A DNA stretch of 50,631 nucleotides from contig JAFLBY010000003.1 in assembly GCA_017302855.1 (NCBI GenBank), positions 1-50,631 on the forward strand, given 5' to 3'. This stretch comes from Candidatus Kapaibacterium sp. (GTDB lineage: Bacteria; Bacteroidota; Ignavibacteria; Kapaibacteriales; UBA961). The notes beneath the pieces were generated by a model, which was not told where the DNA came from, ran no database searches, and was given only the letters and a program-made list of their open reading frames with translations. The translations under genes were made by a program, and so were the position numbers. Shown piece after piece: positions 1 to 50,631 of the stretch (positions within the stretch are counted from its first letter, which is position 1; each line of letters opens with the position of its first letter).

Positions 1-381
1 AAACAACCAAAACAAAAATTACCGAAAAAAAACATAGCCAAAGAAAAACCAAATATTCAGCAACCAAAACAAGAACCGCAAAAAAAAGAGGTAGCAAAAC
101 CAATTATTCAACAACCAAAACAGGAGTTGCCGAAAAAAGAAATAGCTAAAGAAAAACCAATTGTTCAGCAACCCAAAAAAGAACCACCCCAAAAAGAGGT
201 GGCAAAAGAAAAAGTCGAGAAAAAAGCCGAAACAACAAAAGAACCTAAAAAAGAGTCTAGGAAAGAAAGAAGAGAGCGCCGCAAACGCGGTTCTTTAGAA
301 ATAGAATCAGTGCCTTTGCGTAGTGTGGATGAAGGGTTGCCAATTCCCAAACCATTACCCAAACAAATTCCACCGGAATAG
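1..381 (+). CDS. C-terminal part of a Lys/Pro/Gln-rich repeat protein (5' truncated by window edge)
   Basis: The reading frame is open from base 1 and stops at 381, so only the last 126 residues are seen. Residues 1 to about 72 consist of a 36-residue repeat (108 bp at DNA level; positions 4 and 112 are equivalent) built from blocks such as QQPKQE, PKKEIAKEKP and KKEVAK. A basic patch (ESRKERRERRKRG) and a proline-containing tail ending PKQIPPE follow. Such sequence is expected to be disordered. The family is not recognised. It could be the tail of a membrane or cell-envelope protein, or a nucleic-acid-binding extension, but nothing visible decides this. The repeat may be length-variable between strains. 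Confidence 0.6.
   Translation, partial: KQPKQKLPKKNIAKEKPNIQQPKQEPQKKEVAKPIIQQPKQELPKKEIAKEKPIVQQPKKEPPQKEVAKEKVEKKAETTKEPKKESRKERRERRKRGSLEIESVPLRSVDEGLPIPKPLPKQIPPE
4..219 (+). repeat. 108-bp in-frame tandem repeat, about two units
   Basis: The segment starting at base 4 recurs at base 112 with the same order of QQPKQ, LPKK, IAKEKP, QQPK, EP and KEVAK codons. Synonymous and conservative differences separate the units. The period is a multiple of three, so copy-number change would keep the reading frame. Confidence 0.7.
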
Positions 382-428
382 TTTTTTTTCTTTAAGGGAA
401 TTCAGACCTACATACTGAGCAATAGGAA

Positions 429-638
429 ATGGCTTGGACCGTAATAGATTACAATTCTGTTGATTCTGCGGACTCGTATTTTATCAGAATATTTTGTAGT
501 GATGAGAAACAAAAAGCGTTCTGCACAAAACTAAGAGGACAGGTCTCTCATTACTTAAAAAAACTGCACAATAAGATACTCCTGATAAGAGAATTGCTGA
601 CTTTTGAACTTCTCTTGATTATTAGAGTAAGTCCATAA
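429..638 (+). CDS. Doubtful small ORF, hypothetical
   Basis: A 69-codon ATG frame lies between the repeat protein and the scramblase-like gene, with a weak purine stretch (ataggaa) just before the ATG. The product (MAWTVIDYNSVDSADSYFIR at its start) has no recognisable domain, signal peptide or membrane segment. It may be a real small accessory gene, a remnant of a larger gene, or chance. The surrounding bases 382-728 contain nothing else I can assign. Confidence 0.25.
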   Translation: MAWTVIDYNSVDSADSYFIRIFCSDEKQKAFCTKLRGQVSHYLKKLHNKILLIRELLTFELLLIIRVSP

Positions 639-728
639 AATTTTTAGTAAAAAGTGGGACCCATCAACCACAAAAAATGGGGCGTAATCCGAAAAGCCAA
701 ACGAGTAGGAAAAATTAACAATATCTTT

Positions 729-1319
729 ATGAAAACAAATTTCTTCGATTCAAACTCTTACTTCATAGACGAGAAGGTAAACTTTTTCAAACTTGAAAAC
801 TGTTATCAAATATACAATGAAAAAGGAGAGAACATAGGTACCATAGCGCAAAAACTTAGCTTAGGCAATAAAATACTTAGACTGTTACTTAACAAAACGA
901 TGCTTCCTTTTCACTTGGAAATTAAAAATTCTGACAACGATGTAGAAGCTTCTATATCGCGCGGATGGTCATTTTTTATGTCGAAAATCACGGTTAAGAA
1001 TGCTCAGGGAAATACAATTGGGACAATCAAACAAAAGTTCACACTATTCAAACCTACATTTAAAATATTTGACTCTTCTGATGTTCTCATTGCTGAAATT
1101 AGCGGTGATTGGAGTGCATGGAATTTTACAATTGCGGATGCTTCCAACAATCAAATTGGCACCATTTCAAAAAAATGGGCTGGGGCAATGAAAGAGATTT
1201 TCACATCAGCAGACAAGTATAATGTGCATATTGAATCCGGTTATTCAAATATTGAACATAAAATTGCTATACTTTCAAGTGCTATAACGATTGATATGGT
1301 TCTCAAAGAGAGCAAATAA
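729..1319 (+). CDS. Phospholipid scramblase / LURP-one-related family protein
   Basis: The 196-residue product has alternating strands with the family's repeated pattern of short hydrophobic strands, each ending in a G-T-I step: GENIGTIAQK, GNTIGTIKQK and NNQIGTISKKWAG. These are followed by an EIFTSADKYNVHIE block and a C-terminal hydrophobic helix (KIAILSSAITIDMVL). That is the tubby-like beta-barrel plus buried helix of the scramblase/LOR superfamily. In bacteria the role of these proteins is poorly known. I chose ATG 729 over an upstream GTG at 654 because the first 25 codons of the longer frame are basic and unlike the family. No signal peptide is seen, so it is probably cytoplasmic or membrane-associated. 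It stands alone, with a dispersed repeat 30 bp downstream. Confidence 0.8.
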   Translation: MKTNFFDSNSYFIDEKVNFFKLENCYQIYNEKGENIGTIAQKLSLGNKILRLLLNKTMLPFHLEIKNSDNDVEASISRGWSFFMSKITVKNAQGNTIGTIKQKFTLFKPTFKIFDSSDVLIAEISGDWSAWNFTIADASNNQIGTISKKWAGAMKEIFTSADKYNVHIESGYSNIEHKIAILSSAITIDMVLKESK

Positions 1320-1346
1320 AACCTAATTATAGCAGAAGTGGGCGTT

Positions 1347-1511
1347 TTACACAACACATTTATATATTTTTCATACGTTTTGTCTGTGTAAGAAGATTTT
1401 GTAGTTTTGAGGAAACAATATGCGCTTTGGGTGAATACGAGAGATATGCGGAATCTCGTTGGACTTTTACAAATCGAGCATTTAATGCAGCAAGCGTAAA
1501 TGTTTGTGTAA
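1347..1511. repeat. Dispersed ~100-bp intergenic repeat, copy 1, bounded by imperfect inverted repeats
   Basis: Bases 1349-1448 match 5839-5938 almost base for base. Shared blocks include ACACAACACATTTATAT, TCATACGTTTTGTCTGTG and TGCGCTTTGGGTGAAT. In this copy the left edge TTACACAACACATTTA (1347-1362) is inverted at 1497-1511 as TAAATGTTTGTGTAA, with one base missing. The whole 165-bp block could therefore fold into a long stem. No ORF is contained. Confidence 0.7.
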
Positions 1512-1538
1512 GCTACACACAGGTTATAAGCAAATTTT

Positions 1539-3941
1539 ATGGGCAGCAGAGTTAAATACATTGCATTCAGTTTTGTAATGATATGTATTCAAAACATAAC
1601 AGGACAGACTCTGGAGATTACTCCGTTATATAATACAATAGGTGTAAAAGTTACAAATATCTCATCTGCGGATAGTTGCATAATTGAATACAAACAATCA
1701 CAAGCGGACAACTGGCTTTTGGGGTATCAACCCGATAAAATATTATTAAACAATACGGAAGAATTTCGTGGAAGTATTTTCGGTTTGATTGAAAACATGA
1801 TGTATCAAATAAGAGTAACGGTTTATTCCGGGTCAAACCCCAAAACCCTTGCCGTAGCCCAAACAAAAACCTTACTTTCCCCAGATTTTAATCAAACGGG
1901 AATCATGAAGTGGGTGTCGCCGTCCGGTACAGGTAACTATACCCAAAGTAATCCCTGTAATCTTTCCACACTTTTTTCATCCGGTCAAGTGGTATGTGGT
2001 ACTATTATTATTGTTAAAGATGGCATTTATAATACAAGCGGTTTGCAACTTACTTTAAACAATCACTGTACAGAGGGAAATTCAATATTATTGATTGCTG
2101 AACGCGGAGCATCGCCGGTTTTTGACGCCGGTACTACTATCACAAGCTCATGGACAGCCCATGCTACAATCCCCAATTTATATTTTACACCCACACCACC
2201 GGGAACTTCTCATTCCAATATTTGTATTTTGGACAATAAAGCTCTTTATCCATATCCGTCATTAAAAGCTAATGTTTTGCTTGGTAACTATAACTTGAGT
2301 GACTTAAATTTTGGGCATGATGGATTTGTACGTGATGAAGACACTATTTGGATTAAGACAAACACCGGAATCAACCCCAACGCAACTATAGTAAAAGTTT
2401 CAAATGCGTTCAGATTTCTAACGGTTTACGGCAACAATAAAAATGCTTATTTGAAAATTAAAGGCATTGAATTCAGATACTATGGCAAACCCATGCTAAA
2501 TAGTCCGGATAACAGCAATGACTCATACGCAGCCACCGTATTTGATTTAAGAAATGTGCACCATATTTATTTTGACAGTTGTCGTTTCATATTCAACACT
2601 AACCATATATTATTTACGAATCAATGCAATAACCTTACTATTCAAAATTGCCTATTCAAGCACAATGCCGGTAAATGGTCACATGCAATGATAAAAAAAT
2701 CAAATGATTTCGTCAACACAATTGTAGCAACAGTATCATCTTCGAGAGCAAGAGGTGTAGAAACCCCGGGCGTATTTGTACATGAATCAAAATCTGTAGT
2801 TTTTAGAAATAATATATTTGATGGTGTCAATTCTGGCATTGAAAGCTATTTCGATATAGGACTGAAAGAAGAAATTGATATTCATGACAATGTGTTCATT
2901 GACAACTTTGATGCTATAGAATGCGATGGTCTTTGGTCTAACATAAGAGTGTGGAATAACGAAATTATCCGTCCTATGGCAGGCATTTCTGCCGCTCCGC
3001 CCCTTATTGGTCCACGGTACTTTTACCGGAATGTATTATACGGAATGACGGGCAGAAGAAATGAACAAGACGATCCTTATTTTATAGGTTGTAATCCTCT
3101 TTCAAATAACTATATGGGACAAGGAATTGGCATCAAAACTAACTCAGGCTACATTGGTAATATTTCAGTCGGAAACTTATACTTCTTTAATAACACATTT
3201 CACGCATCAGACACCCTAGGGTTTATTCTTACATCATGGAAAGCAGAATGGAGAAAAGCCATTTTCATGAATAACTCATACTCACATACCAATAGTTTTC
3301 CTTTTTTCTATTTTGATTTAGCTCACAATGCAATTAATGGAGATTTTCAAATCACATCAGCCCATGATAATTATTTCTCATTCAATATAAACTCTCCCAT
3401 CGTAAAAGTCAAACACATTCACGGTCAGTTTAACTGTTCAGAAATCAATAATATAAGCAACCTTGAAAATACATTAGCCAATATTTCAGGCAGCCCTAAT
3501 ATTTCCATTCTAAATCCCATTCAAGTTAATCCCTTGTTTGTATCTTCAGTAACCGGAAACTTTGAATTAACAGCCGCAAGTCCGTTGATAGATGCAGGTA
3601 ATAATATACAAGGATTTTATGATTATAATGGCATAAAACCTGATATAGGTGCGAAAGAAAGCAATTTCACATCAACGATTGTAGGAACCTATCCCGTTGA
3701 AAAACAAATAATTGTATATCCAAATCCATCGGGTGGTATATTTACTGTGAAACTAATCGAAAAAAACGAATTAGTAACTATTAATGTATTCAATTATTTG
3801 GGACAAAAAATTTACAGTATCAGCGAGATTGGACAAAATTTTTTAATTAACATTGAAAATCAATTGGATGGAGTTTTCTTTATCGAGATTGAACGGAATT
3901 CAGGCAGCACTGTTAAAAAAATAATAAAAATCAGTTTTTAG
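1539..3941 (+). CDS. Secreted right-handed beta-helix protein with T9SS type A sorting domain
   Basis: The 800-residue product starts with a signal peptide (VKYIAFSFVMICIQNITGQ). A short beta-sandwich-like region follows (about 25-110) with YNTIGVKVTNISSADSC, resembling a fibronectin type III fold. From about residue 120 to 690 it has features of a parallel beta-helix: WVSPSGTGNYTQSNPCNL at the start, as in polysaccharide-degrading or adhesive proteins, then runs of strands such as NLTIQNCLFKHNAG, VVFRNNIFDGVNSGIES and IDIHDNVFIDNFDAIEC. It ends in SPLIDAGN and PDIGAKE. Residues about 715-800 form a C-terminal sorting domain (VYPNPSGGIFTVKL ... LGQKIYSISE ... GVFFIEIE). It should be exported by Sec and then T9SS and end up at the cell surface or outside. 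A polysaccharide lyase role is possible but no catalytic residues are evident. Confidence 0.85.
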   Translation: MGSRVKYIAFSFVMICIQNITGQTLEITPLYNTIGVKVTNISSADSCIIEYKQSQADNWLLGYQPDKILLNNTEEFRGSIFGLIENMMYQIRVTVYSGSNPKTLAVAQTKTLLSPDFNQTGIMKWVSPSGTGNYTQSNPCNLSTLFSSGQVVCGTIIIVKDGIYNTSGLQLTLNNHCTEGNSILLIAERGASPVFDAGTTITSSWTAHATIPNLYFTPTPPGTSHSNICILDNKALYPYPSLKANVLLGNYNLSDLNFGHDGFVRDEDTIWIKTNTGINPNATIVKVSNAFRFLTVYGNNKNAYLKIKGIEFRYYGKPMLNSPDNSNDSYAATVFDLRNVHHIYFDSCRFIFNTNHILFTNQCNNLTIQNCLFKHNAGKWSHAMIKKSNDFVNTIVATVSSSRARGVETPGVFVHESKSVVFRNNIFDGVNSGIESYFDIGLKEEIDIHDNVFIDNFDAIECDGLWSNIRVWNNEIIRPMAGISAAPPLIGPRYFYRNVLYGMTGRRNEQDDPYFIGCNPLSNNYMGQGIGIKTNSGYIGNISVGNLYFFNNTFHASDTLGFILTSWKAEWRKAIFMNNSYSHTNSFPFFYFDLAHNAINGDFQITSAHDNYFSFNINSPIVKVKHIHGQFNCSEINNISNLENTLANISGSPNISILNPIQVNPLFVSSVTGNFELTAASPLIDAGNNIQGFYDYNGIKPDIGAKESNFTSTIVGTYPVEKQIIVYPNPSGGIFTVKLIEKNELVTINVFNYLGQKIYSISEIGQNFLINIENQLDGVFFIEIERNSGSTVKKIIKISF

Positions 3942-4084
3942 CAGCATATATGCGGCAATAGCCGATATAACGGTAAATTGAAGAATAGTGCTTATATCAA
4001 ATTTTATAGTAAACTAAATTAATATAATGACATACGCCGATACATATATACATCAGCCATTATGTCTAATGCTAACATGACCCC

Positions 4085-5824
4085 ATGAATAAACAGCAAC
4101 TAACAGAAAAACATAGTGTTATAAACGACGCAATATTTCAGATGAAAACCATCATATTGACCGGAAATCGGATCTTCAAGAATTTGCTTACTCCTATGCC
4201 AAAATTCAAGGACAATCAATTTTTGATTAACGAACCGGTAATTGCATTTTCTGAAAGTGACCTTTGGAATCCATTCGACAATAAAGAAAATTGGATTTTG
4301 ACAGCAGGAAAAATTGAAAACTTACGAATTTCGGCGAGGAAACTTCACGGACTTGAAGTAAAAGCAAACGAAGTTTTTAGTTTTTGGAAACATATTGGCA
4401 ATCCAAATTTTGGAAAAAGCTATGTGATGGGTCGAGAAATTAGAGAAGGTTGTATTGTTCCAACAATTGCAGGCGGGCTTTGCCAACTTTCAAACGCACT
4501 TTATGACGCTGCACTTAAGGCAAATTTTGACATCATTGAAAGACACAAACACACAAAAGTAATTAAGGGATCACTATCTGAACAAGATCGTGACGCAACT
4601 GTAAAATGGAATTATATTGACTTACGTTTTAAATCTTCCTTTGATTTTAGAATTGAGACGGTGTTAACCTCAGATAAGTTGGTGGTAGGTTTTAAAAGTG
4701 CACAAAAAAATGTAAAATCAACTGACAATAATTCAAATTTGCGACAATCCAACAAACTCAACGATTGCTACTCTTGCGGAAACTTTGCCTGTTTCAAACA
4801 TCAAGATAGAACTTCGATGAAACAGAATATTGCAACAACAACATTTATTTTGGACGAAAAATGGCCCGAATACGACCGATATATCAAGGATATAACCACA
4901 GATTCCGATAATTTTATTGTACCACTTAAGCAAAGCACATTCATAAAAACAGACAGATATGCCTGGAGTGCTGCAAAGTCGCAAAAAACTACAGCAACAA
5001 ACTTTCAAGGAATTTATAGAGCGTTAAAACTTCGTTTTTTCCCCAAACATAAAAACAATGTTTTTGAACTTGCATTGCAACTCGACAAGAAAATAGCTGT
5101 TGCAGCAGCACGAAAAATTCCAATAGATTCAACACATGTAGTTATCTCACAAAACTTGTTACCATTCGTATTTGAAACAGGCGCATTAGGTGGTAGGACT
5201 TTTGATGTACTAATGACAAGACTTCCATTTGAGAAGCTTCACGAAAGACTGGATCACGCATTTTTACATCATCCTGAAAGCCCAACTCTTAACGATTTCA
5301 GAGCCGGTAAAAAATTAATCGAGCTTGAAAACAAAGCATTAAAAAAAGCACGACAAATAATTACACCTCACACAGAAATTGCTGAAATCTTCAAAAACAA
5401 AGTTGTTACATTGGATTGGTTCATTCCTCCATCGTCAAACGGACAAGCGAGCGGACATAAAGTGCTTTTTCCGGCTTCAGCTATTGGAAGAAAGGGTGCT
5501 TATGAGATTCGAAGATTAGCAAGTGAGCTTCAATTAAACTTGACAGTTTCCGGAAGAACAACTGAGAATGATAATTTTTGGAATGAATTACATATTGAAA
5601 ATTTTAACGGCAATTTTGACCAAATAGGACTTGTCGTTTATCCAACATATATAGAGCATCAACCAAGACAAATTTTAAACGCCATTTCAAAAGGAATACC
5701 TATCATCACCACAGCAGCTTGTGGTCTTAAAGATTCAGACCAAGTGAAAATTATAGAATTAAGTAACTATGAACATTTAAAAATTGAAGTGAGCAAACGG
5801 ATGGGAATACATCACGAATGCTAA
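4085..5824 (+). CDS. VanW-family domain fused to a GT-B glycosyltransferase-like domain
   Basis: The product has 579 residues. Residues about 40-205 are VanW-like: EVFSFWKHIGNPNFGKSYV, REGCIVPTIAGGLCQLSNAL and IIERHKHT are hallmarks. A linker carries C228-x2-C-x4-C-x2-H239 (CYSCGNFACFKH), which could hold a metal or cluster. From about 255 the protein resembles a GT-B fold enzyme: VISQNLLPFVFETGALGGR and FDVLMTRLPFEKLHERLDHA in the N-terminal half, and HKVLFPASAIGRKGAYEIRR plus YPTYIEHQPRQILNAISKGI and PIITTAACGLKD in the donor-binding half. VanW function is unresolved, although some members sit in cell-wall gene clusters. The fusion suggests transfer of sugar to an envelope polymer, which is inference. 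There is no signal peptide. The gene is monocistronic, with repeat copy 2 following its stop by 15 bp. Confidence 0.75.
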   Translation: MNKQQLTEKHSVINDAIFQMKTIILTGNRIFKNLLTPMPKFKDNQFLINEPVIAFSESDLWNPFDNKENWILTAGKIENLRISARKLHGLEVKANEVFSFWKHIGNPNFGKSYVMGREIREGCIVPTIAGGLCQLSNALYDAALKANFDIIERHKHTKVIKGSLSEQDRDATVKWNYIDLRFKSSFDFRIETVLTSDKLVVGFKSAQKNVKSTDNNSNLRQSNKLNDCYSCGNFACFKHQDRTSMKQNIATTTFILDEKWPEYDRYIKDITTDSDNFIVPLKQSTFIKTDRYAWSAAKSQKTTATNFQGIYRALKLRFFPKHKNNVFELALQLDKKIAVAAARKIPIDSTHVVISQNLLPFVFETGALGGRTFDVLMTRLPFEKLHERLDHAFLHHPESPTLNDFRAGKKLIELENKALKKARQIITPHTEIAEIFKNKVVTLDWFIPPSSNGQASGHKVLFPASAIGRKGAYEIRRLASELQLNLTVSGRTTENDNFWNELHIENFNGNFDQIGLVVYPTYIEHQPRQILNAISKGIPIITTAACGLKDSDQVKIIELSNYEHLKIEVSKRMGIHHEC

Positions 5825-5838
5825 TAGTCGCGGCTCTC

Positions 5839-5938
5839 ACACAACACATTTATATTTTTTTCATACGTTTTGTCTGTGTAAGAAGATTGTGTAGTTTTGA
5901 GAACATAAAATGCGCTTTGGGTGAATGCGGGAGATATA
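5839..5938. repeat. Dispersed ~100-bp intergenic repeat, copy 2
   Basis: It is near-identical to 1349-1448 and also lies directly behind a stop codon (5824). Differences are scattered single bases plus a small change around the AACAATA/ACATAAA block. The right-hand inverted end present in copy 1 is not found here, so this copy looks truncated or diverged on its 3' side. Confidence 0.75.
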
Positions 5939-6017
5939 GCATTGTAAATCGAAAAAACATATCATTTTTATGATATAAACAAGTAACGATATTGACGAAT
6001 CAATAAAAAGTGTAAAA

Positions 6018-6254
6018 ATGAGTGATGACCATTTAATATTATTAGGCGATTTTCCCGTAGCTGATGCAAAAAATATCGCCGAAAAACTTGAAAGCTTACA
6101 TATACCCTTTATGATGGAAGAAAATCATTCCATTGAAAGACTTCCCAAGAGAGGGTCTTTTGGAACTAATTTTCTCATTACCATGTACATACATCAAAGC
6201 AATGTTGAATTAGTTATCCCAATCGTACAATCAATAACAAAAATCGTGGTGTAA
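6018..6254 (+). CDS. Small DUF2007-like protein
   Basis: The 78-residue product lacks a signal peptide. The order of elements fits the ACT-like DUF2007/putative signal-transducing family: an initial strand (LILLGDFP), a helix (VADAKNIAEKLESLHI), then a strand and a turn region (PFMMEENHS) and a strand with a hydrophobic helix (ITMYIHQSNVELVIPIVQSI). In that family, proteins begin with a strand, then a helix reading as moving between sites and sharing information. The match is by eye and moderate. It stands alone between repeat copy 2 and the large metalloprotease-like gene. Biochemical function is unknown. Confidence 0.5.
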   Translation: MSDDHLILLGDFPVADAKNIAEKLESLHIPFMMEENHSIERLPKRGSFGTNFLITMYIHQSNVELVIPIVQSITKIVV

Positions 6255-6394
6255 CTCTAAGAGCAAAGAAAAACTTGCTTTAGAAACTTCTTTACTGTTT
6301 ATTGCTTGGCTGTTTTCTCTCAGTTCCCGTACTTTGCACTACAATACCGTGCTCCGCCATACCATTACAAATCTCTGTAATTGTAGGATTTGCG

Positions 6395-6402
6395 TAATTT
6401 TG
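6395..6402 (+). promoter_or_regulatory. Possible Bacteroidota-type -7 box (TAATTTTG)
   Basis: TAATTTTG fits TAnnTTTG and lies 38 bp before the start of the 1296-aa secreted protein. No convincing TTTG partner is seen 19-20 bp upstream, so this is only a half-match. Confidence 0.35.
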
Positions 6403-6439
6403 AAACTATGATAGTCACAATGTATCAATTCTTCGAGGT

Positions 6440-9400
6440 ATGATTATGAATCGTCGCCTTTTTACCCTTATTCTTTCTTTGCTCTGCGCCATGCATTTGG
6501 TGGCAGTAGCTTCTGAAGAATGTATGCTCTTTCCCGTTTCTCTCCAAGAACGCTGCGCTCAATCTACTGCCATTGTCGAAGGCAAGGTCATTGCCCGACA
6601 AAGTTTCTTTAACTCCGACAAATCAATGATTTACACGGCATATCGAATTGAACCGTATCGAGTGTGGAAAGGTGCGCTGAAGGATCAATTTGAGCTTATC
6701 GTCAAAGGCGGCATTGTGGGCAATCAGGCGGTGCATGTATCGCCGGGTATTGAATTGAATCTGCCGATGAACGGTATATTTTTCTTACAATCGAGTCCCG
6801 TTCATAATCCTCACCTAAGCCAACAAAGCCCCATCAAACCCTTCGATGCTTATGGCGGTGTGCAAGGTATTATCACCTATTCCGAAGATAATATCTCGGC
6901 ACGCGACCCCTTTGCAACTTATCATCGGCTTACTCTCTATGCAACCATCGAATCACTTGTGGGTAAAATGTCGGTGGTCTATAAAAATCTTGATATTGCC
7001 ACATCATCAAAATACAGAGAAGAACAAACACTTAATGCCTCCATCAGTTCCATCAATCCTACCACATTGACGGCAGGGAATGATGCCGTTTTGACTATTA
7101 ACGGCAGCGGTTTTGGTGCATCCTATACAGGTAATGCCAAAGTAGAATTCAAAAGTGCCGATGATGGCGGTGCAACGTGGGTTTCGGCTCTGGCATCACA
7201 TATTGTATCATGGTCAAATACACAAATTCAAGTCGAAGTACGCACCTCCGCAGGCACAGGTCAGGTGCGTGTGACGGGTGTGGATGGCACACAAGCCACA
7301 TCAAGCCAAACATTAACAATTTCGTATAATTTACTCAATGTCACCTCAAGCAATATCCAATATAAAACATGGTTGCAAAATCAGGATGGCTCCGGAGGAA
7401 TGACCTTTACCTTCAATACCAATTTCAATAATAATACTGATGCAGCCAATGCTTTCAAACGAGCATTACAATCATGGCGATGCGGTACTTTTGTCAATCT
7501 TAAAATTGCCACAGGCACAACGTCCGTGAACTCGGAAAGCGGCAGCGATGGCGTGAATGTTGTCGCATTTAATGATGCCGGTTTACCCTCGGGAGTTTTG
7601 GGTGTAACCTATAATTATTGGACATCATGCGGAACGGGAGTCTGGTATCCGACAGCAATTGATATGATTTTTCGCAATTCACCCACTCCTTCGGGATGGA
7701 ATTTTGGACCTCAAGCAACCACCGGCAATAGATTTGACTTCGAATCAGTGTGCCTTCATGAATTAGGTCATGCCCATCAATTGGGTCATGTCATCAATAC
7801 TGCCATCATCATGCACTATGCCATCGGGCCCAACTCGGATAATCGCAATCTCAATACTTCATCGGACATACCCGGCGGTGCCGATGTGGTCGCATACAGT
7901 ACCTCCTCAAAATCATGCGGACCTTCTATTATGACAGCTTTGAATGCCTCCAATTGTCAGGTAAGTTTACCGCCTGTGGCACAATTCACTGCCTCAGTAA
8001 CCGCAGGTTGCGCACCGCTTACTGTCAACTTTACCGATCAAAGCAGCAATACTCCCACACAATGGGCATGGGATATTGACAATAATGGCTCAACAGATTA
8101 TACAACTCAAAACCCAACACATACTTATACCTCACCGGGCACATACTCCGTCAAACTCACCGCCACCAATGGCAATGGAGCCAATACACTTACCAGAACA
8201 AATTATATTACCGTGAACTCAACGCCCACGGCACGCTCCGGTGGTATAAAAAGACCATGCTTTGGCGCAGCCGTAACATTAGGGGCAACTCCCGCAGCAT
8301 CAGGCGGGCAGCCACCCTATACATACTCATGGTCGCCGACAAATAATCTGAGTAATCCGACCATAGCCAATCCGATAATCAGTGTCTACACTTTCAATGA
8401 AACAAGAGTCTATACACTCACTGTCACCGATGCCAATAATTGCGTTTCCACTTCACGCGATACCATTATTCCCTATCCGCAGCTTTCTGTGGATGCCGGA
8501 GTAAATCGCAATGCATGCGTTGGAAGTTCTATCACCTTGGGCGGCACACCCACTGTCAGCAATGGCACAGGTCCTTACAATTATTCATGGACACCGACAA
8601 TAGGCATAGTTAACCCGACATCTTCCAATCCATCACTCACCGTCACGGCAGCAACAAAATATTATGTGACCGTCACCGATGCCAATGGATGCAGCAATAT
8701 TGACTCTGTGACCATCAGTCTTTTTCCCCAGCCCAGAGCAAATGTCGGTGAAAAAAATAAAATTATATGCTCCGGCAGCAGCACAACCATCGGCAGTGGT
8801 GTTGCCACCAATGGCACTGCTCCTTATACATACTCATGGTCGCCGACAACAGGGTTAAATAATCCGGCATTACCGGCACCGACGGCATCACCCACACAAA
8901 CCACGCTCTATATCCTCACCATCACCGATGCCAATAATTGTACTGTCCGCGATACCGTCACGGTCACGGTCAATCCCTTACCCCAACCCATCATCACAGC
9001 CGAGGGGTCTTTATCGCTTTGCGATGGTGATACACTCACATTAACCACAGGACAATTCACAAGTTATGAATGGTGGAATGGCGCAACAACACGCTCCATC
9101 AAAGTGACCACGGGTGGCATCTATACCGTCAAAGCAACCAATCAATTCAATTGCAGTGCCCTATCACCCGCAGTCACCGTGACCATATTACCCAAGCCGA
9201 CGCCGTCCATCACACCATTACGCCCCGCCGTTTTCTGCGAAGGCGACAGCACCGTCCTTGATGCCGGAACCGGTTTTGCTACCTATCTGTGGTCGAATGG
9301 GGCAAACTCGCGCACCATCACCGCCAAACAATCCGGCACATATACCGTAACCGTGACCAATCAGCAAAATTGCAAAGCCCAATCAGCACCTATACAAGTC

Positions 9401-10330
9401 ACCGCAAAACCCTATCCCGATAAAGTCATCACTGGACCAAACTCACTGTGCGAGAATGCCGGCGCAACATATAATGTTAAAGCAAGTGACAATACGTCCA
9501 CAACATGGCAAGTCATCAATGGCGATATCATCGAAGGCCAAAGCACTAACTCCATCAAAGTACAATGGAAACAACAAAGCGGCTCCGTCAGTGTTGTCCG
9601 TGACCGATTAGGATGCGTCTCCGTGCAAACTTATTCCGTCACCATCAGCAGCACACTCAAACCCGTCATCTCACGCACGAATGGCATACCTTGCACGGGC
9701 AATACCGTCACACTCGCCGCCCCACAGGGATACAAAACCTATCTATGGTCGAATGGCGCAACAACACAAACCATTGCCATCACAGAAAATGGAACATTTA
9801 CCGTCAAAGTCACCGATGATAATACATGCGAGGGAACATCCGAACCATTTACCATCACCTTTGCCGAAAAACCGCCCATACCAACAATTAATCGCATAGG
9901 CGATACGCTCTTCAGCTCTCCCGCCTCTGCATATCAATGGTATCGCAATGCACAAACAATACCCGGCGCAACCGAACAACGCTTTACGCTCAAACAATCC
10001 GGTGATTATAACGTAGAAATTACGGATCTCGCATCATGCAGTGCCCAATCCGCTCAATTCAGCGTGGGTGTTTTAGATATTCAAGAACTTGATAATCCCA
10101 ACTCCTTGATAATCACACCCAATCCCGTCAATGACAGAGTATATTTTCATCATCCATACCCACATCATAATCAAACGGTTATACTCTATTCCATGCTGGG
10201 CACGGTCGTCTTTTCTGCATATAACACCGACATCTCAACCATAGACATGAGCGCATTACCCGCAGGCATATATCTTTTTAGTGTTGAGGTTCACAATACA
10301 CGCTATACCACAACTCTCATCAAACAATAA
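6440..10330 (+). CDS. Large secreted protein: TIG, metzincin-like zinc site, PKD, SprB-like/Ig-like repeats, T9SS sorting domain
   Basis: The 1296-residue product begins with a signal peptide (LFTLILSLLCAMHLVAVAS). A domain at about 25-190 starts CMLFPVSLQERCAQSTAIVE. An IPT/TIG domain at about 200-290 includes ISSINPTTLTAGNDAVLTI. Residues 440-450 read HELGHAHQLGH, a HExxHxxGxxH zinc-binding and catalytic motif. A PKD domain (about 514-597; APLTVNFTDQSS, WDIDNNGSTDY) follows. After it come SprB-like units, each with YTYSWSPT or similar and LTVTDANNC, then Ig-like modules with YEWWNGATTRSI, YLWSNGANSR and YLWSNGATTQ. The C-terminus is a type A T9SS domain (ITPNPVNDRVYF ... LPAGIYLFSVEV). It is probably an exported peptidase or peptidase-derived adhesin. 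Its neighbours give no specific pathway. ATG 6440 or ATG 6446 could be used. Confidence 0.85.
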   Translation: MIMNRRLFTLILSLLCAMHLVAVASEECMLFPVSLQERCAQSTAIVEGKVIARQSFFNSDKSMIYTAYRIEPYRVWKGALKDQFELIVKGGIVGNQAVHVSPGIELNLPMNGIFFLQSSPVHNPHLSQQSPIKPFDAYGGVQGIITYSEDNISARDPFATYHRLTLYATIESLVGKMSVVYKNLDIATSSKYREEQTLNASISSINPTTLTAGNDAVLTINGSGFGASYTGNAKVEFKSADDGGATWVSALASHIVSWSNTQIQVEVRTSAGTGQVRVTGVDGTQATSSQTLTISYNLLNVTSSNIQYKTWLQNQDGSGGMTFTFNTNFNNNTDAANAFKRALQSWRCGTFVNLKIATGTTSVNSESGSDGVNVVAFNDAGLPSGVLGVTYNYWTSCGTGVWYPTAIDMIFRNSPTPSGWNFGPQATTGNRFDFESVCLHELGHAHQLGHVINTAIIMHYAIGPNSDNRNLNTSSDIPGGADVVAYSTSSKSCGPSIMTALNASNCQVSLPPVAQFTASVTAGCAPLTVNFTDQSSNTPTQWAWDIDNNGSTDYTTQNPTHTYTSPGTYSVKLTATNGNGANTLTRTNYITVNSTPTARSGGIKRPCFGAAVTLGATPAASGGQPPYTYSWSPTNNLSNPTIANPIISVYTFNETRVYTLTVTDANNCVSTSRDTIIPYPQLSVDAGVNRNACVGSSITLGGTPTVSNGTGPYNYSWTPTIGIVNPTSSNPSLTVTAATKYYVTVTDANGCSNIDSVTISLFPQPRANVGEKNKIICSGSSTTIGSGVATNGTAPYTYSWSPTTGLNNPALPAPTASPTQTTLYILTITDANNCTVRDTVTVTVNPLPQPIITAEGSLSLCDGDTLTLTTGQFTSYEWWNGATTRSIKVTTGGIYTVKATNQFNCSALSPAVTVTILPKPTPSITPLRPAVFCEGDSTVLDAGTGFATYLWSNGANSRTITAKQSGTYTVTVTNQQNCKAQSAPIQVTAKPYPDKVITGPNSLCENAGATYNVKASDNTSTTWQVINGDIIEGQSTNSIKVQWKQQSGSVSVVRDRLGCVSVQTYSVTISSTLKPVISRTNGIPCTGNTVTLAAPQGYKTYLWSNGATTQTIAITENGTFTVKVTDDNTCEGTSEPFTITFAEKPPIPTINRIGDTLFSSPASAYQWYRNAQTIPGATEQRFTLKQSGDYNVEITDLASCSAQSAQFSVGVLDIQELDNPNSLIITPNPVNDRVYFHHPYPHHNQTVILYSMLGTVVFSAYNTDISTIDMSALPAGIYLFSVEVHNTRYTTTLIKQ

Positions 10331-10345
10331 CAACTATGCACTGTT

Positions 10346-10378
10346 TTCTGCCCATTTCACAGCAAGGGATGGGCAGAA
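10346..10378 (+). terminator. Perfect 10-bp hairpin after the large secreted protein
   Basis: TTCTGCCCAT (10346-10355) pairs perfectly with ATGGGCAGAA (10369-10378) around a 13-nt loop, 15 bp behind the stop codon. There is no U-tract, so it may be a 3'-end stabiliser or a Rho-type end rather than a classical intrinsic terminator. Confidence 0.45.
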
Positions 10379-10429
10379 CATAGAAGGAGTATGTGTGATG
10401 GTAATTAATCTTTAGATGAGGGGAATTTT

Positions 10430-10620
10430 TGAAATGCGGCAGCGTATTAAATCCCGAAGGGATTGCACGTTTGTAGAATTTGTGTTGATGTACTTGGCGA
10501 ATTGCCTTAAACCTATAAAGTTTTGAAAATTATAGGTTTGGAGACTGAATCCACCCCGTCAGACTGCGTCTGCCACCGAGGAATGAGAAACCACCCCGTC
10601 CTGCGGACACCCCTCCGGCG
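10430..10620. repeat. Dispersed repeat family R1, unit A (contains hairpin)
   Basis: The order of blocks is GAGGGGAATTTTTGAAA, AAATCCCGAAGGGATT, CGTTTGTAGAA, a hairpin AAACCTATAA/TTATAGGTTT (10509-10518 with 10530-10539), GGAGACTGAATCCACCCCGTC and CTGCGGACACCCCTCCGG. Unit B follows directly, and a third copy is at 12617-12820. Confidence 0.75.
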
Positions 10621-10621
10621 G

Positions 10622-10800
10622 ATGGGAATTTTTGAAACGCAACAATACATAAATCCCGAATGGATTAAACGTTTATAGAACAATGGGGTTGATGCGATGG
10701 GCGATGTTCCGTAAACCTATAAGATTTTGAAAATTATAGGTTTGGAGACTGAATCCACCCCGTCAGACTGCGTCTGCCACCCCTCAATGAGGGGAATTTT
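10622..10800. repeat. Dispersed repeat family R1, unit B, with truncated start of another unit at the end
   Basis: The same block order as unit A recurs with point changes. It adds TGGGGTTGATGCGATGGGCG, which is shared with the 12.7-kb copy. The hairpin is AAACCTATAA (10713-10722) with TTATAGGTTT (10734-10743). It ends in CCCCTCAATGAGGGGAATTTT (10780-10800), the beginning of a further unit that is cut off where toxin-like coding sequence starts. Confidence 0.75.
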
Positions 10801-10870
10801 TTGCCCCGCGCTTGGGTCAATCTCATTGTGCTTGCTGACCCGTTGGGGATGGATGATGAAAATGTAACAG
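10801..10870 (+). pseudogene. Stub resembling the end of an Rhs-type repeat core
   Basis: Frame 1 reads VNLIVLADPLGMDDENV, close to the conserved N-x-DPxGx end of Rhs/YD-repeat cores that precedes the variable toxin tip. Upstream the frame continues only into repeat unit B. Downstream it is out of frame with the toxin-like ORF starting at 10871. It is best read as a remnant left when the tip was moved or the core lost. The match is short, so certainty is limited. Confidence 0.4.
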
Positions 10871-11137
10871 TTGGTCAAATTTGGATATTATATTGGAAAA
10901 GGAACAGAGAAAAGAATGAGAAAATCAATAAGAAGAATTATAAAAAGACATTCAGAACAACTTTTAGAAGCGTCATATCTTCCAGCTGCTAATACCGAAG
11001 AGGCATATATGTTGGAATATTTATTGATGAGATCACTGGATAAAGCGCCGCTAGCTCATAAACAAACATCAATTTTATATAATAAAATTTGGTCACCGGG
11101 AAGACTTATATATAAATCACGAACAAAAGGGTTTTAA
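10871..11137 (+). CDS. Displaced polymorphic-toxin tip, GIY-YIG/URI nuclease-like domain (probably not independently functional)
   Basis: The 88-residue frame begins at a TTG. It reads FGYYIGKGTEKRM, then a basic helix, EEAYMLEYLLMRSL, then SILYNKIWSPGR. This order (Tyr-Ile-Gly-Lys, an Arg, a helix with Glu, an Asn) fits the GIY-YIG/URI fold used as DNase tips of Rhs- and Wap-type toxins (Tox-URI). It lacks an N-terminal trafficking part and is preceded out of frame by an Rhs-like stub. The next gene begins 3 bp after its stop, the usual toxin-immunity spacing. Alternatives are an unrelated small basic protein or a homing-endonuclease fragment. Start codon and expression are uncertain. Confidence 0.5.
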   Translation: MVKFGYYIGKGTEKRMRKSIRRIIKRHSEQLLEASYLPAANTEEAYMLEYLLMRSLDKAPLAHKQTSILYNKIWSPGRLIYKSRTKGF

Positions 11138-11139
11138 AA

Positions 11140-12019
11140 ATGGAAATATCAAGCAATAGAGTCTATGTTAAAGAAAAATCTGGTTTTACTACCATTGTAT
11201 TTGATACGCGCAAAACAGAAATGTATATAGATTATATAAAACAAAGTGGGATCAAAAATATCGTTGTAGATACCAGTACAACTTACTTGTGTCAAGACTT
11301 GTCACCATTAATGCCTGTATGCGATATTTTGGAGTCACTTTTTATCAATAGTGAACACTTTAATTATGATAAAATTAAATATTTTTCAAATCTAAAAATT
11401 TTGTCAATTCCTGAAAATAAAAAAGAGGTTATTGATTTAAAAAATTTTCCTAATCTCGAAGAATTAAACTGTATTTTTACAAAAAAAAATTGTCAATCTG
11501 TCATCTTGTGAAAATTTAAAATCTTTACGACTGTTGAATTACAATCCATCTACAAAAGATTTACATGAAATACCTGCTTTTCATAACTTGCTGAATTTAG
11601 AAATTTCATTTGCAAACATTCATACTCTTAGTGGTATCGAAAATCTTAGTTCATTGAAAAAATTTGAAATTTGGCGTGCCCCGAACTTACAGACTATTTC
11701 ATCATTAATACCATTATCCCAAAGCATAGAAACACTTTTTATAGAATCATGTAAAAAAATTACCGACTATGAAATTGTAGGAAATTTAAAACTCCTAAAA
11801 AAATTAAAAATATCAGATTCAGGTGAAATACAAAGTCTATCGTTTATCAAACAATTAAAAGATCTCGAATTTCTTAGTTTTTGGGGCACAAAAGTACTGG
11901 ATGGGGACATCTCTCATTGTGAGGGAATTAAATTTGTTGGTTTCGATGATAATAGACATTATAACCGCAAATCTAAAGACTTTGAAGATACAAATATTAA
12001 TTACCCTCCCGTTCTTTGA
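11140..12019 (+). pseudogene. Leucine-rich-repeat protein in the immunity position, split by a frameshift in an A9 run
   Basis: The first 123 codons (11140-11511) and the frame ending at 12019 together encode one LRR protein of about 293 residues. Examples are FSNLKILSIPEN, NFPNLEELNC, CENLKSLRLLN, FHNLLNLEISF, ENLSSLKKFEIW and LKDLEFLSFWGT, spaced at about 21-24 residues. The break falls at a run of nine A (11481-11489). Switching from frame 1 to frame 2 there joins NLEELNCIFTKK to IVNLSSCENLKSLRLLN without loss of repeat phase. It may be a true mutation, slippage-dependent expression, or a sequencing error. Direct coupling to the toxin-like ORF (3 bp) suggests an immunity protein. There is no signal peptide, which fits a cytoplasmic nuclease inhibitor. 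Confidence 0.65.
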
Positions 12020-12033
12020 AAACTATGAGGCAT

Positions 12034-12086
12034 TTCGATTAGCCCCATCCCAATTCCCCGACGGGGAAGGCGAAAAAAGCGGGGCG
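12034..12086. repeat. Dispersed repeat family R2, copy 1
   Basis: It shares TTCGATTAGCCCCATCCC, the palindrome TTCCCCGACGGGGAA and an AAAAAAGCGGGGCG end with 12551-12602, differing by one indel. It begins 15 bp after the LRR gene's stop. In one frame it would encode RLAPSQFPDGEG. Confidence 0.8.
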
Positions 12087-12163
12087 GAGTTACGATTAAA
12101 TACCCAATTATTTATGGAAAGGCTAAAAATGGGTAAATTACCAATAAAAAAAAAGAAATAATT

Positions 12164-12544
12164 ATGAAAAATGTAATTTTGTTTTTACTGTCTTTTATGA
12201 CTATAGCTATAATATCTGTTAGTATGTTTTACGGATGTAATAAAACAGAGATTAAGCAATTATATAATATGAAACCTTCTAAAGGTGATGACTTTTTAGA
12301 AATGTATTTAGTTTATAATCCTCCTAACAACGATGATGAATTAAAAAAAATGTTACTTGATTTCAATAAAGATATGGATACAATTAAGCAAATTGGCAGA
12401 CGAGTTTTCTTACGCGAAGACACAGGTTGGGATCCTTATGATTATGAAAGAAACGGTTGTTATGAAATTAATAGCTCAAGTGTACTCATGGATGTAACGA
12501 AGTATCCGAACGGTAGAGTCAGTTATCATTATATGGGTCTATGA
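12164..12544 (+). CDS. Small putative lipoprotein, unknown function
   Basis: The 126-residue product has a hydrophobic N-terminus (NVILFLLSFMTIAIISVSMF) leading to YGC, a plausible lipobox with the lipidated Cys at about residue 25. It is followed by a polar domain rich in Asp, Asn and Tyr (DDFLEMYLVYNPPNNDDELK, REDTGWDPYDYERNG) and a C-terminal strand pattern ending VSYHYMGL. No family is recognised. It starts 3 bp after a short frame that emerges from repeat R2 and ends RLNTQLFMERLKMGKLP, so it occupies a toxin-then-immunity layout like the preceding module. An immunity role is inference only. R2 copy 2 follows 6 bp after its stop. Confidence 0.6.
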   Translation: MKNVILFLLSFMTIAIISVSMFYGCNKTEIKQLYNMKPSKGDDFLEMYLVYNPPNNDDELKKMLLDFNKDMDTIKQIGRRVFLREDTGWDPYDYERNGCYEINSSSVLMDVTKYPNGRVSYHYMGL

Positions 12545-12550
12545 CCGCAC

Positions 12551-12602
12551 TTCGATTAGCCCCATCCCAATTCCCCGACGGGGAAGGCAAAAAAGCGGGG
12601 CG
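12551..12602. repeat. Dispersed repeat family R2, copy 2
   Basis: It is near-identical to 12034-12086 and immediately follows the stop of the small lipoprotein gene. The two copies therefore flank bases 12087-12550 as direct repeats. The central TTCCCCG-A-CGGGGAA is a strong GC-rich inverted repeat. Confidence 0.8.
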
Positions 12603-12616
12603 CGGTTTTGGGTACA

Positions 12617-12820
12617 TCCACCCCGTCAGACTGCGTCTGCCACCGAGGAATGAGAAACCACCCCGTCCTGCGGACACCCCTCCGGCAAATTCAGCGGAGG
12701 ATAAATCCCGTAGGGATGGAACGTTTATAGAATAATGGGGTTGATGCGATGGGCGATGTTCCATAAACCTATAAGATTTCAAAAAACCTTATAGGTTTGG
12801 ATACGGAATCCACCCCGTCC
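12617..12820. repeat. Dispersed repeat family R1, unit C
   Basis: 12617-12684 matches the CCACCCCGTC/CTGCGGACACCCCTCCGG block of unit A. 12690-12820 matches the TAAATCCC...GGATGG, ACGTTTATAGAA, GGGGTTGATGCGATGGGCG and hairpin block of unit B. Its hairpin AAACCTATAAG (12765-12775) / CTTATAGGTTT (12788-12798) is one pair longer than in units A and B, with both sides changed together. Confidence 0.75.
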
Positions 12821-12947
12821 TTCACCAACAGGCAAGACGATAGAATAATCCCGCAGTATATCACAACGAATCGTTTGTACCGAAAACATGGCTTTTTACC
12901 TCAACTTTCCTCCTTTTTTGCCAAAAAACGCCATTTTTTTGCCAATT

Positions 12948-12989
12948 GAAGCGACTACGAGGGGTCTTGAAGCGATTACGAGGGGTCTT
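12948..12989 (+). repeat. 21-bp tandem repeat (two units) followed by a GGGTCGG-rich run
   Basis: GAAGCGAYTACGAGGGGTCTT occurs twice back to back (12948-12968, 12969-12989) and is followed by short GGGGTCGG/CGGCTC reiterations to about 13043. The rest of the gap 12821-13289 shows no credible gene. A TATCTTTG box (13244-13251) lies 38 bp before the next start. Confidence 0.6.
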
Positions 12990-13243
12990 GAAGCACTTCA
13001 ATCGGGGTCGGGGTCGGCTCAATCGGCTTCGGGGTCGGCTCGATGGGAATCTGTACTATATCGCTGCTACGGAGCTTGAATGAAATTCAATCAGGGAGTG
13101 ATGGGATGATAATGGGAAACAATACAATAAATATCAAATCCGGCAGGGATGGGATTATTTATGATTGTTCGCATAAAGTAACTGTCCATAAAACCGACTT
13201 TTATATTGAGGGCAAGAATAGAGAAACATTTGATGCAAAATCG

Positions 13244-13251
13244 TATCTTTG
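13244..13251 (+). promoter_or_regulatory. Possible -7 box TATCTTTG for the Asp-box protein gene
   Basis: An exact TAnnTTTG match lies 38 bp before ATG 13290. No TTTG is seen at the expected spacing upstream, so this rests on the -7 box alone. Confidence 0.4.
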
Positions 13252-13289
13252 TTGAAAATTTACACACAATATATTTGGAGAATGTATAG

Positions 13290-16200
13290 ATGAAATCATT
13301 GCGACGACTCATCATGTTGATGATACTTGTAGGAAGCATCAGCGCAGTATATGCAAAACGCGAAGGCGAAAAAGAAGGTCATCCCGATGACAAAGCCCGT
13401 TGGCGCTATGAACAGCGTGCTTACCCTTATGGCACATTGCCGGCTAATCTGTTATCACAAAAAGTGAGCGATTATCGTGCAAGTTTTAATCAGAAGTCCA
13501 ATAATGCGCAAGTTTTGGCAGAGCAACCCACATGGCGGCAATTGGGTCCTTTCAATGTTGGCGGCAGAGTTCGTGCGGTGGTGCATCACCCGACAAAAGA
13601 TGGCTGGGTCTATATAGGTGCTGCCGGCGGAGGTGTGTGGCGCACTACGGATGGCGGCGATTCATGGACTCCACTTATGGATTTTACTAATTCTACTGAA
13701 ATGGGTGCTTTAGCGATGGACCCGAATAATCCGGACATACTCTATGCCGGTACGGGTGAGTATCGTTCGGGCAGTTATTCTATTGCCGGAGCGGGTATAT
13801 TCAAGACAACCGATGCGGGAGCCACATGGCGTGTTATCGGTTTAACGAATGTGGGCGGTTTTTCAAAGATTTATGTTCATCCCAAAAATTCTAATCTTAT
13901 TTATGCCGGCGGTATTGATGCGAATGCGGGATTTTACAAGAGTACGGATGCTGGAGAAACATGGAAACGTATGAATAACGGCGTAATATCGGATATATCA
14001 TTGCATCCCGATAATCCTGATGATGTTATTGTGGGTATTGCCGGAGAGAATGTTTTTCAAACATTGGATGGTGGCGAAACATGGACGAATTTATTGGTGG
14101 ACAATGCGGTGACATTTGCCAGAATATCTGTTCAGCGCAGCCCTGCCAATCTTAATAAATTGTATATGCTTGCCGCCTTGTCCAGCTCGAGCGGTGCGCC
14201 TGCAAGTTATGTGAGTACCAATGGCGGCAAAAATTGGCAATCACGCAATATTACTTCCACAGCATTTGGCGGGGACCCTGCACGGCGCCAAGGTGATTAT
14301 GACAACTTTATTATGCCTCATCCGGCAGATGAGAAAATCTGTTTGCTTGGTGGCGTTGATTTGTTCTATACCGATAATAATGCCTCTTTGTGGCAAGAAG
14401 TGGCGGGTTATGATTTTCCCGAAACACATCCCGATATGCACTGTGCGGCATATAATCCGATGAATCCGAATATTGTGTATTTGGGTTGTGACGGTGGTAT
14501 GTATAAAAGTACAAATAAGGGTTATTCGTGGTTTGCAATCAATAATAATTTGCCGATTACGCAATATCACGGTATGGCTATTGACCATTCTAAGGGTACA
14601 AAAAATTATGGCGGCACGCAAGATAATGGTACCATCAGTGATGATGCAATGATGTGGGGTAATGTTGCCGGTGGCGATGGCAGCCATGCCATTGTGAATT
14701 CTTCTAATCCTAATATTGTATGGGGCGGCACACAGTATGGCGGCGTATTTAAGCGTGATATGTCATCAGGTAATTTTACCAGCTATGCCAATAGATTTAC
14801 CGATGCCGTGACAAAAGTGCTTGATCAAGCAGCATTTGTTGCCCCACTTGAAGCCGACCCTAATGATCCGGCGACAATTTACAGCGGTCGTCGCGCTTTG
14901 TGGGTTACTTTTGATAATGGCACAAAATGGACACGTGTTTCTCCTTATTTGACCCAAACAATTTCGGCTGTAGGAATTTCCCCTGCCGACCCTGATGCCA
15001 GTACAATTTGGATTGGCGGCAGCGGTGAATTATTTGTGACAAGTAGTGGCGGCGGCACCAAAGCAGAAGATTGGACAGAGGTTACCTACAATGGCATTCC
15101 CAACCGATTTGTGAGCGATATTGAATGTTCACGCGTAGATAAAAACACCGCATTTGTGACATTCTCGGGTTTTAATAGTTCGCATGTGTATAAAACTACC
15201 GATTTGGGTAAAACATGGAAAGATATTGGCAAGGGTTTGCCGGATGTGCCTTGTAACTCACTTATTATGCACCCCGATGATGAAAATATTATCTTTGTGG
15301 GTACTGATTTTGGTGTGTATGTCACATATAATGGCGGCGAGACATGGGCACCTTATGGTATTGGTTTGCCAAACACTATGGTTGTGGATATGATGTTCTA
15401 TGAACCGCCCACGCCGCTTGCGGGTAAAATGGCATTGCGCGTGGCAACGCATGGTCGTTCTATGTGGGAAATTGATGTTCCTAATGGTGTGCAAGTAACG
15501 GAGGCGGAAATTACAGCGCCCACAGGCGGGGAAATTTATACCGGTGGCACAAATCAAAAAATTTCATGGTATGGTTTTACTCCTCCGGTGAAAATCGAAT
15601 ATTCATTGGATAATGGTTTGTCATGGATAACAATTACGGGCGATGCCGTTGGCAATAGCTTGCGCTGGAATGTGCCCAATAAACCAACATTTACCGGAAG
15701 AGTGCGTGTCAGTTCCACAACGAATACCGAGCAAACGAAAATTTCGTCCACATTTACGATTGAATTATTACGGACGGGTTCTGTTATTGATGCCACAAGT
15801 GTTTCCCATATTCCTTATGGCATAGCGTATGACGGTAATAATGGTTTGTGGACAACAAGTTTCGGTGATAATAAATTGGTAAAATTAAATGCAACCACAC
15901 TGAATATTGAAAAAGTAGTACGTATTGAAAAAGGCGACAGTTTATTTACCGATTTATCTTTTAATAAAGCGACAGGTACTATTTATCTTCAAAAATTTGT
16001 GAATACAGAATCGGGTATTGGTTTTATTTATGAAATTGATACGACAGGTAAAGTATTACGTGAATTTAATAGCCCCGGACGTTATCCGATAGGCATTGAG
16101 ATTGTGAATAATACGATGATTACTTCGGAGCGCGATGGCGACAGAAACATTTACACTCTCAACATTAGCAATGGTGCTCAAATCAGTAAAGTAAAAAATC

Positions 16201-16769
16201 CATTTAATGTTAATTTGGGACCTCGTTGTATATGTTATGATGGCAAAAACAGTTTATTCCAAGCGTCCACAGCGTTTCCGGGCAATGTATTGCAGGCATC
16301 GTATGCAGTAGAAATACCATTGGATAATTTATCGCAGGAGCGTTCCCGTTTTGAACTTGTCAATACATCGGGTATTATCAATGCACGAGGCATTGAGTAT
16401 GATCCGCGCGATAAAAATTTCTGGGTAACGAGCTATGGCGGTGATATATTCAAAATAGGTGGTTGGGAAATTACGACAAGTGTGGCTGAAGAGCAACCAA
16501 AAGCCATTGCTTTGGAAGTATATCCGAATCCATTTGACAATACTGCTTTTATCGGCTATACTATATTGCGTCCGACTCAGACTATGCGTATGGAAGCGAT
16601 TAATTTACTTGGTCAGACAGTGCAAGTAATGTATGATGGTCCCGTTTCGATGGGCAATAGTGGCGTATTGCGTTTTGACAGAAATGGTCTTCCCGCAGGC
16701 GTCTATTCACTTATTGCCACATTTGATGATGGCACAAAACAAGTGTTTTCTACGCTCATAGCTCAATAA
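13290..16769 (+). CDS. Secreted Asp-box/VPS10-like beta-propeller protein with T9SS sorting domain
   Basis: The 1159-residue product has a signal peptide (LIMLMILVGSISAVYA). Residues about 85-735 hold a propeller with repeated Asp-box turns: TTDGGDSW, TTDAGATW, STDAGETW, TLDGGETW, STNGGKNW, STNKGYSW, TTDLGKTW and TYNGGETW. It begins with the GPFNVGGRVRAVVHHP segment common in sialidase-like/xyloglucanase-type secreted proteins. A small beta-sandwich follows (about 735-830; TGGEIYTGGTNQKISW), then a second propeller-like part (about 830-1060; IPYGIAYDGNNGLW, RGIEYDPRDKNFW). A type A C-terminal sorting signal (VYPNPFDNTAFIGY ... LPAGVYSLIATF) ends the protein. Known relatives include glycoside hydrolases, but many are non-enzymatic. 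An intrinsic terminator follows at 16794. Confidence 0.85.
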   Translation: MKSLRRLIMLMILVGSISAVYAKREGEKEGHPDDKARWRYEQRAYPYGTLPANLLSQKVSDYRASFNQKSNNAQVLAEQPTWRQLGPFNVGGRVRAVVHHPTKDGWVYIGAAGGGVWRTTDGGDSWTPLMDFTNSTEMGALAMDPNNPDILYAGTGEYRSGSYSIAGAGIFKTTDAGATWRVIGLTNVGGFSKIYVHPKNSNLIYAGGIDANAGFYKSTDAGETWKRMNNGVISDISLHPDNPDDVIVGIAGENVFQTLDGGETWTNLLVDNAVTFARISVQRSPANLNKLYMLAALSSSSGAPASYVSTNGGKNWQSRNITSTAFGGDPARRQGDYDNFIMPHPADEKICLLGGVDLFYTDNNASLWQEVAGYDFPETHPDMHCAAYNPMNPNIVYLGCDGGMYKSTNKGYSWFAINNNLPITQYHGMAIDHSKGTKNYGGTQDNGTISDDAMMWGNVAGGDGSHAIVNSSNPNIVWGGTQYGGVFKRDMSSGNFTSYANRFTDAVTKVLDQAAFVAPLEADPNDPATIYSGRRALWVTFDNGTKWTRVSPYLTQTISAVGISPADPDASTIWIGGSGELFVTSSGGGTKAEDWTEVTYNGIPNRFVSDIECSRVDKNTAFVTFSGFNSSHVYKTTDLGKTWKDIGKGLPDVPCNSLIMHPDDENIIFVGTDFGVYVTYNGGETWAPYGIGLPNTMVVDMMFYEPPTPLAGKMALRVATHGRSMWEIDVPNGVQVTEAEITAPTGGEIYTGGTNQKISWYGFTPPVKIEYSLDNGLSWITITGDAVGNSLRWNVPNKPTFTGRVRVSSTTNTEQTKISSTFTIELLRTGSVIDATSVSHIPYGIAYDGNNGLWTTSFGDNKLVKLNATTLNIEKVVRIEKGDSLFTDLSFNKATGTIYLQKFVNTESGIGFIYEIDTTGKVLREFNSPGRYPIGIEIVNNTMITSERDGDRNIYTLNISNGAQISKVKNPFNVNLGPRCICYDGKNSLFQASTAFPGNVLQASYAVEIPLDNLSQERSRFELVNTSGIINARGIEYDPRDKNFWVTSYGGDIFKIGGWEITTSVAEEQPKAIALEVYPNPFDNTAFIGYTILRPTQTMRMEAINLLGQTVQVMYDGPVSMGNSGVLRFDRNGLPAGVYSLIATFDDGTKQVFSTLIAQ

Positions 16770-16793
16770 AAAGTGCTTATGACCGACAATCTC

Positions 16794-16828
16794 AAGGCGA
16801 AGTTCATTCTCGGATTTCGCCTTTTTTT
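16794..16828 (+). terminator. Rho-independent terminator
   Basis: AAGGCGAA (16794-16801) pairs with TTCGCCTT (16816-16823) over 8 bp with a 14-nt loop and is followed by a run of T to 16828. It ends the Asp-box protein transcript and lies directly against the possible motB starts (16829 or 16841). Confidence 0.8.
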
Positions 16829-16840
16829 ATGAGAAGTAGT

Positions 16841-17638
16841 ATGCAACAACAGAAAAAGTCTTCCCATGGTATAAGACGCAAACCCAAACCGCATCACCAT
16901 GAAGAACATGACAATGCGGAGCGCTATTTGATTACCTATGCTGATTTGATTACATTGCTCCTTGGGCTTTTTGTTATTCTGTATGCTTCCTCGCAAGTGG
17001 ATGCAGCCAAATACAATGGTGTTGTGTCGGCATTTACCGAATATTTTGAAGAAAAACAGCCGGATGATCCCAATAGCGATAAAGTGCTTCCCGGCAGCCA
17101 AGGTATTCCCGCACCGATACTTCCGGCAAGCCAAGAAAAAACCTTGGATGAATTAGACAAGGACATAAAAAAAAGCTTCGAGAAATTTATCAGCAATGGC
17201 ACTCTGACGCTTGAACGCACTCCCAAAGGTCTGGCTTTACGATTGCCGGAAATGCTTTTATTCCGTTCCGGCAGTGCGGATTTGCAACCGGTAGGTCTGA
17301 TATTGCTTGACACTCTCGCATCGCTCTTTCAAGGTGTGCGAAAACAATTTATTATTGAAGGACACACAGATAGTATGCCAATTAAACGCAACTATATGTA
17401 CCCTTCCAACTTACATCTATCGTCGGCAAGAGCATTAAATGTGGGATATTATTTAATACAGCGCGGCATTGATAAAAGCCTTTGCTCGGCGCAAGCGTAT
17501 GGTGAATCACAGCCCTTAGTTCCCAATAACACAGAGCAAGGCAGACAAAAAAACAGACGCGTAGAAATAATACTTGAAGACTTGCCAATTGATAAACCCT
17601 CCGACGATGGATACATTACTGATTCCTTAAACCGTTAA
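16841..17638 (+). CDS. motB: MotB-type flagellar stator / OmpA-domain protein
   Basis: The product is 265 residues from ATG 16841, or 269 from ATG 16829. I prefer 16841 because the earlier ATG abuts a terminator T-run. A basic N-terminus is followed by a single membrane helix containing RYLITYADLITLLLGLFVIL. The Asp of YADL is the expected proton-carrying residue, and a short plug-like stretch follows (VVSAFTEYFEE). Residues about 120-255 form an OmpA/MotB peptidoglycan-binding domain (FRSGSADLQP, FIIEGHTDSMPI, LSSARALNVGYYLI, GRQKNRRVEIIL). MotB anchors the stator that drives the flagellar motor, together with MotA. No motA is in the window. fliW and csrA lie immediately downstream, supporting a motility context. 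A gliding or transport ExbD/OmpA hybrid is less likely. Confidence 0.85.
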   Translation: MQQQKKSSHGIRRKPKPHHHEEHDNAERYLITYADLITLLLGLFVILYASSQVDAAKYNGVVSAFTEYFEEKQPDDPNSDKVLPGSQGIPAPILPASQEKTLDELDKDIKKSFEKFISNGTLTLERTPKGLALRLPEMLLFRSGSADLQPVGLILLDTLASLFQGVRKQFIIEGHTDSMPIKRNYMYPSNLHLSSARALNVGYYLIQRGIDKSLCSAQAYGESQPLVPNNTEQGRQKNRRVEIILEDLPIDKPSDDGYITDSLNR

Positions 17639-17644
17639 TTTTCT

Positions 17645-17652
17645 TATCTTTG
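17645..17652 (+). promoter_or_regulatory. Probable promoter -7 element TATCTTTG ahead of fliW
   Basis: An exact TAnnTTTG match is overlapped by TATAAT at 17653-17658, 45-52 bp before the fliW ATG. A separate start for fliW-csrA from motB is plausible. The -33 side is not convincing. Confidence 0.45.
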
Positions 17653-17696
17653 TATAATAGATTTTATTAAAAGCCAGAACAATAGGAGATAGTTCC

Positions 17697-18563
17697 ATGC
17701 AGGATGCACACACTACATCACAGGCACATTCGATTGAAACATCGGAATATGGCACTCTTCACTTAGAAGACCGCCACCTTGTGGAGTTCCCCGAAGGGCT
17801 TCATGGTTTTGAACATCTGAAAAAATTTGTCGTGATAGCCGACGATTCTCTTGTCCCCTTCAAATGGTTGTTGTCCATTGAAAATCCGTCCATAGGTTTC
17901 CCTATTCTCAGCCCTTTTCAAGTGGACTTTTCGTATCAGACCGAGGTAGAGTATGACTCTGCTTGCTGCGCGCCTATGGTAATTGTCACATTGTATGACA
18001 GCGAAAAACAAACGGCTACTGCCAATATGCGTGCACCAATTATTTTTGATATGAAGCGTGGGACGGCTCGACAAATTCTGGTGAAAGACTCTGCATACAG
18101 CGAAAATCATCCCATTGTGCAAGGCGCACAACATCAAAACATTACAAGCAAAAAGCGAATTTACACAAGTCAATTCGGTGCTTTAGATATAGACGAATCG
18201 CAAATCATTACTTTTATCGAAGGCATTCTCGGATTTGATCATCTTCATGATTTTATCCTTGTGGCAGAAGAAAATATGGCTCCCTTGGAATGGCTTGTAT
18301 CGCTCGAAAATCCATCCATAGGTTTACCGATTATCAACCCTTGGTATATTTACGATGAGTATGAGTTTCGTGATTATGATCAACAAAGAGACGTGGTCTA
18401 TGTTGTCGTAACTCTCGGCAGCCGCTCCGACCGCATGACCGTTAATTTACGAGCACCTATTGTCATAAATACTGCTGCAAAATCAGGTCATCAGTTAATT
18501 CTCCCGTCAGATAAATATATGACGGAATTTCCCATTGGCACGCATAGCGGCTCAGAACAATAA
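17697..18563 (+). CDS. fliW: Tandem double-domain FliW, flagellar assembly factor / CsrA antagonist
   Basis: The product has 288 residues, about twice a usual FliW. Both halves are complete FliW domains. Half 1 (about 15-145) has GTLHLEDRHLVEFPEGLHGF, PFKWLLSIENPSIGFPI and NMRAPIIFDM. Half 2 (about 157-280) has GALDIDESQIITFIEGILGF, PLEWLVSLENPSIGLPI and NLRAPIVINT. FliW binds flagellin and, when free, binds CsrA and relieves CsrA repression of flagellin translation. The LQS usually found in PFxWLQS is LLS in half 1 and LVS in half 2. An AGGAG ribosome site (TAGGAGATAG) precedes ATG 17697. csrA follows after 16 bp, almost certainly in the same transcript. Confidence 0.9.
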   Translation: MQDAHTTSQAHSIETSEYGTLHLEDRHLVEFPEGLHGFEHLKKFVVIADDSLVPFKWLLSIENPSIGFPILSPFQVDFSYQTEVEYDSACCAPMVIVTLYDSEKQTATANMRAPIIFDMKRGTARQILVKDSAYSENHPIVQGAQHQNITSKKRIYTSQFGALDIDESQIITFIEGILGFDHLHDFILVAEENMAPLEWLVSLENPSIGLPIINPWYIYDEYEFRDYDQQRDVVYVVVTLGSRSDRMTVNLRAPIVINTAAKSGHQLILPSDKYMTEFPIGTHSGSEQ

Positions 18564-18579
18564 TCAGGAGAAAACAGCT

Positions 18580-18837
18580 ATGTTAGTATTGTCAAGAAAA
18601 GCAGGTGAAGTTGTAACTATCGGCGGTGATATTAAAGTCACTATTGTCAGTGTGGACAGAGGTGTGGTGCGTTTGGGTATTGAAGCGCCAAGAGATGTTC
18701 CTGTCCATCGTAAAGAAGTATATGACCGTATTGTGGAGCTTAATGTTCAGGCAGCCACCTCCGATGTGAATGCTTTGCAACAAGCATTTGTCGCTGCCAA
18801 TATTGCTGCTAATCGCGAAAAGAAAAATGAAGAATAA
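18580..18837 (+). CDS. csrA: CsrA translational regulator
   Basis: The product is 85 residues from ATG 18580 (upstream CAGGAG), beginning MLVLSRKAGEVVTIGGDIKV, the invariant CsrA start. VRLGIEAPRDVPVHRKEVYD is the conserved RNA-binding C-terminal edge. The tail after about residue 60 (ALQQAFVAANIAANREKKN) is longer than in E. coli (61 residues) and helical, as in FliW-regulated CsrA proteins where the C-terminal extension contributes to FliW binding. It binds GGA-containing hairpins in mRNA leaders and blocks translation. It is paired with the double FliW upstream. A longer in-frame start at 18535 would overlap fliW and lacks support. Confidence 0.95.
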   Translation: MLVLSRKAGEVVTIGGDIKVTIVSVDRGVVRLGIEAPRDVPVHRKEVYDRIVELNVQAATSDVNALQQAFVAANIAANREKKNEE

Positions 18838-19038
18838 TAGCTTTTTTTTACTAAGTGAACAATAGTATAACCGGATTGAAATGATTTTGGAGTTTTCAGT
18901 GTTTCAAATCATTATACATCAACAAAATCAATGATGAAATTCTCTGCAATCTCTTTAATCATGGTACAGCTTTTGAAAAAAACAATCGTATTTTGTCTAA
19001 AATATTTTTATATATAGTAATTTCAGTATAGCAAAGCA

Positions 19039-19635
19039 ATGAATGAGTTAAGTGTTTTAATAATTGACGACGATGTATGGATGCAGCGCATCCTCTCTAA
19101 AATTGTTTCAAGTTTTGGATTTAAACCCTATGTCGCTTCTAATGGATACGATGGCATAGCATTAGCAGTGGAACATCATCCCACATTAATTATGCTTGAT
19201 GTACTTATGGCTGACCTTTCCGGACATCAAACATTAAAAGTACTCAAATCAATAAAACGCACCCGTGATATACCTATAATTATGGTGACTGCAATTTCCG
19301 ATATAGAAAATATAGGCACAGCTATTCGCACGGGTGCAATAGGATTTATTGGTAAACCTTTCACACGAGCCACTATATTTGAAAAATTACGAGATGTGCT
19401 CGGCAAAGATATTATTTCTCAAGCAAGTGCCATTAAATTCCCTACCGATAAAGATACTGATGAGTCAGACACAAGCTCTGCGCCGCAAGCAATTAAACAG
19501 GACAATGAACCGACACAGCACGATACACATAAAACCGCAACATTATCGCCCGGCTCTATTTCTCAACGCTATAAAGAAGACGATAAACGTAATCTTGATG
19601 CCATAAAAGAATTATTGCTTAAGCCAAAAGGGTAA
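19039..19635 (+). CDS. Receiver-domain response regulator without a recognisable output domain
   Basis: The product has 198 residues. Residues 1-125 are a receiver: acidic pocket IIDDD (10-12), phosphoacceptor D54 in IMLDVLM, T84 in IMVTAIS and K106 in GKPF. The rest (about 130-198) is polar and low in complexity, rich in Thr, Asp, Gln and Lys, ending in a short helix (DDKRNLDAIKELLL). No DNA-binding or enzymatic domain is seen, so it probably signals by protein contact, as CheY-like or phosphorelay proteins do. No partner kinase is next to it. Upstream 18838-19038 holds an imperfect inverted repeat AATGATTT/AAATCATT (18880-18887 with 18906-18913). Confidence 0.8.
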   Translation: MNELSVLIIDDDVWMQRILSKIVSSFGFKPYVASNGYDGIALAVEHHPTLIMLDVLMADLSGHQTLKVLKSIKRTRDIPIIMVTAISDIENIGTAIRTGAIGFIGKPFTRATIFEKLRDVLGKDIISQASAIKFPTDKDTDESDTSSAPQAIKQDNEPTQHDTHKTATLSPGSISQRYKEDDKRNLDAIKELLLKPKG

Positions 19636-20155
19636 TTCCGCAAAGTGCCGAGAAATAATGTTGCAATACATGGAGAAACTATGAACTTGTCTAAACATTG
19701 CTCAAGACTATAATAGCACGTACTGCATAAAAAAACACGATGAGTTATTAAATTTTTTATCATTAAAAAACATTATGAGTACACTGTGTAAGTTTATAGA
19801 TGATATAGTTATAATTTAGTACAAAAATATTGAGAACAAACAGTGATTTTTAGAAAATAATCTCTTCATTTATTGCTGTTTACTTTTTTTCTATGTTTTC
19901 ATTCAGCTATACCGAGCAATTGCTCTATTTGTGTGACGTACTCTTATTTTTACCAATGTACGAATATGGTATTTCTCTGTTGTTGTTTAGGCAAGTTCAC
20001 ACACAAAATTCTTACACTCCGACAAAATTACACTGACAAAGTAAGGCAATACTCATCAGTTTTGAAGTTAAATAGAGTATGTATTACAGATAGTTCGCAA
20101 ACGAGAATAAAGCCAAATATGTATATTTGCATTTTTACAATTGTGGATTGCATAG
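19636..20155. other. 520-bp gap without a credible gene
   Basis: It is AT-rich. A 96-codon frame at 19873-20163 is cysteine-rich, compositionally unlike its neighbours and lacks a start signal, so I do not call it. 19951-19999 resembles 34623-34671 (CCAATRTACGAAT and, 31-32 bp on, GTTTAGnnAAGTTCA). A TATATTTG box is at 20122-20129. Confidence 0.5.
20122..20129 (+). promoter_or_regulatory. Possible -7 box TATATTTG for the small gene at 20156
   Basis: An exact TAnnTTTG match lies 26 bp ahead of ATG 20156, giving a very short leader. No clear -33 TTTG at the usual distance. Confidence 0.4.
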
Positions 20156-20512
20156 ATGAATGAGCAAGATATAAGACCAAATGATGACAATTTCGATATT
20201 GAACAATACAGTCGGGAAAAAGAATCCGAAAGGAAACAAAAGGAATTTCTTGATTTTTCCGATTTGGAAGAAATTGCGGGTACATTAAAAGGAGTTCCCC
20301 GTTCAAGTCGCATACCGGCAGAAATCGTGCGTGACGGCGGTGGCACCATAGAAGTTATTGCCGAACATAATCATGACGAAGAGAACGGAGAAGAGCCACA
20401 AATTTTAGTTCATCGTACCGCGGAGGGCGAAGTCCGCTTGGTAGAAATTATTTGCACTTGCGGAAAAAAAATAAAATTACAGTTGCAATATACTGAACCG
20501 GAAGCGGAGTGA
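20156..20512 (+). CDS. Conserved-looking small cytoplasmic protein, unknown function
   Basis: The product has 118 residues. The N-terminal half is charged and helical (QYSREKESERKQKEFLDFSD). A linker (VPRSSRIPAEIVRDGGGTIE) leads to a C-terminal beta-rich part with RLVEIICTCGKKIKLQLQY, where CTC is followed by alternating hydrophobic strands. The Cys-x-Cys-Gly-Lys-Lys pair could bind a metal. No signal peptide or membrane helix is seen. I do not recognise the family. It lies downstream of the motility and receiver genes and converges with clpS, with adjacent stops touching (20512/20513), so no terminator fits between them. Confidence 0.65.
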   Translation: MNEQDIRPNDDNFDIEQYSREKESERKQKEFLDFSDLEEIAGTLKGVPRSSRIPAEIVRDGGGTIEVIAEHNHDEENGEEPQILVHRTAEGEVRLVEIICTCGKKIKLQLQYTEPEAE

Positions 20513-20839
20513 TTACATCTGCACTTCGGTATGAAGAGCTATTTCCTCCAGCACGCTGCTGACGCGCAGACAATCGGTCATATCGCCGGAATATACAACC
20601 GCTTTACCGCGCGTATGCACTTCCCATGTCAAATCTTCTGCTTCGGCATACGAACAACCGATGGCTTTGATAATTTGATAGGTCACTTCATCCATTGAGT
20701 GTTCTTCATCATTATATAAAATTACTCTTGCAGCAAGCCCCGTGATGGTTTCTTCGGCAAACAGTACATCTTCACTTGTATCATTGTCAAAAACTGAATA
20801 TATGTCATTCATAGCGGTTTGTGTCATATTTTGGTACAA
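20513..20839 (-). CDS. clpS: ClpS-family adaptor for ClpAP proteolysis
   Basis: The product has 108 residues. From about residue 36 it carries the ClpS core: ARVILYNDEEHSMDEVTYQI (the ND of YNDEEHSM lines the N-degron pocket), the CSYAEAEDLTWEVHTRGKAVVY helix-strand unit and CLRVSSVLEEIALHTEV at the end. ClpS delivers N-end-rule substrates to ClpA/ClpC. The N-terminal extension (about 35 residues, acidic) is where ClpS engages the unfoldase. ATG 20839 or ATG 20827 may be the start. The gene is divergent from alr, with 42 bp between the start codons. No clpA is in the window. Confidence 0.85.
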   Translation of the reverse strand: MYQNMTQTAMNDIYSVFDNDTSEDVLFAEETITGLAARVILYNDEEHSMDEVTYQIIKAIGCSYAEAEDLTWEVHTRGKAVVYSGDMTDCLRVSSVLEEIALHTEVQM

Positions 20840-20881
20840 AATTACGTCCTCTGATTTTTATTTTGGTCTATATGGACGAAT

Positions 20882-22003
20882 ATGAGAGCAATTATTGCCG
20901 AAATCAACACCGAGAATTTACGTCATAACTTTCGTTTAATTAAAGAATTAGCATCGCCTGCCGGTATATTGCCAATGGTCAAAGCCAATGCCTATGGGCA
21001 TGGTATTGTGGAGTGTACAAGGATATTTCAGCAAGAAGGCGCAGCCAAAGTTGGGGTGGCATATATCCATGAAGTCATAACTTTACGGCGCGCCGGTATT
21101 ACAATGCCTGCACTGTGTTTTACTCCTCCCGAGCATGATGATCCGCTCTTGTACCCGACATTTAATGCCGAAGCAGTGGTATGGTCTGCCGATACAGTAC
21201 GTCGCCTTTCCGATGCTGCTGTTACATTAGGTGCTACCGTCAAAGTACATTTATCCATTGATACCGGAATGAATCGCGATGGGGTCATGCCCACCGATGT
21301 GATGCATGTATTGAAGCAATGTTATCATTTACCCGGCATTCAGTGGGAAGGGATTTTTACCCATTTTGCAACGGCTGACGGCGATGATGATGACTATGCG
21401 CATTGGCAATTAGAACAATTTAAGCGTGTATATCAAGAAATTCATGCAGCCGGTTACCGTTTCCGCTATGTTCATGCAGCAAACTCCGGTGCTATTATTC
21501 ATCTGCATGATGCAAATTTTGACCTTGTGCGACCGGGCATAGCTCTTTATGGCTATAAACCATCACCTCTGATAACTGAATCCATTGATTTACGTCCGGT
21601 GATGTCGCTTAAAACAAAAATTGTGTCATTTCGAAGACTTCCCGCTCACTCATCGGTCAGCTATGGCAGACGCTATTATACAGATAAAGAAACCACCATT
21701 GTCACTATTCCCGTGGGCTATGGCGATGGTTGGTCACGCTTGCTTACCGGCAAAGTGGAATGCCTTATTCATGGTAAACGTTTCCCGATTGTCGGCACTA
21801 TTTGTATGGATGGATGTATGGTGGATGTAGGCGATGAAAATGTTCAGACAGGTGAAGAAGTGGTGCTGATTGGACAACAAGGCAATGAAATCATCACTGC
21901 GCAAGATATAGCACAGAAAATAGGTACCATCCCTTATGAAATTACAGCTTCCGTAACAGCAAGAGTAGAAAGAATTTACACAGGAAATGAATCGTCATAT
22001 TAG
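20882..22003 (+). CDS. alr: Alanine racemase
   Basis: The 373-residue PLP enzyme interconverts L- and D-alanine for peptidoglycan. The PLP lysine is K34 in MVKANAYGHG. The catalytic tyrosine of the opposite subunit is Y261 in SVSYGRRY. Other family marks are LSIDTGMNRDG, GIFTHFATAD, VRPGIALYGYKP, VTIPVGYGDGW and VGTICMDGCMVDV. Length is typical. ATG 20882 starts directly at MRAIIAEINTENLRHN, the usual beginning, so the start is secure. The gene probably has its own transcript; its downstream gap holds no clear terminator. Confidence 0.95.
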   Translation: MRAIIAEINTENLRHNFRLIKELASPAGILPMVKANAYGHGIVECTRIFQQEGAAKVGVAYIHEVITLRRAGITMPALCFTPPEHDDPLLYPTFNAEAVVWSADTVRRLSDAAVTLGATVKVHLSIDTGMNRDGVMPTDVMHVLKQCYHLPGIQWEGIFTHFATADGDDDDYAHWQLEQFKRVYQEIHAAGYRFRYVHAANSGAIIHLHDANFDLVRPGIALYGYKPSPLITESIDLRPVMSLKTKIVSFRRLPAHSSVSYGRRYYTDKETTIVTIPVGYGDGWSRLLTGKVECLIHGKRFPIVGTICMDGCMVDVGDENVQTGEEVVLIGQQGNEIITAQDIAQKIGTIPYEITASVTARVERIYTGNESSY

Positions 22004-22182
22004 CACGATTTTACCTACGTATTGACTTGATTCATTGTATGCTTGGAATCATGAAGAATCACAAAAAAAGCATAGGATGCAAAAAAAACAGTATTGACAT
22101 TGAACCTTTGTTCTTTTCATGTGTACTGTGACCATAATGCGCATTGACCTTTCTTTTTTTCACAATTATCACATGAATTTCA

Positions 22183-23625
22183 ATGAAAACAATCATCATT
22201 ATCTTTATTATGTCATTTTCTATGATAATGGCAGAAGAAACCGCACAACTTATCCCTCAGTATGCACAACATTCATTTCCGCATGAATGGTATAAAACAC
22301 AATTGCAGCTATGGAAAAAAATAGTCCAAAAAGAACCACAGAATGCTATTGCATGGTATCAAATATTCAAAGCTCAGCGTTATGCTTTTTTTGGTGATAC
22401 GATCACAAGTCGTGAAGCAAAAACCGAAACGATGAAAACTTTACTCGAGTCAATGGGAAAAAATGTGCCCGAATCAGCCGAATATCATTTAGCAATGTGG
22501 CGCAATGGTGGCAGTAATCGCGATTTATATCATCATTTAGACAAAGCATTTACTTTGGCTCCGAATCATCCCGAAATACCCGAGGAAATGGTTGTCTATC
22601 ACGAATTACTTTTCAACAAACATAAAAGAGATTTTTTTGTAAAAAAAATGTATGACAAAAAAAACTCCATAGCTCCGGCTCTATTAGATTACAGCTATAA
22701 TGTCCTTATGTCTGTTGAAAAAAATGCAGTGCTTTTTGTTGCCGGTGATAATGATACCTACCCCTTATGGATATTACAAGCAGTAAAAGGCATACGCCCT
22801 GATGTTCTTGTCCTTAATACGTCTTTATTTACAGAAAAATCATATCATGAAGGCATCGTAAAAAAATATGGATTTACAGCAGATGAATCACTGATGAGCG
22901 ATGATAATCAATTGAAAGTGGGTCCGCAACAAGCCATTGCCGATTATATAAAAACATTGTGTGAACGCTATACGGAACGTCCGGTCTATTTTGCATTAAC
23001 TATAGATACTTCAATTACTTCACCATTAAAAGAATATTTGTATATCACCGGAATGGCGCAGAAATATTCGCGCAAACATTTTGATAATATTGCGATATTG
23101 AAACACAATTGGGAAAAATTCCGCCTTGATTATCTTTCCTTAGAATATTATACCGAAGATTTTAATGCTAATGCCACTTGGCTTCCATTTTTCAATATGA
23201 ATTATATTTCCCCGATAGCAGTATTATATGAACATTATTCTTATGCAGGGGATAAAGCCAAAGCAGCAACATTGAAAGAATTTGCTTTAACATTGTCCGA
23301 TAAAGCCGAGCAAACCGAAGAAGTACGTCGTTATTTTAATGATATTGATGAAAAAACTATCTCAACAGTACAAGAGTCACCGTCAATAACAGCGAGTAAT
23401 ATTGTCATAAAACCCAATCCTGCGCATAATTCAGTTACTTTTGATATACCTTCGACTATGACAACGCGGATCGTTATTATTGATATGCAAGGCAATATAA
23501 TGAAGGAAATAGAAACTGCGGGTACCATTACTATCCCCATCACAGATTTAATCAATGGAAACTATACGGTGCAATTTTTTGGTGATTTTGGAGTATTGTC
23601 GAAAAACCTTGTTATAGTACGATAA
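22183..23625 (+). CDS. Secreted T9SS protein related to the C-terminal part of DUF2723 proteins
   Basis: The product has 480 residues. A signal peptide ([15 protein letters not shown]) is followed by a TPR-like helical region ([32 protein letters not shown]). The block [20 protein letters not shown] with [14 protein letters not shown] matches the GDNDT-P-W-Q...GIRPDV signature found in the soluble C-terminal region of DUF2723/GT117-type membrane proteins of Bacteroidota. No membrane helices of that family are present. Residues about 400-480 are a T9SS type A domain ([14 protein letters not shown] ... [12 protein letters not shown]). A sigma factor gene starts 4 bp after its stop, implying co-transcription. 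Function is unknown. Confidence 0.75.
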
Positions 23626-23629
23626 GCGA

Positions 23630-24214
23630 ATGCGTTTTTTCTCAAAAATAGTTACCAAAAAATCAGACGAAGAGCTGTTACATTCTTTAGGGCGGGGCAA
23701 TAGCTCTGCCCTTGATGAATTATATAGCCGTTATGCAAAGCGGATTGTGTTTTATTGTACCAAAATGTTAAGTGATCCACAAAAATCCGAAGATATTGTC
23801 CATGATATTTTTCTTAAAATTATTGAAAATCCTTCTATTGTAGATACACAAAAATCGTTTTCTACGTGGGTATTTTCTTGTGCTTATAATGCTTGCAAAA
23901 ATGAATATCGTCGCCGACAAACAAAAGAAATACCACATAATGAATTAGATGAGCACTTAGTTCAAAACGCAGACTTTATTCATGATACTGATATAGCCTT
24001 ATTCAAAGAATTACTCGAACAAAGTCTGGATGAATTAAGTTCAGAGCACCGCACAGTATTTATTTTACGTTATACCGAAGATTTCTCACTCAAAGAAATT
24101 GCAAATGTGACAGGTATCCCTGAAGGGACAGTAAAGTCACGCCTGTATTATGCAGTAAAAAAACTTGCACAACAATTACACACATTTTCTCATTATTATA
24201 CGGATATATCATGA
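23630..24214 (+). CDS. ECF-type sigma-70 family RNA polymerase sigma factor
   Basis: The product has 194 residues. Region 2 (about 28-95) has ALDELYSRYAKRIVFYC, EDIVHDIFLKII and FSTWVFSCAYNACKNEYRR. Region 4 (about 130-185) has SLDELSSEHRTVFILRY, SLKEIANVTGIPEGTVKSRL and YYAVKKL, a helix-turn-helix that reads the -35 element. It directs RNA polymerase to an envelope- or stress-type regulon. It starts 4 bp after a T9SS cargo gene and overlaps the next gene by 4 bp (ATGA), the classical sigma/anti-sigma arrangement. In P. gingivalis an ECF factor controls T9SS genes, so a secretion-linked role is possible here. Confidence 0.93.
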   Translation: MRFFSKIVTKKSDEELLHSLGRGNSSALDELYSRYAKRIVFYCTKMLSDPQKSEDIVHDIFLKIIENPSIVDTQKSFSTWVFSCAYNACKNEYRRRQTKEIPHNELDEHLVQNADFIHDTDIALFKELLEQSLDELSSEHRTVFILRYTEDFSLKEIANVTGIPEGTVKSRLYYAVKKLAQQLHTFSHYYTDIS

Positions 24215-24894
24215 AAAATATAGAAAAAGAAGATATTCCCGAACTTGCGGCACGCATACCATTTGAGCAATTAAGTGAGTCGGAACAAGAAAGGATTATT
24301 AGTCTGATAGGCAGTCCTCAGATATACGCCTCATTAGGGTACTCTGCCGAAAAAAGCAAAGAGATACTTACGAGCGAATATAGCGCGTCGCCTTCATTAC
24401 ATAAAGCTCCCGCTGCATTGCATAATGCTTTACGACGACGTTCACAAATTTCTGCACCTTTATTATTCAGACCTATTCCATTATATCAAGCCGGTTTAGC
24501 AGTGGCGGCAACCATAGCATGTATATTTATTATGGTGCCACAGCAAAAAACGACCAATACAGTCGTGTCATCTTTACCGGCGCAACCGACCATTATTGTG
24601 CAGACAATCAATAAAGATTCTTTGGTATCTCTTATACGTGACAGTTTACAGTATGTTTTTGTACAAAAAGAATATGTAAAAGCCAATCATAAAAATAATA
24701 TACAAGAAAAGAATACTGATTATGAGCAAATATCGGAACATATTGCATATAATGATACAACCATTGAAAAGCAGAAAAATCCCTTTGTTGGTTTAGACAA
24801 TATGGATATGGTTTTGTCACAAAAAAAAGGTATCACTTCCAACGCTCATTATACGGCTGCAAAATTTGCATATCGTCCAAGAACCGAACGATAG
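24211..24894 (+). CDS. Putative membrane anti-sigma factor
   Basis: The product has 227 residues and overlaps the sigma gene by ATGA. The N-terminal cytoplasmic part (about 1-90) has helices with EKEDIPELAARIPFEQL, LSESEQERIISLIG and PAALHNALRRRS. One membrane helix follows (AGLAVAATIACIFIMV, about 95-112), then a periplasmic tail of about 110 residues with no recognised domain. No zinc-binding HxxxCxxC of ZAS anti-sigmas is present, so it would be a divergent class. Assignment rests mainly on coupling and topology. It may sense T9SS or envelope state and sequester the sigma factor. Confidence 0.65.
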   Translation: MKNIEKEDIPELAARIPFEQLSESEQERIISLIGSPQIYASLGYSAEKSKEILTSEYSASPSLHKAPAALHNALRRRSQISAPLLFRPIPLYQAGLAVAATIACIFIMVPQQKTTNTVVSSLPAQPTIIVQTINKDSLVSLIRDSLQYVFVQKEYVKANHKNNIQEKNTDYEQISEHIAYNDTTIEKQKNPFVGLDNMDMVLSQKKGITSNAHYTAAKFAYRPRTER

Positions 24895-24953
24895 ATATAA
24901 GGTAAATTTGGAGTGTCGGTCTTACATAGGGCATATTAGTAAGTATATCTCTC

Positions 24954-24967
24954 ATGACAAATGTCAT
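24954..24967. promoter_or_regulatory. Palindrome ATGACAAATGTCAT, possible operator
   Basis: It is a perfect 6-bp dyad around AA, followed by TTTT. It lies 60 bp behind the anti-sigma gene and 131 bp ahead of the fasciclin gene. It could be an operator for a dimeric regulator or a weak hairpin end. Confidence 0.25.
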
Positions 24968-25097
24968 TTTTACAGCATATTTTTTCATGTAAATTGCGTG
25001 ATATAGTAAGCAAAAGAGTGTGTAATATTCTCTGTGAAGCTATAGAGAAGGTGCGGATTTTGTTCATTCTTTATTTACACATTTCAAGGAACCCATT

Positions 25098-25655
25098 ATG
25101 AGAATGGTATTATCTCACATTGCATGTATTGCAATCTTTGCGACATTTGTCGGTTGTTCAGCCGATACAAACAAACAAGCCGAATCAGCCGGTGGAACCG
25201 AAATTGAGCATGGTGCGGGCCAGTCCGGTATTGTTGATGATGAATCAGCAAAGGATGTAGTAAAAATTGCGGTCGGATCGCCCGACCATACAACATTGGT
25301 GGCTGCCGTTAAAGCGGGTGAATTAGTGGATGCTTTGTCCAATGCCGGACCTTTTACCGTTTTTGCACCTGTCAATGCTGCCTTCGATGCCTTACCTAAA
25401 GGAACAGTGGAAACATTGCTCAAACCCGAAAACAAGGAAAAATTAGTAGATATTTTGCAGCATCATGTGGCTGTTGCTGTCTATGACACCGACCGTTTCA
25501 CTCATGGGCAAATAATCAATATGGTTGATGGTAATAATGTTACCATGACACAAAAAGGAAATGATTGGTATATAGATGACGCAAAAATTGTCGGCTCCGT
25601 TCGTGCTTCAAATGGTATTGTCCATGTCATAGACAAAGTGGTTTTGGCAAAATAA
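25098..25655 (+). CDS. Fasciclin-domain lipoprotein
   Basis: The product has 185 residues. The signal peptide ends in a lipobox (IFATFVGC, Cys at about 20), predicting a lipid-anchored outer-membrane or periplasmic protein. After a Gly/Ser-rich linker, residues about 55-185 are one FAS1 domain: DHTTLVAAVKAGELVDALS, PFTVFAPVNAAFDALP, KGTVETLLKP, LQHHVAVAVYD and the closing GSVRASNGIVHVIDKVVL. FAS1 domains mediate adhesion. AAGGA lies 8 bp upstream of ATG 25098. It is monocistronic with its own terminator at 25679. Confidence 0.92.
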   Translation: MRMVLSHIACIAIFATFVGCSADTNKQAESAGGTEIEHGAGQSGIVDDESAKDVVKIAVGSPDHTTLVAAVKAGELVDALSNAGPFTVFAPVNAAFDALPKGTVETLLKPENKEKLVDILQHHVAVAVYDTDRFTHGQIINMVDGNNVTMTQKGNDWYIDDAKIVGSVRASNGIVHVIDKVVLAK

Positions 25656-25678
25656 TATAAATTTAATTTCTTAAATTT

Positions 25679-25712
25679 GGGGCTTTGTACTATACAGTAT
25701 AAAGCCCTTTTT
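25679..25712 (+). terminator. Rho-independent terminator of the fasciclin gene
   Basis: GGGCTTT (25680-25686) pairs with AAAGCCC (25701-25707), with further pairing of TACT and AGTA inside. It is followed by a T-rich run, 24 bp after the stop codon. Confidence 0.8.
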
Positions 25713-25720
25713 ATCTACTA

Positions 25721-26491
25721 TTAATGGCGTGCAGCACCGCCATCAACATTCATTGTTTGTCCCGTAATAATTCCTGATGCAGGAAGCGATAAGAAAGCAA
25801 CAACATTCGCTATATCCTCCGGTTCATCGGCACGACGCACTGCTTGTTCCGGTAAAATATGTTGTAAAATAGTGCCCGTAGTTGAAATATTTTGATTCAC
25901 AGGTCTTTGAGTAGCCGTTAATCCTACCGAAATAGCATTGATAGTAATACCGTAACGCCCAATTTCTGCTGCTAAAGAGCGCGTAAAACCAATAACGCCC
26001 ATTTTTGCTGTTGCATAATGGGATAAATAGGGCGTTCCAAGCCATACAGTATTGGACGACATAACAATAATACGCCCAAAACCTTCTTTTTTCATAGCCG
26101 GTAATACTGCTTGCGTCACTAAAAACATACTATTAAGATTAATATCCAACACTTTTTTCCATTGGGAAAAAAATATTAACTCAAATGGCTCTTCATCATA
26201 CATCCCGACATTATGGACAAGAATATCAATTCTGCCATATAATTCAAGAACTTTACTCACCATACGCTGTACGGATTCTTCATCAGAGCAGTCAACGGTA
26301 AGAGCCACAGCTTCGCCCCCAATATCATGAACGGCTTTGACAGTATCGGCAGCATCGGCAATATCGGCAATGACAATTTTTGCTCCTTCTTCGGCAAGTC
26401 GCTCACAAAATGCTCTGCCATTACCAATGGCTGCCCCTGTGACAATAGCAACTCTATCTTTTAATCCTTTTTCAAATTCATGTATTTTCAT
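25721..26491 (-). CDS. Short-chain dehydrogenase/reductase
   Basis: The 256-residue classical SDR has a dinucleotide-binding loop T18-G-A-A-I-G-N-G25, D70 in VDCSD for the adenine pocket, and HNVG (94-97; usually NNAG). S145/S146 lie in VMSSN and the catalytic pair is Y159 and K163 in YATAK. The C-terminus DEPEDIANVVAFLSLPASGI and ITGQTMNVDGG is typical. It reduces or oxidises a small carbonyl/hydroxyl substrate with NAD(P)H, and the substrate cannot be read from sequence. Its start is 8 bp after the stop of the PD40/OmpA gene in the same orientation, so the two are probably co-transcribed. The functional link is unclear. Confidence 0.9.
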   Translation of the reverse strand: MKIHEFEKGLKDRVAIVTGAAIGNGRAFCERLAEEGAKIVIADIADAADTVKAVHDIGGEAVALTVDCSDEESVQRMVSKVLELYGRIDILVHNVGMYDEEPFELIFFSQWKKVLDINLNSMFLVTQAVLPAMKKEGFGRIIVMSSNTVWLGTPYLSHYATAKMGVIGFTRSLAAEIGRYGITINAISVGLTATQRPVNQNISTTGTILQHILPEQAVRRADEPEDIANVVAFLSLPASGIITGQTMNVDGGAARH

Positions 26492-26499
26492 CGTTAGTA

Positions 26500-28563
26500 T
26501 TATTGTTTTTGGATAATAAATTCTACGCGTCTGTTACGACTGCGTCCTTGTTCTGTCGAATTATTAGTTAAAGGTTTGGATGATCCATATCCTTTGGTTT
26601 TTAAGCGTTTTGCGGGTACACCCAAACTTAATAAATAATCATAGACGGATTTGGCACGTTGTTCGGATAATGTTTGATTTTCATTCGCTTTTCCAATATT
26701 ATCCGTATGACCACTCACTTCAATTTCATACGAAGGGTTATCAGCCATAAATGATTTGACACGTTTTAATTCGGGAAAAGATTCTTCCTTTAAATCGGAC
26801 TTACCTGTATCAAAGAAAATATTATTCAATCGAATCGCTTGTCCGACGGTAATCGGTGCTAAAAATAAATCTTTAGAAAGCTCCGTATATTCTGTTAATT
26901 TTTTTGTATCAAGATTATCACTTATCGGATAAAAACCTTTTGCCTCAGCCCTAAAACCATACAGCGCACCGGCGGGTAAAGAAATTTTATAAGAACCGTC
27001 AATAGGGTTGGTTCGAGCAACGCCGACTTCTTCACCCGAAGGCAAAATTTCATAAATAATTTTGGCTTCTACGGGTTTTTTTGTTTTTTCATCTAATACT
27101 TTACCTGAAATTAAAACGACAGGAACAGGGCGTGCTGATGCAGGTAATTTTATACGAAAAATATCTTCTCTGCCAATGGTGTTTTCAGAGGAAACACAAT
27201 AAGCATATTCTCCCGATGCGGGTATTGTAAAATAAGCCTCAAAACCCGTTGTATTTATCTCAGGTCCGAGATTTTCCGGTTCGCTCCATCGTAACCATGT
27301 ATCATCTAAACGCCGTGTGACATAGACATCTTTATTACCGTATCCGGCAAAACCATCGGTTGAATAATAGAGTGTTTTTCCATCGGCAGCTAAAAAAGGA
27401 GTTGTTTCATCGCCGGCAGTATTAATATCTGATCCCATATTCATAGGTGATGACCATGTATTATCCGGTAATAATTTACTCACATATAAATCTCTTTCTC
27501 CCATGCTTTCATCTCTTTGTATTGCCATTATAATAACTTTGGCATCACCCGAAAGACATGCTTCCGCATACATATTTAAATTGTAAAATCCTCTTATACG
27601 AATATCTTCCGGAAATGACCATCCCTCTTTTGTTTTATATGACAAAGAATATCCCATTCCTCCGGAATAACCATTTTTTGAATATTTATTATTGAGCAAT
27701 AAAGTATTACCGTCAGGTGTTACAGACAATACAGCATTACTGCTGGGAGTATTTAAGGGTTCACCAATATTTTTTGCTTGAGTCCATTGATTTTTTTCAA
27801 GTGTCGAAGACCAAATATCTTGCTGTGAATAGACACCTCCGACATTATTAGGGTCTCCATTTCTACTAAAATAAAGGGTTTTTCCATCCGGCGAAATGAT
27901 TGGCACATAATCGGTGTAAGGGGTATTTATCATTGGTCCGAGATTTTCTCTTTTCAATCCTTTTGGTAAATTCTTTACAACATTGATAGTGGCTTTTATG
28001 GAATCGGCATCATCGGAGATACCAACAGCGTCAATTTGATTCCAGCCGGGAACAGCGGCAACATCAAGCACTAATTTCACACTGCTGACTTTATACGTCG
28101 TAAGGGGAATAAACACATTGAGCATTCTTCCTTTGCGACCAAGCGGCTGGGGATCATTTTGCCACACTTTATGCTCATTACCTTCTTCATCATTTAAGAG
28201 TATAACTTTTACAGCACCCGGATTCATACTTTCCGCAACGGCAATTTGGCTGACATACATAGGGTTTTTATATCCTAATTGCAGTACTTGAGTTAAAGAG
28301 CTTTCTTCTGCACGGCGCTGCCTAACATTGTAATATCCGGAAGCACGCCACGCATACTTGGAATCTTCGCCATAAGGCATGGCATTGGGTCTGCCCAATA
28401 ATTGTAAAGACCCATATTCTCCTTGTTGAAGTTCTGAGGTAAAATCAATAACTTTTGAAGCCCATTGCGTTGTTGCTCCGTACATTGAGCCGGTCCAGAG
28501 CAAAAGTAGAGCAGAATATAAAAAAAACCAATACTTTTTTTGTATCATAGATATCTGTTTCAT
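26500..28563 (-). CDS. PD40 propeller / carboxypeptidase-regulatory / OmpA outer-membrane protein (PorE-like architecture)
   Basis: The product is about 687 residues from ATG 28563. An alternative is ATG 28548; an upstream TTG is unlikely. A signal peptide (YWFFLYSALLLLWTGSMYGA) is followed by an N-terminal beta-sandwich (about 25-185). Next is a PD40/WD40-like propeller (about 200-470) with YTDYVPIISPDGKTLYFSRN, ISPDG-type repeats and FLAADGKTLYYSTDGFAG. A carboxypeptidase-regulatory fold (about 480-560; ISGKVLDEKTKKPVEAKI) precedes a C-terminal OmpA domain (FFDTGKSDLKEESFPELKRV, EVSGHTDNIGK, GRSRNRRVEFII). The order PD40-CRD-OmpA resembles PorE, the peptidoglycan-linked T9SS component, but the TPR part of PorE is missing and the N-terminal domain differs. 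It should sit between outer membrane and peptidoglycan. Confidence 0.8.
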   Translation of the reverse strand: MKQISMIQKKYWFFLYSALLLLWTGSMYGATTQWASKVIDFTSELQQGEYGSLQLLGRPNAMPYGEDSKYAWRASGYYNVRQRRAEESSLTQVLQLGYKNPMYVSQIAVAESMNPGAVKVILLNDEEGNEHKVWQNDPQPLGRKGRMLNVFIPLTTYKVSSVKLVLDVAAVPGWNQIDAVGISDDADSIKATINVVKNLPKGLKRENLGPMINTPYTDYVPIISPDGKTLYFSRNGDPNNVGGVYSQQDIWSSTLEKNQWTQAKNIGEPLNTPSSNAVLSVTPDGNTLLLNNKYSKNGYSGGMGYSLSYKTKEGWSFPEDIRIRGFYNLNMYAEACLSGDAKVIIMAIQRDESMGERDLYVSKLLPDNTWSSPMNMGSDINTAGDETTPFLAADGKTLYYSTDGFAGYGNKDVYVTRRLDDTWLRWSEPENLGPEINTTGFEAYFTIPASGEYAYCVSSENTIGREDIFRIKLPASARPVPVVLISGKVLDEKTKKPVEAKIIYEILPSGEEVGVARTNPIDGSYKISLPAGALYGFRAEAKGFYPISDNLDTKKLTEYTELSKDLFLAPITVGQAIRLNNIFFDTGKSDLKEESFPELKRVKSFMADNPSYEIEVSGHTDNIGKANENQTLSEQRAKSVYDYLLSLGVPAKRLKTKGYGSSKPLTNNSTEQGRSRNRRVEFIIQKQ

Positions 28564-28746
28564 AATCAGAAAACGCAAATGTAACCTGAAAAAATGCTGT
28601 TAAGTAGATTGCGGTGCAATTCTCTACGAGCGAAACATCCATGTATTGTGGACGCTCCATATATTTATGCCACACTCGGACGAGCAAATCACACTTGTGA
28701 TGCAAATCTATCTGTTAACTTAACATTTTTTCACGTACTAAAACAC

Positions 28747-28774
28747 AAAGGGAATGATAAACATCATTCCCTTT
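28747..28774 (-). terminator. 12-bp perfect hairpin behind the SBBP protein gene
   Basis: AAAGGGAATGAT (28747-28758) pairs with ATCATTCCCTTT (28763-28774) around a 4-nt loop. Read on the minus strand, it is 33 bp past the stop of the 28808-32083 gene and is followed by GTGTTTTAG, a short imperfect T-run. It is a probable transcript end. Confidence 0.65.
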
Positions 28775-28807
28775 GCAAATATTGTACCTATGTTTAAGTA
28801 CGGGATA

Positions 28808-31800
28808 TTATTTGACGATTGTTACTTTCAGTACTGCATTATCTACCCCGCATCGTGCATTAAGGTAGTATGTGCCGCTTGGTAAATCCGCACACCCAAT
28901 ACTCAAAGGCAATACATTAAGTGATTCGAGAGTTCCACTATAGACAGTACGAACAATACCGCCCATCATATCGGTTAAAGTAACCGTCAGTGGGCAATAT
29001 GTTTGCGAAGTGACCGCTATATTCATTTGTTCAAACACCGGCATAGGAGAAAGCATACCAATGGAAAGAACTCCATTTGGTGAAACACCGTCATCGAATA
29101 CTGATGCTGCCTCAAATGATATGATAGCCGGTTGGGAAGTGACACTGCCGCAATTGCCACTCACAGTTACTGTATATTCTCCGTCGCTGAAGGCATTAAC
29201 CGAAGGGATATTGTAACTTGCCGTAACAGCTCCGTCAATGACTGTGTTTTTACGGAACCACTGATATGTCAGGTTCTCACCCACGGCTTTGACCGATAAA
29301 GTATAAGGATCGTTTTCTTTTACTTTGACGCCTGTAGGTTGCGTGGTGATAGCAGTTGCTACTTTTACCGTCAGTTGTGCATTATAAACTATTGGACTGC
29401 AACCTGAACCGATTTCCACAGAATATTTACCTGCTTGATTTGATTTTACATCTCGTAAGGTCAGAGTCGGTCTGGTTTCTCCTTGCAATTTATTGGTACC
29501 AAAAAGCCATTGATAGGTCAGGTTTGTACCGGTTGCTTGCACCATGAATGTAGTGCTGTCTCCCGGGCATATCGTATCACTCTTAGGTGATTCCGTTACC
29601 GTGGGTGCGGCAATAATTGTAAAGTCGGCATTACTTTCATCACGAATACCGGACTCATGGATAACACGAATACGATAGTTAGTGCCTGCTTTCTGTGTTG
29701 CCGGAATTTGCCATACAAAATCCGGTGTGGTCACATTTTTGCCGATTGTATCCCATGTAACACCTGAATTTGTGGAAAGTTGGACAGCAATGATATCACC
29801 CGGTTGGAGCGGAGCATTTTTTGTATAGCGAACATTGATGGTATTGCCCGGGCAGAACACGTCTGCGGCTCCGCCATTCGGATATTCCAAAGAAATAGAA
29901 CCGAATGCGTGTTTACGCACAAAGCCGTCTGTACCGCCACCGAATGTTTTTTGATATGAATCGCCAAACGATAATAAGCCTGTAGAGCGAGTTGTTCCGG
30001 CAAAGTATATATCACCACGAGGCGTTACAGCTACGCCGGTTCCTTCTTCGGGTTGGGTGCCGCCCATAAATCGAGAGAATGTGGATTGAAGATTACCGGG
30101 ATCGAATTGATAGACGAATGCATCTGCACCACCGGTAAGTTTGGTTTGCTCCGGATCCGATCCGGGATTATTAGGAAAATTCGTTGATGTGGTTGTACCG
30201 GTAATCCACACAGAAGATGTTCCACTTGAATAGGAAAGTGCATTGACAGTTTCGGTACCTGAACCACCCAGATAGGCAGCACTTACCAATGAACGTCCAT
30301 TCTGATTTAATTTCAAAATAAACAAATCCACGGCTCCTCTATGTTGACCCGCAACGCCGGTAGCAAATAAATTACCTGTTGTTTGTCCGACAACCACAAT
30401 CTCACCATTACTCAATGGTACGATTACTTTACCAACATCTTCGCCATCGCCAATACGACTTGAAGTTGTACCACCGATATAAGTAATGAAATGGACATTC
30501 GGATTATTAAATAATCCCGCAGGTGACATCCGAGCCACAAAACAATCTTTACCGCCATTGGGGGCTGCATCGTATGGGGTTGGTTGCGGACCGGGACCTC
30601 CGGGTGGCACAGGATATGTTTTGTAGAGTGTTCCTTCTGTCTCGCCTGTGATGTAAATACTATTACCGCTTGGATCAACCGCTACGCCATTAATACGATC
30701 ATTCTCATTACCGCCGAAATATGATGAGTACGTGGCATTTGCGCCTGAAGTATTAAATTTAACAATAAAACCATCGGAATTATTTGCCTCAGGTTTTGTA
30801 GATTTGTCCGGTTGTTCAACTTTGAAATTCTCAGAGAATGTTTCGCCGACAACAACAGCCAAACCTGCATTGTCCACAGCTATATCTGTTGCGCGATCAT
30901 CATCTCTGCCACCGATATAGGATGAGGCAAGTAATTTATCGCCAATAGAAGAAAGTTTAGCAAAAAAAGCATCTACCGCTCCGGGTCTTTCAAGAATAAA
31001 ATTTCCTTTATTAGGAAAATCCGTTGAAGTGGTTTCCCCTGCAAGATATATATTGGCATTAGGATCTAATGCAACCGCAACCGCTTTATCCACACCGCCG
31101 CCGCCAATAAATGTTGACCATTTTACGGAGGTTAAATCTGCGCTGAATTTTGTGACAAAAGCATCTGTTGAGCCACCAAAACCATTATTGAGATTGGAAT
31201 ATGAACCAACTGTCGTAGGAAATTGGTCTGAATCAGTAAAGCCAACGGCAACGATATCGCCGGTTATATTATCGCGAGCAATTTTTCTGATTTCATCTAA
31301 TTTATTTGTACCGAGATATGTTGCATACACGGTAGGATCAATAATAACGGAGCGGGATTTATCATAATCGCCAAGGTTGAAAATAACTTGTGTACCTTTT
31401 TGTTTGAATTCACAACTTACAGGTGATTTTGAACCATCCGTATTAAGCTGATATGCCAAGAGCTGTGCATTCTTTACTGTACCGAAACGAGTGGTATATT
31501 CTACTGATCCGGATTCGATATTGACCGAATTTGCACCCTCAAAAGACAAAGCTATATCACGGTGATTTGCACCCGGTTTCACCACAAAATCATAGCGTGG
31601 CAATCCTTTATCAACCGCGACAACCATATCAATTCCCGGCTGTATATCGCTGACGACAGCTTGTGAGCATACAGGAACATTCGACACCCATTTACTTGCA
31701 TCATTACCCATAAAGTAATTCATTTTTGTACCGGTTTCCGATGCGATGACCGACATCCCCTGTCCTGTGGCTCCGGCAAGATTCATACGCACATTCTGAC

Positions 31801-32083
31801 CAAATACCGACCAAGACATTTCCTTTATGCTCGAATGTAATGCCGATTCATTTGATTGTTTTGATGCTACAATCTGGCGATAATCAAAATTGATACCCTT
31901 TTTGGTTATCCAGACATTGACATTATCGGTATGTGCAAACCACAAAATATCCGAATGCCATTGCCCTTTATTGGGAATAAATCCCTGACGAGATTGAGCA
32001 CTCCCCAAAGCATCAGCTTTATTGTGCATTATCACCGTCAGCAATGCCATCACTATAATGATACTGCGTACCATACGTTTCAT
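28808..32083 (-). CDS. SBBP-repeat beta-propeller protein with Ig-like domains and T9SS sorting domain
   Basis: The product has 1091 residues. Signal peptide: SIIIVMALLTVIMHNKADA. Residues about 30-270 form the DUF7948-type N-terminal domain common before SBBP repeats (GFIPNKGQWHSDILWFAH, GKVNVWITKKGINFDYRQ-like segment, GIDMVVAVDKG). Residues about 280-770 hold SBBP/beta-propeller repeats such as YATYLGTNKLDEIRKIA, WSTFIGGGGVDKAVAVAL, SSYIGGRDDDRATDIAV and YSSYFGGNENDRINGVAV. A Ser/Thr beta-sandwich (about 785-860) and Ig-like modules (PTVTESPKSDTICPGDST; YQWLFGTNKL; YQWFRKNTVI) lead to a C-terminal sorting domain (about 1000-1091, LPSGTYYLNARC). It is predicted to be on the cell surface or secreted. 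No enzymatic motif is seen. Confidence 0.88.
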   Translation of the reverse strand: MKRMVRSIIIVMALLTVIMHNKADALGSAQSRQGFIPNKGQWHSDILWFAHTDNVNVWITKKGINFDYRQIVASKQSNESALHSSIKEMSWSVFGQNVRMNLAGATGQGMSVIASETGTKMNYFMGNDASKWVSNVPVCSQAVVSDIQPGIDMVVAVDKGLPRYDFVVKPGANHRDIALSFEGANSVNIESGSVEYTTRFGTVKNAQLLAYQLNTDGSKSPVSCEFKQKGTQVIFNLGDYDKSRSVIIDPTVYATYLGTNKLDEIRKIARDNITGDIVAVGFTDSDQFPTTVGSYSNLNNGFGGSTDAFVTKFSADLTSVKWSTFIGGGGVDKAVAVALDPNANIYLAGETTSTDFPNKGNFILERPGAVDAFFAKLSSIGDKLLASSYIGGRDDDRATDIAVDNAGLAVVVGETFSENFKVEQPDKSTKPEANNSDGFIVKFNTSGANATYSSYFGGNENDRINGVAVDPSGNSIYITGETEGTLYKTYPVPPGGPGPQPTPYDAAPNGGKDCFVARMSPAGLFNNPNVHFITYIGGTTSSRIGDGEDVGKVIVPLSNGEIVVVGQTTGNLFATGVAGQHRGAVDLFILKLNQNGRSLVSAAYLGGSGTETVNALSYSSGTSSVWITGTTTSTNFPNNPGSDPEQTKLTGGADAFVYQFDPGNLQSTFSRFMGGTQPEEGTGVAVTPRGDIYFAGTTRSTGLLSFGDSYQKTFGGGTDGFVRKHAFGSISLEYPNGGAADVFCPGNTINVRYTKNAPLQPGDIIAVQLSTNSGVTWDTIGKNVTTPDFVWQIPATQKAGTNYRIRVIHESGIRDESNADFTIIAAPTVTESPKSDTICPGDSTTFMVQATGTNLTYQWLFGTNKLQGETRPTLTLRDVKSNQAGKYSVEIGSGCSPIVYNAQLTVKVATAITTQPTGVKVKENDPYTLSVKAVGENLTYQWFRKNTVIDGAVTASYNIPSVNAFSDGEYTVTVSGNCGSVTSQPAIISFEAASVFDDGVSPNGVLSIGMLSPMPVFEQMNIAVTSQTYCPLTVTLTDMMGGIVRTVYSGTLESLNVLPLSIGCADLPSGTYYLNARCGVDNAVLKVTIVK

Positions 32084-32245
32084 ATACTACCCCTTTGTAA
32101 TGTAATTTTTATTATAAATTGATGTTGTTTCAACTGTCTTTGCACTTCGTTCGCCACATAGTAACAACAATCTAACCGATTTGTTGCCATCGGATATGAC
32201 ATTGGTTATGTGAAATACAGATTGGAAGTGGTAATTTCGCAATCG

Positions 32246-32275
32246 CAAATATACGTGTGAACTATCAATAACAAA
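32246..32275 (-). promoter_or_regulatory. Bacteroidota-type promoter for the SBBP protein gene (TTTG-N18-TATATTTG)
   Basis: On the minus strand TTTG (32275-32272) is followed after 18 bp by TATATTTG (32253-32246), close to the TTTG-N19-TAnnTTTG consensus. The leader to ATG 32083 would be about 155 nt. This is the best two-part promoter match in the window. Confidence 0.65.
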
Positions 32276-32290
32276 AAATAATAAAAATTC

Positions 32291-33283
32291 ATGAAACTCT
32301 GCACCTTCTCGCCTTGCGCCGGCGTTCAACGCTTAGGACTTTCTATTTTAGATAAAATCATAGACTTACAACTTTGTCATGCTCATGCCGCTGCCGAACT
32401 TGGTTTGTCTCTTCCCTCAATTCCATCGGATATTATCGAGTTTTTGCGGCTTGGACATATAGCAATCAACGATACATTACTTTTGCACAATGCCATTTTA
32501 GACGGCTTGGAGTTACCCGAATCATTAAGTTATACTCTTTCTGCCATTACTTTATGCTCCCCCGTTCCTCGTCCGACTTCTATGCGTGACGGCTATGCCT
32601 TCAAACAACACGTGGAGGCAGCGCGCCGTAATCGCGGCTTGGAAATGATACCCGAATTTTACGATATTCCCATCTTCTATTTTACCAATCATCAAGCGGT
32701 TTTTGGACCCGGAAACATCCCCGTTGAACCTCTGCACCTTAATCAGTGCGATTTTGAGCTGGAAGTTGCCATAGTAATCGGCAAACAGGGAATTAATATT
32801 TCCGCTCAAGAAGCCGACTCCTACATAGCCGGTTATACTATTATGAATGACTGGAGTGCAAGGGCTTTACAGATGCAGGAAATGAAGTTGAATCTTGGTC
32901 CCGCAAAAGGAAAAGATTTTGCTACCGCATTGGGTCCTTGGTTAGTCACTCCCGATGAATTAGAAGAAAGAAAAATTGAAACCCCACATGGCAATACCTA
33001 TGATTTGACCATGAAAACATTTATCAACGGAGAGCAAATTTCACAAGGTAATGTAAAAGACATGACATGGACTTTCGCACAAATTATTGAAAGAGCAAGC
33101 TATGGGGTAACTCTCTATCCGGGTGATGTCATCGGCTCCGGCACTTGCGGCACCGGCTGTTTTCTTGAACTTAATGGCAGCAAAGTCTATGATCCGCCAC
33201 GTTGGGTGCAAACAGGCGAAAATGTCGTTTGTGAAATTGATATGCTCGGCTCTTTATCCAATATTCTCCACTTACGTCAATAA
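32291..33283 (+). CDS. Fumarylacetoacetate hydrolase family protein
   Basis: The product has 330 residues. The N-terminal SH3-like part has DKIIDLQLCHAHAAAELG. The catalytic fold follows with PVPRPTSMRDGYAFKQHVEA (usual catalytic His region), FYFTNHQAVFGPG, FELEVAIVIGK (metal ligands E156/E158), IMNDWSARALQMQEM (metal ligand D187) and PAKGKDF (K208). The closing block GDVIGSGTCGTGCFLELNG is diagnostic. The family hydrolyses C-C bonds of acylpyruvates such as fumarylacetoacetate in aromatic catabolism, but other family members are isomerases or decarboxylases. No other aromatic-catabolism gene is nearby. tyrS starts 9 bp after its stop, so they probably share a transcript, both tied loosely to tyrosine. 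Confidence 0.9.
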   Translation: MKLCTFSPCAGVQRLGLSILDKIIDLQLCHAHAAAELGLSLPSIPSDIIEFLRLGHIAINDTLLLHNAILDGLELPESLSYTLSAITLCSPVPRPTSMRDGYAFKQHVEAARRNRGLEMIPEFYDIPIFYFTNHQAVFGPGNIPVEPLHLNQCDFELEVAIVIGKQGINISAQEADSYIAGYTIMNDWSARALQMQEMKLNLGPAKGKDFATALGPWLVTPDELEERKIETPHGNTYDLTMKTFINGEQISQGNVKDMTWTFAQIIERASYGVTLYPGDVIGSGTCGTGCFLELNGSKVYDPPRWVQTGENVVCEIDMLGSLSNILHLRQ

Positions 33284-33292
33284 AGAATTTTT

Positions 33293-34513
33293 ATGTTTTT
33301 ATCAGTCAATGAACAAATGGATATTATCCGTCAAAATACGGCGGAAATTATCCCGGAAGATGAGTTAGCACAAAAAATTGAAAAATCGGCAGCAACGAAT
33401 AATCCGCTCATCGTAAAATTCGGTTGTGATCCCAGCAGACCCGATTTGCATATCGGTCACGCTGTTGTGCTCCGAAAAATGAGACAATTTCAAGATTTAG
33501 GACATAATGTTATTCTCATTATCGGTGATTTTACCGGTATGATAGGCGATCCCACAGGAAAATCCAAAACCCGTCCACCATTAACATTAGACCAAACCAG
33601 AGAAAATGGACAATCGTATGTGGAACAAGCAATGCAAGTATTGTCAAAAGAGCGGTTGCGCATTGTCCATAATTCTGATTGGCTCGGCACAATGACATTT
33701 CAAGATGTAATTGGGCTTTCCGCAAAATATACGGTAGCTCAAATGTTGGAGCGTGATGATTTTACAAAACGCTATAAAGCCGGCGAACCTATTTCACTCC
33801 ATGAATTTCTCTATCCGTTGGCACAAGCCATGGATTCTGTCATGATTAAATCAGACATAGAATTGGGTGGTTCTGACCAAAAATTTAATTTATTGGTTGG
33901 CAGAGAGTTGCAACGCGTCTATGGACAAAATCCGCAATGTATTCTTACCATGCCTATATTGGAAGGCACCGACGGTGTGGAAAAAATGAGTAAATCACTC
34001 GATAATTATATTGGCTTAACCGATTCACCGCGAGAAATTTTTGGTCGAGTAATGTCTATACCCGACACCATGATTACACGCTATATGAAATATGGTGCTT
34101 GGCTGCATGATACTATGGTAAAAGAACAAGAACAGCAATTATCCGCCGGTACATTGCATCCGCGCAATGCGAAGGTATTTACCGCAATGAAAATTGTGGA
34201 ACTTTATCATGGCAGTGAAGCAGCCCAAGCCGCTTTTGAAGAATTTGAACGCATTTTTGTCAAAAAAGATATTCCCGATGAAATAGAAGAAATTACAGTG
34301 ACTCTTCCTGCTGTGGCAAATATCGTGGATATTATCATTGCTGTTAATTTGGCTGCATCGAAAGGTGAAGCAAGGCGTTTAATTCAACAAGGAGGAGTTT
34401 CTATTGACGGTGTACGCATCACAGACCCTGCACTTATGACAGATATTTCTTCGCGGCGTTTATTGAAAGTCGGAAAAAGAACATTTGTTTATATTACCGC
34501 AGAGTCGGCATAA
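33293..34513 (+). CDS. tyrS: Tyrosyl-tRNA synthetase
   Basis: The 406-residue class I synthetase has HIGH at 53-56 (DLHIGHAVVL) and KMSKS at 231-235 (VEKMSKSLDNY). Tyrosine-pocket residues lie in FGCDPSRPDLH and the helix LYPLAQAMDSV with LGGSDQKFNLL. An S4 RNA-binding domain covers about 335-400 (AASKGEARRLIQQGGVSIDG). The intact KMSKS and this length fit the shorter TyrRZ-type branch rather than the E. coli TyrS branch. It charges tRNA-Tyr in the cytoplasm. It is probably co-transcribed with the fumarylacetoacetase-family gene. No T-box leader is visible. Confidence 0.96.
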   Translation: MFLSVNEQMDIIRQNTAEIIPEDELAQKIEKSAATNNPLIVKFGCDPSRPDLHIGHAVVLRKMRQFQDLGHNVILIIGDFTGMIGDPTGKSKTRPPLTLDQTRENGQSYVEQAMQVLSKERLRIVHNSDWLGTMTFQDVIGLSAKYTVAQMLERDDFTKRYKAGEPISLHEFLYPLAQAMDSVMIKSDIELGGSDQKFNLLVGRELQRVYGQNPQCILTMPILEGTDGVEKMSKSLDNYIGLTDSPREIFGRVMSIPDTMITRYMKYGAWLHDTMVKEQEQQLSAGTLHPRNAKVFTAMKIVELYHGSEAAQAAFEEFERIFVKKDIPDEIEEITVTLPAVANIVDIIIAVNLAASKGEARRLIQQGGVSIDGVRITDPALMTDISSRRLLKVGKRTFVYITAESA

Positions 34514-34594
34514 TTGTCGTCAAGACGATGCGGATAATGGCAATGCGTATTAAAACCTCATACCTTGTTTTTATCAAGTCCATATCGGGAAGTT

Positions 34595-34671
34595 GTTTCT
34601 TTGTTTAACGAGTTCTTGCTTTTGCCAATATACGAATGTTCAACTTCCTCCCTTTTGTTTAGATAAGTTCA
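34595..34671. repeat. Short dispersed intergenic motifs shared with 19951-19999 and 35865-35882
   Basis: GTTTCTTTGTTTAACGAG (34595-34612) recurs perfectly at 35865-35882. CCAATATACGAAT with GTTTAGATAAGTTCA 32 bp on (34625-34671) resembles 19953-19999. All copies are non-coding, ahead of or behind small accessory genes. Confidence 0.5.
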
Positions 34672-34707
34672 TTAACAATATCAATTTATCGCTGCTTATT
34701 TTACTCC

Positions 34708-35163
34708 ATGAAAAACCACATAATATATATCCTTGTTTTTCTGTTATTCTCATGCCATAAAATTGAATATGGTGTGAATGATGTTACTTCAGATATCGCA
34801 TATTTTACATTGCGTCCTAATTCCTCATGTTGTTTGAATTTTATAACAGATGAGCTTGCTGTCCCTATGAATCTGGATACAACAGTCCATAAATGGTATT
34901 ACTACTACTATGGCATGAAAGCAGATCCATTAGTGGAGCAAGTACTTTACATTAAAGAAACATCGGAGTTAATAGGGGTTCATCTTGAAGCATATAGAGT
35001 TTTGTATTATTACAATCCATCTATCCGAGAAATGTGCTTTGATCGTTCAAGTATTCACAAAGACTCTGTAAGAATAAAAGCAGCTTTAAAAAAAGTTGTT
35101 AAACATGTAGATAGTCTCGTGTTGTGGTATGATAGTAAATGTAATGAAAATAAAGTTCTCTAA
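34708..35163 (+). CDS. Putative lipoprotein, unknown function
   Basis: The product has 151 residues. A short signal (HIIYILVFLLFSC) places a lipobox Cys at about residue 16, followed by a beta-rich polar domain with many tyrosines (HKWYYYYYGMKADP, AYRVLYYYNPSIRE) and a C-terminal helix (AALKKVVKHVDSLVLWY). No family is recognised. Twenty bases separate its stop from the following membrane protein gene in the same orientation, so the two likely form a pair. AT content is high relative to tyrS upstream, which fits accessory DNA. Confidence 0.6.
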   Translation: MKNHIIYILVFLLFSCHKIEYGVNDVTSDIAYFTLRPNSSCCLNFITDELAVPMNLDTTVHKWYYYYYGMKADPLVEQVLYIKETSELIGVHLEAYRVLYYYNPSIREMCFDRSSIHKDSVRIKAALKKVVKHVDSLVLWYDSKCNENKVL

Positions 35164-35182
35164 TTTTTAAAACTTTAACAAT

Positions 35183-35794
35183 ATGCTAAAAAAATATAAA
35201 TTATACATATTAACTGCATTGTACTATATAGCGATGAGTGATAGCTTTTCTCTAAAGTATTTACTCCCTTACTTTTCTTCTTTAGAACTTCCTTTTTATG
35301 TGCTGATATTTGTTAGTTTTTACTCCCAAACTTTAACATATATTCTTTTTGAAATATTTTTGAGTTTTCATATTTCCAATCAATGGTTAAAGACAAAAAC
35401 AAAAAAGTACTTTACAAGTGCAGTTCTCGTTTTTTTTGTTTTGCAACTTTATAGGCATTTTTGGTTTATGAATTATGATTCATTCCCTTTGTTAAATTCT
35501 ACACGAATGAATCCAATTCTTTTCTTGTCATCTCCACTTTTCCAATTATTACCATTTCTATTGACATTAACAACATTGAAACAATATCAAAAACGTGTAA
35601 TTGTCGTTGTCGCTGTTTCATTTGCAATGAAAATCTTGTACTATTTTGCTTTGGAAAATATTTTGTTTATTCAAACACAATTAGAACAGTATTTTAGATA
35701 TTTTGAATTTAACGCTCTCAGAGCTATATATTACATTGATGTACTTTTACTATTAGGTTCGGTGATAAAAATTAAAAGTGAGAACAAACTATAA
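35183..35794 (+). CDS. Multi-pass membrane protein, unknown function
   Basis: The product has 203 residues with about five hydrophobic segments: YILTALYYIAMSDSFSLKYL; LPFYVLIFVSFYSQTLTYIL; YFTSAVLVFFVLQLYRHF; LFQLLPFLLTLTTL and VIVVVAVSFAMKILYYFAL. The last is followed by a periplasmic/cytosolic stretch and an IYYIDVLLLLGSVI helix. No family signature is visible. It follows a lipoprotein gene by 20 bp and is probably co-transcribed. Codon use is markedly AT-rich. It may belong to an exchangeable two-gene module of unknown role. Confidence 0.55.
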   Translation: MLKKYKLYILTALYYIAMSDSFSLKYLLPYFSSLELPFYVLIFVSFYSQTLTYILFEIFLSFHISNQWLKTKTKKYFTSAVLVFFVLQLYRHFWFMNYDSFPLLNSTRMNPILFLSSPLFQLLPFLLTLTTLKQYQKRVIVVVAVSFAMKILYYFALENILFIQTQLEQYFRYFEFNALRAIYYIDVLLLLGSVIKIKSENKL

Positions 35795-36149
35795 ATCAGA
35801 CATGTACAACTCAAACGCTTATGTATATATGAAAAACAAGCTGTTCTTCGTTGTTGATAATGCTGTTTCTTTGTTTAACGAGCTTTACACTCTATCACAC
35901 GTGTCCGCCGGACAAGTTACGGCTGTTTTTTCATAAGCGCACTCGTTATTATTATCCTTTGGGGATTGAACTTCCTAATATGCAACAAACTGTTGAACCG
36001 CGAAATAGTATTATTCACTCATTTTACTATTACCTATACATTCATTGTTATAAAACAGAAAAGTCTCCGTTTAAAAGGATAATTGCAAAGAGAAAGTGAG
36101 TTATCACTATTTTTCATTCAAACACTTCTACTTCTTGCCTCTGTTTTAA
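35795..36149. other. 355-bp gap without a credible gene
   Basis: It holds the second copy of GTTTCTTTGTTTAACGAG (35865-35882). An 82-codon frame at 35851-36099 is not convincing: there is no signal peptide, no domain, it overlaps the repeat, and it is rich in Tyr/His as AT-rich noise would be. No terminator was seen for either flanking gene. Confidence 0.45.
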
Positions 36150-37415
36150 TTAAAACCGCGCAGCAATAGCCAAAATTCTTGATAATTCACCGATATGATT
36201 ACGCACATCATAGCGTTGCACCGTTTGTTCATCAGGAATTGGTAAGCATCGTTTTTGCCATAAACCGACAATTTCTTCTAATTTTTTTTCTATATCTTTT
36301 GATGTACTTGCTTTGGCAATAATTGCCGCACCTGTTTCTTCTGCCGCTTTGATTGCAAGAGGGCTGTGAACACAAGCAAAAATTGGTTTTCTTGCACCGA
36401 GGTATTCATATAATTTTTCGGGGATATAATCAGTGTCTGAAGACAGCACCAATACATCGGCGGCAAGCATTTGTTTTATAGAGTCATAATAGGATACAAA
36501 ACCGGTTTGTATAACAGATTGTGCTAATCCCATTTTCTCAATTTTCTTTTGTTGTATGCCCGCTGTCCATCCGACAAATCGCAATTCGATAGTGGAAGCA
36601 TATTGCGGATTTTTTTTGATAAATCGTTCCAAACCGGACAATAAAGATTTCGTGAGTGAAGGATTGTGAATATCCCCGCAATGTGTAAGCAATAATTTAT
36701 GGTCACCCTCATGCGGATAATAGTCATCGAAATACTCACCATCGAAGCTGTCAGGCACAATGGCAATATCATCGTAGCGCAAAAAGCGATAATGTTTGAT
36801 AAGCATTTCTTTGGCATAACGTGAATTGACCAAGACATGGGATGCACGCTTTAAGATATCTTCTTCTTGCTTGCGTTCATTGTTTTTGTGCATAGGTGTG
36901 GGATAAGACCTTGCGCTATTGCTCAGCCACATGGTTCTGTAGTCAACCACAAAAGGCAAAGAATGTTGTTCGGCAATATCGCGCGCAATGACCAAGTCCG
37001 AAAAAGGTGGAGCACTTGCCATAATCACATTGACATCTCGTTCGCGAATGATGGTTTCCGCCGCCGCTAAAGCTGCTTTTCGCCATTCGATGCCAATGTC
37101 GGGTTGGTGGAGCAATGCAGACAATCCGTGAGTATCGCCACGCAGAAGTTGCAATGGCTTGCTCGGATTTTCCTTGGCTTTATTGCTTAAGCGTTTTTTT
37201 TTGGGTGCGGTGCGAATAATCTCTATGTTGAGTGACTGACATTCTTCCACAAGAGCTTCGTCCTCATTGTAATAATGGGGCGGAGTGGTAGTAAGTACAA
37301 TAGGGTTCCAATTATGCAATGCTAAGTATTTAACTAATCGAACTGTGCGCATCACACCGCTGATACCCATAGGCGGAAAATAATGCGCAATAACCAAAAC
37401 TGTGCGTTTAGACAT
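36150..37415 (-). CDS. GT4-like glycosyltransferase
   Basis: The product has 421 residues with a GT-B fold. The N-terminal half begins VLVIAHYFPPMGISGVMRTV, typical of family 4 enzymes (acceptor side). It is followed by IIRERDVNVIMASAPPF and LPFVVDYRTMWLSN, where the acidic DYR is usual. The C-terminal donor-binding half has LLLTHCGDIHNPSLTKSLL, IELRFVGWTAG, VIQTGFVSYYDSI and DYIPEKLYEYLGARKPIFAC, where the E-x7-E-type motif reads PEKLYEYL. It transfers a sugar from a nucleotide donor to an envelope or exopolysaccharide acceptor in the cytoplasm. It has no clustered polysaccharide genes in this window. It is separated from the RRM gene by a terminator, so it needs its own promoter. Confidence 0.88.
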   Translation of the reverse strand: MSKRTVLVIAHYFPPMGISGVMRTVRLVKYLALHNWNPIVLTTTPPHYYNEDEALVEECQSLNIEIIRTAPKKKRLSNKAKENPSKPLQLLRGDTHGLSALLHQPDIGIEWRKAALAAAETIIRERDVNVIMASAPPFSDLVIARDIAEQHSLPFVVDYRTMWLSNSARSYPTPMHKNNERKQEEDILKRASHVLVNSRYAKEMLIKHYRFLRYDDIAIVPDSFDGEYFDDYYPHEGDHKLLLTHCGDIHNPSLTKSLLSGLERFIKKNPQYASTIELRFVGWTAGIQQKKIEKMGLAQSVIQTGFVSYYDSIKQMLAADVLVLSSDTDYIPEKLYEYLGARKPIFACVHSPLAIKAAEETGAAIIAKASTSKDIEKKLEEIVGLWQKRCLPIPDEQTVQRYDVRNHIGELSRILAIAARF

Positions 37416-37479
37416 GAAAGAATATATGCTGAAAAGTAAAATTTACGATAATAAGAATACAAAAATTGGACTTTTTGCC

Positions 37480-37524
37480 AATAAAAACAAAAATGGTCTC
37501 CCCTTGTTGAAGAGGGAAGACCAT
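37480..37524 (-). terminator. Rho-independent terminator of the RRM gene
   Basis: The hairpin ATGGTCT/AGACCAT (37493-37499 with 37518-37524) is extended by pairing of CCCT with AGGG inside. On the minus strand it is followed by TTTTTGTTTTTA (37491-37480). It sits 30 bp past the stop of the RRM protein gene. Confidence 0.85.
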
Positions 37525-37553
37525 CGTAAAGAATGTTCTTTATAGGAGTTATC

Positions 37554-37844
37554 TCAATAACGATTGCGTTGTGGACGATCGTTGGAATAACGGTCATTTT
37601 GTGGTTTCGGACGCGCTTCGGTAACAGAGATTTGTCTCTTACCTAAAGTAGATCCGTTTAATGTGTCTAATGCTGTTTGTGCTTGGTCATCATTTGGCAT
37701 TTCAACAAAAGCGAAGCCGCGGCTGCGACCTGTGATTTTGTCTGTAATGATTTTAGCTGAGGACACTTCGCCGACTGCTTCAAAGTACTCTTGGAGCATC
37801 TCATTTGTAACCCCGTAATCGAGGTTTCCGATGTAAAGATTCAT
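37554..37844 (-). CDS. Small RRM-domain RNA-binding protein
   Basis: The product is 96 residues from ATG 37844, giving MNLYIGNLDYGVTNEMLQEY. A longer frame to 37889 would add an unrelated hydrophobic stretch. RNP2 is LYIGNL (3-8) and RNP1 is RGFAFVEM (42-49), both with aromatic residues for stacking RNA bases. It ends in a short Arg/Asn/Pro tail (PKPQNDRYSNDRPQRNRY). Bacterial single-RRM proteins of this size often accumulate in cold or stress and bind single-stranded RNA. The promoter-like TTG-N19-TATCTTCG is at 37877-37906, and a terminator follows, so the gene is monocistronic. Confidence 0.93.
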   Translation of the reverse strand: MNLYIGNLDYGVTNEMLQEYFEAVGEVSSAKIITDKITGRSRGFAFVEMPNDDQAQTALDTLNGSTLGKRQISVTEARPKPQNDRYSNDRPQRNRY

Positions 37845-37876
37845 GTAACTAACTGAAAATATGAAAAAATGGAATG

Positions 37877-37906
37877 CGAAGATAGACAAAAAAGTTTATC
37901 CAACAA
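37877..37906 (-). promoter_or_regulatory. Promoter-like TTG-N19-TATCTTCG ahead of the RRM gene
   Basis: On the minus strand TTG (37906-37904) is followed after 19 bp by TATCTTCG (37884-37877), one mismatch from TAnnTTTG. The leader to ATG 37844 would be about 25 nt. Confidence 0.5.
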
Positions 37907-37948
37907 CTATAAATGTAGAATTTTCTTTGGTTTGTGTATAAATTTTCC

Positions 37949-40900
37949 TTAATATGCCATCATAAAGGGTAATGTGTAGGTAAAAATGCCTGCTTTATAC
38001 ACAAGATAATATGCACCATTGGCAAGTGTAGAAGTCCGCACAGGGGCACTGTGAGTCCCCGGTGAGAATATACCCTCCGCCGCTGTCATAATCTTCTCGC
38101 CCATGGAAGAGTATATTTCTACGCTTGTATAATCGGTGCTCACATTCTCAAAGTGGATTTCCATTATCCCCCGAGAAAATGAAGCAATTCTGACCCCCGG
38201 TGTGCCTGAAATTTTCACCAATCGTCCATTCAAATTACAGACATCCGTCAAAGTGAGAATCCCTTTTTCATAGGTAAATTCCGTGGCTTTGAGTGCATTG
38301 CCGGCAATATTATCATTGACAATAGCAATATCAGAAGTTGCCGCATCGCCAAGCATGGCAAGTGCTTCAATATCCACAAGGCGACCATCCGCAATAAAGG
38401 TCGGTGCATTGGCTTGCTGCGGATGTGTCACTATAAGCTTCATTGCGCCCGCAGCAGTTTCTGTTAACTGCGCCTGATACCCCAATTGATTCTGTGGAAC
38501 TTTAACCGACAATGGCATCATTACCGAACCATTATACGTAAAATCCAATTCAAGGCGATAGACCTTCATCAATGAGAATTTTGCTGTATCAGGAGATTGC
38601 AGTGACACAGAGAAGGTAAAGTTTTCGCCCGGCTTTGCTTTTATGTTTTGTACAAGTAATGTTGCCGGATTAGCATTGGGATTATTACCTCTGATGCGAC
38701 CTAAACCTTTAAGATTAAGTGTAAAAATTGTATCACATGGAGCAGAAATCACAAAGTTCGCTATGATTGAGTCACGCACTGCCGTTTTGGGGCTATACTC
38801 AATAGAAATAATCGCTGAGTCACCCGGATTGATAAGCGCAGGAAATGGTTTATCTACCACAGTAATGATAAAAGGCGGTGAACTGACTTTATCCAAATCT
38901 TTTAATGTAATGGGTAAACGAGAGGTATTTTTGAACACCACGACACCGGAGCGTTGCTGTCCCGTATCCACTGTGCCGAAATCAAAACTTTTAGTCCATG
39001 AAAATACCGATGATTTTCGTGTACCTGACACGGGTAAATTCAAAGAAAGATCACATGGTTGTAAGCGTAAACGAATATTATCGGTATAAGAGCGGTCAAA
39101 ACGCGGAGAAAAGCGTACAATGATTTTCTCTCCATCGCTGATGGTCTGTCCTTTGGTTAGATTAATACTGAAAGGTTCGACATTGGTCATGCTTATATCA
39201 TCAATCGTCACCGCCCCGGGGAAATTTGCTAAAGAAAGAGTGATTGTATCTGCTAAAGCCATCAATGTATCACAACTGAATACATCGGCAAAAGCAATGG
39301 ATGGTTGGGATAAAACGGCTGCTGCACTTTTTTTCGTACCACGCACTTTAATTACTAATGCGGTATCGCTGCAACCATCAACAAACAGAGGTAAAGAATC
39401 AACATAATCGCCTTCTTGACTTGGTCTGAATCGAATATGTAATTGTTTAATTGCGCCTGGTTTAATGGTGTCCGGAATATTGCGTAAGCTATAGACCGAT
39501 GTATCGGCAAGCTGTTGTGCTATAAATAATGGTTGTTTGGAATCATTACGAATTGCTACCGAATCCAGAATCTCTTTATCACAGCCAAGAAGTGGTGTAA
39601 ATATCAACTCAGAAGCATTCACGGCTGTGAGTACAGGTTTTTTTCTTTGAGCAGTAAGAACTAAACGTATGGTATCTTTACATGCGCCTGATTCGAATGG
39701 TATTTTTAATTCATCGGAATAATTACCTTCACCAGATGGCGGACTATAATTAACGCGAATTCTGATGGAACTGCCCGGCTGAATAACCTCTCTGTCCGGT
39801 ATGCGTGCCACGACTCTAAATGGGGGCTGTAAGTTCCACGGATAGCCAATGAGTGTCAGTACATCATTACCGGTATTTTCAATATTAAAAACGGAATCTT
39901 GCTCGGCAATTTCACATGTTAACTTTTCTGCAAAAGTGATTGAACCTCGATCGGCTGCAAAATCGGATTTAAGTTTTTCGCCTTTGAGTGTCATTGGTTG
40001 CACTGTGGTGCATGGTGATACTGTGACGCTTGCCGTCCCATTGCTGATACCTTGTGTGGGGCGATTAAATCGGAAAAACACCGATTTTTTTTCATTGGGT
40101 GCAATAGTTATCGGTAAAGGAGAGACAACCGTAAAATCTGTCGTTACATCCACCTTCGTGATATGCACTGTGTCTGTGCCTGTATTTGTAAATTCCGTTG
40201 CTGCGGTTTTGCTGGACGTACAACCATCAAGTTGTCCAAAATCAAGATTGGGTTGACTTATAGTAAATTTTGTTTCCCTTGCGGTGACGGTCAAGGTTTC
40301 GGAAGTATCGGCACAACCGATGCTATTACTGCCGGACACTTTATATACACCGGGCTGAGAAATAGAAAGAGCATTAGTCGTTTGACCTGAAATCACAACA
40401 TTATCCTTAAACCATGTATAAATCGGACCCGCTCCCGATGCTGTTATGGTGAGAGTTTCTCCTGCGCACAGTTTTGCTGTTTTGCCTTGATTAAGAGTGA
40501 CTACAGGTAAAGGGATAATTTCTACCATAAATTCATCGGATTGCGCGGTGCATCCTACATCATTTGTCACTTCCACATAGTATTTGCCCGATTGAGTAAC
40601 CGCTAATGTAGATGCTGTTTGATTCGGAATGGGATTATTATCTCTATACCATTGATACTTTGTTGCCGGTGTTGAAGAAAATGTAATTGTTTTTCCTTGG
40701 CAAGCACTGATTTTCTCACCACTTTGCACTGCTCCGGTTACCGTAACATTCGGTTTATTCATTGCAGGTTTGTATGCCCTTGCCACAGCATATCTATCGG
40801 TAAGATATTGCCTTCCACGAGCTTCTCGTTCAGGAGTATCACGTTTTTCTACTTGATCTTGTTCAAATCGGAAGGCATACACACGGTATTTATATGAGCC

Positions 40901-41908
40901 GCCACAGGCGATATTCTCGAAATTACTTGGGTCATCGTATGTTGTTTGCGAGGCGGGAACAATGTCCACAATACGCCAATTCCCGATTTTCTGATTAATA
41001 ACATAGGTTGTACCATCCACAGGTATTCTATTCGTATCGGGGTCGGAATCGTCCGTGGTCATTATCATATACCCTTGGATATTATCTGATGGATTGGGAT
41101 CCGTCATCGGAGTCCAATTCAACTTCACATTATTCATCGTGACAACAATACTCGTAAAAGCGGGATTATTCCATTCAGGTTCGCGTATTTTACGCCAGAA
41201 AGCTTGGTTATTATCCTGATTTGCATTGTTTTTGTTCGGTTTACCTTGTGTACTGTTATCAATAGCAGATACGGATTTTCTATCAGAAGCATTGTCGCCA
41301 TAATAATCTTCTAAATTTAAGCCCGGATAGACGCGCGTTGCAAATCCGGTTCCGGCACTGCTATGATTCAGTGAACGTGGCTGAATAGCAAGAAAATCAG
41401 CATCCGTTGATTTGTTATGCGCTAAGGCATGCACATGATTATTGCTTGCATCCCGTATTTGAACGATATCAGATGAAGCGTTCAAGCTAATGATTCCGCT
41501 AAAATCGGCAGCATTATCAAGAAAACGATCAAAGATTGTTTGGTCAAAAGCTGATACTTCAAGGTAGCCATCTTTGGTATCTTTATCATAATTGGGATTG
41601 GCGGGGTCACGGTGATGAATAACAATAATCGTTCCTGCTCTAAGATTTTTCCACAGAGGAATATCAAGAAAACGAATACCTCCTTGCCAGCTGTCAGTTC
41701 CCGAATTATCACGGATGGTATAATTTACCAATGTCAGATTGTCCTTGGTGACCAAAAGTTCCATCCATTCACTGGCAGGGTTAATCCCGGGTGAGTCCTT
41801 GTACTCGCTTACCACAATTTCCGGCGATTGCCCGAAAGCATCGGAAAGCGAGAAGAATGTCGTAAAAATCAGACTGAGGGTGAAGAATATGATGTATCGT
41901 TGTTTCAT
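37949..41908 (-). CDS. Very large secreted lamin-tail/Ig-like/choice-of-anchor-D protein with T9SS sorting domain
   Basis: The product is 1319 residues from ATG 41908. A longer frame to 41995 adds a Cys/His-rich stretch before a normal signal peptide, so I reject it. Signal: YIIFFTLSLIFTTFFSLSDAFG. A lamin-tail domain (about 30-190; EIVVSEYKDSPGINPASEW, LVNYTIRDNSG, NASSDIVQIRD) follows. A fibronectin-III-like segment covers about 240-390. Two Ig-like modules have YQWYRDNNPI and YTWFKDNVVI (about 395-540). Then come five or so beta-sandwiches of the choice-of-anchor-D/ASPM type with PNLDFGQLDGC, GSITFAEKLTC and TKSFDFGTVDTGQ. A cohesin-like part (about 1070-1200) precedes the T9SS C-terminus (about 1235-1319; LANGAYYLVYKAG). 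It is probably a long surface stalk or adhesin with no catalytic motif. Confidence 0.85.
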   Translation of the reverse strand: MKQRYIIFFTLSLIFTTFFSLSDAFGQSPEIVVSEYKDSPGINPASEWMELLVTKDNLTLVNYTIRDNSGTDSWQGGIRFLDIPLWKNLRAGTIIVIHHRDPANPNYDKDTKDGYLEVSAFDQTIFDRFLDNAADFSGIISLNASSDIVQIRDASNNHVHALAHNKSTDADFLAIQPRSLNHSSAGTGFATRVYPGLNLEDYYGDNASDRKSVSAIDNSTQGKPNKNNANQDNNQAFWRKIREPEWNNPAFTSIVVTMNNVKLNWTPMTDPNPSDNIQGYMIMTTDDSDPDTNRIPVDGTTYVINQKIGNWRIVDIVPASQTTYDDPSNFENIACGGSYKYRVYAFRFEQDQVEKRDTPEREARGRQYLTDRYAVARAYKPAMNKPNVTVTGAVQSGEKISACQGKTITFSSTPATKYQWYRDNNPIPNQTASTLAVTQSGKYYVEVTNDVGCTAQSDEFMVEIIPLPVVTLNQGKTAKLCAGETLTITASGAGPIYTWFKDNVVISGQTTNALSISQPGVYKVSGSNSIGCADTSETLTVTARETKFTISQPNLDFGQLDGCTSSKTAATEFTNTGTDTVHITKVDVTTDFTVVSPLPITIAPNEKKSVFFRFNRPTQGISNGTASVTVSPCTTVQPMTLKGEKLKSDFAADRGSITFAEKLTCEIAEQDSVFNIENTGNDVLTLIGYPWNLQPPFRVVARIPDREVIQPGSSIRIRVNYSPPSGEGNYSDELKIPFESGACKDTIRLVLTAQRKKPVLTAVNASELIFTPLLGCDKEILDSVAIRNDSKQPLFIAQQLADTSVYSLRNIPDTIKPGAIKQLHIRFRPSQEGDYVDSLPLFVDGCSDTALVIKVRGTKKSAAAVLSQPSIAFADVFSCDTLMALADTITLSLANFPGAVTIDDISMTNVEPFSINLTKGQTISDGEKIIVRFSPRFDRSYTDNIRLRLQPCDLSLNLPVSGTRKSSVFSWTKSFDFGTVDTGQQRSGVVVFKNTSRLPITLKDLDKVSSPPFIITVVDKPFPALINPGDSAIISIEYSPKTAVRDSIIANFVISAPCDTIFTLNLKGLGRIRGNNPNANPATLLVQNIKAKPGENFTFSVSLQSPDTAKFSLMKVYRLELDFTYNGSVMMPLSVKVPQNQLGYQAQLTETAAGAMKLIVTHPQQANAPTFIADGRLVDIEALAMLGDAATSDIAIVNDNIAGNALKATEFTYEKGILTLTDVCNLNGRLVKISGTPGVRIASFSRGIMEIHFENVSTDYTSVEIYSSMGEKIMTAAEGIFSPGTHSAPVRTSTLANGAYYLVYKAGIFTYTLPFMMAY

Positions 41909-41938
41909 GAAATGTCCATTTGAATGAAAAACCAAGTG

Positions 41939-41969
41939 CGAAATTAGGGCTAACTGATGCAATAAACAA
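41939..41969 (-). promoter_or_regulatory. Promoter-like TTG-N20-TAATTTCG ahead of the lamin-tail protein gene
   Basis: On the minus strand TTG (41969-41967) is followed after 20 bp by TAATTTCG (41946-41939), one mismatch from TAnnTTTG, 31 bp before ATG 41908. The remaining gap to 42229 shows nothing else I can assign. Confidence 0.45.
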
Positions 41970-42229
41970 CAATTGCAGAACTTTAGCCACTGCAAGCCGG
42001 ATTATCATTTGATGAAAAATGAAAAGTTTATGATGCATCTGCCGTGATAATCATAGAATACATGATATAAGTGAATAGCGGACAAAACAGTAAAGAAGGA
42101 GAGTAAGTATAAACAATGGATGTACAATGATGAGATAATGTATATACGAATCCCTATCCCGATAGCAGACAGAGCGATAATTCTCCGTATAATTGCAATA
42201 TTACACCATAAATCTTAGTGAAAATTCCT

Positions 42230-43579
42230 ATGCAAACTGTTCTTATTATTGATGATGAAGAAAAAATACGCACCTTACTCACGCGCATTGTTTCATTGGA
42301 AGGATTCGAAGTTGTACATGCGAATACTGCAAAGAGTGCTTTGCGTCTCTTAGAATCAACCCATGTGGATGTCATACTTTGTGATGTGAAACTGCCTGAT
42401 GCACATGGCGTAGAGTTAACACAAACCATCAAGAGCCATTATCCCCACTGTGAGATTATACTTTTAACGGCTTACGGGACTATTCATGACGGTGTGCAAG
42501 CAATGAAAAACGGGGCTTTTGACTATATAACCAAAGGCGATGACAACAATAAGATTATTCCTCTGCTCTATAAAGCCCTTGAGAAAGTATCATTGCAGCA
42601 TCGTGTGAAAGTTCTGGAAAAAACACTTCATACAGACTATTCTTTTGAGAGTATTATCGGGTCATCGTCTGCAATTCGTGAAGCGATACGATTAGCCCAA
42701 AAAGTCGCGGCAACCGACACGACGGTATTATTAACAGGGGAAACGGGTACAGGCAAAGAAGTGTTTGCTCATGCTATCCATAATGGCAGTTCGCGTCGTC
42801 AAGGTAATTTCATTGCTATTAACTGCTCCGCTTTTACAAAAGAAATTCTTGAAAGTGAAATGTTTGGGCATAAAGCAGGAGCATTTACGGGCGCGACCAA
42901 AGATAAAAAAGGTTTATTTGAGGAAGCGCATAAAGGAACATTATTTCTTGATGAAATCGGCGATATGAGCTTAGATTTACAAGCAAAATTGCTGCGTGTA
43001 TTGGAAACAGGAGAATATTTACGCATCGGCGAAACAAAACCACGAACAGCAGATGTGCGTATTATTGCGGCAACTCATAAATCTATTCCTGATTTAATGA
43101 CAAAAGGACTATTTAGAGAAGACTTATATTATCGTATTTCAGTCTTCGAGATACCATTGCCGCCATTGCGACAAAGAGCGGAAGACATACCTGCCTTAGC
43201 CAATCATCTTGCGCAACGTATAGCACATACCATGAATCGTCCACACGTATCATTTTCGCATGATTATATACCATTACTGCAATATCATGAGTGGAAAGGT
43301 AATATCCGCGAATTAAAAAATGTTATTGAACGATCTATTATTTTAACCGATGATATCAATGTCATACCCGAAAGTTTACCGTATGATATTCGTTATGGAA
43401 AAAAAATATCTTCCTCTGTATCGCATGAAGAGACAACATTAGCTATGGTAGAAAAGCATCACATTATGAAAATTTTTCATGCTACTCAAAAAAATAAAAC
43501 GGAAACAGCCAAGCTTTTAGGAATAGGTATTACAACTCTCTATCGAAAATTACAAGAGTATGACATTACCGATTCATAA
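42230..43579 (+). CDS. Sigma-54-dependent NtrC-family response regulator, probable regulator of kdp
   Basis: The product is 449 residues from ATG 42230 (GTG 42218 would add 4). The receiver has acidic D8/D9, phosphoacceptor D52 (LCDVKLP), T80 and K102. The AAA+ domain has Walker A GETGTGKE (170-177), the sigma-54-contacting loop GAFTGA (217-222) and Walker B GTLFLDEIGD. R-finger-type blocks follow (FREDLYYRISVFEIPLPPLR). The C-terminal Fis-type helix-turn-helix is KTETAKLLGIGITTLYRKLQ. It activates sigma-54 promoters by ATP hydrolysis on phosphorylation. It sits just upstream of kdpFABC in the same orientation, where other bacteria carry KdpE, so it probably controls kdp. The 283-bp gap holds a weak sigma-54-like site and an inverted repeat. 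Confidence 0.93.
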   Translation: MQTVLIIDDEEKIRTLLTRIVSLEGFEVVHANTAKSALRLLESTHVDVILCDVKLPDAHGVELTQTIKSHYPHCEIILLTAYGTIHDGVQAMKNGAFDYITKGDDNNKIIPLLYKALEKVSLQHRVKVLEKTLHTDYSFESIIGSSSAIREAIRLAQKVAATDTTVLLTGETGTGKEVFAHAIHNGSSRRQGNFIAINCSAFTKEILESEMFGHKAGAFTGATKDKKGLFEEAHKGTLFLDEIGDMSLDLQAKLLRVLETGEYLRIGETKPRTADVRIIAATHKSIPDLMTKGLFREDLYYRISVFEIPLPPLRQRAEDIPALANHLAQRIAHTMNRPHVSFSHDYIPLLQYHEWKGNIRELKNVIERSIILTDDINVIPESLPYDIRYGKKISSSVSHEETTLAMVEKHHIMKIFHATQKNKTETAKLLGIGITTLYRKLQEYDITDS

Positions 43580-43695
43580 TACGAAGAGTAGCTTATCACC
43601 CAAAGTATTCGCTGCGCAATAGCCCTTCATGCGCAAGGAGAGTATCTCCTTTGATGAATAGAGGAAGCCCCTACCCTTCCATTTTGAAAAACACC

Positions 43696-43760
43696 ATATC
43701 AAAATGATAGACTTTTTTGAGGTATGCACTTTCTGTACAATCACTTCAAAAATTTGATAT
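43696..43760 (+). promoter_or_regulatory. Inverted repeat ATATCAAA...TTTGATAT, possible activator site
   Basis: ATATCAAA (43696-43703) and TTTGATAT (43753-43760) are perfect inverted 8-mers, about 30-100 bp upstream of the sigma-54-like element. Enhancer sites for NtrC-type activators are dyads at about -100. The long spacer is unusual. Confidence 0.35.
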
Positions 43761-43789
43761 AAATAGAGTTAAGATTTTTTCCCTCGTTT

Positions 43790-43804
43790 TGGTACGTTTA
43801 TAGT
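43790..43804 (+). promoter_or_regulatory. Weak sigma-54-like promoter TGGTACG-N4-TAGT ahead of kdpF
   Basis: TGGTACG matches the -24 half of TGGCACG-N4-TTGCW with the GG invariant. The -12 half reads TAGT, giving GG-N10-GT instead of GG-N10-GC. It lies 60 bp before kdpF, behind a sigma-54 activator gene. Confidence 0.3.
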
Positions 43805-43862
43805 CTCTCAGGGTGGAACAGTATATACACATATACATATTGTTTCACTTTATGATGATACT

Positions 43863-43940
43863 ATGATATTTCTCTTCATTCTTGCCATTGCATTGTTCCT
43901 GTATATGGGGCATGTTTTATTCTATCCCGAAAAATATTAA
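43863..43940 (+). CDS. kdpF: KdpF small subunit of the K+-transporting ATPase
   Basis: This 25-codon gene reads MIFLFILAIALFLYMGHVLF then YPEKY and stops at 43940. A single hydrophobic helix ending in a Y-x-x-E-K-Y/F-like tail (compare the PEKF end of many KdpF) is the whole KdpF protein. KdpF stabilises the KdpABC complex in the inner membrane. kdpA starts 8 bp later with AGGA between them. Its position directly ahead of kdpA makes the call firm despite its size. Confidence 0.88.
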   Translation: MIFLFILAIALFLYMGHVLFYPEKY

Positions 43941-43948
43941 AGGAATAC

Positions 43949-45643
43949 ATGATGGTACCGGAACTTCTTGGCATTGTATGTGTATTTTTTCTTTCGGTTA
44001 TATGCTCTATACCATTAGGTAAATACATAAGTAAGGTTTTCCTTTATGAATATACGCGTCTTGATATTGTATTTAATAGATTGGATAGATGGATTATTAC
44101 ACTGAGCGGTATTGATGCAACAAGACAAATGACATGGAAAGACCATGTAAAATCACTTCTTTATATTAATGGTGTTTGGTTTTTTCTTTCAATGGCAGTA
44201 TTAATGAATATGAGTCACTTGCCTCTGAATCCGGACGGCAACCCTTCCATGAGTTTTGACTTAGCATTTAATACATCCGTGAGTTTTATTACGAATACGA
44301 ATCTGCAACATTATTCCGGTGAGACGGGCTTATCATATTTGGGACAACTTATTCTCATGCTGTGGCAATTTTTAAGTGCTGCATCGGGGATAACTGTTTG
44401 TGCGGTTGTTTTTATGGCGATGAAAGAAACAAAGAGTGAAGCATTCGGTAATTTTTATTCCATTTTCATCAGAAGTTGCACACGTATTTTATTCCCTTTA
44501 GCTATTGTGACAGCCATACTGTTTTTGTTCAATGGCATGCCTATGACTTTTGAAGGAAAAGACAGCATCACAACATTACAAGGTGAGCAACAATACATCA
44601 GTCGTGGACCTGTGGCAGCTTTTACGGCAATAAAACATTTAGGAACCAACGGTGGTGGTTTCTATGGCGTTAATTCGGCGCATCCTCTGGAAAATCCCAA
44701 TTATTTTACCGCCATTATTCAGATGATTGCCCAAACAATTATTCCGATGGGACTGGTTTTTGCCTTAGGTTATATGCTGAAAAATAAGAAATTCTCTCGC
44801 ATGATATTTGGCGTAATGACAGTCGGATTTATTATCCTTGTTACACCAACAATAATATCAGAAATGCAAGGCAATCCGAATATCACCGCAATGGGTATTC
44901 AGCAGACAATGGGTAATATGGAAGGAAAAGAAATACGCTTTGGTTCAGGTTTATCCGGATATTGGAGTATTATTACAACAGTAATCTCTACGGGCAGTGT
45001 GAATGCAATGCATGATAGTTTTATGCCTTTGAGTACCATGAATCAATTATTGGCTATGATGGTCAATGGTTTTTACGGTGGCTGTGGTGTCGGGTTTCTC
45101 AACTTTTATATTTTTATCATTTTAGCCGTATTTATCAGCGGATTGATGGTAGGGCGAACACCCGAATTTTTAGGCAAAAAAGTTGAAGCGAAAGAAATAA
45201 AAATTGCAATGCTTATTGCTTTACTTCACCCTTTTCTGATATTAAAAGGTACTGCACTGGCAACGGCATTACCGGACTATACAACTGCATCGCTCAGTAA
45301 TCCGGGTTTTCATGGCTTTAGTCAAATATTATATGAATTCACCTCATCAAGTGCCAATAATGGCAGTGGGTTGGAGGGCTTAGGCGATAATACGCCATTT
45401 TGGAATATTGCCTGTGGTATAGTAATGGTATTGGCTCGTTATCTTCCTATTATTGGTCCAATTGCCATTGCAGGAATATTGGCTAATAAAAAATATATAC
45501 CGGAAAGTAATGGAACATTAAAAACAGATACCCCAACATTTGGACTGATGATTTTTGCTGTCATTATTATTATTACGACATTATCATTTTTCCCTGCTCT
45601 CACACTTGGTCCTGTGGCAGAATATTTCTCATTAATAAAATAA
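43949..45643 (+). CDS. kdpA: KdpA, K+-translocating subunit of the Kdp ATPase
   Basis: The product has 564 residues (E. coli 557) and about ten membrane helices. Selectivity-loop blocks are recognisable: [38 protein letters not shown], and later [16 protein letters not shown] and [20 protein letters not shown]. These are the four P-loop-like segments of the superfamily of K+ transporters (SKT). KdpA binds K+ with micromolar affinity and passes it to KdpB. Start ATG 43949 (MMVPELLGI) has AGGA 5 bp upstream; the second ATG is also possible. kdpB follows after 10 bp. Confidence 0.97.
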
Positions 45644-45653
45644 GTTCAGTATT

Positions 45654-47690
45654 ATGAGTACAAGTAGTTCTCTTTTTCAGAAAGACTTGCTGATCGAAGC
45701 ATTGAAGCAGTCATTTATAAAACTCGACCCAAGATTGATGTTTCGCAATCCCGTAATGTTTACTGTAGAAATTGGAACAGCAGTAATGCTTTGTGTCTGT
45801 ATATGGGTACTGTTCGGTGAGCAATCACAAGGAAGCTTCATCTATAATACAGCTATTTTTCTTATTCTTTTTTTTACATTACTATTTGCGAATTTTGCAG
45901 AAGCACTGGCGGAAGCAAGAGGAAAATCACAAGCCGAAAGTTTACGTAAAACAAGAGAAGAAACACCTGCAAAAAAAATATTTTCCGTTGGGAAATCACA
46001 TAATCATCAGATGGAAATAATTCCTTCTTCTCAACTCAGAAAAGGCGATATGTTCTATTGTGAGGCAGGAGATATTATTCCTGCGGATGGTGAAATAATT
46101 GAAGGATTAGCTACCATAGACGAAAGTGCCATAACAGGAGAATCCGCGCCTGTTATTCGTGAAGCAGGGGGCGATAAAAGCTCCGTCACCGGCGGCACGA
46201 AAGTATTATCAGACACTATAATGGTGAAAGTCACGACAGAACAAGGTGAGAGTTTTTTGGATACGATGATTGCTTTGGTCGAAGGTGCCTCCAGACAAAA
46301 AACACCCAATGAAATTGCGCTGACAATTCTTCTTGCCGGATTTACATTAGTATTTCTTATTGTGACCGTGACATTACAACCTTTTGCTGACTTTGCGCAT
46401 GCTCCCGTGACAATCGGTGCCTTAATTTCACTTTTTGTATGCTTAATTCCCACCACTATCGGAGGATTACTTTCTGCCATCGGTATTGCCGGTATGGACA
46501 GAGCTTTGCGTGCAAATGTTATTACTAAAAGTGGAAGAGCCGTTGAGACAGCCGGTGACATTGATGTTCTTTTATTAGATAAAACCGGAACAATAACAAT
46601 TGGCAATAGAAAAGCCACACATTTTTATCCGGCAGGGGGCATTGATAATGCACATTTTATTCATTCAGTGGTATTAAGTTCATTAGCTGATGAAACACCC
46701 GAAGGTAAATCAATTATCGAACTGGCAAAAGTTAATCCGAGAGACTATCGAATAAACAATGCTCGATTTATCAAATTTACGGCAGAAACCCGAAGCAGCG
46801 GCATTGATATTGACAATAGACGCATCCGTAAAGGAGCAGTTGATGCCATAAAATTGTTATGCGAAAAAGCAGGTAATCCATTTCCGACAGAAACAGCCAA
46901 TACGGTTAATCAGATATCAAATAATGGCGGAACTCCTCTTGTGGTATCAGAAAATGAAAAAATACTCGGAGTCATCGAATTACAGGATATTATCAAGCCG
47001 GGAATTGGAGAGCGTTTTCAACGATTGCGCAAAATGGGAATTAAAACTGTTATGGTCACAGGCGATAATCCATTAACTGCAAAATTTATTGCCGAAAAAG
47101 CCGGTGTTGATGATTTTATTGCCGAAGCCAAACCTGAAGATAAAATGAATTATATCAAAAAGGAACAGGCAAATGGCAGATTAGTAGCCATGATGGGCGA
47201 CGGTACTAATGATGCGCCTGCATTAGCGCAAGCGGATGTCGGTGTGGCAATGAATAGCGGCACTCAAGCAGCAAAAGAAGCAGGAAATATGGTGGATTTG
47301 GATAATGACCCGACGAAATTAATAGAAATAGTTGAAATTGGTAAACAATTATTAATGACAAGAGGAACACTGACGACATTCAGCATTGCCAATGATGTTG
47401 CGAAATATTTTGCAATTATCCCGGCTTTATTTATCGTCGCCGTTCCATCCTTACAAGGACTAAATATTATGAAATTACATAGCCCGGAAAGTGCTATACT
47501 CTCGGCAATAATATTTAATGCTGTCATTATTCCTTTTCTTATTCCGCTTGCCCTAAAAGGGGTTGCCTATAAACCTATAGGGGCAGAAGCATTATTGCGC
47601 AGAAATTTATTGATATATGGCTTAGGCGGAATAATTATTCCCTTTATAGGTATTAAAATCATTGATCTTTTTGTTTCACAATGTATATAA
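45654..47690 (+). CDS. kdpB: KdpB, P-type ATPase subunit
   Basis: The product has 678 residues (E. coli 682). The A-domain TGES lies at 161-164 ([13 protein letters not shown]). The phosphorylated aspartate is D309 in LLDKTGTIT (E. coli D307). The nucleotide domain includes DETPEGKSI, and the hinge blocks are [20 protein letters not shown] and [20 protein letters not shown]. The N-terminal helix region and the [19 protein letters not shown] membrane motif specific to KdpB are present. It hydrolyses ATP to drive K+ uptake in the KdpFABC complex. kdpC starts right at its end: ATG 47681 would overlap by 10 bp, and ATG 47696 lies 5 bp after the stop. Confidence 0.97.
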
Positions 47691-47695
47691 CGATT

Positions 47696-48253
47696 ATGAA
47701 AACGTATGTACTGCCGGCAATACGCCTAACACTTATCTTTGCTATATTTTTTTGCGCTATCTATACATTCATTGTCATGGCTTCTTCTATGCTTGTACCG
47801 GAAAAGTTTTCCTTCGGAAAGATGAATAATGGATATTATTATTCGATAGGTCAGAAATTTTCAAGTGATAAGTATTTTTGGTCACGCCCATCAGCAGTTG
47901 AATACAATGCCGCTGCTTCCGGTGGCAGCAATAAGGGACCATCGAATCCGGACTATCTTCATAGTGTACAATTACGCATAGACACATTATTGCACTATAA
48001 TTCCGATATAGAACTCTCCGATATTCCTTCGGATATTGTAACCGCAAGCGGCAGTGGCTTAGACCCTCATATTTCCGTGCAGGCGGCAATGATACAAGTG
48101 CCTCGTATCAGCAAAATTCGAAAAGTAAGTCCGGATATACTCAAAAAAACTATTAAAGACTTGACAGAAAAACCAATGTTCGGAATTTTCGGAACAGAAA
48201 AAATTCATGTACTAACATTAAATCTTGCATTAGATTCCATTTCACATTTTTAA
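47696..48253 (+). CDS. kdpC: KdpC, accessory subunit of the Kdp ATPase
   Basis: The product is 185 residues from ATG 47696. A frame from 47681 adds five residues (MYITI) and overlaps kdpB. A single N-terminal membrane helix (LTLIFAIFFCAIYTFIVMAS) is followed by a periplasmic domain with KYFWSRPSAVEYNAAASGGSN, DIVTASGSGLDPHISVQAAM and KPMFGIFGTEKIHVLTLNLAL, the family's three conserved blocks. KdpC raises the ATP affinity of KdpB and helps assembly. It is co-transcribed with kdpB and followed after 13 bp by a porin-like gene. Confidence 0.95.
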   Translation: MKTYVLPAIRLTLIFAIFFCAIYTFIVMASSMLVPEKFSFGKMNNGYYYSIGQKFSSDKYFWSRPSAVEYNAAASGGSNKGPSNPDYLHSVQLRIDTLLHYNSDIELSDIPSDIVTASGSGLDPHISVQAAMIQVPRISKIRKVSPDILKKTIKDLTEKPMFGIFGTEKIHVLTLNLALDSISHF

Positions 48254-48266
48254 GTATAGTTTTACT

Positions 48267-49652
48267 ATGAAAAACACATTTGCTATGAAAAACAATTTTA
48301 TCATTATGGCTCTTGTGATATTGTGTTCACAGACAGCCACAATAAACGCTCAACAAACTGGTGAACCTTTTGAAGGAATAGATCAGTCTTGGCACAATGG
48401 TAATGACCGAAGAGACTCCTCTGTTTTTAAAGACATGAAATACTTTACTCCAAGTATTATTATGGATATTAATTACAATTTTTCTTTTAATGATCCTATT
48501 GATAATACTGTTGTGGGTTCAACTGCATTAGCGCGGCATAATGAATTACAATTATCGGCGCTTCATTTTGGCGGTGATTTTTACTATGAAGGCGCGCGAG
48601 CACGTATTATGACACAATTCGGTACTCGTTCAACAGTTGTACCGCGCAATGATTTTAGTGTCTATCGTGGTCAGTATTCTTTAGCAAATGTCTATCGTTA
48701 TTTGAGCGAGGCGTATGCGGGCTATCATATCAACACGATGCATGGTATTAATGTGGATTTTGGAATGTTCATGTCTTATATAGGACTTAACTCATACTAC
48801 CAGCCCGAAAATTGGGAATATCAAGCTTCGTTTACTTCTGATAATACTCCATGGTTTTTTGTCGGCACACGTATTCAGATTTTTCCTTCAAAAAACTGGA
48901 AAATCGAACCATGGATTATTAATGGTTGGCAAAGCTATGGAAAATTTAATTCAATGCCCGGATTTGGTGGAAACATCACCTATATGTCAGATGATGGTAA
49001 TTGGAAGGTCATCACAAATAATTATGTAGGTACAGATGCGGCGGGAATAAAAGACAGAGTCCGTTTCCATTCGGATAATAGTGTTTTGTATCGTTATTAT
49101 AATCAACCCGCATCAAATGGCATAAGCAGAATGGCATTTTCGATGACCGCAGATATTGGCTCCGAAAGTGGTGGCGGCGTGAATGGTTTTGATAATTCAG
49201 ATCCTACGAAGCCCGCACAGTATTTTCTTAGTGCTATGTTTTATAATCGTCTGTGGTTTGCACACAACAAATTGGCATGGACTTTCGGTGGGGGCTGGAT
49301 GAAAAATCCCGGACGTTATTTAGTCCTCTATCCCACAGGACAAGCCAGTCCATTGCCTAATCCTCAAGACCCTACGAAAACAGAAGGCACATTTCCCTTT
49401 AGTGCTAATCCGGGTGATCAGTTCGAGGGATGGGACTGGAGCACCAATATTGACTGGATGCCTAATCAAAGTTTAACGTTCCGATTAGAATATGTAAATA
49501 GAAATGCTTCCGTACCGTATTTTGCAGGAAGTGGCGGTGTAACGTCATCCACAGGGTTAATAACGACACCTGTTGATCCAAACGGCGCTTGGAAACCTGA
49601 TTTAGTGACAAGTGAACAAAAAGTTATTTTTGCTTTATTATTCCGATTATAA
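48267..49652 (+). CDS. Outer-membrane beta-barrel porin-like protein in the kdp operon
   Basis: The product has 461 residues. A signal peptide (NFIIMALVILCSQTATINAQ) precedes a domain of long amphipathic strands: ALHFGGDFYYEGARARIM, GINVDFGMFMSYIGLNSYY, WFFVGTRIQIFPSKNWKIEP, YFLSAMFYNRLWFAHNKLAW, SLTFRLEYVNRNA. The last residues KVIFALLFRL end in a strand with a C-terminal Leu/aromatic, as in outer-membrane barrels. It resembles the BBP2/putative porin family. It lies between kdpC and kdpD with gaps of 13 and 7 bp, so it is part of the Kdp transcript. A role in letting K+ cross the outer membrane at low supply is inference. Confidence 0.75.
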   Translation: MKNTFAMKNNFIIMALVILCSQTATINAQQTGEPFEGIDQSWHNGNDRRDSSVFKDMKYFTPSIIMDINYNFSFNDPIDNTVVGSTALARHNELQLSALHFGGDFYYEGARARIMTQFGTRSTVVPRNDFSVYRGQYSLANVYRYLSEAYAGYHINTMHGINVDFGMFMSYIGLNSYYQPENWEYQASFTSDNTPWFFVGTRIQIFPSKNWKIEPWIINGWQSYGKFNSMPGFGGNITYMSDDGNWKVITNNYVGTDAAGIKDRVRFHSDNSVLYRYYNQPASNGISRMAFSMTADIGSESGGGVNGFDNSDPTKPAQYFLSAMFYNRLWFAHNKLAWTFGGGWMKNPGRYLVLYPTGQASPLPNPQDPTKTEGTFPFSANPGDQFEGWDWSTNIDWMPNQSLTFRLEYVNRNASVPYFAGSGGVTSSTGLITTPVDPNGAWKPDLVTSEQKVIFALLFRL

Positions 49653-49659
49653 AATATTT

Positions 49660-50631
49660 ATGAATCATCATATACCCAATCCTGAATATTTTCTACAACT
49701 CATCAAGAAAAAAAGATTAGGTACATGTAAGATCTATTTAGGCATGAGTGCAGGTGTCGGTAAAACATACCGAATGTTACAAGAAGCCCATATACTGCTA
49801 CGCAATGGCGTGGATGTGAAAATAGGGTATGTTGAAACACATAAACGGTATGATACTGAAAAATTAATTGAAGGTTTACCGATAATACCCCGAAAAAAAA
49901 TATTTTATAAGGGTAAAGAAATCGAAGAAATGGATCTTGATACAATTATTGCACAAAGACCTGAAGTAATTATTGTTGATGAATTGGCGCATAGTAATAT
50001 TGAAGGCAGTAAGCATAAAAAACGATGGGAAGATGTCCTTGAAATATTATCATACGGTATAAATGTTATTACTGCGGTGAATATACAACATTTAGAAAGT
50101 CTTCATGACAGTATTCATGTCATCACCGGTATTGATGTGACCGAACGTATTCCCGATAGTTTCTTATCTCATGCAGATGAAGTGGTAAATATTGATCTTA
50201 CGGCTGATGAATTACTTTTCCGTTTACGGGAAGGAAAAATTTACACTCAGGAAAAAATAGCGACAGCTTTGCAAAATTTTTTTACGTATGATACTATTCT
50301 TCAATTGCGTGAACTTGCTTTGAAAGAAGTTGCTTCGCATGTTGAGAGAAAAGTAGAAACGGAAGTAACAAAAGAGCATGCTTTGCGACCGCAGCGTTTT
50401 ATGGTATGTATTGAAACTAATGAAAAAATTGCCAAAAGTGTTATTCGGAAAACTGCCCGGCTTGCCCATTACTATCAATCGCAATGGTTTGCTCTTTATG
50501 TGCAAACAGACAAAGAAAGTCCTGAAAAAATTCCTTTGCACAAACAAAGACATTTATTGCAGAATATGGAGCTGGTCTTGCAATTAGGCGGCGAGGTTAT
50601 CAAAGTCGCGAGCAATGACAGAGGCACGATG
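49660..50631 (+). CDS. kdpD: KdpD N-terminal sensor region (3' truncated by window edge)
   Basis: The frame is open from ATG 49660 to the window end (324 codons seen). The KdpD domain has a Walker A GMSAGVGKTY (28-37; more often GxAPGVGKTY), Walker B IIVDELAHSN (104-113), SKHKKRWEDVLEIL and VNIQHLESLHD with RIPDSFL. A universal-stress-like part begins at about 245 (RFMVCIETNEKIAKSVIRKT). KdpD senses low K+ and high ionic strength and signals to a response regulator. In many Bacteroidota this protein lacks or has a separate kinase domain; whether a kinase core follows cannot be told here. It is the last gene of the kdp transcript visible, and its cognate regulator is probably the sigma-54 activator upstream of kdpF. 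Confidence 0.93.
   Translation, partial: MNHHIPNPEYFLQLIKKKRLGTCKIYLGMSAGVGKTYRMLQEAHILLRNGVDVKIGYVETHKRYDTEKLIEGLPIIPRKKIFYKGKEIEEMDLDTIIAQRPEVIIVDELAHSNIEGSKHKKRWEDVLEILSYGINVITAVNIQHLESLHDSIHVITGIDVTERIPDSFLSHADEVVNIDLTADELLFRLREGKIYTQEKIATALQNFFTYDTILQLRELALKEVASHVERKVETEVTKEHALRPQRFMVCIETNEKIAKSVIRKTARLAHYYQSQWFALYVQTDKESPEKIPLHKQRHLLQNMELVLQLGGEVIKVASNDRGTM

Follow-up and report, generated by a model that had tools for sequence, protein, structure and literature searches.

A VanW domain joined to a predicted GT-B glycosyltransferase-like half by a conserved cysteine linker, encoded by a rare and seemingly mobile gene in Bacteroidota

Two VanW-domain proteins of C. difficile, LdtCd4 and LdtCd5, have been described as L,D-transpeptidases (Bollinger, 2024, as cited in the review PMC12729407; also PMC11986978). 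The same review gives their catalytic triad as Cys-His-small residue and presents both enzymes as extracellular, membrane-anchored proteins that carry PG4 domains. An earlier note on the DNA considered here had called VanW a domain of unknown biochemical role, a description that these enzymes have put out of date. In PglH, a glycosyltransferase with an E-x7-E donor motif, the ribose is held by the second Glu of the motif, and an Ala in place of either Glu comes at a cost of about 300-fold (PMC5792488).

The window, meaning the whole 50,631-nucleotide stretch of Candidatus Kapaibacterium DNA that was analysed, encodes a protein in which these two kinds of domain occur together. Its coding sequence (4085–5824, forward strand, stop included) begins with ATG, has no internal stops and specifies an intact frame of 579 residues, with relatives that extend over both halves. 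Near the N terminus, the secondary structure of two low-confidence models and the sequence predict an amphipathic helix (residues 12–35, positions 4118–4189), followed by the VanW domain (PF04294, residues 76–198, positions 4310–4678), a cysteine-rich linker and a C-terminal half resembling a glycosyltransferase. The VanW assignment is strong (E 9.7e-30, 103 bits against a Pfam cut-off of 27) and was obtained for all 17 family members scanned. The fusion proposed by the earlier note was thus borne out, both by this match and by the predicted fold of the C-terminal half (AF2, Foldseek), with 19 homologs covering both halves. What is new is the VanW-glycosyltransferase architecture, together with a family-specific set of cysteines and an altered donor site; each domain is itself already known. 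We found no VanW-family protein with a fused glycosyltransferase in the open-licence literature, which is weak evidence of absence.

At least 21 homologs were identified, with pairwise identities of 34% to 87%, and every intact member with sequence across the junction has the same architecture. A search for related loci across species genomes, seeded on exact peptides, returned 16 loci, a lower bound, all in Bacteroidota wherever the record gives a lineage. The genome search added members from G524 (L058, 43% identical), G762 (L086), G907 (L087) and G1042 (L088), as well as a broken copy from G1003. Copies from named species include L023 of Empedobacter sedimenti and L027 of Neptunitalea chrysea. 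In G1003 (L084/L085), the break lies between the VanW and glycosyltransferase parts and could be a pseudogene or an assembly error; the VanW part retains CxxCx4CxxN. The fusion is rare: among 123 genomes of the window's order it occurs in 1, among 391 of the class in 2, and among 376 of another order in 4, counting the broken copy. Within the phylum, VanWs that stand alone are likewise uncommon (7/395, open frames of 250–295 aa). No full-length phage-borne relatives were found, and plasmid relatives matched in the VanW part only. On plasmids of Aureibacter and Bartonella (L046, L047), stand-alone VanW genes have a gene for an M15 (VanY-like) metallopeptidase in the same stretch, directly adjoining the VanW gene in Bartonella, and the two are a possible functional pair.

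Conservation is stronger in the VanW half (entropy of 0.47 bits) than in the glycosyltransferase half (1.2–1.4 bits). C133, H154, H156, D170 and D179 are invariant in 22/22 fused proteins, and C133, H156 and D179 are common to the fused family and stand-alone VanWs. C133 (within GGLCQ, positions 4481–4483) is the predicted catalytic Cys and H156 the predicted catalytic His (H154 and H156, positions 4544–4552). Together with the L,D-transpeptidase activity of the C. difficile VanWs, the invariance of C133 and H156 argues for acyl chemistry in this half. AF2 modelled parts of VanW and the linker with low confidence in two models, so a joint metal site was not seen; Foldseek returned an empty result for the VanW-half model, which is too weak for a fold call, and we found no solved VanW structure.

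Between the two halves, C228, C231, C236 and H239 stand exactly where the earlier note had placed them (C-YS-C-GNFA-C-FK-H, residues 228–239, positions 4766–4801). The lack of conservation that the earlier note had named as a refutation did not occur: the three cysteines are present in 21/21 members and the histidine in 19/21, with Q in its place in L058 and N in the broken copy L084. Residues 226–239 (N226 to H239) form a conserved island, with a mean entropy of 0.48 bits versus 2.06 and 1.99 bits in the flanking sequence. The family alignment also revealed a family-specific cysteine that the earlier note had overlooked: C123 (positions 4451–4453), a candidate extra ligand ten residues before C133, is present in 22/22 fused proteins and in 0/6 aligned stand-alone VanWs. 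As H239 is replaceable and C123 is invariant, the site is better written as CxxCx4C plus H239 and/or C123. This conservation makes it a candidate metal-binding site, and no known metal-motif family was matched by the cluster in Pfam or among PDB sequences. The three invariant cysteines and the likewise invariant C123, ten residues from C133, along with a histidine that Q or N can replace, would also suit an Fe-S or redox-active thiol center that gates the catalytic cysteine and places the enzyme under redox control. We regard such a center as improbable, considering that the cluster resembles none of the known Fe-S families and that short CxxC...CxxH motifs more usually bind zinc.

The C-terminal half of the window protein falls below Pfam's glycosyltransferase cut-offs (E 0.013), but PF13692/PF00534 are matched by 15/16 family members with E <= 1, the best value being 5e-6. 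In an AF2 model built with 17 homologs, residues 250–579 mostly have pLDDT values of 75–94, and Foldseek against the PDB placed solved GT-B enzymes at the top with a probability of 1.0, namely a methylmannose polysaccharide mannosyltransferase (7qsg), BshA (3mbo) and PglA (8dqd). A GT-B fold is therefore predicted, and the other refuting outcome named in the earlier note, a C-terminal half that is not GT-B in the predicted structure, did not occur either. The predicted fold comprises an N-terminal, acceptor-side Rossmann domain (approximately 4832–5434) and a C-terminal, donor-side domain (5447–5821). The latter is WaaG-like, as a profile of the glycosyltransferase half aligned with E. coli WaaG (hhalign, E 4e-6) over the donor domain, spanning the region of GRKG and E281-x7-E289. 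The RKG motif (R469-K470-G471, positions 5489–5497), which aligns with GRKG of WaaG, is intact in 19/20 members. An apparent loss of the donor Arg at position 465 was dropped from consideration, since the alignment shows that WaaG also has Ser there.

Conservation of the donor site bears on whether this half transfers sugar or only recognizes it. R469 and G471 are found in 20/20 members and K470, E524 and R528 in 19/20 each, and the second Glu of E-x7-E (position 532) is K in 14, N in 3, R in 1 and E in 2 of the 20. The window protein accordingly has E524-x7-N532, with R528 between (positions 5654–5680), and only L088 has a complete E-x7-E, accompanied by Q528; L087 has P-x7-E with RNG. These variants suggest that the donor site has been altered rather than simply lost. 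As the site is non-canonical in most members, the glycosyltransferase half might bind instead of transfer. The main rival to our reading takes this further: catalysis would fall to the VanW half, with the GT-B half as a recognition module of little or no activity, which would bind a sugar linked to a nucleotide or lipid and offer its peptide to VanW. The stronger conservation of the VanW half and the variable donor residues, including the K, N or R at position 532 in 18/20 and the loss of both the first Glu (to P) and the Lys (to N) in L087, are what such a module would lead one to expect. The nearly invariant R469, K470, G471 and E524 and the complete motif of L088 argue against this rival, however, as does purifying selection on the glycosyltransferase half: between L017 and L026, dN/dS is about 0.19 there and about 0.10 for VanW, so both halves are maintained. 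On balance, we consider the rival rather unlikely.

In the two closest pairs (L017/L026 and L022/L024), DNA identity of 84–90% sets in 11–13 nt before the start codon, and the DNA outside the similarity block is unrelated; in L017/L026, the similarity stops just short of the stop codon. No conserved neighbor or operon partner was found across the fusion loci. Given the similarity ending near the gene's ends, this lack of a conserved neighbor and the patchy, rare distribution, the gene seems to move as single-gene cargo. Most nodes of the tree are unresolved; in it, copies from Flavobacteriaceae and Chitinophaga stand closest to the window protein, although the gene is missing from other genomes of the window's order. 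L017 and L026, from two Crocinitomicaceae MAGs, have further single-gene blocks in common in shuffled order, which suggests a gene-shuffling mechanism in Bacteroidota. Several copies (L014, L017, L022, L024, L026, L027 and L086) lie within arrays of short, same-strand orphan ORFs, and nearly all array ORFs around the gene in L017, L026 and L086 (8588–14472) are without Pfam matches. In L018, the end of the fusion gene is overlapped by a gene (2863–3303) for a CDI immunity protein (CdiI_3, E 8e-30).

A rare, patchy distribution and movement as a single gene would also be expected of an accessory resistance gene whose product, an antibiotic-type glycosyl or acyl transferase, inactivates or modifies a compound from outside. 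An Arr-type rifampin ADP-ribosyltransferase among the pooled neighbors and a GNAT acetyltransferase as the next gene in L013 fit this explanation, but the neighbors are mixed, with many housekeeping genes, and the VanW domain points to envelope peptides. We judge a resistance function unlikely. Anti-phage defense was rejected, as PADLOC gave 0 matches and one weak GT4-conflict match (E 0.26) was not credited.

The window contains a 99-nt repeat in two copies that are 92% identical (1349–1447 and 5839–5937), lying just downstream of an ORF at 654–1319 and of the VanW-glycosyltransferase gene, respectively. Elsewhere in this genome, partial copies with an unchanged orientation lie downstream of further ORFs (L041 on C46, three copies; L042; L044), a cassette-like layout without attC features. 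A simple scan of 19 sequences for attC arms (RYYYAAC...GTTRRRY) found none, and no conserved hairpin with covariation was found. As integrase_gron matches were below the cut-off as well, a classical integron was rejected; such matches occur in all control genomes too. Separately, G+C-rich repeats surround small ORFs at 10448–12819, among them an identical stretch of 71 nt that occurs at both 10549 and 12616, and relatives of 85–104 nt.

Taken together, we tentatively favor, at somewhat below an even chance, a single mobile accessory gene whose product, an enzyme of two modules, resides in the cytoplasm or at the inner membrane and acts on a precursor of the cell envelope. We infer the cytoplasm as the most likely compartment, in line with the absence of an apparent signal peptide from the aligned N termini, and an envelope precursor as the most likely substrate. 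The VanW half would use C133-H156 thioester chemistry, for acyl transfer or hydrolysis, on the peptide part of the precursor, and CxxCx4C with H239 and/or C123 would bind zinc, or less likely an Fe-S cluster, and anchor VanW to the linker. What the WaaG-like half binds would be either an activated sugar or the precursor's own sugar part, and most members probably still transfer sugar through a rearranged donor site of RKG, E524, R528 and K/N532. Against this reading, we count the loss of the second Glu in 18/20, the low confidence of the VanW and linker models, the missing operon partner, the failure to find a substrate for the fusion protein, and the extracellular location of the known active VanW transpeptidases, which the fusion seemingly does not share: by eye, the aligned family N termini show no apparent cleavable signal peptide or transmembrane stretch, only the amphipathic helix with conserved basic positions. 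A more specific version, in which a mobile, cytoplasmic enzyme couples VanW acyl transfer and glycosyl transfer on one nucleotide- or lipid-linked envelope precursor and a metal or redox gate is formed by the family-specific C123 and CxxCx4C together, seems quite unlikely to us; if true, it would be a precursor-stage modification that has not yet been described.

The fusion offers a concrete handle on the role of VanWs without a secretion signal, among them the accessory VanW found in vancomycin-resistance clusters. That VanW is naturally joined here to a domain that binds sugar restricts the probable substrates to carriers of both a sugar and a peptide (the peptide by analogy with LdtCd4/5), and a single protein would allow metal, thiol and donor-site mutants to be tested together.

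Compared with known systems, the fusion has in common with LdtCd4 and LdtCd5 a VanW domain with conserved catalytic-type Cys and His, but unlike them it is without an apparent export signal and has C123, the CxxCx4C(H) linker and the GT-B half. The VanWs of vanB/vanG clusters and the stand-alone VanWs of Bacteroidota resemble it in their VanW core and lack of an apparent signal peptide, whereas they are 250–295 aa long, end after VanW, and have neither CxxCx4C, C123 nor a glycosyltransferase half. With GT4 enzymes of the WaaG (RfaG) type, the fusion shares the predicted GT-B fold, the GRKG motif, the first Glu of E-x7-E and a G-[IL]-P-[VI]-x-T-T stretch, and it differs from WaaG in the replacement of the second Glu by K, N or R in 18/20 members, in having R528 at the position of a WaaG Ile, and in the attached VanW domain.
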